From contig CM049316.1 in NCBI GenBank assembly GCA_026874595.1, positions 23,955,839-24,019,838 on the forward strand: a DNA stretch of 64,000 nt, written 5' to 3'. The DNA comes from Sipunculus nudus (Eukaryota > Annelida > Sipuncula > Golfingiida > Sipunculidae). Positions 1 through 64,000 of this stretch are shown here, one piece after another. Every line of letters begins with the position of its first letter. Position 1 is the stretch's first letter. The notes under the pieces are model-generated. The model was not told the origin of the DNA, did not search any database, and saw only the letters and a program-made list of their open reading frames with translations. Made by a program: the position numbers and the translations under genes.

Positions 1-60
1 ATTCAGTTATACATCAATCAGTACCGCGGCTTGGTGTTTCTTGGTTATATTTATCTATCT

Positions 61-1052
61 ATCTACTACTTATAAAATGAATTCGGTTCACATCTGTTCG
101 CAGTGTTCTCTGAAACCGCGTTGTGTACAATACTGTGCCATACATCATTTTGAAGGTTATTATCCCCGCAGTGACATAGGCGATATGAGAATAAATAATT
201 TTTAATGTAAATATAATTTTGAATGATTCTTCCGTTTTTTTACGGACTAGCACGGAGGTCAGACCGAGCACAGCCGAACTGCCTCAGGCAATGCCCGGAA
301 TGCGTGCATCGTGGTCACTCAACCGCAAACACTACTTTGGTTCATATGAATAACGCTTGCTTTCAGTGAGGGATTTGAGCCTGTCTGACCTCATATTTGA
401 ACCAGGCCCTCACCCACGTGCGTGGTCAGTAAAAGAGAAAAACACAAGTTTCTCGCTTTATGAAATGGAGAGTTCAACCCAGGAGGATTAATGACAAAAC
501 CTTATTCAAGGTCCCAATTTCAGGAACAGGGGTGGGGTGGGGTGGGGTTGGATGGGGTGGAGTAGTGTCGGGATTTTAGGCCTCAAATTTGTCTGACACG
601 ATGAAAAAAAAAGGTTAATTGCGGTGGCTGAAAATGGGATACAGACACTTATATTTCTGTTTCTTTCTTCAGGATCAGTTTCCTTGCAACGAATTTAATA
701 AATCTTTCATGTGTTCCTCACATCAACCTAATCTTTATACGTCCAACGATAGAATACAGTCAAATATCATCGAAAACCTGAATGCCCCCACGTCTCTTTC
801 CGGTTCGCAATGTAAACATCATCACTGACCAGGTTTTCAAGGTGAACATACCGGGGTATGAATTTCTTGTCACGAGGACAGCTCCACAAAATAAATGTAA
901 AAATTATTTATACATATCTTAGTGAGACAGTTTTCCACTGAAAACCTATATTTTCTGTTAACTTTAATAAAAAAAAAATAGCCAACATTCTACATCTCAG
1001 TTAATATATCTCCCCAACCCCGGCAATAAGCCTGGTATACCGGGTTTATCAG

Positions 1053-1056
<4 letters not shown>
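61..1056 (+). repeat. Dispersed repeat, copy A (about 1 kb)
   Basis: It aligns by eye with 7150-8336 from cttataaaatgaattcggtt through the GAACAGGGGTGG-type stretch to the end at gtataccgggtttatcagct. Mostly identical blocks are separated by small indels. Copy A lacks about 190 bases present in B near 7975-8200. No long coding frame; probably a decayed non-autonomous element. Confidence 0.75.

Positions 1057-1099
<43 letters not shown>
1053..1099. repeat. (TA)n microsatellite
   Basis: Uninterrupted alternating TA at the end of dispersed repeat copy A. Confidence 0.95.
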
Positions 1100-1102
<3 letters not shown>

Positions 1103-2130
1103 GATCTGGAAGAATCTGCAATTGGCTAAGATCATCCCGATCTGATTCAGTCCGGCCTAGAACCCGATCAGGGTTTAGGCCGCAATGAATTCAGACCTAG
1201 CGTCATTTCGGGCCTCAGACAGTACGACCAGAATACTGGTTGTCAGAGTGCTTTTACATCCAGGTCTGAGGAACGTATTATAAGGCCCCATGAGGATGCA
1301 AATATTTTCGTCATTTTTAACAACGCTTCATGGCCTACGGAACACAGTCAATTGACATAAACCAGACAAATATGAGCATTTTTAGTGTACTTTCTAACAA
1401 CACCAAACATGAGCAAGAAAGGTTCCGTTTTAACTTAGCATACTGGTAAACAGCTCCACGTTTGTTGAATTTCTGACCGCATGATTACAGACATGGCTCG
1501 CACGGGCTACTAGACGCAGCAAACTTGTACGCGATACAGGAAATGATTCATTACGATAAAGACGGTATTTCAGTTTGGATTGTGAGTTCACATGTATTCC
1601 AGAAGCGGATCCAGAGGTGGGGGGGGGGGGGGGGTCCAGGAGGTCCGGATCCGCCCTCCCTTTTTTCACCCGAACAACCTTTATTTAAGGGTTTCAGACA
1701 AACATTTGCGGTGTGGACCCCCCCCCCCCCCTTTCAGGACCTGGGAACCTTTTTTTCAGGTTTTCATTAGTCCTCCTTGGTTGGACACCCCCACCCCTTT
1801 TCTAAATCTTGGATCCGCTACTAATTCTCTTGTGTTAATTTTTATTCGTAGCATAATGTTAAGATTATGGCCTATTTCCCACAATATGAATGCAACATGT
1901 TGGAAGACCACTGTGATGCATTCCTCGATATTGCTTGTATCACAACTCAACCAGCCAAATTATCATTGCCTGCGGAGTCGGGTTGTCACGGCTAATTCCG
2001 ACCAGGATTTGGCCTGGAACAATTGCCAGTCTGGTCTGGACCAATCGGAAAGTGGTCCAGTCTAAATCCCGATCGGGGTTCGGTCTGGACCAAACGGCGA
2101 TTTGTCCAGGTCGGGATCATATATATTTAA
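1098..2130. repeat. Degenerate GATC/GGTCTGGACC-rich repeats flanking MITE copy 1
   Basis: The words cccgatctgg, cccgatcagg, ggtctggacc and gtcgggatc recur at 1098-1260 and again at 1965-2125, on both sides of the MITE. No intact unit could be defined. Confidence 0.45.
1604..1819. mobile_element. hAT-like MITE with G and C runs, copy 1
   Basis: Inverted ends AGCGGATCCA (1604) and TGGATCCGCT (ending 1819) enclose a G run (1620s) and a C run (1718-1731). The interior (cattagtcctccttggttgg) recurs in the copy at 11371. No clear target duplication seen. Confidence 0.6.
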
Positions 2131-5100
2131 ATGTGTCAAGGCCCAGATCCCGTTCAAAGGTCGCATGTCAATATTATTGGTATATAGTATATATAAATGG
2201 GTAAAGGGTTATGATGATTATGATGGTGGTGGTGGTGGGGGGGGGGGGTTGTATAGTGTTTAAAGAGTGACACATTCATGTACGATAAGAAAAATAACCC
2301 CTTTTTGTATATTTTTGACAGATAATAAAGTAGGTATGAAGGAAAGCTCCGACAAAACTTTATTATGATTATTAGAGATCCTATAACGGTAAAGTGGTCA
2401 TGAGATTGGTACATTTTAAGATGCAGTTCCGGCGAATTCATATTGAAGTGCATGTGTGGGTTGTCTAGAAACCTGTGTAATTGGACTGGCCAAAAGTTGT
2501 CTTATTTCAATGTGAATGGTTTTGGTTAACTCAAAGGTGGACTTGATAGACTGATGGTCTTATTAGACAGGATCTACTGTATATAATTATTGACAGCCTA
2601 CCAGGTATAAGCTGGCGGAGACTTTTTGTCTGAGTTTGTAAAATAGGTTACAAATATAACGTGCATGTGCAGTTTCATGTTCCCCATTTTTTTGCAGATG
2701 AAGAAAAAGAAAGTTCATTCACGCATATCCAGACGTGAGCCGGCCGCATGTAGTGTAGACTCGACGGATACAAACATCAAATAAAGCGCCCATAACGATA
2801 CGGATCACATAAAACATAAAATAAAGATAAAAGTCATATGAAAGAAAGCTACGCCGTATACCAGTACTGTATGACGCAGAAAACTTTGTCACTTGCGTGC
2901 AGGTATCAAATGCCTCTTGTGTTTCTCTTTTTATGCATCTTGTTCAGAGAGAAATGACGCAGTTTTGCGGCAACCACTGCACTATATTGTTATACTGTCT
3001 TGTGAAATTATAGATGCACAAAGGAGATTCTGACATGAACCTAGCCGTAAAGGATTTTTGTATTGTTGTCATCTTAGATATAACGAATACCAATTTTTCG
3101 TCGATATAACATACCCGAACACTTCGTGTCATTGGTCGCCATTAGATGTCACTATAGTGGTGGAAACGGCACACTCTAGTACACGTACACCTATCTCACG
3201 TGCTATTTTAAAAACTGTATGAATTTGCCCTGCATGTACTAAACTAATATATACCTGATCTGTACTCTTAAGTACACCATGTCAAATACATAAGTGCATT
3301 GCATTTTATGCTCTGTAGAAATTCCATACAAGTACTAGATCCCGGAACAGAACAGACATATATATGCAAGCCAGGGGCGCTGTAATGCAGACGGCCGGCC
3401 GCCGTCTGTCACATGCAGCGTTGACGCTAAATGCTGGGTTATGTTTATTATTTACGGCCAGGATATATGATTAAACGACGCTTCAATCAGAAGATTTTGG
3501 GCTTTTGGTAGAAGCGTGACCGCGCTTAGAGCGTACTTGCACCAGATCCAAAGGCTTGACTTATATTTGTCTATACAAAATCCGGCGTCAACAGTGCGGG
3601 CCACCTTAAATGTGACCAACATTATTATATTGTATTGCTACAGTATAGGGATCTTTCGCCAGCGATTAACTCACCAAAGGTGGTAACACCAGTCGGGGCA
3701 CCTACCTTTAGCCGCACATTATTACGCTATTATACATTATTTTCCGTGAACTTTTATGTTATATCTGTAAAAGGTTTGGGTCCAGAGGTTTAACCGTTTA
3801 GACTGAGAACAAATGTTGAACATATACACAACTTTCATATATATAAACATTGTATATAGTTTGTCTCATGCATTTGCCGAAGAAGCGAGCTGTAATCTTC
3901 TTCTATATATTAAAAGCGTACTCTTTTTAAGTCAATGGGTTTCGATACAACCGTATGTACAGCCGTATGATAATGTGACCCTCGATATTTTGTAACCAGA
4001 ACGTGAAACATGATATGACAGCCTTGGACTACATGACGCCGACTCCATAAAGGTACTAAGTGGTACTATATTGAGTCTCTTGTCACAATTTTGTATTATC
4101 TTCCGCTATCAGTCTTTTTTTCCTGAATTCAAAAGTTTCCAAGCAAAACCACCCTGCTTACTGGTACAGTCTCTATTTTTCCATGTTATATTTTATTGTT
4201 TTTGGTGCTGTGTGTTGATATGTACAAATCAAATTTTCCTATTAGCAAGAAAGAAGATGTACCAGACATGAATCACAAATTTACCAAAGTTATGATATAA
4301 GTGTAGGACGCTGTTTATGTTTTATTATTAGCAACTGCATGATCTCGCCCGGTGAGAGTTTGTCTCTACCGTGATTATAGGTGAAAGGAAATATTTTCAG
4401 AACGAACTCTTGGCAGATACTTTTATATTTTCATGAAAGATAACTGTATTTCAGGTAAACCTATATATGGAGTTTATATATCTAGTAGATGATGGCCACT
4501 TTTAACGTCGTGTCATATACGCAGAACGATGATACGGCTATATAACGCAGAGGTAACAATGAGGTATGTTTACTCAACTCTGACGTCAGCTGTAGCGCGG
4601 TCCCTGCTCAAGTATGAGTAAAGAATGTGTATTTGTTTCTTTAATGACAACAGACACGCAGTAATTACAGGACCGATAGAATCGCTGTTTTTTATTTACC
4701 TTCAACTTCTTCTATCAAACCCCATTTATCTTAGTGTGGAAGCAGCTTTATTTATTAATTTTTTTTCAAAGAATACAAAGTATTATTGTCGCAGTGTCAG
4801 GACTGTTAATTATATGCAAACAACAAAGTACAAATGGTGGATTGATAGAAGTCTCCATGCAGAGTAACGTTTGTCCAACCTTTGTTGGGTTTTGTTAATT
4901 ACTGACGGGCCTGGAGGTTATCACAGCTATAGTGAGCAAGTTTTCTACCCACAATCCCCATATGACGGTTTTCCCACACCCACGTGTCCACATTGCTTTT
5001 CTCGACGAATTTCCCACGATATAGAAAGAATGCGTGATGTTTATGAAGTTAGGTGGGGACCGGTGATTTGATATACCGGACCTAAGACTTTTCCGGTCTG

Positions 5101-7149
5101 AATGGGTGTAAAATAATATTATACACCGACTTCCCGGTTCTTAGTTCAAGATCTCACATATACATCGGTGTCCGTATTGTGATGATGTCAACATGTCAAT
5201 AAAAGTTTAATATTGTCTCTTAAGGTCGGTTGGTTTTCTGCCATGCAGAAATGTCTTTCTGCCGGGCAGAAATGGCAGATTTAATTATCCAAATATATTA
5301 TATTTGAACAAGAGATAGTAATCGTAATAAATCAAAAGCTGCCTTTAAGACAAACATTTATTAATATATTAAAAAATCATAGTCATTTTATTCATTTTAG
5401 TCAATGGGAATAATGATGTAACAGACCCTATTTCCAGTAGCGCTCTCCTAAGGCTCGGCAAGTTAGGGGACAGGGTGGGGAAAAAACCGAGTCTAGTGGT
5501 TACTATTGACGAGAGTGATGTGGAAAGATCACGTGCTCTTTCACGCAAGACAAAATGCTGACTATATGATTGTGCTAACACACTGAGAGCCTCTGATTTT
5601 TGGCACAGGAACCTTGCTTAAGTTTAGCTTATTGTTGACTGAGTGATCAGTGAAGCCCCCCCCCCCCCCCCCCCCCCCCCCTATAGTTTAGGTTTCTCAG
5701 GCCTTCTTCAGGCAGTACCTCCTCCCCCCCAAGTAATTATTAACATATTCTGTCACAAATTTATACATCTTATTCTTTTTCATTACTGGTATTTGTCATA
5801 TACTACAATAATACAGTATAGGTGTGTGGGTGTAGGAATGTAAAAAAGGGACTACTCCGTGATTAATATATGTTTGTGACTCTGTTAAGTAAACGAAACA
5901 CGGGACTGTTACAAGTGTTTTTACTCACCTGTATAAATATGTATATGTGTGTGTATGAACGTGCTGTCATATACATGTGCACATACCTGTGCCTGTCTGT
6001 CGCAGTGGAAACACCTTGCTACAGTTGCTGGGCAGTTTACCTGTAAACTCCTCTCGCCAAGAGATTCACATGTAATCTTTGAGTGAGGTTTTATGATCAC
6101 ACGGATCAGCGTACCGGGTAGGTGGTTTATCCTGTACACCTGGTCCGGGGCACACCTTGTGTACGTACTACGTAGCACGTGCTTACGACGAGCCAGGTAA
6201 CACACACATGGTCTGTATAACAGCACCTCAAGCTAACAAAACACGTATCAGTGACTTACCTCTGTAAGCTTGTGGTTGTACCGCTAGCACAAGGCGTCCG
6301 TACCGGCAACTTGTATCAAAACCGTATCTGACCCGGTGTGTTGGTAAATATGCCGTGTTTGTTGAGTGTGGCCAGGCCGCTGTTTTCCGTGTATATGCGT
6401 GTCAGGCTCTGGACATACTTAACAACTCTACCGTGCAATTCGTTCCTCAGGGGCTGTCACTGTGACCATGAACCAACGCCAGACGCAAAAGAGACGCGCA
6501 CAACGGTCAGAGGGGTCAAACACCCATAACCCTACTATCCGTGTACACCTCAAATAGACAACATGGGCACTGTGTTCAGTGACGACACAGAATACTCCCA
6601 GACACTATAAACTGGACTGTCTTGGGGTTCCACTCGACGCAGTGATTTGTGTCGATGTAAACGTGGTTACGCTGAGCCCCTTTATGTGCACATACCTTGC
6701 ACCTGTCCAAGCCGGCGACGTGATTGATCATTTACCATGTAGCGCCGCCTGCTGGATAATATAGTAACTAATCAAGGTACGCTGTGGGCTAGATCTATTC
6801 TTCACTAACTTTGTAATGGTTAACACTCTGTCCATTTAAAAATATATCTACCCAGTTTCCGGCACATTTCTGATATTTTCCTAGCTCCTTGGAAAATTCA
6901 CTACTTAATTATAAGCCATAGAAATGTACAAAATCGACTTAAGCCAGTGCAGCGACCTACCGCAGTATGTGAATTTATAATCTTGTTAGGTCGTTCTATA
7001 ATTTTATTTGTCAGTAAATATTTGTTAAATATTTGCGTAGCTGAAACATGAATTTGTGTTGTTATTGGAAAGTAAGTTAACCGAAATGTGTTCCTGTGGC
7101 TTCTTGAGCAATTGTAAGACTTTTTATAAAGTCGTTGCCGGAAACCACA
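2130..7149. other. Gene-poor stretch
   Basis: Only short frames without family resemblance or convincing splice borders. It includes a poly-C tract (5657-5682). 4060-4440 shows patchy similarity to 22470-22890 (aaagtttccaagcaaaac, tctcgcccgg, ttggcagatac). Confidence 0.6.
5657..5682. repeat. Poly-C homopolymer
   Basis: About 26 consecutive Cs; likely slippage-prone. Confidence 0.95.
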
Positions 7150-8336
7150 TCTAATACTTATAAAAGGAATTCAGTTCACGTTTGTTCGCAATGTTCTCTA
7201 AAACCGCGCTGTGTACAATATTGTGCCATACATCATTTTAAAGGTTATTATCCCCGCAGTGACATAGGCGATATGAAAATAAATAATTTTTAATATACAT
7301 ATAATTTTGAGTGATTTTTCCGGTTTATTACCGAGCACAGCCGAACTGCCTTCGGCAATCACCGGAATGCGTGCATCGTGGTCACTTAACCTCTAACACT
7401 AAGGACTATTGTTCATATGAATAACGCTTGCTATCAATGAGGGATTTGACCCACGTGCGTGGTCAGTAAAAGAGGTTTTCTCGCTTATGAAATGGAGAGT
7501 TCAACCCAGGAGGATTAATGACAAAACCTAATTCAAGGTCCCAATTTCAGGAACAGACTAGGGGTGTGGTGGGATGGGGTGGAATGCAGTCTGGGGTTTC
7601 AGGCCTCAAAATTTGTCTGATACCATGAAAAAAAAAAACATTGCGGCGGTTGAAAATGAATACGGACCCTCTGCATGGAGTCCCGTTGGGTCCGCTTCTG
7701 CTACTTACGAGGTATGCATATTTCTGTTTCTTTCTTCAGGAACAGTTTCCTTGCAACGTACATTTAATAAATCTTTCATGTGTTCCTTACATCAACCTAA
7801 TCTTTATACGTCCACCGATAGAATCCAGTCAAATATCATCGAAAACCTGAATGCCCCCACGTCTCATTCCGGTTTGCAATGTCAACACCATCACTGGCCA
7901 GGTCATCAATTAAGGTAAACATACCGGGGTATAAATTTCTTGCCACGAGGACAGAACCACAAAATAAATGTTAAAAATATTGGAGCGACTACAGGATCAC
8001 TCACGCACTGTCTCAACCAGATTATGAGTTTATACGGACGGAACGTATGATGTTAAGGATTCATGTAATTTAAATGTGAGTGGCAAAATTAAGATACAAG
8101 CAGCTGTACATAGAAACGTTTTCTGTTCACAGAAGTGTTGTGCCTCAGAGAGGTGCGTGAGTTATTCTGCAGTCGTGCCAAAACGTTCATACATACATTA
8201 TAGAGACTGTTTCCCACTGAAAACCTATATTTTCTGTTAACTTTAAGAATAAAAAAAATGAGCCAACATTTCACACCTCAGTTAATAAATCTCCCCAATC
8301 CCGGTAATAAGCCCGGTATACCGGGTCTATCAGCTA
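7150..8336 (+). repeat. Dispersed repeat, copy B
   Basis: Same orientation as copy A, about 7.1 kb away. It shares the blocks gttctctaaaaccgcg, aataaatctttcatgtgttc and cactgaaaacctatattttc, and ends cggtataccgggtctatcag. The extra internal segment (about 7975-8200) is either an insertion here or a deletion in A. Confidence 0.75.
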
Positions 8337-8519
8337 GTTTGTTATATACTTCAATCACCATATTTGTGGTCCCAATGTGGTCCCAATTAAATAATAGTAT
8401 AATAGTACAATGGGCAAGATTCATAAAAAAAATAAAGGACTCAGAAATGTCATAATGTCATATGTTGAGAATAAAGCGTTTGTACAACAGTACTACAGGG
8501 CCGCAGCCTGAGCAAAGTC

Positions 8520-8543
8520 GGGGGGGGGGGGGGGGGGGGGGGG
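8520..8543. repeat. Poly-G homopolymer
   Basis: About 24 consecutive Gs. Confidence 0.95.
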
Positions 8544-9124
8544 AGTAACTGCTTTGTCAGAGCGAAGCATAACGAGGGGCGTAGCCAATGATATGAACCA
8601 CCTGATATTGAATATTTTTTTATTGTTTTCACCGACTGGCTTGAAGAAAATGGGAGATAATTGACTTTCAGTCATGCATAGATCACTAAAATTGCTTTCC
8701 TCCTTTTTCTACATAGACTGCCTGAGCAACGCAAAATGGCACCACCTTTTAGTTGTGAAGCGTGTGCGTTTGTATACCGTTTGGAAACTGTGCGTCCATT
8801 GTGTGCAGCACTGTTTCCTCGTGTGGTGTACCCGAAAATAGGATTTTTTACTCCCGTACTTTGGAGATTAATTTTAACCCCCTCCCTTTACGGCGTAGTA
8901 CTCAACAACAGGGGGTACGCCGCTCCAGTCAAAAAGTACGCCACATCAGGTATTTTCGTAAGCCGGAATAGGATTCGCAGGCGAGCGCACACACACACGC
9001 GTTCGCACACACACGCATATTAGAAGTGAAATGATGGATAATAATGTAAAATGCGTGCCCTACTGAGATCACAATTTAATGGGGGGAAAACATGCAAAAA
9101 CTATTTAAACGTTTACTGGCTCGA

Positions 9125-9180
9125 ATCAAGAGCTAGGGGGGTTTTGGGGGTCGAGATCCGCCCCCGCTCCCTACCAGAAT
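9125..9180. mobile_element. Fragment of G-run MITE family
   Basis: Short stretch with aggggggttttgggggtcg then GATCCGCCCCCGC, matching one end of the hAT-like family. The other end is missing. Confidence 0.35.
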
Positions 9181-9771
9181 TAAAATTAATTCCAGCCTAT
9201 CGTGACTTGTGAATTATGTGACAAAGATTGCTTCAGGAAAAATACTTAAACACACTATACTCCGTACTATTTGAAATTATTGGATGCTGGGTTATAGATT
9301 TAATTATGCCTAGTATAACTAACCCGACCTCTGCTTTTTAAGTTGACAGCTAGACTGCATGCCCGTCCTACACTCGTCTTCCTAAATCATTATTAAGTGT
9401 GCCGTGAAAATCAGAAGGATAGAATAAGAGCTTGCACATTGTATTTACTACACACAAACACACACACCCACGCGTATATGTGTACAAGAGAGGACCTTGC
9501 TTTCACACTACACCTCCGGGGACGAACAGTTCTGCTAGAGGCAGCAAGAAGAGCTCTTGAGATCCTAAACACTTAGGGTACGCATGTTTCCTCGCACACT
9601 TTTTTTTAAGAAAAAGGCTGGTTAGACATGAGAACGACGTGTTGACTCAGCGCATAACTTGCGAGGAAAACCTGCGAGGACTTTCAGTTTATGTCATGTC
9701 TTCGTGTCATAGAGAGGACCTACTAATCAGCATATCAAGCACGCTTGTGTTAAACATATTTATTTATAACA

Positions 9772-9772
<1 letters not shown>

Positions 9773-9818
<46 letters not shown>
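9773..9818. repeat. (TA)n microsatellite
   Basis: Uninterrupted TA alternation. Confidence 0.95.
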
Positions 9819-9821
<3 letters not shown>

Positions 9822-11370
9822 ACACAACATTATATAAGACATCACGGTACAAGTAAAAGTACATAAAGTATGTGAAGATATAATATGTTTAGATAAATGT
9901 TGTATTTCTATGTAAATTCATAATCTTCATCAAAATGAAACAAGACACAAGCAATACGATTAGAAAGCAATCAATGAATAATATAATGATGTAACATGCT
10001 CTCTCATTACAATAAGTACAAAGCAAAAAAAAAAAAAAAAAACACGATAAACATATTTTCACATATTTACACTGGATGGGAAGATTAACTATTTTTATCA
10101 TGTGAAACGTTTTGTGTCTACTATAAACTCTTTTTTGTTTCCTGTTTATTCCTGGTAATATAAGGTTCTAATTCTAACTTCTCACGATCTAAATAAAATT
10201 TAATACCGCTAAACAGGTTGGTTAACCAGTTTAAACATATTATCGAGCAACCAGCACAAACTTTTCTAACCATCTTGCAAAGCTCTCAATGGATGGCGCT
10301 GTCACATACACACAAAACAAATTTCAAGCAAAACGTTCTTTCTGAGGACTTGCAAGAAACTTCCCCAGCATAGTTTTCCCGGCTTTTTAAATGCTTTAAA
10401 AATGTTTTGACAGTATTTCGTTTGCGAGGACCCATGTGTAAGTCCTGACAAGAAGAAAAAGTCCTTAAAAAGCATTAATACAGAAAAATAGCTTTCCGCT
10501 AAAGATGCATCCTTAAATCATTGCACACTTTCAGTCACACTTCGCTAATTATAAAAGTGATTCCTATTAAAATTTCAGTCACACTTCGCTCTGTGTAAAA
10601 GTGTTTCTGCCATCTTACATGCCATCCTACATGCACACTTGCATGCCAAAAGAACTGATAGTTTTTTATAGTAACGCTGTTATACTAGTATATCAGAAAC
10701 ACGACTGTGACCTTATAGGGTCATATAGGATAAGAGGGCCTAAATGCCGGAAAGTATAAGAAATTATAGACCATTTTTATAGGAAAATAAAGTGAGTGGA
10801 TTACAACCTGTAAAATATTTCATTTTTTTTCATGCATATTACTACTTATCAGTTTATAATGTGGAAAAAATCCTTTCCAACGGATTGGTACAAATTGAAA
10901 AATGTCTTTCCGTGCACGTGTTTGCCTGTCTGTCAGGCGGAATCCGTTATTATACGACACTTGTATATATATATATATATATATAAATAACCGCATCGCG
11001 ATTGCGATTGTATCAATGTATCTTGATATATCTGTCGACACAATCCTAGCAGTGTCACGGAAAATGTCATTAATTGAATTATCTCATTTTTTTTATGCAC
11101 TCGAGGTTTTAGAATTTGTTGATGTCGCCTAATGTTCCCGTGCCATACCTCTGCTAAAAGGTAATATGTATATATCGTGGTTAGTTGGTAACCTGGGGTG
11201 TCTGTCAGCAACTTTAAACACACGCACGTAAGAGAGCAACGGATTTTCATGAAATTGTGAACTGTAACAATAACATATATCCATCAATCCACAAAATTTT
11301 GTTGATAAAAGGCTGGATTACCCGACCTTGTGGTTTTTTAAAAGAATTCTTTGACATTATAATATAAGAC

Positions 11371-11545
11371 AAAACCGGATTGGGGGGGGGGGGGGGGGTC
11401 CAGAGGGACCGAAACCCTCCCTTTTCAGGAGTTCAAACCAAATATTGTGGCCTGGCCCCTTTCCGGACCATGGGATCTTTCTTCAGAGTTGTCATTAGTC
11501 CTCCTTGGTTGGACCCCTCCTTTTCTTATATCCTAGATCCGCCCC
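11371..11545. mobile_element. hAT-like MITE, copy 2, with target duplication
   Basis: A G run near the left end, the shared interior cattagtcctccttggttgg, and right end GATCCGCCCC. Flanked by TATAAGAC (11363-11370) and TGTAAGAC (11546-11553), 7 of 8 identical. That is the duplication length of hAT transposons. Confidence 0.65.
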
Positions 11546-12354
11546 TGTAAGACGATTTGTCAGATTCAGGGCTAGACTGGTATTAGGGACACACAGCATA
11601 GTCATATGGATCATGGCAGAGATGTACATGCGGTGTCTGAGTGTTGTTTTTCACATAAACAGAAAATATCCTTAATCCAGGACAATAAAAAAATTATCGC
11701 GGCAGCGTTTTAACACAGAAAAAACGGGAGACCCCTGGGCCAGTGGGAAAATGTGCGGGGAAATGAAACAGTTAATTCCCCCCCCCCCCCCAAAATAAAA
11801 GTTATGGTTCTCAGGCACCGGGCGCGTCAATTTTAACCCCCCCCCCCCCCGGCATCAACCATTTTTTTATTTTGATTTTCAATAGAAACTTACGAATTTT
11901 GAGCTCCAGCCGCTCGGACATATCTTTAAAGAAGATAAAATAATACAATCTTGGTAAGATTTCCTTTGTTATGTAGGGCTTTTACCTGTATAGCAATTAT
12001 GCTATGATTATGCTTTTGCCTGTTCATATGACATTTTTATCGAAACATACAAAAAATGGTAAAAAAAATCATCCTCGCGCATTGATTTCTAAAAAAAATT
12101 GCCTGAAACCGAACCTCTTTTTTTCTGGCCTTATTACTATTATGTAAACCCCTAACTGGTAAAAAAAGGCTGGAAATATCCCTCAACATTAAACTTTCTC
12201 CCTCTCTCATTGTTTTGATATTTGCGTACATGCGCCATTCATGGTCAAAACAAGATACATTGTATCCTGCTAACTTGTAAATCTGCCAACAGATGGCAGC
12301 TGAAGTGTCAGAAGAAAATTGGATTTTAGTCTGGCTTGAACATGTGTCGTAACC

Positions 12355-12645
12355 TCCTCAGGAAAGGCATGCGCTCATTCCCGTTCGCGTGTTTGTGTGT
12401 GCATTTGTGTGGGTGTTATTTCACAACATATTCTCATGCAAACCTGGACGGAATCTCATAAAATTTTTAGGGCATTTGGGAATGGTCTAATGGAGATTCG
12501 ATCAGGTTTTGTTGTGGATCCGACACATGGTCCGGATCCAGGAATATTAAAAAACGAAGAGTCACTTATGCACAAATGAGCCTGGGGATATGGGTCGAAT
12601 AAGTGCACGGCGGAGGCTTGCGTTCATTAGAATGCCGATTTCTAG
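12355..12645 (+). repeat. Dispersed repeat family R, copy R1
   Basis: Core words aaacctggacggaatctcat, ggcatttgggaatggtc, ggtccggatccagg, gtcgaataagtgcacggcgg and aggcttgcgttcattag recur at 39105, 44860, 45465 (inverted) and 59380 (inverted). No frame is conserved. Confidence 0.6.
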
Positions 12646-13632
12646 TTATACTGTTAAAAATCAAGGATACTGGTAGGTTTAAATTAAGTTTAGAAAATAT
12701 CTATCAAATCAGCTTTTACTCTGATTGATAACTTTACGTATTTTGGAGAGAATCATTTGCGCCTTGTTAGTTGTCATATAACGTGTACTTGCTTTTGTTA
12801 TACTCTGTTCCAACAACATGTTCTTTTCCCAAAAGTATATAAATTTTTTTTAGATTTCATCGAAAGCTCCCCGTGGAAGTGATGACCTTGATTGCAAGAA
12901 TTTTAAAGTAAACATGCAGCTATGTTTCACAATTTTTTGGACTCTTTCCAATTATCTGACAGACAAGATGTGTCCTATGTATGAGTAGCCTTCTTTATTA
13001 TGGTGGTAATATTTTAAAAGTGCTTACTTGACAACTTGGCATCATCTAGTAAGCAGCTGTCAAATGCATGCAGGTGATCAATGATTTGATTTAAAAATGT
13101 GTCTCATACTTTAAAATAATTCTGTTTATTAAATATTGTATAAAGTAGGTGTGTATTTCCCTTTTTATTCGGTTTTAACACGAATCAAGATGGAAGGCAT
13201 GTTGCAAATGGACTTAAACCGGACCTCTAACATACAGATGAACTCATTATCGTACTTGCTTTGGCTGTTCTCTCATTAAGACGATGATGGTACGTTTAAA
13301 TAATTAGTAGAATAAGCTCATAAACAAATGTTTTAATACACCAGACGGCCAAATCTAAAATAAAAAGATAAGCATTATCAATTAGCTAACAGTATTTTCT
13401 GGATATTTACAGATTGGAAATTCGAACAAATCGCAAAGACATGTGGTATCCTCTCTCGAAATTCTCCAATCTTTGACTCATCTATTCTCTTAACTTTTCC
13501 CTATAATCAGTTCTGCGGTTCCTCGCATTTGTTAACACGTTTATTAAAGTCTTGTTCCTGGACAGACCAGGTGGACTTTAGTCTTCGGGGCGGGTTTTCC
13601 ATGTACCGTGTTCATCCAATGGATACACTGGC

Positions 13633-13760
13633 GTAGTTTCTGATAGATGGCGCTGCAATAGATCCGTCGAGAAAATTTCCAAATGATACCAGATTCCTCG
13701 TGATTTATGGGAAGATACGGAACATGGCCCCTTAGGGCACATTTAGCATCGTTTCCGACA
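13633..13760 (+). repeat. Dispersed repeat, TTAGGGCACATTTAGCATCG type
   Basis: Begins gtagtttctgatagatggcg and ends cacatttagcatcgtttcc. Related stretches lie at 48770-48805 and 50778-50890, the last two inside and just after the GT61 gene. Confidence 0.5.
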
Positions 13761-15686
13761 CTTTATTAAAAAAAACCGGAAATTTCCGAAGTGTCAACGC
13801 AGAGATATTCTGTAAAACCGATTAACTGGCATAACTTGCCTTAAATTCTATAAAAAGTTATTTCATTGATGGAGTTTTTGGGCAGAAACATCCATCTCAC
13901 TTTTACCACTGCTTGTTAACTACTATTACTGGATTGGGCTATAGCGTAACACTGATCGTAATGAACGGCACGGTCTATACCCACGTTATTGGAGCTCAGG
14001 CAATCTTAAGAATTTCTATCTGTGAATTACATAACGGTAAAGCACAACCTCTGACATAGTTACTTGTAAAGAAGAATGATTCAAAGGCCATATTGAACGG
14101 TTGTTGGTGCGAAGTGGCCCATTACCTCTGAAACTGTACCGTACATAGGACTGAGTTTACTTCTTGATTCTCTATATAAACATAATAAGACACTCTGCGT
14201 GGAATGTATATCCCACTTGTAACTGATTAAATGAACGACAGCAGATGGCTCGATTGTTAAAATGTCTATTTTTGCTATATTAATGTCCTATTTATCGTGT
14301 TTTATATATCTGTCCTTGTTTTATCTTTTATTCAAGAGTGTCAATTTGATCCTTTTGAATGTTGATATTCTATCATAAACACACACACGCACACACATAT
14401 GTATGTATACATGCACACAGGCAGTTATGTGTACTCACGCGGTTTCCTCTATTGATTGACAAGCAAAAACAAGCAAGACAAGTGTTAGCTGAACCAAGGA
14501 CAAGTTTTATCCACCTTTGTTCATTGGCCACACCAAGTTTTTTTAGTAATCCATGCAGATGAGGACCCGTGCGTGTGTGTGTGTGTCTGCAAAAGGGAGA
14601 TAGTGTGTGTGGGTGTGTGCGTGTACACTGTGTGTCTAATTGTTCTTACGAAATTTCCTGATTTTACATACGTTTCACTTGTTCTGGCGTTCTTCCTGTT
14701 GTTGCGGACTACAAGTAAGTCAGGGGTACAATTTCCTTTCGCAGTGTGTGTGTGTGTGTCGTGGTGGGGTGGGGGGGGGACTACAAACACAGGCATTGTC
14801 ACGGGTACACTATATTTTACAACCCCCTCTTTTTGCTCCATATAATGTAAGAATAATCAGTGCTGGATCCAGAACGCTATTATTAGGAAGGCATGTTTTT
14901 ATGCAGGGAAATAGTACCTGTCGAGGGTATCTGCCTAGGCGGTACGGAATGGGAAGGGAAAATGTTTAAATTTGCATTCATATTTAAAATTGTATTGAAG
15001 CAATGTTGGTAAAGAAATAACCGAGAAGAAGTAAAAACCTTTGTTCCAAATATGCTAATCTGTAGGCCTAAAGCCTGCATGGAATTTCTTTTAATTCGAG
15101 CGTTTGATGGCTTGGCACCACAGAATCTTGAAAATGGGCAAATCATGTCATATTACCAGTCAGTTTGGTATTTTATATATTTCTGAAAGACCGCTGGGCA
15201 TTGATATTTTAGCAACTTTGCAACACTGTGACGCATCTTTGTAAATAACACGTAATTTTTTCTTATTCAAAGTAAAGCATACATCTCATGGCAAAACGAC
15301 GTTCATGCAATTAGAAAAATCGTGAAAGGGGCGGGGGGGGGGGGGGGGAGGGTGTGTCCCTCCTGTCCCCCATCGATTTGCGCAAATGAGAACAGGAGGC
15401 TGTTAAATAATTCCCGGTGAAAAAAATCCATTATTTCTCTATTTGGTAGCGTGCGTGCACGAACATCACTAGCACCATATCGGCCCTCTGACATTACGAC
15501 CAGATTACATTCAACCCTCATCACGCCACTCCTGTCAGGCCACGCCTCGGAAATTCCCCTTTTTGACCTTGAAGTGCCGAGAACGATGCCATGTCTTCCA
15601 TATTTTGCCTTATATCTTGAGCGCTAAGAATTTGACATTATTTCGCGAATTTCGGGTTACACATACACACACACAAACAGACACAG

Positions 15687-15797
<111 letters not shown>

Positions 15798-16042
15798 GAT
15801 CAGATATAATGCACCCTGAGAAAGAAAGGGTTTATTCTCACAACATACAGACAAATAGCAAAACATCATTTTAAGAAATATAAATTTATCGCAATCTCAA
15901 GACCAGAACAAGCTTTTGACAAACCGAGATACTACAAATTTTAAGTCTCTAATGCTTACTTCACTTAAGTTACTTAATCTGTTATCACACTTTTATTTAT
16001 ACCAATATAAGCTCTACCGGTATGCTGTTTACATAAACTGAC

Positions 16043-16048
16043 TTTATT
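16043..16048 (-). terminator. Candidate polyadenylation signal, Ubl/ankyrin gene
   Basis: AATAAA on the minus strand (TTTATT on plus), about 180 bases past the stop at 16227. Position and sequence fit; no transcript evidence. Confidence 0.5.
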
Positions 16049-16226
16049 TAGTAGTAAGCTCTGAATAAAAAAAAAAAACCCAGGTCAATGCTTCCTATAT
16101 GCTTCAGATCCAATAACGGCAGTATATGAAGGAGCTGTAGTTGGTCTCACACCAGACAGATGGCGCTGCGACATGAACCGGCAAAACGCATGTGGCGCAA
16201 ATTACAATAAACTACATACAAGTTCA

Positions 16227-16911
16227 TTAGTTTTGAGAATCCTGCCACTGAACCCGTCTGTGTCCACGGCCTGACGTTGGAGGGCTGCTACCACTTGTGT
16301 TTTCTTTAAGAATTGTTTTATTAGCTATGGCCACCTTCTGGATTATATTACTAACTGGAGACCTCTGTCTAACTTTACTTTTACTCTCTAACCAGTCTTC
16401 ATAAGTCAGGCTGGCGCGTAATTGCTGATCCACGTCTCTGTTTATCGGAGCAGACGACCGATTGCCAGCTTTCTGTTTGTCCTTTCGATATTTTTGGTAA
16501 GCATGGTAATAGTGCTCTACGGCCGGAATCTGCGCCGGGTTGGGGTTTGTATCACCAAGTCTGAAAATTGTGACAAAACGGTCAGCGTCTCTGGCTTTGA
16601 TCGCCCTAACGGAAGCTGCCTCTGACTTCCGTTTCGCGTGTTCCCGCCAATACCGCTTCTTGTCCGCTAACCATTGCGTGTAGGCGTCGCTGTTGTTCAC
16701 CTGGTTTGCTCTCGGGGACCTCCTCTCTTCTACGTCATCGTCAGCGTCATCGTCACCATGGATATACGTGGTCGGTGACACTCCGTCGCGCAGGTCTATT
16801 TTTAACTTCCGTGGCAGCTTCAGGCTTTCGTCTTCTTCCGGGCTTGTTGGTGGTGGACGTGGTGAATGGACACGTGGAGACGAACGACCGAACAACGGAC
16901 TGTCCGCAACT
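16227..16911 (-). CDS. Exon 4 (terminal) of Ubl/ankyrin gene
   Basis: It begins after the polypyrimidine acceptor ctttctgttccag and completes an Arg codon. It encodes 227 residues ending RRVQWQDSQN and a stop. An acidic patch (DDDADDDVEE) precedes the first YxxWL motif (YTQWLADKKRYW); the second is YEDWLESKSK. Confidence 0.83.
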
Positions 16912-19900
16912 CTGGAACAGAAAGTTAGATTTCACCAGGTCGATCATGACTATTGTGGTGGGATATGCTTCCTTATTTTTTTAAGCTTGGGGGGGGGGGG
17001 GGGGGGGGGTTGCACTTGATCTGTTGAATCCAAACCAAACATTCGCTACCCCCCCCCACTAGAAAAAAAAAGATGATATCTGGAGAAATGTTAATTTCGA
17101 TTCCAGCCTCGACATTATCTTATCCTGACTAGAAAACCTTACAATTTTCTTAAATAAACGTATCAGAACGCAACTTAGCTTCCGGAGTAAAGATAGTTTT
17201 CATAATTAAGAATCTTAAATTATACTCTTAAATATTGCTTCACTGTTTCTATGGGACACATTAATGAATAATAAGAATAATCTGAAAAAATGTCTTTGTT
17301 TCATATACACCAGTCCATGGAAAAAATGTATTTATTTGTATATCGATTCCTGATGTCACAATCGACTGTAGTATCGATTATTGTTGATCAGAGCTATTGA
17401 AAATCGCACTGGGTTTTGTCAGAGCCATCGAAAATCGTGCGGAGCCTCGTTGAGTCTTTTATGAGTGAAACTATTGATATATCGATATATTGCGCCAACC
17501 CTATTATCACCTAAATGATATTTGCATCAAATATTGTTTAACAAGGAACACTTCCAAAGCGAACTCTTAGTTTAAAAGGAAAAGTCATGTATTACGCACA
17601 GGCTGTAATAATCATTTCGGGTTAGTTTGAGTTTTCTATGTGTCATAAGTATAACAATTTGAAGAATCTAATGATTATGGTATAACCAGTATATGATGAC
17701 ATGGATTTAAGGAAATGTTTAATTCCTCCATGATGATACAGTATACAAAAAAAGGCAAAACAAAAAGGAAATGTATAGCGGCTACTAACATATTTGTTGA
17801 AAAGACCCATTTTGTCAGATTTTGGTTCTACCCATTCTCGGACTAAAATATATAATTTACTGGTCCAGTAATATATCAATTTAAAATATATAAACTTTTA
17901 CCAATTTGTGCACTGGATACAAAATATAATTCAATAAATAATAATAATAAAAATAATATTCTTTAAATATTGCATATTACCACCGTGAAACTGTAAATTA
18001 TTTAAGAGATCGAGCACCTTGTGCTAATTAACACTTTATAAGTGTTTATGGTATGTCATCACGTGACTCACCTGCAGGTTATAGCTCCTTTGGCGCTTCT
18101 GATACCACCAGAATACGGACGTGACGGTATCCGACAGGTCTGCTCTCTGGTATTAGTTAGTGGAGTACTGGGACATGACCTGGTCACGTGATCCACGCTG
18201 GCAAAAGCCGAAAACGCCCTGCCAGGGCTTAGAAGAGAGTCTCCAGAATTCTGGTCACTATTTTTGTATTTTGAACCCTTTCGTACCTTCCCTGGATTAA
18301 AACTAGCCCTCCTGGGACTTTGCTGTATTTTGTGCATTTCAGACATTGAAACACTTATTGGAAGAGTTTGCGGGTCTATAAGGTTACTTTTTACATTGTA
18401 CCGTATAAGCGGGTGCCCGTTTATGTGTGACCCATCCGTGTTCTTGATTTTAACTCTAGGTGAATCCTCTTTCTTTTTAATTGTTTCATTTTGCTGAGTT
18501 ATAATCGGAGATGGGCTGCTTGCTCTCGAGTCTGCTCCAAATTCATGCGCGCGGCCTTCTGCAGTCAACATCCGGAAGCGCATCCATCGCTCACAAGAAG
18601 TCGCCTGCATCTCTTTCGCAACGTGAACTGGCGATTGGCCTAAAGAGTCACGTGACCTTATCCTGAAGCCTGCCTGGACCAACAGCTGGACGATATTCAG
18701 ATGATCATGCGCTGCTGCGGCGTGAAGGGCGTTTCTTCCGAATCTGCTCAATGGCTGGTTGCTCGCCCCTTAATTGATACAGACATATTATATTAAAGGT
18801 ATCAGTTGTCACTGAATATTGTTTCCGTCTTTCCGAGCTGTTCCAACTTTTCTTAAGATTTACCCAATGTTCACCTTAGACTCTATGCGATTTTCTCATA
18901 CATATTGTCAAGTAAAATATGTACATATATTGTTCATATATATCGTTTAATATGTGTTGATTATTAGGATATAGAAAATTTAAAAGAATTTATTTGTGCC
19001 AAGAGTTTTCTAAATCACATTAATTAAACGTACATATGATACAGGTTATAAACTTATATAAAATTTTGATTTCTAGATTAAGGTCAATTAATTCTTCCAC
19101 GTAACACTCCAAGTTGAACACTGAAAAAATGTGCAATTTTTTAAAACTTTCTTTTGGATTGGCTAAAGAGATGAGAAGCAAAAACTATATATTTCCAATT
19201 TTTCCTAATTGAGATGCTTAAAACTAAACGATGTCCTCTAAGCTCAAAATATCTGCACATTTAAGTAGCAACTGTTCAAGAAGAGTGAGGCTGAAGTAAA
19301 TTATATTTACCTCGAAATTACGATCTCCAATGGGACCTCGATACAGTGGTCGCATTTTCGAGGTGGTCGTCTAAGCAATGTCTTATATAAAGAGCAAATC
19401 AATGGGGACCGTAAACAAGTGGTCTTTAATTTGAGATTATCACTTAACTGAGGTGGTCGTTAGGCAAAGTCTTACCTGTTCTTAATAAAGCGCTGCACAG
19501 CTTGAAATGTCCTAGACCGGCAGCCATGAAGAGCGCCGCCTGGAGGCGTAGCGACTTCCTACCACCAGGCGGCGCTGTATCACAACCCTTGTATCCTTCG
19601 CCAGTTCCTGGCTCAGATCTCTCAACAAAATGGATGACCTGACGGAAACAAGTTAAAGAATGGTCATTCGATTCTCAGAAGAAACAAGTACAAGAAATAA
19701 GCTGGGAGGAAAACGGAGTAATATAGACATTCATTTTACAATGATTTATACAGGATACAGGAACTAAAGGCCAATTTGAACTGAACCCAGTAGTTTTAAT
19801 GGTGTATATTTTGAATTTTTGCGCCCTGCCCTGACTATGTATAACATCACATCATAAAATCCGTTTTATATGTGCTTTTCATCTTTTCAAAGAAACTTAC

Positions 19901-20023
19901 TATCAAAATGAGCCAGGCTGTATCCGCTGGTATCCATTTTGCAGTGAACGCAAACTTTGTTACGATAAACTTGGATTCCTCTAATCATATATTGTTCTAC
20001 AGACTCGTCGCGCAGCCGCATAT

Positions 20024-20068
<45 letters not shown>

Positions 20069-20620
20069 GCGTGTGTGTATATGTGTGTATATACGGTGGA
20101 GTCTTAGAACTGCCAGGCTGTTAGATCTTAAATATGTACAATAAAACAATAAAATGTAATTAAGTGCCTCGATAGACCCGAACTTCTACGTTGGCTTGTT
20201 CTGAAATAGTTAAATAATTTTCTGCCTTAGCGACTGGGCTAGTATTGCAGTGTTCCTGCAATACCGTACCTGACTGGTCAGGTTCTTCTGGATGGCGTTG
20301 AAGAGTCTGGTCCAGGATTCTTTAAGATGTACCCTGAGCACCTCGCCCTCCGTCAGTACCTTCCCGTTTTCTCGGCCATCTTGTCCTTTCTGCTTGGCAC
20401 ACAGCTCCTCGAGGTTACTGCCGTCTGACTTCCTCAGCTCGTACGTGTCTGATGGGAGACTACTGAGAAGCTCAAGTCTCGCCGCCAGGAACGTGGACGC
20501 AATCTTGAGGGGGACGTCCTTGACCGTGACCACGTGACCATCATGGAGGACAATACAGACCAATGACACGGACTCATCTAGCCCTTCCTCCTCGTCTTCT
20601 GGCAGCTTGAATTGTACCAT
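16227..20620 (-). CDS. Ubiquitin-like/ankyrin-repeat protein (ANKRD60-like), 4 exons
   Basis: Exons, in transcript order, are 20634-20270, 19638-19476, 18768-18072 and 16911-16227. All have GT donors and AG acceptors, and the phases fit (0, 1, 2), giving 631 residues from the ATG at 20620. Residues about 18-105 look like a ubiquitin-like fold (SLVCIVLHDGHVVTVKDVPL, then VLTEGEVLRVHLKESW). Residues about 148-240 are ankyrin repeats (RLQAALFMAAGLGHFKLC; FGRNALHAAAAHDHLNIVQL; LGQSPVHVAKEM), with the first repeat split between exons 2 and 3. The remainder is polar, rich in Ser, Pro, Arg and Asp, and contains two YxxWLxxK motifs (about residues 481 and 574). Vertebrate ANKRD60 has the same Ubl-ankyrin order but is, from memory, much shorter, so the long tail is distinctive. 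Function is unknown; a scaffold role is inference. The first coding exon starts at a good acceptor with no stop before the ATG, so an upstream exon may carry a 5' UTR or extra N-terminal residues. The family call is from memory of the domain order. Confidence 0.85.
16989..17010. repeat. Poly-G tract in Ubl/ankyrin intron
   Basis: About 22 Gs some 80 bases upstream (transcript sense) of exon 4, where they appear as a C run near the acceptor. Confidence 0.9.
17320..17520. repeat. ATCGAT-rich degenerate repeat in intron
   Basis: Repeated atcgat and aaaatcg words (gagctattgaaaatcgcact; gagccatcgaaaatcgtgc) inside the third intron of the Ubl/ankyrin gene. Related words occur at 32010-32420. Confidence 0.3.
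18072..18768 (-). CDS. Exon 3 of Ubl/ankyrin gene
   Basis: The acceptor ttaag at 18769-18770 joins in phase 1 to complete the Gly codon. The exon ends at donor TGCAG|gtgagt in phase 2. It holds the best ankyrin repeat (GRNALHAAAAHDHLNIVQLL) and a partial repeat, then a basic, Ser-rich segment that looks disordered. Confidence 0.85.
19476..19638 (-). CDS. Exon 2 of Ubl/ankyrin gene
   Basis: It encodes 54 residues plus one base, between acceptor tttccgtcag and donor ACAG|gtaag. It carries a Gly-rich linker and the start of the first ankyrin repeat (RLQAALFMAAGLGHFKLCSA). It is short and has no start codon of its own. Confidence 0.82.
20030..20061. repeat. (TA)n microsatellite in intron
   Basis: TA alternation within the first intron of the Ubl/ankyrin gene. 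Confidence 0.9.
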
Positions 20621-20634
20621 TTGGCGGACTCTCT
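20270..20634 (-). CDS. Exon with ubiquitin-like domain
   Basis: The exon is bounded by acceptor ttattttcag and donor CAG|gtacgg. It begins with two bases of a split codon, then RVRQ and the ATG at 20620. The frame stays open back to the acceptor, so the start is likely but not proven. It ends in phase 0 after NLTSQ. Confidence 0.85.
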
Positions 20635-23600
20635 CTGAAAATAAGCAGCATTCAATTGAAACCTAGAAAATTGCAACCCCGAGAGCGCAGACCTCCGCCA
20701 AGGCAGATCATTATCCCTTATACCATTGTCAGAAATGCCATAAAAAATATTAATGTATCATTGCCGAGCTGTTCTAAAAATGTCATCAAAATCCGTTTAA
20801 AAATCTTCCCATTACTTCCCAATGTCTTTAGAATTATATATTTTTTAACAGGACGACTATCAGTTGCGGATGAGGGTGAGTACACCTTATGATAATACGG
20901 GGCTGCGGAGACGGTGTGGTTATAGCCTGTTATTTTTGGGTTACATGTTAATAGCTTGCATACATAAAACCTGGATGTAGAACATGGACGGAAAGGCGAA
21001 GAAGTGGAAATTCTGAAACCTTCAAAGTTCCTGAGGATCACAAAGGTACAAAATATTGCAGGGTGTATTTCGTCCTTATACTTATAGGTTGGATAGCTTA
21101 AACCAGATAATGGAATATATCAGACTTTTATGATCCATGTTTATCATATCACTGCGCAAAAGTCACGAAAAGGCAGGGGTTCATAAGACGATAAAACACA
21201 CCAGATCAATCTACCGAAAGCTAATCCAGACAGCCATTTCAGAAAGAGTCTGAAAGATACTGTACATACCGGCAAGGACACCTTGATACGGCCAAAATTA
21301 TCAAAAGTGAAAACCCTATTTATAAATGTATATTTCTATCTTGACTACCTCAGATGTCCTGATGCGAATTAATGACTCTGAAAAATAATGAGTAATAATA
21401 ATCTGCATTTGTCTCTTTGTAATTTCAATTTCCTTCGTTCCTTGGCATTCTGTCATACTGGCATTTAACATTTGCATTTTCAAATGTTCTTCGTTCTACT
21501 TCTTAAGGACTCTTTGAATTTAGAGCCCCCCCACACAGGCATGGAAGGTATGGAATAAATAATCCTCATTCAGATACGTCAGACAGAGTAAGGAATCATT
21601 CGAGATTATGATTAATGTGTAGCAGTAAGAAGGTGTCTACGAGATGATAACGTCGCCTGTGGAGAGGGGCTGGAACCCTTGTGTAGGTGTACCTAATGTT
21701 AGAGATCAAATAACGACGCGCGTGCCGTGGTTGCTGGGTGACCATGTACAACTCGCCACCATGACGGTTCTCAATATATAAATTATTAAATGATAGCTAT
21801 CATGTTGACCTGGGTCTTAGGGACCCTTAAATACTGTCGGGCCATAAGGACAAACATTAGTCTTTAAACGCTCTGCGCTTCTGTCACTTGTACTAGACAA
21901 TGTAAATATTGACCAAATAATACAAGCCGAATTTGACGCTACCGTATTTAAACATTGGGTACGCCATAATATATTAATCAGTCCATATTCCTCTTGGGGA
22001 TTTGTGCCAGAATGATGATTTTGTGCTGGGATTTTGTTCGAGCGCGATTTTGCAACGATGTGTATAGAAATAAACCTCATTTGCCCTAGAATAAGAAGAA
22101 TTATTGTATTTTATCTCCAACTAAGCGGATAAAAGTACCAATATAACCATAGGGCATACCTCCATACCTAACACAAACACGCGAGGAACGTGTTGTTGTT
22201 GATGCTGATATCGCACGTTTTGTAAATGACACGGGAAGTCGTTACGCGTGACGTCGTCACCCGATGCGAACACTCGCATGCGAAAGCTTCGCAGTCAGTT
22301 CAGCTGTGAGAGCAACAAATCGTGACTAACTGCCATATTTGGTACAATATAAACTGCATCCTTATCACAGACGTGCCTAATTGCTTAGTCCTTTTATTTG
22401 ATACACAAATGTGTTTTCCACTTGATGCTCGAGTTGTTTGAGTATCTGTCTACCATCAGGTGACAAGGTTACCTTAAAGGTACACAAACATTTCCAATAC
22501 TGTATAGATATGTATTATTTTGGTTGTATACCAAAGTTTCCAAGCAAAACAATCCTGACCTACCATCTCCATTTCACCTATTTGATACGTTTTTATGGTT
22601 CTGCGTGTGAGTTAACACAGGTCACGTGTATTTGTTTACCATAACAAAACGTTAATTATGTGCGTTCCGATCTTGTGGATGCACCATAAAGACAAGAAAC
22701 ATGAAAGAAGAAAAAGAGGGGACACTGATAAATCTTAACTTGTGCGATACAGCCACCAAGTAGTGTGTGTGCTATGTTTATATTTTGCACCACTGTTCTC
22801 GCCCGGAGCCAGATGTTTCCACTTTTGTACAGGAGTAATGGTTTAAACGAAATATTGGCAGATACAATATTAAAGTGAAAACATCATACTTGGTGTATAT
22901 CTGACCTACCTGGAATGGGAATAGGCCCCTTTAATTGCTAAATGGTCCAGTTACTGATGCTGATATAAATTGTGCATTACAGTTAGCTAAAATGGTATAA
23001 AACAATCAACAACTATAAATATCATAGTCTCTCGTAAGTTTGATATTTGTACTGAATTAAATTTTCAGCCTCAAGATGCATAAACTTTTAGCTAAAAATG
23101 GGTCATATCAATGTAAAAGTCAAACGAAAGAAGCCCTCAGAGACCGCACATGAACCTCCCCCAAACTTCTGAACACCAGATACGAAATATTACAAAGATC
23201 CTAGACTTTGGTGTATTAGGCAAAGAATATGTTAGTTCAGAGCAAGGGTTGTAAAGAATTCCCATGAGTTGTCATGGTTCCCATCCTGTGGTGTCATGGT
23301 CACATCACAGGCCTTCTCTGCCCACCAGAACAAAGATTCTCAAAATGAATGACATTAACAGTGATTAACTTTCATCGCTTGCGGAAATTTAAAGTTTTCC
23401 CTAAATCCAGTGAGTGACTAATATTAAAGTTCCTAATAGAAAACCCGACCAACGGAGACAAAAACCTCGTAGCGAGGGTAAATAATATCAACATTATCAT
23501 AGAAGCAATGGCTCATTTTCTGTGACACGACTTACAGACCCCTAGTTGAGCTCCTTCCTATATACCATGCAGGCTAAACATTTTCCTTAATGTTTAATAT

Positions 23601-24355
23601 TTCAGAAACTTCAGTTCCTTGGCTTCTAGAAAATGTGTATTATATTGTAAAAGTACAATTTTAAATATTTTTTATAAACCTATCAAAAATGACTTTGGTG
23701 CAGCAAAGAACTTAAAAGCTGATTTGGCAGCTACACTCCAGTAATCGGGTTGATAGTCTACAATATGCGGATACGTTTTTTGTTCCTTTGCATGTCAGTG
23801 AAGTATGGAAACAAATCAGGTAAGCTTACATAGACTACGGGCACATAATAGCTGTCCTCGAAATCACTTTGTCAAATGACAACAGACCTCGATTGCATTA
23901 CGCAAAACATGCTTATTTGTCAACAGCAACACTTAAGGCGGTAGAACGTGATACAAGGTACATGCGAGTCATTATTTGCTGAGGAAAGCCAAACGTTAAA
24001 GGTTGATACGCTGCAAAACGTTAAGTCAAGACAAATCAATACAAATAGAAAAGAAGTGTTGATTGCAGAACTTGACACCAGGTCCATGAGGCCACAATCT
24101 ATTTCAAGCAATGAATATTGAACAGAAAGCCTAGGGGGTAAATTTGGTTTTGTCTTGAGTGGCCCGGTCTTATGAAGTGAAAACAAATTATTCATGGTCG
24201 GGCAATTTTGTGCAAGGTATGATATCGAAACTGCATCTGCATCGGGAACAACTATAAATATAAGGGCCAGTAGCCAATTTATCATCATGGTTGGGGGGGG
24301 GGGGGGGGGGGTTGACACGTAGGCGTAGGAGGGTATAATCAAAGTTAGGAAAACC

Positions 24356-24360
<5 letters not shown>
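20635..24360. other. Gene-poor stretch upstream of the Ubl/ankyrin gene
   Basis: It should contain the promoter and perhaps a 5' exon of that gene, but no exon ending in the required phase with a start codon could be chosen. 22470-22890 resembles 4060-4440. A G run lies at 24294-24311. Confidence 0.5.

Positions 24361-24411
<51 letters not shown>
24361..24411. repeat. (TA)n microsatellite
   Basis: TA alternation shortly after a G run. Confidence 0.95.
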
Positions 24412-24414
<3 letters not shown>

Positions 24415-24479
24415 CTATAATCTGTTTGACACACTTTAAAAAAATATATTTGTATTAAGTAAAAGGTTTTCAAAAATAA

Positions 24480-24710
24480 GGTATCATGTTTCCAGCGTAG
24501 GTTAATTCTAAACCAGATTTAGATAAATAATATTTAATAGTAAACTCGGAAATGGAATCAAAGTCTATAATTCTAATTATTAATATATTTCCAATTAAAA
24601 AATATTATTCTCTGAACAAGCAGGGGGATGATTACATTAACCATCCCCCTTGCTAAGAAGTGGGGGGGGGGGTTATATGCCCACCCCTGTATCGACGGCC
24701 CTGATAGTCA
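24480..24710 (+). repeat. Dispersed repeat shared with 52230-52440
   Basis: The order aaccagatttagata, ggaa(t/c)..aaagtct, taattctaattat, atatttc, a G-rich block, and cccacccctgtatcgac.. resembles 52230-52440 (accaggtttagatatat, gaaagtctttaattctag, attgacacccctg). Confidence 0.5.
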
Positions 24711-24771
24711 TAAGAACCATGTTAGTGTTTCCTATGCTTAAGGTGTAGTTCTACTCAGCTCTTTAGGCTAG

Positions 24772-24937
24772 GATTGCTTATGTACGGAATGGGGATCCGG
24801 CATGCGGTATTGACTAAATAAGGTGAGATTCCTTATGTTCGGATCCGGCATGCGGAATGCGTATCCGGAAAAATGTGGCGACTTTTGCCGCTTCCGGACC
24901 AGGAACGACGCATTTCGCATTCCGTACGTAAGGAATC
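24772..24937. mobile_element. Fold-back MITE-like element
   Basis: The 20 bp ends GATTGCTTATGTACGGAATG and its inverse (GATTCCTTACGTACGGAATG read on minus) differ at two positions. Inside, ggatccggcatgcgg occurs twice. Length 166 bp, no coding potential. Confidence 0.6.
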
Positions 24938-25559
24938 TTTAAATATTATTTTTCTTTTGACAGGGTATTTCCATGGCCCGTTCGTGACATCTTAAAGCGG
25001 ATAAAGGTGACGTTTTGCTTTCAGTTTGTAGTAGTGTGTCGTTAAAGGGACTTAATAACGTGCAAAGCATACAGAAGTAACCCCCCAAAAATAAAATGGT
25101 ACCTGCAAAAATATTGTACAGAACCCGTTGGCGCACTCCTGTACACGAGTGTTTCAAAACTTAACCTGGTGTGACCACTGGCGCTTATATAAATATATAA
25201 CGCGAAAGCCACTGGCATTTGATGTTTTCTTTTCAGGCTTACAACTGGTGTTTTACAAACTCGGAAATGGATAATGTGAGGGCTACTCGTTGTTGGGATA
25301 TGTCACACATACGCAAAATCGAACCTCCGGTTACGCAGCCTCGTTAAGGTAAACAAACATTCACAAGTGGACCCTGTTTACTCACAAACAGAACCATAAT
25401 AAGGCGTTAAGCAGCTGAAGATAAAAGCACTGAACTGTGTACTGGGATTGTTTGGCTGGGAAACATTTGTATCAAGCAAATCTTAACTGATAGTGTAAAA
25501 GACTCTTCATTACTTTGCTCCTGATTATGTCCCTTTAAGACATTAATATCTCAGGTTCA

Positions 25560-25990
25560 ATCGAGATTTGACCATTTGCCTTAGAGGTTCTGGCGGGTTC
25601 GAATTGACCGTTTACTTTTAGCTCTGTATATACGCCTTAACCACCAGGTTCCGTCCTGTTCTCTACTCATCTCATCCTACTCATATCTCAGGTTTTCATT
25701 TTCACCAGTTAGTGTCTCGCTTTATTATGTTGCCCAGTACCGGCTTCTGTAGTCTATGAATAGAAGGTCACAGTAGCCAAAGCCGGGATATCGTGAGTTC
25801 ATATCCCAGCCGAGGAACGTGAGATTTTTTTTCAAGGACGTGTCCCACTGAGGCATAGCGCTCTGCAGACTGACCCATGGTCGAATTTCACCAAAAGTGA
25901 GTGCACCTTTCGGGGGCTCCTCTAGCAGTGGTTCACAACAAGGACTCGCAGGTGCAGGTACACCGAACCTGGTCGACGCCACGGTAATCG
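25560..25990 (+). repeat. tRNA-like SINE remnants
   Basis: Contains cgggttcgaattgacc (about 25588) and cgtgagttcatatcccagcc (about 25790), both resembling the RNA polymerase III B box. A boxes are weak and no full cloverleaf fits, so these are probably decayed SINEs. Confidence 0.35.
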
Positions 25991-26591
25991 TGTGCTATCG
26001 CCCTATATACTATAGTCCGAAACCGAAATGGAATTCTTCAGATGTTGATAATTAGTTAAGCCAGGTTACCTCCACAAAAAAGAATTAAACAACAATGCTG
26101 GTCTGCGCACCGCCATTCCGGGGCAATTCAGAATTTACTTGCACGTGATAGCTTAATGAATTAAATTTGGATATAAATTTATATTAATCGACTCTGACGT
26201 AGAATGTTATATAATGAGAGGAGAAAAAATATGTTTGCGCTTTATTCTAAAATGACCTTTTACCAGCCCGGAAAATAGATTTTGACAGTTATAGTTGATT
26301 ACTGTCGTCCATTGTTAACATTACTGTATACATCAGATCACAAATGAAACATTGTACAGTGAACATCTGATAAAAACAGGATACTTCTCCGACACTGATG
26401 ACAGGACGGAGGCCATTCCTGTCAATTATTCTACCACTTTCTGTGCCTTCTCTAGTACTGTAGTTGAGTTTTGTGTGTTTTCATTCTTCTTACGAATGCG
26501 AATGACGATATACCTAGCAGACAAACAAAACCCGAAGAGATTACCGGTTGGTATGCATTGAAATTGTAAAGATCGCAATGATATAGAGCAC

Positions 26592-26790
26592 AGGGGCGGA
26601 TTCAGGGGAAGGGGGGATGGTGTTGGTTTAAATGTCCCCTCCCTAGTGATTTGATGAATTACCTCAACTTTACCTGCTTTCAAGAGTAATTTAACATCTT
26701 AACCACCCATTCCTGGCCTTATGGAACTGTTTAGGGTATTTGTGCCTTGGTTTAAACGTTACCCATTTCCTAAAAGTCTTGGTCCGCCCC
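26592..26790. mobile_element. hAT-like MITE, copy 3, with target duplication
   Basis: Ends AGGGGCGGATTC and GGTCCGCCCC are inverted. Flanks TAGAGCAC and TAGAGTAT are 6 of 8 identical. No coding potential. Confidence 0.6.
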
Positions 26791-28050
26791 TAGAGTATCC
26801 GTCACTATGTATTAAAACCATCGGGGCGTTAAACCATTTTTGCACGTGTTTTTCCACGTTTCAATGAATCTATTAACAAGGTCAAATGCACTATTCTATA
26901 CAGAACAACTCAGGCAGTTGCACAGTGTTCAAACATGCGGAGGTGTCTTCAGCCCGCTGATAGTCGCTCGTACATTATGTAGACAACAGAATCATTTAAT
27001 GAGGTGATGTCACCATGGTAACATAACATTCACGTGTAAACAGTGTACACGTTCTGTTTCATCTGTATTTTCCTTTGGAATGGAAAATCGTTTATTCATT
27101 GGCTTACTATATGTCTGTCGGGTTACCAAATACAACACAACTGAGAGATTTCTTTGAACGTATGAAGTAGCTACTCTCTTTCTCTCTCCTTTTTGATACC
27201 ACTATCACGTGACCGCTTTAAAGAATACAGGTGTGCCCTCATTATCTTAACAATAAAGAGTGACAAAAATGGGTCTCCAAAAAAACTGCCCACTTTATGG
27301 AGGTTTCCAACTAATGGATGTACCCACCATGTCGCAAAGTCGTGTAATACTTGTTTGTAACATAAATCGTTTAATGGTAAATCAAATTTTTATTAGCCAC
27401 GACTCTTAGGATATCTTTGGATTTGCAAAATACTTTGGGTTGTTCATAAAGAGGAAATTTAAGTGTCCATTCATACAGCACTGTATTGCACGCCGTCACA
27501 TGGGTTATTATACTTCAGAGCAATATACACCGGGAGACCTGCTCACGATATATTACAAGGGTTTTATTGGGTTGGTGTGGGAATAAATGTTTGCTTTCTA
27601 TGGGAAAATTACACAAATCTTATAGACAGGTTACCTTGTAAGGTACAAAGTAGTTGTTGATCTGCAACATATAGCTGCACAGAGCGATTAATTACAGTTC
27701 TGATGGTAGGTTATACTTGAATAGGGGCAGTCCCTACCGAATATTTTGCATGCCAATATTAACGTGCAACTGTTTACCTGTATATAGGCGTGAAATATAG
27801 TAAGACAATTCCTCTCCAGAGCATTCTCTTAGATGTGTATACCATATTTTATTTCAATTTGTATGTACTTAATACAAATGTTATTGAACTACCCGTGTAG
27901 GGGTACATATTCACGAGGCTTGAGCACATGAGAAAAAAGATCTGGTACCTGGTATCTCCAGAGTTACATTTCCAATATTAGTCTGATAATGTTGAAGGCC
28001 CAGTTATATGGAACTCAATACCAGCCTCGAATCTTCTTTTATAGATATTC

Positions 28051-28690
28051 TGACTCTGACTGGGACTCGAGGGTCCTGGACTCTGAATTGGACTCGAGGG
28101 TCTGAGACTTGAACTTGGACCCAAGGATCCTTGACTCTGACTTGGATTCGAGGGTCCTGGACTCTGACTTGGACTCAAGGGTCCTGGACTCTGACATGGA
28201 CTCGAGGGTCCTAGACTCTGACTTGGACTCGAGGGTGCTGCAACCTGACTTGGACTCGAAGGTCCTGGACTCTGACTTAGACTGGAGGGTGCTGGACACT
28301 GGCTTGGAGTCTAGGGTGTTGGACTCTGACTTGTATTCGAACTCGGAGGTAAAGACTCGAGAAATCTCGAGTCAAACAGAAAAACAAACTATTACGAGAA
28401 TATAACAAAATCAACACAATATAAACACCAAACTTCAGCTTTGCACCAGAGGTCAAATGTAATTAATGATTACAGGAAAGGTATGTAAAACTAACTTAAC
28501 AATGGACATGATGATCTTAAATTTCCATTTTCCTCGGATGCAACCTTGGACTCGGGATCCAAAATAACTTGGACAAGAAACTAAGATGGACTTGGAATCA
28601 AACCTCACGGACTCAGACTTGGACTAGAGTGGCTTGGACTGGAGCTTGCACTCTGACTCGGATGGCCTGGACTCTACAACCTCACTTATA
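28051..28690 (+). repeat. GACTCGGA-rich dispersed element, copy 1, with 27 bp minisatellite
   Basis: 28051-28350 is about 11 copies of a 27 bp unit (gggtcctggactctgacttg then gactcga). As 27 is nine codons, spurious repeat frames run on both strands. Then come aatctcgagtcaaacag, a unique middle, aaacttcagctttgcacc, and a second degenerate GACTTGGACTC block ending gactcggatggcctggac. Copies 2-5 share this order. Confidence 0.75.
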
Positions 28691-29189
28691 AGAAGGAATT
28701 ATATAGCGTTCATGGATAATTATTGGAAATGAAATTTGGGTTCGAAACAAGAACTATGGTCACTAAAGCGAACTTATTATAATTATACTGTAATTCATTT
28801 TCATAGCCAGTAACTCCGGGCCTACAAGTTCAGACAAATCAATACGGGGAAAATTAATCTCGTTAATTAACGAACATTCCACTACCGGCCGACGAGTTTG
28901 TGCGTGACTGCCCGGAAGATTAATAGGAACTGCCTGTCAATCACCTGCCAATCACTTATAAATGTAGCAATTATTCCCTTAATGTGCAGTTTAAGTAATG
29001 ATGAGTTTTACCTTATATTAATAAACCAATAAGACATAATGTTTTTATTATTTTAGTGTTATTAGGTGAGCTTTATTTGGTTTCTGAATTATGCAGTTGT
29101 TACTTATAAGACCATTCATTCAAATGATAAAGGCTCAAATGTATCTTTTACATGCATTAGAAACTAAACCATAAAGTCATCGATTTGAA

Positions 29190-29293
29190 TACATTCCTCA
29201 CGGTCGCATTCCATTCCTGTAATCGATTTCCTTTGGACTGTCGAAATGAAATGGAATATAAGAATGGAATGCGACCGCTGTGTGTGGAATGTA
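29190..29293. mobile_element. Fold-back element with ggtcgcattccattc arms
   Basis: TACATTCC...GGTCGCATTCCATTC on the left is matched, inverted, by GAATGGAATGCGACC...GGAATGTA on the right. Arms are about 32-37 bases around a spacer of about 40. Confidence 0.6.
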
Positions 29294-32200
29294 CCCTTTG
29301 AAGAGCCAGGGATCTCTTTTAGAGAATTTTACACGCATATATTTTTTATGTGGTTCCATCTTTACAACATGGAAATACTTTTACTTCCTATTTGACATGA
29401 ATATACAGCGTTACATATACGGATTTAAATACTGGCTCTAATATGTAGAAAATCTGACATTATTGACAATATCACGGGATATTATTGGCCACCATTGAAG
29501 TTGTTTACAAAACAGATGCTTGAAAATACTGTACAAGTCATTATGCTGAGGGATGAGTTTGGTGACACGTAACTGAGACGTATACATTATAATAAATTAT
29601 CTTTATTAGATAATATAATATCTTAATAATACCTTAATACTTTTGCTGTCCTTAACACGATGATACATGACCAAAAAGATAGGTTTCCTTTATCCTACGT
29701 ATATACATGTCTATGTACTCGGGAACGTTTTGGAACTGCCACGCTCTTAGTACTCACGCTTCCTAAAATATGTATAACAAAACGCTATCCCATGCCTCGA
29801 CAGACGTAACTCGGTAACTATAACTCTGTGTAATGCTTATGGTAAAGCATGACTAGAATTTGTTATATAATTGTTTGTGTGAATATATGTAGGCCAATCA
29901 ATCTCCTGTTCCGCGAGGAATTAACTAGAAAAATCCATACAACTGAAAAAAAATGAAAGATGGAAGAAAAACTAGAAAACATATGACTGAAGAGGTTGTG
30001 GATAAGGTTTCAAGATGACAGCAAAATGGCTGCAACCCTTGATTTGACCAAATTCAGATCTGAAAAAAATTCAGATCTGACTAAAGTGGTTCAGACCAGA
30101 ATATCCGACGTTCAGCTTCAGGACATAGCATAGCAAGCACAATATAGTTGTGTTGACTTAGTTGGAACATGATTTATAATTTTATAATCAGTAGGTGTAA
30201 AAATATGTGTACTTACTCTCAAGAAAATCGGATATTTGTTACCTCCATCGGGTCTTTTTTTACAGCCTGGCAAGGCATGCTGGGAAGGCATAGGAGGGTC
30301 TATTCTTGAGCGACATTATGGGGATCTATATGAGAGAACCACCATCTATCGGGTGTTTTTTGGTAATTTGCATAGATCCCCTGGTTAATTTGCATAAGAT
30401 TAGCATTTGGGGTTGTGTCGAATCAGAGGAGAAACTCTCCCCCACAGGCATTATGAGTCCATTCCTATTAATGGAGGCTGCATGAATGTTCGGGCTAGTA
30501 TTAACCCTACCCAACCTCAACCATGGTTTACCATCCGGGGCCCCTCCACAAAAGATTATGAAGACTTAAGTGCAAAGTTAAAATTTATTTTAATTGAATC
30601 AAACACCTTCTTCGCACATTATACTTCCGTTTGCTTACAAATTATTACTTATACCGTGAAGTCCTTTTCACAAATCTCTCGTGTTTATGTAATTTGCCTT
30701 GAAATAATTCTTATCCCACTTGAACGTGCTTGACTACGTTACTCTCTTCACTATATTGATAGGTACGCCATTTGTGGAAGTAGAAGACCAGGTGCATTGT
30801 GGGCCGTCGATATGAAAGCCCACATATCTTAACCAGCGGTGTTGTAATCTCGTGAGTACGAATCTGCGCAGTGTATACCCGTGATGTGATAAGTATTTCT
30901 ACACTCATAGATAGAGATCAACGGAGTATTCATTTCATAATCTTCACTTCAGTTTCAACAATATATAATAAAAGTAACCAACCTCCAGCAGGGACAGACG
31001 TTCGGCAAATCTAAACTGCAACATAAATGGAATAAGCATGATGGATTAAATCGAGATTATACTAAACCAATCGGCCACTGGAAAAGTAGTATAATTAGGC
31101 TGATTTAAGGCCTGGCTTGCTAGACTGCATGTGTAAGATCGTTTATAAAGCCGACTAGTTTTCGACGTCGCACCGCAATCCGATTATACGGCGCCTGGCT
31201 GTACAGAACCTATTAGGCTCTTAATCTAATTAATACAAATATTGTACAACAGATGTGGACAACAAGTTATGCTTTGATCCTTTAGTGAATTACTGGAAAG
31301 GGTAAATCATTTAGCGACCAACAGCAGAAAATATATATGACTGAAATGGAGACCGATATCACTAAATTAGCACAATTCAATATTTATTTACACGATGCCC
31401 GACCAATCGCATGCATACTAAGTAATGATCCAGGATCTTCCAGAAATTAGCTTCACATGGTCACATTTACTTTAATTAACACATTTATACGGATCAAAGA
31501 TATACATATACACGCCAACAAAAAAAGCCTTCTAAAGCTATTTGTAAACACCTCCAAACTTTCTACAGGCATTGCTCATTTTCTGTGCAATTTCCTTAAG
31601 GAAGTACCCGGATGTGAGACTTAAAAATTAAGAATAAATATATGCAGTAATAAAACATCCCCTGTAACTGCCTAATTTTGATAAAGTTTCAGGTAAAACT
31701 ATTTCCGTGTATACTTGTTTTATAAACATTGTATAAACACAAGAAAGTTGTTCAGTATTTCATATATAAATCAGTTTTGTAGATCATGCAATAAATTAGT
31801 GTACTTCATCTGTATATATATATTATACGTATCCACGTGTCTGTAGATTGTACGTATCAACGTATTTATAGATAAAACGTAACAACGTACATATATAAAT
31901 ATATAAAGAAGTATATATGGTGAAACCTGTGTAATAAGACCAACTGTGGGACTGCCAAAAAGTGGTCGTTATTCTAAGGTGGTCCTACTGGAAAAGTCAG
32001 TCACAACTAGTGTTGTGCCAATTAGTTGATTATATCGATAAATGGTAGTTTTCTTTCATAATCGATTAAATCGACTGCATTTTTTTGTAAAATCAATCAT
32101 AAATTATATTTATGCACATCCAAGGAGTCATATTATTCAGGTAGAATATTCTTATTCTGTCAGAGATATATCAGAAAGGCGGGGCACAACACAGCGAACG

Positions 32201-32514
32201 GCAGTAAAACGGAACCTTAAATTATGTCATGAAAAAGTGTCAACAACCCTGCTGTTACCCTGACCTTTCAGCCTAATGTATAAAAGTAATACTGCATTTA
32301 CCCGGTCAATAATTCAGGTATAATCCTATACAGCAGATATCACGGTGATATGGAAGGTTCATAAAATGATCGACTGACTATCGTTCACCGTTCGTTTTTT
32401 ATCGAATATGATTTAACAACCGATTCCTACCACTTGTAATAACCAATGCATTCGGATGTGAATGCATTTAGTTCACTCAATGGTGTTCTTTAGACAAGTC
32501 GTCTACCAGGCATA

Positions 32515-32517
<3 letters not shown>

Positions 32518-32590
<73 letters not shown>

Positions 32591-32591
32591 T
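32518..32591. repeat. Compound (TA)n(GA)n microsatellite
   Basis: Lies directly left of the 705 bp tandem duplication. Confidence 0.95.
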
Positions 32592-32644
32592 GAAACTGGA
32601 AGAATCATGTGAGGCATTAGGACATTTGTATAGCTGCTCATATA

Positions 32645-33351
32645 CATCCCCTATATATTCCATTAGCTTCCAAATGATACCTTTAGACGAACAAACTCCG
32701 AAGTTCATGCACATACAATTCATCTCATATGCCCAAAAATTGGCGCCATGACGAGTTTTGTTTGATAAAGAAAAGCATTGATAATCATCTATCCTCTGCT
32801 GATAAGTGTTTTGTTTGTACCTGATGAACTCACTGTGCATAACAAACATTATATCCTGATAATAGCGCCTTTGAAGCTATCTCCGGTGAGTTTATAAAGA
32901 CAGAAAAGAAATATAGATTGATATTTATGAACACGGTACGTCAAACAACTGGAGGTAATTTGATGCCATCATGCTTTCAGAATACCATTTTAATATTATG
33001 TATAACATAATGTTAATAACTTCTGTAAGTAAATGTTTATATGTATTTATGTGTTGGTACACTTATATCAAGAAGTATTTCACAATAAACCGGACACTTT
33101 CTCTGTAACTATTGACCATGTATTTTATAGTGACAAAAGCAAACGACAGTGGATTCTGTAATACATATTAGGTATAATATAAAATCATGTATATCATGTA
33201 TATTTCCATATCCGTGTCTGTGTGTGTATCCGTTCTACTCTATCAAGCTCAAATTTGCACCGAGTGGGTATTTATCTTTATAGTTATTATTAACTTGTAT
33301 CTGACACGAAATCTCGCTGTAGAATATTTGGTTTGAACATGTTAGGTATGT
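32645..33351. repeat. Tandem duplication, left copy (period 705)
   Basis: From cccctatatattccattagc to gaacatgttaggtatgtt. It repeats almost base for base at 33350-34059. It is directly preceded by a (TA)n(GA)n tract, which the right copy lacks. Confidence 0.9.
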
Positions 33352-34059
33352 TCCCCTATATATTCCATTAGCTTCCAAATGATACCTTTAGACGAACAAA
33401 CTCCGAAGTTCATGCACATACAATTCATCTCATATGCCCAAAAATTGGCGCCATGACGAGTTTTGTTTGATAAAGAAAAGCATTGATAATCATCTATCCT
33501 CTGCCGATAAGTGTTTTGTTTGTACCTGATGAACTCACTGTGCATAACAAACATTATATCCTGATAATAGCGCCTTTGAAGCTATCTCCGGTGAGTTTAT
33601 AAAGACAGAAAAGAAATATAGATTGATATTTATGAACACGGTACGTCAAACAACTGGAGGTAATTTGATGCCATCATGCTTTCAGAATACCATTTTAATA
33701 TTATGTATTACATAATGTTAATAACTTCTGTAAGTAAATGTTTATATGTATTTATGTGTTGGTACACTTATATCAAGAAGTATTTCACAATAAACCGGAC
33801 ACTTTCTCTGTAACTATTTACCATGTATTTTATAGTGACAAAAGCAAACGACAGTGGATTCTGTAATACATATTAGGTATAATATAAAATCATGTATATC
33901 ATGTATATTTCCATATCCGTGTCTGTGTGTGTATCCGTTCTACTCTATCAAGCTCAAATTTGCACCGAGTGGGTATTTATCTTTATAGTTATTATTAACT
34001 TGTATCTGACACAAAGAAATCTCGCTGTAGAATATTTGGTTTGAACATGTTTGGTATGT
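33350..34059. repeat. Tandem duplication, right copy
   Basis: I see only a handful of differences from the left copy, for example gctgataag/gccgataag, tataacata/tattacata and a 3-base indel near 34013. This points to a recent event. A 67-codon frame is duplicated with it but has no recognisable family. Confidence 0.9.
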
Positions 34060-34989
34060 TTATCAAGAAAGTCACCCATGGTCAAGCGATACACACTAGC
34101 AAAAAGATATCAAGATCACTATTTTCCGGTTAAACAAAAATCATGGGATTCCAGTAAATCTAGACATGGTTGCTATGACAATAACTTACCCCCTTGGTTA
34201 TCCAGGTCGCCAGGGTGACACAAGACGTTAAGAGTAATGTACACAGATTACCGGGTACACGAGACGTGTTGATAAACTCTCAAGAACTGTCGATCTCTGC
34301 AAAGTGGCGTTCAGAGTCTCTGAACAACTTCGCGCAGTTCATACCACCAACACACGAGTCGGCCTGACCTGGCTCTGCTGGCCGAGTTACCGTTGCGCCA
34401 TGTTTATAATAGGTTTATGAACACAATATACAGTTAAACAAGGCCAGCGTTTGTGCTTGCATACAGTTGGCCCGTGAGAATGCACGCCGTTATATGAATG
34501 CTCCGAAAACAACCCCGCTCAAACACAGCCTCGCTTTAAGCTCTTCCAATCATAATACTACCCCGAGTACCGCGTCCAATGTTCCTGCCGACACAATCAA
34601 TATAGCTATATATAAATCACCTGATCTGCCCTCGACCAGCGTTAACGACGCAACTATTTACCGTGACCCCGGCTTTAGGATCAAGTGGGGGAAAATAATA
34701 GTTGTCTTGTTTCAAGTGTAGATTGCAGCCTTAATGGTTCGATGAAGTGTTCCCTGTTGTATACCTGTATTTACTTTGGCTGTACTTTCAATCTGTACTT
34801 AGTCATCGTTTTTTACCGGTCTTCACACACGGATATATAATTATTACGCGATCTGTTTGGAAAGTCTGTTAAGTGGACCTTGCAGCAACTTCAGATTTCT
34901 TCCTGTTTGAAGGTGCTTGATACTAATAAACTAATAAATAAGATGGTTTCATATTTGGTGTTTAATTTTTGAGTGTCCTCAGAAATCGG

Positions 34990-35245
34990 GTCATCTCAGT
35001 AGAGGTTTCCCTGCACTGAGCGTTTATGTGGCCGATGCCCCGGTGACTTGCGGTTGTGGGTTCGAATCTAACATGAGCTGCAGTTGCGGCACGTCACAAC
35101 CTGTTTCGGGCTTTCGCCAGGGTCCAAAGGTTCCAAGAACATACATGCAAACTTTAAATCTTCTACTTTCTGACATGCCATGGCATTCCTGGCAAAAACC
35201 TATTTTCATTAATTCAAGTTCATCAATCAACATTAATATAAGACC
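34990..35245 (+). repeat. tRNA-derived SINE-like sequence
   Basis: gtggccgatgccccggtgac followed by tgtgggttcgaatctaacat contains a good B box (GGTTCGAATCT) at about 35057 and an A-box-like stretch about 35 bases earlier. A unique-looking body ends in an A-rich, CA-rich tail. Confidence 0.5.
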
Positions 35246-35507
35246 TATAAAACACACACTCGCACACACATATATTTAATTTTATACCTTTTACAGTGAT
35301 CTTGATTTGTTTTCATGAACTTTACATTTAATTACATATGATATTTTAATATTATTAAAATACAATTGAAAAAAATTAAATTAAAAAGTTGAAAGGAGAA
35401 CAGAAGAGGGGGAGGTTGAGACTGTGCCATGCAGTTTAATATTAATCCACCGATGAAAAGTTTCTTGTTGACACTGTTACTTCTTGTTAGTTATTCAGGC
35501 ATTGATA

Positions 35508-35513
<6 letters not shown>

Positions 35514-35556
<43 letters not shown>
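35514..35556. repeat. (TA)n microsatellite
   Basis: TA run with a short GA end. Confidence 0.95.
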
Positions 35557-35994
35557 ATGAATTATGTAAGTTTTATGGAAGCCTGCTCATAATATCTACA
35601 TCGAAATGCTTTCTACAAAACTAAGTGTCAAAGTATGTCCACATACAATAACACAATAACACCGACTTTTTTAGATTTGACAGGCCCTTAAATAGCACGT
35701 AACAAGCAACATGACAGAACATATATTTTAGGCGTTCATACATGTCTGTCTTGATTTACTATTTATACATCTAAAATCTCATTTGCAATAAAGTGCGTCC
35801 TTTATTTAGAAAAAAAAACGAGTATCCTTGCTTCCGCCATTTTCGGTATAAGCACTAGTTAACACCTCAGCCTGCTGAGGTCTAGTGTACAGAACAAATA
35901 TGTCACGTCGACAGATGAGAATGTGGTAGGGGGGGGGGGGTGGGGTGGGGGAATTTACGATTTAAGGGGGAGGCGAATTTGGCAAAACAAATTT

Positions 35995-36098
35995 ATATAT
36001 ATATATATGTGTGTGTTTATATGTACATATATGTATATATATAAATAAAGTTTTACTTGAATATATCTTTCTTTATTATAATAATTATCATTATTAGA

Positions 36099-36189
<91 letters not shown>
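35995..36189. repeat. Compound TA/GT/GA microsatellite cluster
   Basis: TA, TG and a long (TA)n(GA)n tract with short unique spacers. Confidence 0.95.
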
Positions 36190-36191
<2 letters not shown>

Positions 36192-36363
36192 CATGAACGA
36201 TTGACGGATAAACTTGACAGATCCATGACAGCCCAAAGGTTGTCATGACTAACATTTGAAAACCCTAGAGGTTTTTCAAATTGATATATCGATAACCAGG
36301 GTTGTTTTAGGTACATCTATTTGACAACCCGAAATTTGTCGATTTGACAACCCTTTGATTTAG

Positions 36364-36366
<3 letters not shown>

Positions 36367-36424
<58 letters not shown>
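36367..36424. repeat. (TA)n microsatellite
   Basis: Uninterrupted TA. Confidence 0.95.
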
Positions 36425-36431
<7 letters not shown>

Positions 36432-36794
36432 TAGGGAATCTTGGTAAAATATGTATTATAAATAAAGAAAAAATAAATATTCATTTCTGATTTAATGCAA
36501 CTTTCGAATTCTCATGGACTACTTCTATAATTTTTCAATTAAAGTAAGATGTATCACTGATTGACTTAATTAAATAAAATCAATTCTACTACATAGGCAA
36601 AACATATAAAGTATTACTGACAACATGCATGATGCCGCTTTACATATTATATACATGGGAGAAATAAAATGTGTTTAATAAAAGTATCAGCTGGTTCGTG
36701 TACAATACCTCTTTTTCACACTTGAAGAGAGCAAATGTGATAAATATTATGACAGTTAATTAGATAAATTAGATAAATTTATGATTATAACTAA

Positions 36795-36860
36795 AACCGG
36801 GTGGGGGGGGGGGGGGGGGGATTGGGCTGGCTTCGGTCCCTCTGGATTCACCCCTGCGTG
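36795..36860. mobile_element. Fragment of G-run MITE family
   Basis: AACCGGGT followed by a long G run, then ggtccctctggattcacccctg. It resembles a shortened copy of the hAT-like family. Confidence 0.4.
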
Positions 36861-37504
36861 GGTTTGCCTACATGGTTGACAAAGCTGGCGGTTGTGAATC
36901 TCGAGTTTTTATTTACCTGTGTATTATAAACATGCCAGCGGCCATTTGTACTTGCCGTAAATAAACGACGGCCCATATACAAACATTGTGGACATAATAA
37001 TGAAATTACATGCGTATGATAGTGAGTATTATATTGATTTCCAAAGGAGCAAAACATTTTGTACCTCATAACCCAAACTAGTTTCCACAAGAGGGTTCAG
37101 ATATTACATACTCGTTTTCGTTAAAGGCAAATTTTCTGCTTCATTTAAAGATATAAATACCCCGAAATAAGCATTTGTTCGAGAGTTAGATATACTGAAA
37201 AGAGATCTTTGAAATGTCATATAAAGTTTAAAACAATACAACAGTTAAAGTACACGATGTTTAAAACAAAAATGAAGAAATTATACGACTGTAAAGAAAG
37301 CAAAAAATGAGAGTACAATGTACAAGTTTACTTCCTTATTAATAAATGTCCCGGAAAAAAATCTGTTTTTACAACCCGATAGGTAAATTAATTGAAAAAT
37401 CTGAATCTATCCCTTTCACTTGGTTAATTTATAGAGTGTAGACAAGTTTTTATTATTATACAAAGATCATTCAAATTGTAATAGTAGCTAATGCGAAGCA
37501 CTCC

Positions 37505-37640
37505 CCATGGCTCAGATGGTAATGATCAGTGGTCTTTAGAGGTTGAGATACGAAGAAATCCACGAGCTTGGACGGGAATTGAACCCGGGTCGCCAGCGGA
37601 AGGAACCGAACTGGTTACCACTAGACTGTCCAGGCCCAGA
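37505..37640 (-). repeat. tRNA-derived SINE-like sequence
   Basis: On minus, tctagtggtaaccagttcgg (A box TAGTGGTAACC) and gacccgggttcaattcccg (B box) are spaced as in a tRNA. The flanking stem pairs imperfectly (GGGCCTG with CAAGCTC), so this is a SINE head rather than a functional tRNA. Confidence 0.55.
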
Positions 37641-38248
37641 GTATTGGACGTACCGTACTCCCAGTTATGACTGTGTAACACGCTATATTTGCAGAATGTT
37701 AATTAGGACATGGGATTGCAACAGAGAGCAGGCTATAAGACAGAATGTTTCCTGAAGAAGACCACTAAAAGCCAGCCACGGGAAAGAAAAGTGAGTTTTC
37801 CCCAATAATGTAAGTTTGTAAATACATGTATTTGTTACGTCCATCGATTTTCTAGCACCATCTCTCTACACCTGGCCACGCCCACTACATTATTAGGAAG
37901 CGGCGGCGAAGGACGGAAATTACTTCGATAAAAATCGATGAAATTTGTTATCTTGACGCCATCCGGTCTCTCCTGCTGTAATATATCGTGATGGGTGAAG
38001 TGTTATTAAAAGGTACTAAATGTCTAATAAGACTAATATGGCTATTAGGACCACCCTTCAGTGAACAAACAAAAGCTATCACATCGGTTATAACAGACAT
38101 ATCTAATAAGACCATCTGTGAACTGGAATACGGGTAGTCAACGAGCGACTTCGTGTATCCGCCGAAATCAGAGTGGGACGGGTGAGGTGAGGCATGGATT
38201 GAGTGGCAAGGGGAAATAGAGTGAGGTGTGTTGCCTATTAGCATTGAT

Positions 38249-38790
38249 GTCTGCAGCCGAATTGTGTATGTAGTTGGCGCCACCTACCAAAAAATCCAGA
38301 AAACTATCCAAGTTGTATATATTTTAGGCAGATAAGTCATACCACTACTGAGATATGAGTGATTTTATCCCAAGGCAGACAAACAAACGGACGCTGTGCA
38401 AAAACGGTTGCAGGTTGCGCCACCAGTTTTGCGTATGATAAAGCGCTATTTGAGATCTATACACATGCAAATTTTTAAAAGGATATGTCAAACAAGTCTT
38501 GAGATATAAGCCTGTATGTCTGCAGCCTGAACGTGAATGTAGGTGGCGTCACCTGTCATAAAATCAAGAAAGCTATCCAGGATGTATACACATGCAAAAT
38601 TTCAGGTGGATGAGTCCAACCAATGCAGAGATATGAGTGATTTTATCCTAAGGCAGAGGAACAGATGCACGCTGTGCAAAAATGGTTGCAGGTGGCGCCA
38701 CCATTTTTAGTTACTGTTATAAAGCTTTCCAAGGGCTACATTTGTGCAAAATTTTCAGCCTGATCGATGAAACGGTTCCCGAGATATGTG
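38249..38790 (+). repeat. 269 bp tandem repeat with ggtggcgccacc motifs
   Basis: gtctgcagcc starts units at 38249 and 38518. Each contains an atgagtgattttatcc(c/t)aaggcag block and a gcaggt(t/g)gcgccacc palindrome; halves of a unit also resemble each other. Diverged, two units. Confidence 0.65.
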
Positions 38791-39054
38791 GCTTTATGTA
38801 TGGAAACAGACGCAAACAAAAAATGAGAGCGCAGCAGTTCACATGTGACCCGATCATAATCCCAAATTTAAAAAAATTCCGACCAGTGGTTACAGAGGAG
38901 TTCTCCGGAAAACCTATGCGGCGGCGGCGGCGTCCGACTGAAAACATAGTAACCGCAAAATTCTGATACAATTAAGACCACTTTTTGTTAGTCCCATGGA
39001 ATGTCTTTAACACATTTATTTCACTGCACACTGCTTGAATGTTCTCATACCCTC

Positions 39055-39085
<31 letters not shown>

Positions 39086-39104
39086 CCCCGAGGGTATGCT
39101 TTTG

Positions 39105-39245
39105 AGGGTATCTTTGTGATCCGGATCCAGGAAATTCATCGAATAATATTCACAAATCTACAGTCACTTTTGCATGAATGAACCTATTATTATGGGCCGA
39201 ATAAGTGAATGGCGGAAGCTTGCATTCATTAGTATGCATGGTTTT
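39105..39245 (+). repeat. Repeat family R, copy R2 (partial)
   Basis: Has gtgatccggatccaggaa, gggccgaataagtgaatggc and ggaagcttgcattcattag in the same order as R1. The left part is missing and replaced by a C run. Confidence 0.6.
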
Positions 39246-39425
39246 CATTATATTACTCTAATGCAAGTGCAATCTTCATGGTCGTGGTCATACATATTGT
39301 ATTACTAAACATTCGATCAATTCAGGTCCAGATTTAACTATATCTTTATCAGTCATTTGCTGCAAGAGAACATCTGTTAATCGTTATACTTTTTGTAGAA
39401 TCTTTGCACTCAAGCTACCGACGTC

Positions 39426-39426
<1 letters not shown>

Positions 39427-39488
<62 letters not shown>
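39427..39488. repeat. (TA)n microsatellite
   Basis: Uninterrupted TA, one of the longest here. Confidence 0.95.
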
Positions 39489-39492
<4 letters not shown>

Positions 39493-40462
39493 AAGTCAAT
39501 GTGTAGATTCAGTAAGTATGTAAATTGCTTGAAATGAGATTCACTCAGGTAATTTATAATATGACTGATATTTTCAGGGAAGTTACAGTTTGACTGAAAA
39601 AAATCAGTCAGTTTATTTGACAGATCCACTGAATTGACTTGAAACAAATTTTTGTTTAACTTAAAATTAATTTATTAAATACATTGACTGTAACATATAC
39701 ATTACATTCTTGGATTTGTTTTCTGCACTCTCGGTCTCTGCCTCTGTCTGTCTGTCTATCCGTCAATCGCTCCGTCTCTCTGTCTATCCTATGTCCGTCT
39801 CCCTCTCTCTCTGTTTTTCATATACACCCGCTTGTGCATACACTTATACATCAACAGACGAACTGAAAGCATCTCGCTCCCTTCTATCGAGTCTGAATTG
39901 CCGGTTTGCTACATAAAAGCAGCTTGTGTTTACTTTTGGATATCATCACTTATACACGTATAATGTTCGTTGCTACCTGCCACACAACATGACAATAAAT
40001 TATAAAATAACGTTATCTATATAATATATGGCATAGATTTGAATATATTTCTACATACATGTATATGCTACACATATCAGCACCTGGATTGTAATATGAT
40101 ACGATGGGCGTAATGTATTGAGTTAGTTACCCGTTACAACCTACAGAACTCAAGAACAAACGCATCAAATGGTGGAGAATCCGGGAAATTTACATTCTTG
40201 ATTTTGTACCTGTATAAGTAACATGGATGGTATTTACATCTGGCACCGTTATGTTATCTACAGTGTAGCTCACCTGTCATTTTATAGCAAATCCTTAAAA
40301 AATAAATGAGGCGCATCTGCACAGATTTGCTTTGTTATTGCGTTACTTCCGTATAAATAACACGAGTTATTTTATTAAAAAAAAACAACACGCTTTTATG
40401 AGCTGCTTTTGTTTATACCAGATACCTATTGTATCGTTTTCAAATTTATCGTGTTCATACAC

Positions 40463-40466
<4 letters not shown>

Positions 40467-40516
<50 letters not shown>
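40467..40516. repeat. (TA)n microsatellite
   Basis: Uninterrupted TA. Confidence 0.95.
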
Positions 40517-40518
<2 letters not shown>

Positions 40519-41187
40519 GAAGAAATACAACACTGTAAATTCACAACAATCTGTTTCACGGGATGCGACCCGATCATCAGGTGAATGTGGTCAGAATGAA
40601 GCTAACGTTTGAAACGCCGAGACTTTACGATATAATGCTTTGTGCGATTCGGGGGGGGGGGGGCATGTGAAAGACTGACACTGATCCTATTGTCCTCGGG
40701 GGCCGGGGTACACGTGCGATACTGGAACATAACAGGGCAAAGAAGTTTGTTGTTGTTTTTGTTTAATTATAATACAAAGATATATTACCAGGATGCTCAA
40801 TTAGCATAGTAAACTGATTTGCAAGATGGTCCTGGAAGCAGTGAACATATCAGCAGTATACATATGATATAAATACACAATATATTATGAAAATACACAA
40901 TATATAATGCAAATATACAATATAAAAGGCAAATATAATATACTATACTCATACCAAGTGGACTCCACTCGATAAACTCACCATGGGGTAGTGGTAACGC
41001 CATGTCCCTCAACACTGCAAAGCAGTGAGAGAACAACTACCTGAAAAGGTAAGCTGATCCTCGTGGTGGTGGGAAGGGGGGGGGGGGGGGGGGGTGAGGG
41101 GGCACGTAGAATATTAGTACCAAAGGAGGGTAACTCTACCTGTTATATATATATTTATTTATATATATATGTATATATATATGATAA

Positions 41188-41250
41188 TAAGGCCAAGTCC
41201 ATCTCGAATTCAGGAGAAAAAAGGTAAAATCACATACATGTGTGAATTTT

Positions 41251-41322
<72 letters not shown>

Positions 41323-41560
41323 CACCAAAATTAAGTACAGCATCTGAGGCAAAAGGCAATTAAACATGCAAGTAAGCAGAGTGTATAAACTAAGATATAG
41401 ACATATGTTTATCTTAAAGTTTCATTTAAATTACTTTGGTTGAGGGGATTTTTATATGATTGTGAATTGGGCCCGGGTTTCAAGTGACTCGGACTCGAGT
41501 GGGTCAGACCTGCTCTTGGACTCGGATGGCATGGCCTCGTCTACATCACAGCATGGGCTT
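41188..41560 (+). repeat. GACTCGGA-rich element, copy 2
   Basis: Has aagtccatctcgaattcagg and aaattaagtacagcatctg, then gtgactcggactcgagtgg and gactcggatggcatgg. It lacks the leading minisatellite and is interrupted by (TA)n. Confidence 0.6.
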
Positions 41561-42115
41561 GTTTCAGTTTCAGTGACCATGTAAAAATGGACAGCTGTTA
41601 CCCTATAAAAAAACAGATTGCGAAGAAAAGCTGTCCAAAAATGAACAGTGAAGCAGCCACCATCCGCTTATGATTTGATTTGACCTGTGTGACTGACACT
41701 GTACATTGCTCTTACGTTTAAAAAATTAAATTATCTGTCTCAAATCTAAGTTTGCTAAAAAGGAAGTTTTACCTTCTCAGTTTTCTCAGTAGTCTGTAAA
41801 ATCATGGATATTAATTGAAAAGTTCTCATTTTTTAACTTTGTATTGTGTCAACTTTGATATTTAATGCAATAGAGCTTTATTGAAGCTTGTACATAGACC
41901 CTCGACAGGATAAGAAGTTACTTACCACACTTTTATTGAGTTGTAATTATAAGTTTCATAAATAAGTTTTTGGAAGAAGGTATTCGTGGTTTTTTCATAT
42001 CACAGAAGATTATCAAAGAGAATAAATGCATGGGCGTTAGCCCCACCGGGGGGGGGGGGTACCCCAATGGTTTGCCTTTTATAAATTTATTATATAAAAA
42101 TTAACTGAAATATAT

Positions 42116-42120
<5 letters not shown>

Positions 42121-42160
<40 letters not shown>

Positions 42161-42211
42161 GAAATTTTTTTCACCCCGTGAGGTGAGGAGCCCTCACCAA
42201 CCTGTCTTTTG

Positions 42212-42258
<47 letters not shown>
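42121..42258. repeat. (TA)n and (TA)n(TG)n microsatellites
   Basis: Two tracts separated by about 50 unique bases. Confidence 0.95.
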
Positions 42259-42260
<2 letters not shown>

Positions 42261-43884
42261 CAGCCATATCTAATGTATTTCGATCAAAGTGAAAAATAAT
42301 GTTCCCACGATTATAAAATGATATTTCAAAATGATAATAATACACGTTCAAACGAATGTAGCATTTCAGATAACGTTACAAATATAAATGTATATATACC
42401 TCTGTATACAACAGTATAGGTATCATAACTTGACGATTTCTTGTAAGAACCAGCATGTATGTACTGCCATTTAAAAGCAGTTACCATAAAATACATACAG
42501 ATATAATTGAACATAAGTAATAACCATGTACGAAGAATGATAAACCGACGCAGTGCTCAGTGCTTATAAAGCGGCAACACCGCCAGTATCAAATACACCA
42601 TAAGATACAACAAGGCCTTTGATCGAGTTGATAAAAATGACGCCACGAGAGGCGGCGCGCCTTCACATGAGCATGAAACAACTCAAGGCCTGTTATTACA
42701 GTCTGTAGTCACCATGGGCAATATGGCTCGTTCCTCAATGACTTTACCTCAGAGCTGCAACAGGCATACGCTACACACCTGTGGTCTTAATACAGGACAC
42801 GGGTCACGCACGTACATGTGCACAAACACGGGGTAATTCTACTGAAACGTCCCCATGGTCGCGATCAGCACTGTTCGTATGTATTCAGTATAAATGTGTA
42901 GGTATTTGTTCTTGTTCGGACGTGTGATATAATATGATACATAACCCTGCAAAACTCTACAAAAATCTGATTTTCCCCCACAGTTCATTGAAACACAAGG
43001 AGTGTTTCGTATTCCTTTCTTTTATGCGGATTACAGTATATGATCTGTCATATTTGTCTGTTCATATACATATGGAATAAAATAAATTTCTGTGAAATTA
43101 TTTTAAATAAATAAACATAATTACCATAAGGAATCCCTCATTCTTCTGCAATATACTACCATCTATTTACATGAAGATCCATAGCGTATAAAAATTTGTA
43201 AGATTAAGCAAGTTTTTATTAATAAGATTCCATTTCGTTGTTCAATCACTTTATTTCAGCTATCGTATTAAAGAGGCAATGCTGCGTTTCAAACTATGCG
43301 GTCCAACCAAGGGTATAACTACAGATACGGATGCGTTCAGTGTGTTTCCACTAAGTTGTACGTTCGCCGTACAGCCACTGTGCATCGGAAGTTTCCCTAT
43401 GTTCAAGTAAATTATTACATACAACTTATCTTTAAAGGTGTTTCTGTTTATATTAAAATATCCCATTTTCATAATTACATTTTCCCCTAAATATTGTTAT
43501 GTACGCTTTGACTGGATGTAGGCATGAGTACACCATAAAGTATTTTTTTTTACAAATTATGAATTGGGCTGGGGTTTACACTGATCCTCGGCTCTATTAT
43601 AGGTCTGCTGCTTTGCAAATCACAGATGAAATCTGGCAGGGGGTTTCTAAGTTACCATTATGCGAGGGAAATTTCCGTCTTTGTTTTTTTTTCATTATTT
43701 GTGATGTGGGAACATCTGAAAGTTCATCTTTCCAGCTGTTTGGTACAAAATGAAAAGTGCTTTCCATTCATGTATTTTAAAGTCTGAGACAGACGGAAAG
43801 GCGTTATAACGACGACCCCCGTATGTATAATAATATTATATATATAAATATATTGTCTGTGTGACCAATTGAAAATATTTGCTG

Positions 43885-43955
43885 AAATGGACTCGTGCAA
43901 ACCCGGACTCTGACTTGGACTCGTGTGATGAGGACTCGAGTCCCGACTACATCAG
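43885..43955 (+). repeat. GACTCGGA-rich element, fragment (copy 3)
   Basis: Only ggactctgacttggactcgt and gaggactcgagtcccgacta remain. Confidence 0.45.
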
Positions 43956-44859
43956 TGACTGTTACATGAGCCGGATGGTCCGCGTTAAAAAGGAGGCCGC
44001 TAATTAGGTTTTACCTTTTTTACTCACTTTTATGTCGCCTTGGCGGGAGAGGGTCTTTGATAATCCCGAACATGACAGCTGACTTGGTGTGCAAAGCTTG
44101 TGGTAGCAGTTACATACAGAACAGCGTAGTGCTCCTACTGGCCGAGCGGTCCCAACGTCCAGTGTCACCCACCTTACACCCGGCCGTGATTCCGCATAGC
44201 CTAGCATTAAACACGTGGGCCCTGTAATAGAATCTGCACAGGCCGTATATCGTGTGCTAGAGTATATAGTAATGCCAGGCCACATACTTCATCATACCTT
44301 ACGGCAATTTAACGTGTCAGACTAAAGGTTCTACATCATTAAAATCAGAAATAAGAGTGAAAGTAATTTGGTGAATGCAGTGAGATCTAGACGACGTACA
44401 CAGTGTGTTAGAGGAAACAAAGCACGACTTTAATTCTGCAAACGAAGAATTTACCAGCAATCAGGTCCCAAATCGGCGGTTTATTTTAACATCCATCTAG
44501 AAAGCAAATGTCCCTGATTCGATCAGCACTAAAAGTTGTATAACTTCATGGCCCAGGGCGTTCCTTCCCCATTTTATAAATTTTTTGATAGATTTTGAGT
44601 CTGAGGATTTGGTATCCAAATATTCAAGGAAAATTATCTGGAGAAATCAGAAGAAACCATACTGTAATGTAAGGTCCATATTCCGTTATGATCAAATACC
44701 GGGTGTAGTGTTCCTTTGGTCTTTTAGGTATTCTTTATTGCAGTATCCTAAAAAATCTGACTTTTAATCTAGTACCGGATAAGAGTACTTGTATGCTCTG
44801 AAATTATGGTGAGGATTGTATAGTTAGGTGGATTTTGAAAATGATATAGACATTGGTGG

Positions 44860-44890
44860 AGGTTTGCGCTCATTGGGTGCTGTCTAAAGT
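44860..44890 (+). repeat. Repeat family R, terminal fragment
   Basis: Only ggtggaggtttgcgctcattgg remains, the right end of the family. Confidence 0.35.
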
Positions 44891-45464
44891 TACCTGTATG
44901 AAACGTGTATGATATTGATTCAATATTATTGATTGTACTTTTTTGTCATAGCACATTATTTCACGACTTAATATTGCACAGTGGTCGAGTATTCATGAAA
45001 TAATGGGACCACATTATTTGCCTACCTTTTTCGGAGAATAAATATTGACTTACACATCAGACGAGAGTAGTAGTTGCAGCGCTCTGGTGTAAAGAATTTG
45101 CTGACCTTCAGATACTAAATAACAATCATGCATATGATGCTATGAGTAGAATCAGTATATACTGTGTTAAAAAATTAGTAGATGAGATGACGGAACCGGA
45201 AACGTCGGCACGTCCTTCCTCCTTCCTTTTCTTCTTTCCATTCTTAACGACAATAGCAATCCGGGACGAAATCAGAAGTGACCAAAATGGCCGAAAATGT
45301 GCATTCTAAGTCGTTTAGCCGGTGAGACTTAAATATTACTTTTACTACCGATAAAATAAATTAGCCGGGGAAAAAGTCATCAGATTTAGATTAATGCCTG
45401 TATCTGTCAAAATATTGCTTCGAAGGTATGACGTTAAACACTGTATTGTAACTAGAAAACTGTA

Positions 45465-45775
45465 TTCTCTGGAATGCAAGCCTCCACCAGGTTGGGATCT
45501 CTATTGTGTGATGCTCCCCAACCTGTGTTTGCATTCACTTATTCTGTCGATATTGCCAGGTTCATTCGTGCATTTGTGACTGTACATTTGTGAATATTCC
45601 TTGATGACGTTCCTCAATCCGGTTCATGTGCCGGACCCATATCAAAATCTAATCGAATCTTCACTGGCCCATTCTCGAAATGCCCTTAAATTTTCATGAG
45701 ATCCCGTGCATGATTGCATGAGTTAATTTTTGAGCAAACACACGAACACACAAGACCTTGGTGGCGGCAATGAAA
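45465..45775 (-). repeat. Repeat family R, copy R3 (inverted)
   Basis: Reverse complement gives aattaactcatgcaatcatg, gggatctcatgaaaatttaa, gggcatttcgagaatggg and gaataagtgaatgc, in R1 order. Confidence 0.6.
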
Positions 45776-46649
45776 TACGTTTGACGTCGGTGTTAAAGTT
45801 CACGAAAGTTGCTGCTTCAGAGCCTGAAAGGCCAATACGGAAATTTCAACAAAACCTCAAGTTATTTCACTAATGGCCCAGCTACAGGTAAATTCTTGGT
45901 TATTTCCTGGCAAGGTGCGTCTCTCTCTTCGTCAGTCAGCAGGGAAGAGCGACATCTGGTGGATAATGAGATAATTTATTTGTTCTGGAAACGTAAACAT
46001 GCACTACGTTTATATCATTCAGTGATTCAAATTGTTGTATATTCCAAAGCCCTGTCACGCATACGCTAATGCAGTGCTCACATGCTGAAAAGATTTAAAT
46101 CTAGAGCATTCCACCTCTTCGATGAGCATTAAACCTCTGCAATGAGCAGTTCACCTCTTCAGGGCGAGCAGGCAAACATTTTGGAGAGTCCCATGAGGTC
46201 CCAAGGGAAGGAGTTTTGTCAAAATTAAAAATTTAATCATATATATATTTATTTTTTTTTAAAATGTTTACGCCATAATCGTATCATTAGGTGTTTATAT
46301 ATCATGACACAATATGATCATGACACAATATGATTATCTGATTATACCGAAATGTAAGGGACATTTGTCGGTGCAGTTTTTTTTTTACTTAGTCTTCAAT
46401 GGACATTGACTGCTTCAAGATCCTCTCGACGCTTGGACACCAAGGCACAGTCGTCTGAAAGAGATTTCGGGCGTCATGGACGCTTACCAACGCGTTACTG
46501 AAACCCTTGATTTGAGGTCACATAAACATACACATGAATACAGAATAAATCCTTTGGATCGCTGCTAAATTGCATTGTTGTCTACTTCCCAAAACAGGGC
46601 AGTCTTGTGAGTCAGATATCATATGAATTTTCAAAATGTTCTACAAATG

Positions 46650-47925
46650 TGTTTTTAGCTCAGCTGAGCTATAATGATCAGTCTTTGTACGTCGTCCGTC
46701 CTTCCGTCTATCAGTCCGCCCGTTAGCAGGGTACAAATTGTTACCGTTAGGCCTAGAAAGCTCTTACTTAAAATCCAGGGAGATCTTTGAAAAATCTTCC
46801 AGGCAACCTGAAATTAGGGCAATGCGACTTGTATTCTCCAAATTATAGGGAGGGTTTCGGCACCCCATGATAATTACAAATTTGATACAAAATCTCCTGT
46901 TACTCAATATCTAATGCATGGATAACCCCCCCCCCCTATATTTTAAGACTTCCAAATTACACCAAGGTGCTCAGTTTATCACCAGTGGTTTCATATCTAG
47001 TGCAGTGTCTTGAACCCTTAAATGTTTATTGATCATGAATAGTTTATCACTTTGCGAAGACTGGTGGCGCCACGTGTACTATTTCTTTTTTACGCAGTTT
47101 TTCGTAATATGTAGACAGTAAAATAAAAGAAAGTTGTCAGTTTCTCAGCTGTGCGTTCATCTTATGTCCTGAACCCTCACATTTATTACTCATGAGAAGA
47201 AGAGATCAGTTCCCGTAGACTGTTGGCGCCACCTGTATTTTTTTTCTATTTTCACCCAGTAATTTCTATATTTGTAGATTGTCAAATTTCAGCAATCTAT
47301 TTATTAACAGGGCACAAATCGTAACTGTTAGACCGAAAAACCTCGTACTTAACATCTAGGGATGTCCTTGAAATATCTCCTTGGAAACTTGAAATTAGGT
47401 CACTGCGTTCATTATTCTCCGAGTTATGGGACATGTTTTGGCAACCCAGAATAAGTTTAAACATTGATGCATGGGTTGCCTTGAATATTGATCATTGGTC
47501 ATATTGAACAAAAGACGGGCGTGTTATGCACGTTTGAGGTGCTCTTTTTTATTGTTACGCATTTTTTCTAAATTTGATACCTTCAAATGAGGCAGTCCTG
47601 CTGTTAAAAGTGCACAAACCCTAACTGTTAGACCCAGTAACTTCTCACAGTATATACAAGGAGTTCCATGGCAAATCGTCTTGGAAACTTGAAATTAGGT
47701 CATTTTGCAAGTGACAGGACACAAATTGTACCCGTTAGACCCAGAAACATCTAACATACTATCAGGAACGTCTTGACCAAATCTCCAAGGAAACGTGAGA
47801 TTAGGTCATGGTGACCTCTATCCTGTTACTGGCCAAAAACATGATTTTGAACACCCAGAGAATCGGACATGGCACAAATTATAACTGTTAGACTAAGAAT
47901 CTTCTAACACAACATGCAAAAAGGT
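46650..47925 (+). repeat. GCTCAGCTGAGC-headed repeat with about five 100-250 bp subunits
   Basis: Opens with tttagctcagctgagctata and a gtccgtccttccgtc run, a head I recognise from marine invertebrate genomes. Subunits follow with (c)aaat(t)gtta(c)cgttag, cttggaaacttgaaattagg and ggtggcgcca words near 46733, 47318, 47618, 47713 and 47872. Confidence 0.6.
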
Positions 47926-48249
47926 TCTGGGCAAACCTCCTTTTGTTTTTAATACAGTTTTTTTTTAAATTCCAGGTACCTATGCGTAGTACCTCAGGAA
48001 CTATCAAATATACATGCATTGCACATTCAAAGTAACATTCTCGTAAAAAGAGAAATAAAGCACATTTATAAGATATGAATGTTTTCTTGTGGACACCTGT
48101 ACAGCAATACAGTAATCGTGACGCGCAACAGAATGCCCCGGTACTGTAGCATAACAGCATAAAAGCATAAAAGTTTTCACTGCCATATCAGGTGCGACAC
48201 AGGAGCTACAAATGCATAACGTGTCCAAGATACTGAGAGAAAAAGAGAA

Positions 48250-48309
48250 ATGACAAAGAGGCAGAGAGTTTTCCGCTGCCTAAGCTGCACTACACTTGTG
48301 TCTATCCTG
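48250..48309 (+). CDS. Exon 1 of GT61 gene (start and half of anchor)
   Basis: Sixty coding bases only. An upstream in-frame stop, a consensus donor, and the hydrophobic continuity across the join (LVSIL|GLLWYL) support it over starting at the first in-frame Met of exon 2, which would lack a membrane anchor. Confidence 0.85.
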
Positions 48310-48313
48310 GTAA

Positions 48314-48388
<75 letters not shown>

Positions 48389-48979
48389 AGTTTAGGACTT
48401 CGGGTCATCCGGTTTACCATCTCTGAGCCATAGAATATGCTTGCCATTAGTTGTGTGGTGAGGTGATGTCACATCTGCAGCTCTGCAAGCGGTTATAATT
48501 AATCTGGACCGTGAGTGAATACACATTCATGGATCAGTTCTTCCGATGCATTAAATATTATTTTCAGATGTCCATATTTACATTTGTAAACATTACGAAC
48601 GTGGAATCGGTCATAATTTGGGTTCTCAAGTATAAATTACAGATAAACTCTGTTTCGGATAAACGGTGTTCGGATGAACTGCGCTCCGCTGTACTGGCAT
48701 ATTAACCTTTCTTGTGTGAGAAGAACAAGTCCACAGGTACATGCTAGGGAACATCTCAATACGCACAGATGGTGTCCTCCTTAGGACACATTTGGCATCG
48801 TTCAATATATATTAAGACCAAAACGTGCAAATTCGAGGCGTAGCCGAAGAGGAATTGCGTGACAATTACATTGTGCCACTTCCATTAATTATGACTTAAA
48901 TAATAAAAGGTTTTCTCTGCTGACTTTTCTGTCTATCCGGTTACCACAAATCATAATTTTTTAATATGTATATATACAT

Positions 48980-49055
<76 letters not shown>

Positions 49056-50731
49056 TGTCTTGTTTGTTTACACAGTGACAACTGTTTGTTTAAGATGATT
49101 CCCACAAACTATTAACTGTTGTTTTGTAGGGTCTGCTGTGGTACCTGGACACTATCAGCGATTCAGACTTGCTTCCACCTGCAAAACTTAAACTAAATAC
49201 TATCAGGTTAAGAAATAACGTTTTCAACGTTAATGTGACTCTGCCTTGTGACCATTCGATCCCGCTAATTGAAATATTCAAAGATGCTGTAACATCATCA
49301 GTTAACACGTACCAAGCAATATGGGTAAATAAACAAGGACATTTAGCACAGCGCCTCGATGCCTACGTTCAGGCGTTAAAGAGCGCTAGAAGTTCCTTAG
49401 TTAAGCTCGCCTTACGGTGTCCATGGGTATCACCGGAAGCTGTCACTGACGTCATTAACGGCAATTCCCGTTTAAATTATCTTAGCGACGTTTCTGCTTC
49501 CGGTCACGTGCTGCCAATCGTGTTGCCATGGTTACACATTAAATCGGAACAAAATAACATGACATCTCAGTATGACGAAAGCAACCTCTTAATTAAAAAA
49601 TATTACCAGTGGACGGCGTCACCAAATTCTTGTACATTTATAAAAAGCGCATCAAATAGGTTCCGATGGGATATTGTATTCAACCATTATTGTTCGTCAG
49701 ATACAAACCTTCTGCGGGTACCTAAATCTATGGAATACGAGATTCTGAACGTGCGGCCGATAAATGAGAAATATATTCCATTTTACCCTTCCCATTTCTA
49801 TACTGACCCTCCCCAGCACCTGAGTTATATACTAATGGCTACAGGTGTGTTCATAACCTCAACAGGTGAGATATATACAAAAAATACAACATTATTCCCT
49901 GCTACATGCCTGGGTTACAACAGATTAGAGCAACCTGACAGGATAAAAAAATACAACTTATATGATGAGGTTTTTACAATATCGCAGTTTTGGGGAGCAA
50001 AATTTTTTCACATGCATGTTGAGAACTTTCCGCGATTGGCTCCATTTGTGCAGTTTCTCCGAGACCACCCTGAGATAAAGCTCCACCTAGCGGATAACAA
50101 AGTATTTACTCGCAGCTTAGTGCAAGTGCTTGGCATTGCGCCGAATCGTATTGTGTTGGGGAACGTGAGAGCAAAAATAGGATACATGCCGGAGACTACC
50201 TACTGCGGTATAGCCCACCCGCTAAATGTTCAGCTTCTGTCACAGTATTACAGGGAGAAAATTCGCGAAATGCATCCTGGAATAAACAGAGATACAATCT
50301 TGTTGATACGGAGATCAAGATTAAGACAATTTGCAAAGCAAAACCAGATTGCGGAAATAATACAAAATATAGCCCAAGAGCATCACGTACGTTACGAATT
50401 ATTTCGAGATGATCCACCATCTGGACTTAACGCGACCATGCAGTCGTTTAATAGAGCGATAATGGTGATCGGCCCTCACGGAGGCGGACTGTCCAATTTA
50501 CTGTTCTCTGAACCCGGAACTTACGTCATAGAGGGAATGTGTAATAAACACCACATCCACATGTGTTACACCAGACTGGCCTACCTTCTCGGTCTGCGCT
50601 GGCACGGCGTGGCTGAAGTGAGCAATGGCTGTCATAAAGTAGTGGACATCAACGTCAGAACTTTGGAAGATACCGTACGGACACTTTTAAAACAAGCAAT
50701 ATCAGAAACTAAGATACCTCCAGCCGTGTGA
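48250..50731 (+). CDS. GT61-family glycosyltransferase, type II membrane protein, 2 exons
   Basis: Exon 1 (48250-48309) and exon 2 (49130-50731) join in phase 0 through donor CTG|gtaagt and acceptor gttgttttgtag, giving 553 residues. Exon 1 reads MTKRQRVFRCLSCTTLVSIL, and exon 2 continues GLLWYLDTISDSD. The join builds a basic cytosolic stub and a hydrophobic anchor (residues about 10-26), the arrangement of a Golgi or ER type II enzyme. An in-frame TAA lies at 48217, so the start is well defined. The C-terminal half (about 250-535) matches GT61: FFHMHVENFPRL (residues about 312-323), an RRSRLRQF segment, and the signature GPHGGGLSNLLFSEPGTYVI around residue 470. Candidate N-glycosylation sites include NVT, NMT, NTT and NAT. 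GT61 includes EOGT, POMGNT2 and plant xylosyltransferases; donor sugar and acceptor cannot be read here. Nearly the whole enzyme lies in one exon. Confidence 0.93.
48317..48386. repeat. (TA)n in GT61 intron
   Basis: Begins about eight bases after the exon 1 donor, so its length could affect splicing. Confidence 0.95.
48978..49053. repeat. (CA)n(TA)n in GT61 intron
   Basis: Ends about 75 bases before the exon 2 acceptor. Confidence 0.95.
49130..50731 (+). CDS. Exon 2 of GT61 gene (lumenal and catalytic part)
   Basis: This is one open frame from GGT at the acceptor to TGA at 50729-50731. The TAG inside the acceptor closes the same frame immediately upstream, which confirms that this is a splice boundary. 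There is no ATG for about 430 bases, so exon 2 cannot supply the normal start. Confidence 0.93.
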   Translation, partial: GLLWYLDTISDSDLLPPAKLKLNTIRLRNNVFNVNVTLPCDHSIPLIEIFKDAVTSSVNTYQAIWVNKQGHLAQRLDAYVQALKSARSSLVKLALRCPWVSPEAVTDVINGNSRLNYLSDVSASGHVLPIVLPWLHIKSEQNNMTSQYDESNLLIKKYYQWTASPNSCTFIKSASNRFRWDIVFNHYCSSDTNLLRVPKSMEYEILNVRPINEKYIPFYPSHFYTDPPQHLSYILMATGVFITSTGEIYTKNTTLFPATCLGYNRLEQPDRIKKYNLYDEVFTISQFWGAKFFHMHVENFPRLAPFVQFLRDHPEIKLHLADNKVFTRSLVQVLGIAPNRIVLGNVRAKIGYMPETTYCGIAHPLNVQLLSQYYREKIREMHPGINRDTILLIRRSRLRQFAKQNQIAEIIQNIAQEHHVRYELFRDDPPSGLNATMQSFNRAIMVIGPHGGGLSNLLFSEPGTYVIEGMCNKHHIHMCYTRLAYLLGLRWHGVAEVSNGCHKVVDINVRTLEDTVRTLLKQAISETKIPPAV

Positions 50732-50777
50732 TTAAACATATCTGTCTTTTGTTAGCATATTACCTTGCTTAGTTCAC

Positions 50778-50890
50778 GTAGTTTCTGATGTATAGCGCTG
50801 CAATAGCCCCTTCTCGGTAACATAATTTGATTTTTTTAAGACTCATGGGAAACGACCCCCTTAGAACACACTGGGCATCGTTCCCAATAT
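50778..50890 (+). repeat. Dispersed repeat copy in GT61 3' region
   Basis: Shares gtagtttctgat, agcgctgcaatag, cttagaacacactgggcatc and gttccc with 13633-13760. It lies between the stop and the candidate polyadenylation signal, so it may be part of the 3' UTR. Confidence 0.5.
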
Positions 50891-50976
50891 TATGTATGTA
50901 TTGATTTAACTGATCATTTAATAAGACTGTTGCCTTAAAAATCATCTATTAAGTAGCTTGTTCCGACTCGTTGAAC

Positions 50977-50982
50977 AATAAA
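50977..50982 (+). terminator. Candidate polyadenylation signal, GT61 gene
   Basis: AATAAA about 246 bases past the stop codon. Confidence 0.5.
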
Positions 50983-51021
50983 ATACCATGCCAAACACTG
51001 TTGTGCTGACATTGTAAATTA

Positions 51022-51023
<2 letters not shown>

Positions 51024-51061
<38 letters not shown>

Positions 51062-51080
51062 ATCTATATATATATATATA
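51024..51080. repeat. (TA)n microsatellite, interrupted
   Basis: Two TA runs around a tctatctctatc break, just past the GT61 polyadenylation candidate. Confidence 0.9.
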
Positions 51081-52132
51081 CACTTCCGTGTAGCTTGGTA
51101 ACTGTTACACATGTTTTCTTTGTCACTGTTTTGTTTCTTACTTGTTTTATTTTTTTTTATACAAGAGTGCTTCTTTATTCCCTAAAATGGCTGCGCTAAG
51201 AACCATGTGAAAATAAATATGTTCCACAAACGTTAGGACTTCAAATAACGGAGGCCTGAATTGTTATCAAATTGCAAGCACGGACTTGATTGGTACTTTG
51301 TAGTGTCTTTACTGGTGTGAATATTGTTATAAGAAAACTGTTGTGTCCATTAGCAGAGCAACGAAGACACGACGCTTAAACGACGGAAATGTCACGTGGT
51401 TACCAGGAAATTGTTCAACATACATTTGACTGATTTTGTAATTTTGTTACTCGCTGCGCTAACTTGAAATAAACTTTTACGACCATTTTTTTTTTACTTT
51501 ATTGATCCTACTTCGCCGTCCTCTGGTGGCAGTGTTATGTAACAATGAACAGTTTGATGAGCTCTCTTAAAGTCTTTAATTCTATTGTATACCTCCACTA
51601 CAACGAAATTATGGGTCAACTTGGATTCACTGGGTTCGTTCGTTTGTTTGCAACATATCTTATTAAAAAAAAACAGGATGACGATGAAACCGCTCCATTT
51701 ATAGGTACAAAGGTGAATTTTGTTAAGAAACTGAGCAGGTGAACCACAGTTACTGAAGCATTATAATGTAGTAAAACACACGAGAGCTTAATTAAGGATA
51801 GCCTTGCCCAAACGATGCAATGGTTATTTCTTGATTTCTCCCACTACCTAAGCCGCCAAACTTGCTCTTGCCTTGTCGCAACGGTTAGAATAGGTAATGC
51901 CACCTCGCGGCAAAATATATAACTAAATCACGGCTCTCTAGCCGACAATTAATCTCTCCAACAGTCGCCAGGTGCCGTTACTGCTTTGCTATGCACCAGT
52001 ACGTCTGTTATTGGATGCCATTTTTTTCAAGAATCGTTTGGCATGCGCAAGAAATCCCCCCTTGCATCCGGAGTTGAATCCAGCATGGATTTCGTCCTTG
52101 AACAGACCCGGCAGACCCCAATAAAGATAAAT

Positions 52133-52220
52133 AAACAATGCTGTTGCTGGTGTGGCAAAAATAATCCACCGGAAGACCCCTATAAAGTGGATTATTTTTG
52201 CCACACAAACAACAATGTTG
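52133..52220. repeat. Long hairpin with perfect 19 bp arms
   Basis: TGTGGCAAAAATAATCCAC (52151-52169) pairs exactly with 52187-52205 across a 17-base loop. Weaker pairing continues outward through caatg/cattg. Could be a small MITE or a hairpin RNA. Confidence 0.65.
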
Positions 52221-52229
52221 TTTCCGGTA

Positions 52230-52440
52230 AAGGTAAACCTTTAACCAGGTTTAGATATATATTTCATAGTTAACGCATAAATGGAACGAAAGTCTTTAAT
52301 TCTAGTTATGAATATATTTCATTTCCAAATATATGAATATTATTATCTGATATCAGGGGGGGGGGGCTTATTACAATGACCATTGATTAAGAGTGGGGGT
52401 ATATACCCCATCCTCCCTATATTGACACCCCTGTAAAAAG
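52230..52440 (+). repeat. Dispersed repeat, partner of 24480-24710
   Basis: Same block order as the partner, with a run of ten Gs near 52357 and a closing attgacacccctg. Both copies lack protein-coding frames. Confidence 0.5.
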
Positions 52441-55400
52441 CTTATTAACATACGTATCAAACCGTTTGCGCTTCATTGAATATAATAGGTTGATCGCTGT
52501 GTGAATACTAAAGGTAACAGGCTGTCCACAGTTTTATATCAGTTTGATTGCTACTGTCTATACATTCAGCATATACCTGATGTCTTAACAAATATTGGCT
52601 TTGTTACGACTCGATAGATATTTATTTTTAAACATTTAATGAAAGATTTTGGTTTGTTTTCCTGTTTCTTTAAAGACATTAATGTTTGGTTTAAAAATTC
52701 AAGCGATACGTCAGATAAAATATCTAGCCATCTGGTGAGAGCAGTTTGTACTAGCACTTTAGTCAGGATTTGTTCAACCTCCATGCTGGGACAAGCTCTA
52801 TTGCCGCAAATGATAGGCCCCTGCGACTTTTCATGCACAGGTTCTTGCAATCTCGCACGCAGGGTCAAGCTGTATTTTGTAAAATGGATTGAGACTTTGC
52901 AGGTTATAATGGATTTAAGCGTGATTGACCTGAACGAACCGACCCAGTTACATTGTCATTTCTGTGAACAACATGTGACCTGAGATCCCTTGGCCTCACG
53001 TGTTATGACGAGTACTTGGTTCTAAATGGGGAAATGAAGCTTCTAAAACGCTTCTTTTACAGTTTTTAAACGGCAATTTTTGCTACTGTGCTTGAAACTT
53101 CACCCCTTTCTTCATTTCAGTCAAGTGATCTTGTTGCATAATATTGATCTGGCCATCACTGGATGATTAGATTGCATATTCATACATCTTTAAATAAAAA
53201 AAAAAAAAAAACAGATTCCTCACATGATAGCACACATCAGGCACGTCCATGATTTATTTCATGATATTTACTATGCCGCATCAAGAATATTACCCGCAAA
53301 ATAGATCCACAGGTTTGGCAGATTATAAAATATTTTTAACTGGCAAATACTTTATGTTGGTAATATTTGGAATGAATGATGTGGATACGTACACTATATT
53401 TGCTCTATTTACTCAAAAACTTTAATCTGCAATTCACAATTGAAATAGCTAAATAGTAAATGCGTGCCATAGGTATGGATGAAGGCAGGAGAGATCTTTG
53501 GTGTTGATAATGGGATTTTGTGTGATGAGACAGGCAATGTTATAGGTTGGTTTCCTGTCTTCTTTTTCACTTTGTTGTATCGTCCTCCATTTCAAACAGA
53601 CACTTTTCAGACAAATGAAACAGGCTAGACCTACGTTTACCGTTATTTCCCGATTTAATCAACTGAATCATACCTCAGAGAATCAAAATGACTAAACAAA
53701 CACAGAAAAGCACGAGAAGTTCCTTTATTACTTATCATTTCTTAAACAATCTGAATAAATTTACAACAGTACCAACAACACTACGGAACTATTTTATGAG
53801 GAAATATGATTTTAAAATATCATATATTACATAATATTTTATTCTGCATGCCCGCAGTAAAACATTAAATATAATTGTCACTTTTTCGTTTATTTGGAAA
53901 ATTCATGTAAGTCAACCCATTAAATACTGCATAATATTTGGTTTTCTCGATAAAAATTGCACTCAGTTTAGAACATGCTCAAGGATGCCAGCTCAGCTGC
54001 ATTATCTTGTCCAAGGGAGCACCTACAGTTCAGAGGGCCTAACCTAAAGTTTCCAAAAGCAGCGAGATTCCATATAGCCAATCAAAATACATGTATTACT
54101 TTTCTTCACGTGCGCTCACGTTCATTTTGAAAAGTAAAGTTTGGAAAGTGAACGAAAATTACTATATCCATCATATGTGGTTGGGGTGAAGAAAACTATG
54201 ATACTCTTGGAGGACATTGGTCCTTGTCAAAAAGGGAAGGAAGATGTCTTGTAAAGATATTGAGAGGGGGTCCATATTTACATCGGAAGCATTTGGGGGC
54301 TTTTTTGGGGGGGGGGGGGGGGGCGGTCGGCTTTCTGCAAGGCTCGTAGTTACTTACATATCTGCTAGTTTTCTATATTAAGCATATATTATATTTTGTT
54401 TCATATTTCTCAGATAAGAAAACGGCTCCCCCTGCACCCCTAGACCAAAGGATATATGACGTTTAGGCCTTGTATTGGAACTGTATACATTTCTCTGCAT
54501 TTGAACCCTGTCCTGCATTGCAGTGAAATAGTTCATTCATTTAAACCAAAGCTTCTCCTTGCAAAGCGCTGATATATGCAAATATATGAAAATATGTAAA
54601 TGCAACTAAAGATAATCTCCATGCAAACACCTGGTGGCGCTCCGGTATTAACCCATTTTAAATTAAATCTTGCTTGAAAGCCAAAGGTAACATCATATGC
54701 TTTTAATTTTGTTTGTGTCAAAAATGATTAAAATATTTTCATCCTTATCGAACCTTACAGTACGGTTCTCGTCTAAACTAAGCAGGGCATTATGACGTCT
54801 CGACTGACGCTTCAGTCAGTGGGGCGAAATAGCGCAAGCAGTACCCTCACAATACCCTTTACCGCCCGGAAATTCGACAATTTTGAGGCCGTCTAAAAAC
54901 GCATCCAATAAGAGTTCTGTCCATCTGGTTCTCCTGTTTCCTCCACCTTTTATCTACGATCTATCTAACTCTATCAGTTGCTTATATTTTCGCCTTACAT
55001 AACTAACTGAATACCAACTCAATCTGTCAAACTTTGTCGTTGCTGAGGGAGCCAGTGCGGGCCGGATTTTCTGGAGACCTGTGACTGGCTCGAAGGCCGA
55101 CTTCACTTTCAATCAAATCATCACAGTTTCGTCCTTGTTAAACAGCCAAACAGAGATCGCACCCTGATTAACGCTTGCCGACCACCATACATGATGTCAC
55201 AGGGGTGTGGGGGTGGGGGTTTGTCCAGAGTGGCCGGGCGTACACCGCATCAAGCACTCCATGCCAAAAAAGTACTCGAACATAACATATTCGAAATCTA
55301 GTTTACATGTATATGTATAAAAATCCAAGAGATAAAACCACGGATAAATTCTTTTAATTGCAGGTGACATGTCTTGAAAAACAGATGACTAATAAGCGAT

Positions 55401-56291
55401 GATCGGATTTGTTGTCGATCTACAGTTTATTTCAATAAGCGTTTCTGATGAATTGTTAAGTTAAAGTAAGACAATTTTTTTATTAGTCTGTTAGATAAAC
55501 AACGGTTCATGGAAGCAAAATACAGAATACGACCTTTCGTACAACCTGTCAAGCTGAAAATTAGCTCATGTAGGCGCAACCATGTTTAACTGGCAATTAC
55601 TTAATGTTGGTTATATTTGGAATGGATGGTGTCGAAGCATAATTTATATTTTCTATTTGCCTTAATTATTGTAATTTTCAGTTGTGGTCGATATAGCTTG
55701 CCTTCGACATGAAATAGTGCGCACATTGATTGGCAGAGATATATCCCATCGAAGACGAGATCTCGCGTGAGGAGAATGCCGACGACCCTCTGCACCGAGT
55801 TAGAGATGCCTTTGCCGTTAGGTCAAGAGTGGCTGACCAAATTTTAATCGTGTAGCGCCACCATGTGTCTGCTATGGAGATTAAAAGCGCGGTATTAGTT
55901 GTGCCTGTACATAAATATACGTTAGTAAAGTTATGGCTACACAAAGATGAAGGTGACTTCGGTTTTTCATAAGTACAAACTTATACATAACATTATTTGT
56001 GCATGTTTACAAATTGTATGTACACATTTACATCAAGAAAAAAAAATAACCATGACACCCTGGTAATTTTATAATTTATGACTCCTCACTGGAACTACTG
56101 AGGCTATACGCGAAAAAGAGATCAGAAGCCAAAGCTTCGATTGGAATCACAGAGTATATACGCTACCATAAAAATACCGCGTATTTACGGTAAACCTTAA
56201 TCCCATGTTTACGGTTAATCCTGCACAACATCGTGGTTCTTCTGTGAAACAATGCGTCAAGAATTAATTTTAAAATGTACAATAAAGGTTT

Positions 56292-56297
56292 TTTATT
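56292..56297 (-). terminator. Candidate polyadenylation signal, BRICHOS gene
   Basis: AATAAA on the minus strand about 500 bases after the stop. Closer variants such as AATAAG exist, so the site is tentative. Confidence 0.35.
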
Positions 56298-56795
56298 GTA
56301 TTACATTTAGGCTTAGAATTACAATGTGAGAATTACATTATAAATGTAGTAAAGAGGACAATGTAGTCCGTTCAAATTTGTTTGATAAGAATTCTTTCCA
56401 GCTAAATTACATAAGCATGGGTGTTTTTGGTAAGGATTTTACGGAATAAGTAATATTTTGTACGTATGCGTACATGGAATGTAAACAGGTGTTTTCTTGA
56501 AATGTAACAAATTTTGCTTTTTAAGTTTGACAGTTGAAACAAGTAGTCCCGGCCGTCCCAAAATGCCCAAACAGAAGAAATTCCTTTCGAGTAGAAACGA
56601 CCTCTGGCGGGAGGGTGGCAAAGGCAAGAAGAATAGTTTTTGTTACATCTCATATATACCGTTTCATAAATACTCGTAATGTCTGCAATGCCCCCGTCTT
56701 TATACATGTACTTATTTATGGTACAAATGCCCATGTGGATGCAGCTGAACAAATTATTCACTGCATCTTTCATTCTTTCTATACAAACGCCGTGT

Positions 56796-57052
56796 CTAAT
56801 CGGGACAATAATCCCACAGGTGGCAGCACGGTCTGAACAGGATAGTTAAACATTTGTATTCCCAGCGACAATACGAGCACGACCGTCGCCAGTTACATGG
56901 TCTTAATATACGCCTACAGCAGACTGTATTACATATACCGTGAGCCCTGTACCACACCGCGTCTGTAATGTAGTGACCATGGCATCCTCTATGTCTGAGG
57001 CATACGTAGGGTAACACCCCTCGCTTGGACCGAAGATGGGCGCCTGGACCAT
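56796..57052 (-). CDS. Terminal exon: processing site and 12-Cys peptide
   Basis: A strong polypyrimidine acceptor (ttctttcttccgtcag) joins in phase 1 and opens GPGAHLRSKR. The predicted released peptide (codons 57020-56799, 74 residues) starts GVLPYVC. Cysteine spacing is C-x5-C-x16-C-x3-CC-x6-C-x5-C-x2-C-x5-C-x7-CC-x5-C. It is cationic (10 Arg and 1 Lys against 4 acidic residues) and rich in Trp, Tyr and His. Chondromodulin also ends in a Cys-rich, CC-containing domain with PC(S/N)W near its end; here PCNW recurs, but the cysteine count is higher. Confidence 0.85.
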
Positions 57053-60000
57053 CTGACGGAAGAAAGAAGAGAAAGAAAAATAGTTTCTTCCCGAATAAAG
57101 GTCTCATATTAGGCCCAAACTTCCATTTATAAGCATCAATATTTCATTTTAGCAAACATATGAATCATAACCATACATGTGTATTTAAAGTAAAATAAAA
57201 ATGAAATAATAATACATATTTTTGCCCTTCTCCCTATAAAAAATCCATTCATATAAACTAATGTATCATTGATCCATAAAATGATGCTGTATATATTATT
57301 TTTCTAACCTATTCTGTCTTTTAACAAAACCATAATAAACAAAAACTGTTAAGTTCGAAATTCCTGATGGATTTAAAATATTCTTTAGAAATTATATTCA
57401 TGAGGTTGTCACATGCAGATCACTTCTGAAATACATCAAAGGTAAATCATTGCATAAAGGACATGCTATAAAACGACTCGTCTTCTAAAATAATGTGACA
57501 AAGGCGATACGAGTATAATCACTCTTCTTCACTATTCTTGTGTTTGCCGACCTGATTCTATGGAGAGTTTGTTTTTGCAGCATTTCAACTGAGCTAGTGC
57601 CTTGATTTTTTTTATTAATATTGTACATACAATAAATAGTTTTCAACAGTTAACAATGATTTTAAGATTCCATATTAATATGGAAAAGAAAGATTATTAA
57701 TTTTGTTCGACAGACCTTAACTGTGATGTAGGTCACGTGTCCGGATTCGAGTCCACATTTAGCGACTTGGACTCGTGGGTTCTGGATTGGGATCCAAGAA
57801 ATCCATCTCGCGTAGAGTACGTAAAAGCTCTGTCACATACTATTTTAAAGACTTATTAGCTGAATATAAGTCCTTACAAGACTTTACCAAGCTTAAATTC
57901 AGCATCGGGGGCTACATTTAGTCGAACAGTGAGCTATAAAGCGTGTGTTAACTAATATATTAATATTATATATTAAAATATTATATATTAATACTGGACT
58001 CGAACTGGGACTCAGATTCGAATTGACCCGGACTCGAAGAAGATGGACTATGGGTCGAACCTCAAGGACTCAGACTTGCACTTGGACTCGGATGGTGTAG
58101 ACTGGACTATACCGCTTGACCTGATTGAAGTTAATATTGGTCCACCATAAAGTTTGTATCACATAAATCTAGTATAGTATTCGTTTTAATTATGTATGTA
58201 TATATCATTAGTAATCAGATATGCCTTATAGTGTGATTCCCGCATTAATGTATCTTTATAAAGCCTTCATTCTTAAATACATACATATATTTATATATAT
58301 ATATATATATGTTACAGTTAATGTCTGAGTTTAGGGAATACACGTATTCCCTAACACTTTCAGTAAATACGTGTAATTACTGATTCACTCAGGGAATAGG
58401 CGTATTTTCTGAAAGTCTAGGAAATACGTGTATTTCCTAAATTTAGGGGGCATTTTCTACCGAGATTTACTGAAGAAGTTTCAGTGAATGTAAGCAGAAT
58501 GTATAGGTGGTCTCTCTTTAGGTGATCGCCCTGGTTTCTTCAATAACATGGTTTACTGAAGGTTTTTTTTTTTCTCAAGTGACTGCTCTGATGACTTCAT
58601 TTCCATGATTGACTCAAAGGGTTTCAGTGAAGTACAGATACAGACCGCTGATCCCAGATTTTGCTATGAATTTTGCAGATGTTGTATGAATTATTTAATA
58701 TGCTTGTAAAAATGTTCACATTTTGAGAAAATACACCGGGAACGTCGAACGGGTGAAAATCCTGTTTCTATTGTCCTAGAATTAACAGTTTCTGTCATGA
58801 TAATGCAAAAGGTCTCCTATTATTCATAATTCTATGATTTATGGATAACACTAAAGTTTCTGTAAATATTTATATTATTAAACTTTCATAAATACATTTA
58901 TGTACTTGTATTATACTCAACTATGTCGGAGGGAATAAAGATTTTCATCATCTTTAGTCCTGAAAAAGATTATTTTTATCTCATTAACTCAATTTCTTAC
59001 ATGGTATCGGCGTGGTAACCTCTTCGTCAGCGTGACTGCCAGGGGTCTGCTCCGGGTTCAGCCAGAACATGGACAGACCACTACACATGTCGCTGATTCG
59101 CTGACCAAGGAAATACGTATCTTTGATTGGTTCTTCGGCTGGGCTGAGTACCGCCTGGTCGTCGGGATCAGGTTGGACGTCTGTGTCATTCTTTATCTAC
59201 ATGAACAATACAATGATACTTGCCACGCATAATATATCATTATATAATTCTGCTGAATTAACGTAATTGTAAGAGATGCACGGTACTATTTCATTGTTAT
59301 CCATATATAGTTTCTTAATGGCATATCAAACTGGAAAAAAATCTTCAAAACAAGCCGCAATGTGTTTGTGTGTGATTTTTGGGGAGGGGGTCGGTTCCCA
59401 ATTGTTGGATTCTGCCAAAACCGTGTTTGCATTCAGTCATTCAGCCCATATAAGGTCATTCTTGCTTAAGTGACTATCGATTTATGTCTATTCTTTTATG
59501 ACGTTTCTGAATCCGGATCGTTAGCCAAATATACACCGAACTCTTATATATTCTTCGGTGTCCCATTTTCTCTTAATACTCTATTCTCATTCAATATGAT
59601 AATTTTATGAGATGCCGTGATTGCGTGTTGTGAATATGAAAGGGGATGAACGGTTACCTTCCTGACGAAGGCCAAAATGTATTCCAATCAAGGTCATTCA
59701 ATAGAACGTGCATGCTAGCATTCACCCGTGCTCGTTATTTAGACAATATATTTTGTTAACCAGTTTGTGTTATAAAAACATTAATGATAACACGTACCGG
59801 GTGTGTCTTCATGTATCTCTCCAGGGTTGCCGGGTCGACACTGGAGTTTCTGTTCATTGGTGACACGTAGCAAGCTCCCTCACCCTCAGCCGGACGACTT
59901 ACTATCACCGTGAGGCCCTGGATAAAAATATTGATAGCAGTGATGTAAAACTCGAGTCCGGACTCGAGTTCACTTATTATAGGACTGGGTCTCGGACTTG

Positions 60001-61601
60001 TACTCGGATTCGGAGGTAAGTACTCGAGATATCAAGACAAATCCATCTCGAGTCCAGGAGGAAAAACACATTCGGTCACATATTATAAAGACATAAAAAA
60101 AGCAAACTACGAACAAAATATTAACAAAAAGCACCATTTATTTCCCGAACTTTAGCTCTGCATCCAGAGAGATATGTTACTAATAGCATGTGTAGACTAA
60201 CATAAAACTATACATGATTAACTGAAATTTCCATTTTGTATTTCCTTCTAAGGATGTTTGTGTATAACTTGGACTTGGACTCAGGTTACAAATGACTCGG
60301 ACTTGGACTCAGGTTACAAATGACTCGGACTTGGACTCAGGTTACAAATGACTCGGACTTGGACTCAGGTTACAAATGACTCGGACTTGGACTCGAGTCG
60401 ACTCGGACTCGCACTCGGATGGTGTGGACTTGAAAACATCACTAATAATAATAGTATACCAAAATTGATCAAAACTGATAAAATTTATATAAATCCTGTA
60501 AACACCAATGTTTCTGTCGATTTACACTCATATACACACTCATGGGTATCAAAGGTATTGTTAATAGCGTTTCTTAGTGTAGAATATTTTTAGGAGAAAA
60601 AAATATAGCCACACCTTAGAGGAGTGGTTAAAATAGTGGAAAGTATACACGAACATCCATACACATTTATATATTAATAAAACATTCATTAATTTTTCCT
60701 TTTGAGGTGTGTGTTCTTGTCGCCTTTCTTGCTCAATGCATTGGTTTATTTCTGAACTCGTTAAAAACTGTTCTTGTTTCATTTTTTTTTATTCTTGGTT
60801 TAATAACATTTACAGTCTATATGATGTTAATTACTTACCTATTTTAAGTCGTCGAAGACTGGGTTCTAGTTGCTTTTCATACTGTATGTACATGTATTTT
60901 TCTTTATATTGTTTTATTTACAGTCTGTCTGATATTTACTCACTTTTTTGAAGTCGTTGAAGACTGTGTTCTGGTCTCCCTTTTTGTTCTTGGTGTTCAT
61001 CTCTGTAGTATTGGATTTGATATCTGTCTTGATTGTCTCCTGGACCTGTTCCCCTTTGACCTTGAACTGAAACTGGAAAATCTAAAACGAGAAAGCACAC
61101 TACCTGTTATTCTATTTTTCCCACGATATAACAACAGAAAAGTAAATTGGAAAAGTTGAGCTATGTCTAGCAAATGAACCATGACTTTTCTTTCATGCCA
61201 CTTAAGAACAGACTTTGATGCTGGTCAGACCAACAGTTTAGATTTTAAAGTCTTTTCATTACTAATCAGGCTATAGGAGCATTTAAAGAAGCAAGAAAAA
61301 AAGCCCATTTTCTTCGAACAATAGTGGAATTAAATTTAATGATTCCGAAATAATTACTATTAAACCTGCAGTTTCCTATCAATGCCTATGAATGAACCTC
61401 TAATTCATTATCCAAGACTACTTCTGGAGTTCTCACCTTAACGAGATTATCCGAGACTTCTTTTGTCGTCTGGTTCATTAGTGCCACTCCCACCGGAAAA
61501 CCACCCATAACTAACGCTACCACGACGACAGTTGTCATGGCGATAAGCACGTTTTTTTCCATGCATTTTGATTTTCTACCTTCAGACCCATCGGCAATGA
61601 A
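56796..61601 (-). CDS. BRICHOS-domain type II membrane precursor (chondromodulin/tenomodulin-like), 5 exons seen
   Basis: Exons, in transcript order: 61601-61437, 61081-60944, 59917-59798, 59196-59001, 57052-56796; phases 0, 0, 0, 1 with GT-AG borders. From the ATG at 61562 the protein has 278 residues. A membrane helix (VLIAMTTVVVVALVMGGFPV, about 5-24) follows a four-residue stub. A linker with NQT and NTT sites leads to the BRICHOS domain (about 80-178): VFNDFKKGLTVIV, the CYV cysteine (104), and IKDTYFLGQRISDMCSGLSM with the paired cysteine (166), then FWLNP. This closely follows the chondromodulin/tenomodulin pattern (NDF.NGI.., CY, KD..FL...V.ELC..LPIFWL). The last exon gives LRSKR, a furin-type site, then a 74-residue peptide with 12 Cys. 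By family analogy the BRICHOS part assists folding and the peptide is shed. Exon 1 is open back to its acceptor, so the true start may lie upstream; my range includes those 13 codons. Confidence 0.88.
57730..58110 (+). repeat. GACTCGGA-rich element, copy 4, in BRICHOS intron
   Basis: Contains gattcgagtccaca, aagaaatccatctcgcg, aagcttaaattcagcatc, then gactcggatggtgtagactg. It lies in intron 57053-59000. Confidence 0.65.
58331..58445. repeat. Cluster of four palindromes of one type
   Basis: TTAGGGAATACACGTATTCC then CTAA (58331-58354), a gtaaatacgtgtaattac palindrome, a cagggaataggcgtattttc copy, and taggaaatacgtgtatttcc. All are variants of one GGAATACGTATTCC-like inverted repeat, spaced about 30-35 bases apart, in the large BRICHOS intron. 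Confidence 0.65.
59001..59196 (-). CDS. BRICHOS exon with second conserved Cys
   Basis: 65 codons plus one base, acceptor ttcatgtag, donor CCAT|gtaaga. It contains IKDTYFLGQRISDMCSGLSM then FWLNP, the C-terminal helix and strand of BRICHOS, followed by an acidic spacer. Reading through the donor would give a short tail and stop (PCKKLS), a possible alternative end. Confidence 0.88.
59380..59625 (-). repeat. Repeat family R, copy R4, within BRICHOS intron
   Basis: Inverted and more diverged. Contains tgtttgcattcagtcattc, tttctgaatccggatcg and ttttatgagatgccgtgatt. It overlaps intron 59197-59797. Confidence 0.45.
59798..59917 (-). CDS. BRICHOS exon with first conserved Cys
   Basis: Forty codons in phase 0 between acceptor tttatccag and donor CCG|gtacgt. 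GLTVIV strand, then ACYVSPMNRNSSVDP; the Cys is the first of the invariant BRICHOS pair. Confidence 0.88.
59945..60440 (+). repeat. GACTCGGA-rich element, copy 5, in BRICHOS intron
   Basis: The most complete copy: actcgagtccggactcgag, caaatccatctcgagtccag, aactttagctctgcatcc, then four to five 28 bp units (acttggactcaggttacaaa then tgactcgg; about 60272-60410), ending gactcggatggtgtggact. It lies in intron 59918-60943. Confidence 0.75.
60944..61081 (-). CDS. Linker exon of BRICHOS gene
   Basis: Acceptor tctcgttttag, donor AAAAAA|gtgagt. Its 46 residues include a Lys-rich, Asn-glycosylatable segment (KSNTTEMNTKNKK), and it ends in NTVFNDFKK, the start of BRICHOS. Confidence 0.85.
61437..61601 (-). 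CDS. Membrane-anchor exon of BRICHOS gene
   Basis: Acceptor gcgatttttttatag, donor GTTAAG|gtgaga. It encodes FIADGSEGRKSKC, then MEKN and the hydrophobic helix. Either the Met at 61562 is the start, with the upstream part as 5' UTR, or an upstream exon supplies more cytosolic residues. Confidence 0.82.
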
Positions 61602-62563
61602 CTATAAAAAAATCGCACATTATCCTTAATCATAATGCATAGTATAAACTTAAATTTGTAAAATCCTGTCATCGGGTATTTTTTTTTTTATATTGCATGT
61701 TCACTAATATATCAGTATCAAAAGTGTTATAACTTCAAATATGTTTGTAACCCCCCCAACCCCCCCCCCCCCCCCCCCCCCGACCAAAAGTCAGGGGATT
61801 CATATCCCCCGGGCCCCAATCCGGTTCCGTAGCTTATGATACTTGTGTACTAGCCCATCTTTGCAGGAGCTGTATTATAAATAATGATCTGAGCTTGTTT
61901 GAGTGATTCTCATGATCGTAACACCATGAGTCAGCCTCTGTTCAAGCTGTGTTACTTTTGATGAACAGACGATAGGATGACCATTTGTTGACAATGATCG
62001 TTACATTACAGGCTGGGGAGGGTAAGGTTGAGAACTACTCATCCCAGCATTAGTGTAATGCTTTGGCCGCACACGACTTGTTAATGCACGAGCAAGAGGA
62101 CTGCATGGGTAACATTAATACTGACGTATCGAGCTCTAGCCCTGCCAGGGCTTTAGTAATTATGTTACTAAAATGCGTAACTACATGATTCAATGTGATA
62201 ACAGACGTAACTCGTTGTCACTAGATGAAAATGTCGGTCAGAAATAAGTTATATAATTTGCCGCGAGGGGGCCGTACCTGTTCTTAGCCTTGCGACACGA
62301 AAATCGAGCAGTTCAGCGACAGGAAATAAGATTTAACCATTGCATAGACTGGGCCAGTCTAAGCCAGCTCACATTTGCGCCTCTCCCTCCTTGGACCAAA
62401 AGACGAATATAGGCTATGGGGTGTTTTTGAAAGTTGTGTTGGTGGGGATGGGGAAGGGGAGGGGGGGGGCTCGGTTCCCCCTCACGCTGTGTTGAAGATG
62501 TTGAAAAAAAAAATAAAACATAAAATAAACATTATCAGTTTAGTATTTGGCACGAATACAGGA

Positions 62564-62735
62564 ACTCTCGGCCCCAGAGACACTCGTCCCAGAGACACTC
62601 GGCCCCAGCGACTCTCGGCCCCAGAGACACTCGGCCCCTGAGACGCTCGGCCCCAGAGACACTCGGCCCCAGCGACTCTCGGCCCCAGAGACACTCGGCC
62701 CCTGAGACGCTCGGTCCCAGAGACACTCGGCCCAG
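62564..62735. repeat. 16 bp GC-rich minisatellite with 48 bp higher order
   Basis: Units ggccccagagacactc, ggccccagcgactctc and ggcccctgagacgctc alternate, so a 48 bp trio repeats. Strikingly GC-rich against AT-rich surroundings. The repeating Gly-Arg-Ala-type frames are a by-product. Confidence 0.8.
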
Positions 62736-62939
62736 GGCATCGGCTCCGATACTGGCCTCGCGAAACCCCTCAGAAAACAATCTTCCCGTAGTTATCTCTT
62801 CTGGATTGTTATCCCCTCACTTGATGAGCCACTCGAATCGGAGAAGTTCCTTAGTCGTGGTGGCCTGCATGTAGGCCCTAGTTGAACGCCACGAAGCAAT
62901 TAAAGTTAAATTTTCCATAAAATAAAAAATATTGCACAT

Positions 62940-62941
<2 letters not shown>

Positions 62942-63001
<60 letters not shown>
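62942..63001. repeat. (TA)n microsatellite
   Basis: Uninterrupted TA. Confidence 0.95.
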
Positions 63002-63003
<2 letters not shown>

Positions 63004-64000
63004 TGTATATAAAAATTAAAACCATGCTTATTTCTGAAACAATATCTGTATAATAATCCATATGATTTTTTATCATATTCCACAAATTATATGTATTTTA
63101 CACACAATAGAAAATGCATGGCCAGGTGTTATGTCTCCTCTTAAATGATAAGTTTTCGTAAACTTATGTGTTCGTTCATTTCAACTGTTTCCTGAAGGCC
63201 GCATGAACATACCCCCAAAAAAATATTTGGGCCAGGCCTCGGCACGGACCGTCCTTTCTTGTGAAATATATCTTCGTGTAGCCCTGATATCATAAAATTA
63301 TCTTTGTATATGACTTATAAAAAATTTATAGATGGTTAAATAAAAGGTGCTGAACCATTATCCTGTGGTGGTCACGCCAAATAAATGGATGCAATAAACG
63401 TTGTAGGAGCCAAATATAATCGGTGTCCATTTTTTTTTATAATACGCTGTAGTATTTATATAAATGAATCAAGAAATAACTGATATAAAATGAGAAATTG
63501 TCACCGTTAAATTTACCTCGGTACTGATCCGTTTGTCTCGGTATTGATCAAAGTCTAATTGCCGTCTTTGTGATCTTGTTGGCTGTGATTACTGCCGTCA
63601 TATCAATGACCTTTGATTGCAAAGTAAGTTCGGTAAACCCCTGATTGAGCATATCCATAATCAACTAACCAGAGTTTGAAATGTAGCGCACACAGTGGAA
63701 CTTTGATGTGTGCTTGATGTAGGCTCTATGGCCTTTGGAATACTTCATATCTTTTATGTATATATGTGGAAATAGTCATAAATTACCGTTCCTAATAGTC
63801 GTAAATTACAGTTTCTTTATGATTTTGGCTTTGTATATATAAGAATTTTGTATACATATTAATCCCATTAGAGAAGAGTTCTTATACCATTGCTTTTTTA
63901 CGTACGCTCTGTCATTAGTTAAAACATTAACGATATTTGATGTGTATATGTGGAAATAGTCATAATTTACCGTTTCTTTAAGATTTTGGCATTGTGTGTG

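Follow-up and report, generated by a model that had tools for sequence, protein, structure and literature searches.

The stretch of DNA analysed here, called the window, comprises 64 000 nucleotides of the Sipunculus nudus genome (C11:23955839-24019838; the genome is 1.43 Gb in 153 contigs). On its minus strand we found a gene of five exons spanning 61601-56796, as given in a preliminary description of the same DNA; the exons join in frame across four GT-AG introns (phases 0, 0, 0 and 1) into 291 codons ending with a TAG stop (Table 1). The phase and frame of the last exon were confirmed by the peptide exons of sister genes, which agreed with it in acceptor phase, cleavage site and in-register Cys residues; given this agreement, transcripts that skip the last exon or read it in another frame, an outcome the preliminary description had allowed for, appear unlikely. 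Judging from four sister genes, a further first coding exon likely lies upstream of exon A. Similarity to the sister genes did not reveal such an exon (exon 0) for the window gene, thus the N-terminus of the predicted protein is provisional, the in-frame Met being residue 14.

Table 1. Parts of the five-exon BRICHOS gene, in window coordinates
Feature	Position	Strand	Remark
Exon A, cytoplasmic end and signal anchor	61437..61601	-	AG acceptor before, GT donor after
Hydrophobic segment VLIAMTTVVVVALVMGGFP, residues 18-36, probable type II anchor	61494..61550	-	Kyte-Doolittle mean 2.3
Exon B, linker and start of BRICHOS	60944..61081	-	
Exon C, first half of BRICHOS, first conserved Cys at residue 117	59798..59917	-	
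Exon D, second half of BRICHOS, second conserved Cys at residue 179, then acidic spacer; donor phase 1	59001..59196	-	
Exon E (last exon): cleavage site, peptide, stop	56796..57052	-	Identical acceptor phase in sister genes
RSKR, proprotein-convertase type cleavage site, residues 214-217	57021..57032	-	First R and final KR invariant in 9/9 aligned copies
Mature 74-residue peptide, 12 Cys, charge ~+7	56799..57020	-	
CC...CC stretch, mature residues 34-66, putative beta-hairpin	56823..56921	-	Cys pairs 34/65, 42/57 and 48/51 equidistant from one turn
Four extra Cys, segment C-x5-C-x2-C-x5-C	56850..56897	-	Missing in the other 8 aligned copies

The intron between exons B and C carries a 28-bp minisatellite (4.6 copies, 99% match, window 60267-60394); GACT-rich units similar to it form a 27-bp array at 28052-28340, and a 16-bp GC-rich minisatellite (10.5 copies, 62567-62733) is situated ~1 kb upstream of exon A. 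Elsewhere in the window, a long open frame of 533 aa on the plus strand (49130-50731) matched glycosyltransferase 61 (PF04577, 44.1 bits, cut-off 27), and an open frame on the minus strand (18068-18769) contained ankyrin repeats (PF12796, 30.3 bits, cut-off 27.3) plus a long tail.

The joined protein matched the Pfam BRICHOS family PF04089 at residues 91-186 (E 7e-15, 55.5 bits). The score is far above the gathering cut-off of 25, a curated threshold that places the protein in the BRICHOS superfamily; lack of a BRICHOS match, named in the preliminary description as a ground for giving it up, was thus not observed. Both invariant Cys residues that it reported were present (C117 and C179), as was the Asp of an NDF motif, which aligned with NDF of CNMD and HDF of ITM2B; two conserved Cys and one conserved Asp are given as hallmarks of the superfamily in PMC2751770. 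The type II anchor, the chondromodulin-like end of the BRICHOS domain (FWLxP follows the second Cys, as in CNMD), the basic cleavage site and the cationic 12-Cys peptide with two CC pairs all bore out what had been described. The product has four N-glycosylation sequons, and the pro-region was acidic in both precursors for which it was computed (the window gene and its sister copy P5). No Pfam family matched the 74-residue part; a PDB sequence search with the whole protein and with the peptide gave no match up to E 10.

A Pfam search of the genome produced nine BRICHOS matches: seven on C11, no more than ~250 kb from the window gene, and one each on C6 and C2. Exons were read from C11 24.019-24.219 Mb, from three more C11 stretches and from parts of C6 and C2. 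All five exons were matched, in order, in copies P2, P5, P7, P8 and P9. In P3 the frame breaks within exon C; P4 has a broken exon C and no GT after exon D, its peptide exon was not found in the stretch read, and from these features it looks like a pseudogene. P6 showed the peptide exon and no more than a portion of exon D, with exons A-C unmatched at E 0.01; in the damaged copy on C2, where reading was confined to exons C, D and E, the GT after exon C is missing. With the P5 peptide as query we found at least nine peptide exons in the genome, 9/9 without stops, eight on C11 (one of them at 24295626) and one on C2; the window peptide as query matched itself and P2 only. A search for relatives of the last exon in other genome and viral contigs gave 63 and 2 pattern matches, respectively, none of which was confirmed.

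Two copies, P5 and P7 (C11:24125817-24130284 and C11:24178625-24183092, 52,808 bases apart), share 99.9% identity over two 2-kb stretches without gaps, with lower identity in neighbouring stretches; either the duplication is very recent or the likeness is an effect of the assembly. P2, P3, P4 and P5 each have a probable first coding exon (exon 0, of MADEKETPVQ type) upstream of exon A; in the same four copies a palindromic, CRE-like TGACGTCA is conserved shortly 5′ of the ATG (e.g. stretch L011 near 9920-9985). The gene on C6 (C6:13819865-13823350) is a lone divergent BRICHOS gene; its peptide, 64 residues long with 6 Cys and rich in aromatics, looks like a plain hairpin around SGG.

With P3, P4 and P6 damaged or partial, one could ask whether the window gene, at the edge of the array, is itself an outlier that is silent or in decay. 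Of the C11 copies read it diverges most, its peptide sharing 29-35% identity with the other aligned C11 peptides, and the failure to find exon 0 would fit as well. However, its five exons are open, its splice sites are clean, and its dN/dS against other copies, over those parts of exons B-D that allowed the calculation, was 0.14-0.25; we regard decay as highly improbable.

The Cys residues of the window peptide (pI 8.9) occupy mature positions 7, 13, 30, 34, 35, 42, 48, 51, 57, 65, 66 and 72. We aligned it with the peptides of the other copies, nine distinct peptide exons in all; P7, identical to P5, and the copy at 24295626 were left out. Besides the cleavage-site residues marked in Table 1, no variation is seen in this alignment at six Cys, one Arg and one Pro. 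The peptides of P2, P3, P5, P6, P8 and P9 have eight Cys each (positions 7, 13, 30, 34, 35, 59, 60 and 70); the C2 peptide has seven, with Ser at position 13, and the C6 peptide six. The window peptide retains the eight family Cys and gains those at 42, 48, 51 and 57, between both CC pairs. Thus the Cys pattern, which had not been recognised earlier, is for eight of its twelve residues the pattern of a local gene family; the remaining four are private to the window gene among the nine aligned peptides. Across the family, length varies from 64 to 74 residues and Cys number from 6 to 12; the charge is from +5.3 to +9.9 in all nine peptides read, and each peptide has 9-16 aromatic residues.

The window pairs 34/65, 42/57 and 48/51 each sum to 99, i.e. 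they are in one register, with the four extra Cys forming two nested pairs; when four Cys were placed in the loop at random, two such nested pairs appeared in 0.4% of trials (chance 0.004). A turn was sought at the midpoint between two Cys, the first of the CC and the first to come after the next Pro, in seven peptides (P8 and C2 were not run). A likely turn, QG, SG or GG, was exactly central in 6/6 peptides other than the window peptide, where the midpoint is SY, between Cys48 and Cys51; shuffled loops had a central turn in 0.2-1.1% of cases (four peptides tried). Turn position and nested Cys pairs together support a hairpin with added staples, under a register rule devised after viewing the alignment. 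We conclude that the centre of the window peptide is probably a beta-hairpin with extra cross-strand staples. AlphaFold2, run on the nine-peptide alignment, returned a beta-rich CC...CC part at low confidence (mean pLDDT 55.6); this low-confidence model placed strands at mature residues 43-45, 48-50 and 53-61 and did not show the proposed turn at 49-50. An internal repeat within the peptide was considered and rejected, as it was equalled by 736/5000 free shuffles and by 924/5000 shuffles with Cys fixed.

Many Cys and a high aromatic content are also what one could expect of a product with a structural, adhesive or glandular role, such as mucus, capsule or cuticle, that is cross-linked through Cys and supplied in quantity by a gene array, to which recent duplicates such as P5 and P7 would add. 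The fixed Cys register, the short released peptide and an even Cys count in 8/9 peptides read do not suit such a product; they indicate internal disulfides, and make this explanation rather improbable.

Selection on the chaperone and on the peptide was compared by pooled Nei-Gojobori dN/dS over P2, P3, P5, P8, P9 and C2 (exon C from P2, P5, P8 and C2 only); the window gene and C6 were outside the pools, and the pooled pairs are non-independent. The ratio was 0.19 (0.10-0.31) for BRICHOS exons C and D, 0.30 for the ten codons that open the peptide exon and 0.64 (0.42-1.01) for the whole mature peptide. Within the latter it was 0.44 for residues 1-35, 0.49 for the tail and 1.11 (0.67-2.02) for residues 36-58, the hairpin, a stretch picked after viewing the alignment and with an interval that spans 1. 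In codon bootstraps, the hairpin exceeded BRICHOS in 2000/2000 and residues 1-35 in 1955/2000. Inclusion of P6 gave 0.22 for the first ten codons, 0.40 for residues 1-35, 1.16 for residues 36-58 and 0.52 for the tail. Among seven copies, 1/8 Cys columns varied, in comparison with 45/63 other mature columns (p 0.002). A hairpin dN/dS near 1 could equally reflect relaxed constraint. The C2 and P5 peptides differ by 2 replacement and 12 silent changes, thus this peptide is under constraint as a protein. The lower dS of the BRICHOS exons (0.22 versus 0.47 for the mature peptide) hints at gene conversion there.

The preliminary description had left function open between structural, signalling and defence roles. 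The way selection acts, the charge and the organisation of the genes now tip the balance towards host defence, though they are no proof of it; the fit to a defence peptide comes from the precursor layout, the acidic pro-region with cationic cargo, the peptide in the last exon, the array, and fast divergence with fixed Cys. Our preferred reading, with a probability of roughly 0.55, is that the window gene encodes a disulfide-rich peptide chaperoned by BRICHOS and released by a convertase, most likely for host defence, akin to the annelid BRICHOS antimicrobial peptides. The precursor would be membrane-anchored or secreted, and its BRICHOS domain would chaperone the hydrophobic, disulfide-rich, cationic peptide within the secretory pathway. 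A furin-type convertase may then cut after RSKR and release a compact 74-residue peptide with up to six disulfides; its centre would probably be a beta-hairpin with the base clasped by CC...CC and, in the window copy alone among those read, stapled by two further cross-strand disulfides. Once released, the peptide would most likely act in defence, as do the BRICHOS-related peptides of annelids, and the array would allow the cargo to diversify while chaperone and cleavage site remain fixed.

The main competing explanation is a factor of chondromodulin/tenomodulin type, with a Cys-rich C-terminus that targets host cells or matrix, in adhesion, migration or tissue boundaries, and an array produced by expansion of that line. 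In pairwise BRICHOS comparisons with human references, z was 14.8 for CNMD and 13.2 for TNMD with the window gene, and 14.8 and 10.4, respectively, with P2; ITM2B, SP-C and GKN1 were lower for both (4.6-7.9). A separate comparison likewise placed CNMD and TNMD ahead of SP-C and ITM2B. The FWLxP motif noted above, an RxxR site and the eight Cys of the sister peptides point the same way, as does CNMD itself, where the bond C83-C99 (PMC3492907) and the pair C79/C103 nest in one register by their position sums. On the other hand, none of the six inner branches of an ML tree of BRICHOS subfamilies was starred. With Cys fixed, C-terminal similarity was not significant: 116/2000 shuffles equalled the CNMD score and 276/2000 the TNMD score; in profile comparison with CNMD/TNMD 10/200 column shuffles were as good, and the hhalign probability was 2%. 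We found no hydrophilic domain of ~50 residues between cleavage site and Cys domain, the first Cys being the seventh residue after RSKR, and in a matrix regulator one would not expect the peptide to diverge rapidly. A chondromodulin-type role is somewhat unlikely. An unlikely combination of both lines would be a fast-evolving defence system on the chondromodulin/tenomodulin BRICHOS branch, whose disulfide ladder shares its origin with the BRICHOS antimicrobial peptides and where the window gene shows in-register Cys pairs added as hairpin staples.

If the defence reading is true, a single locus shows a chaperone domain kept near-constant while its cargo gains and loses Cys and diverges. It would then be testable whether BRICHOS accepts very different disulfide-rich clients, and whether chondromodulin, tenomodulin and the polychaete antimicrobial peptides descend from one chaperoned peptide; the array supplies natural 6-, 8- and 12-Cys versions of one scaffold.

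Among known BRICHOS systems, ITM2/BRI differs from the window gene in its lower BRICHOS similarity and in its short peptide, which holds a single Cys pair. ITM2/BRI shares with the window gene the BRICHOS domain and, in ITM2A, the x16 spacing of the C-terminal pair C244/C261, matched by C13-x16-C30 of the window peptide (PMC2751770); from BRI2 a convertase releases a 23-residue peptide (PMC9714404). Chondromodulin-I and tenomodulin, the closest to the window gene by pairwise BRICHOS score, have in common with it a type II precursor, a furin-type site, a Cys-rich end with nested disulfides and a P-C-x-W motif (PMC11173128, PMC3492907, PMC3065285). Their own features are eight Cys in different spacing and a hydrophilic glycosylated domain of ~50 residues ahead of the Cys domain; a review describes this two-member family as vertebrate-only (PMC11173128).

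Polychaete precursors consist of a signal or TM segment, BRICHOS, a dibasic site and a C-terminal peptide that is mostly cationic (PMC10745061). The window precursor, with its TM/signal segment, BRICHOS, basic site and cationic C-terminal peptide, has the layout of arenicin, alvinellacin, capitellacin, nicomicin and the HfBRI series (PMC10745061); the pro-region of nicomicin is acidic too. A mini-review reports such antimicrobial peptides from polychaetes only (PMC9756803). Titles and opening lines of abstracts in the open-licence BRICHOS literature with a mollusc or tandem-duplication focus hold no account of this array. Preproalvinellacin has five introns and occurs in tandem copies, and its last exon encodes the antimicrobial peptide (PMC5431198); the window gene likewise has its peptide in the last exon and belongs to a tandem family. 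However, in alvinellacin the peptide is fixed and BRICHOS diverse (PMC5431198), the reverse of the array, where BRICHOS is fixed and the peptide varied; this counts against a simple carry-over from alvinellacin. The polychaete peptides assayed are also shorter, with few Cys (four in HfBRI-25, none in HfBRI-28), in comparison with 64-74 residues and 6-12 Cys here. AmIMP1 and AmIMP2 of Arenicola marina are, as in the window gene, BRICHOS precursors with Cys-rich C-terminal peptides (PMC10745061). The nearest published Cys-rich cases, compared by description rather than by Cys spacing, are HfBRI-75 and HfBRI-91 of Heteromastus filiformis, from BRICHOS precursors like that of the window gene: they have 11 Cys, are not pronouncedly cationic and are of unknown function according to PMC10745061. 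As these 11-Cys relatives have been reported, the kind is already known; the variant found in the window is new.
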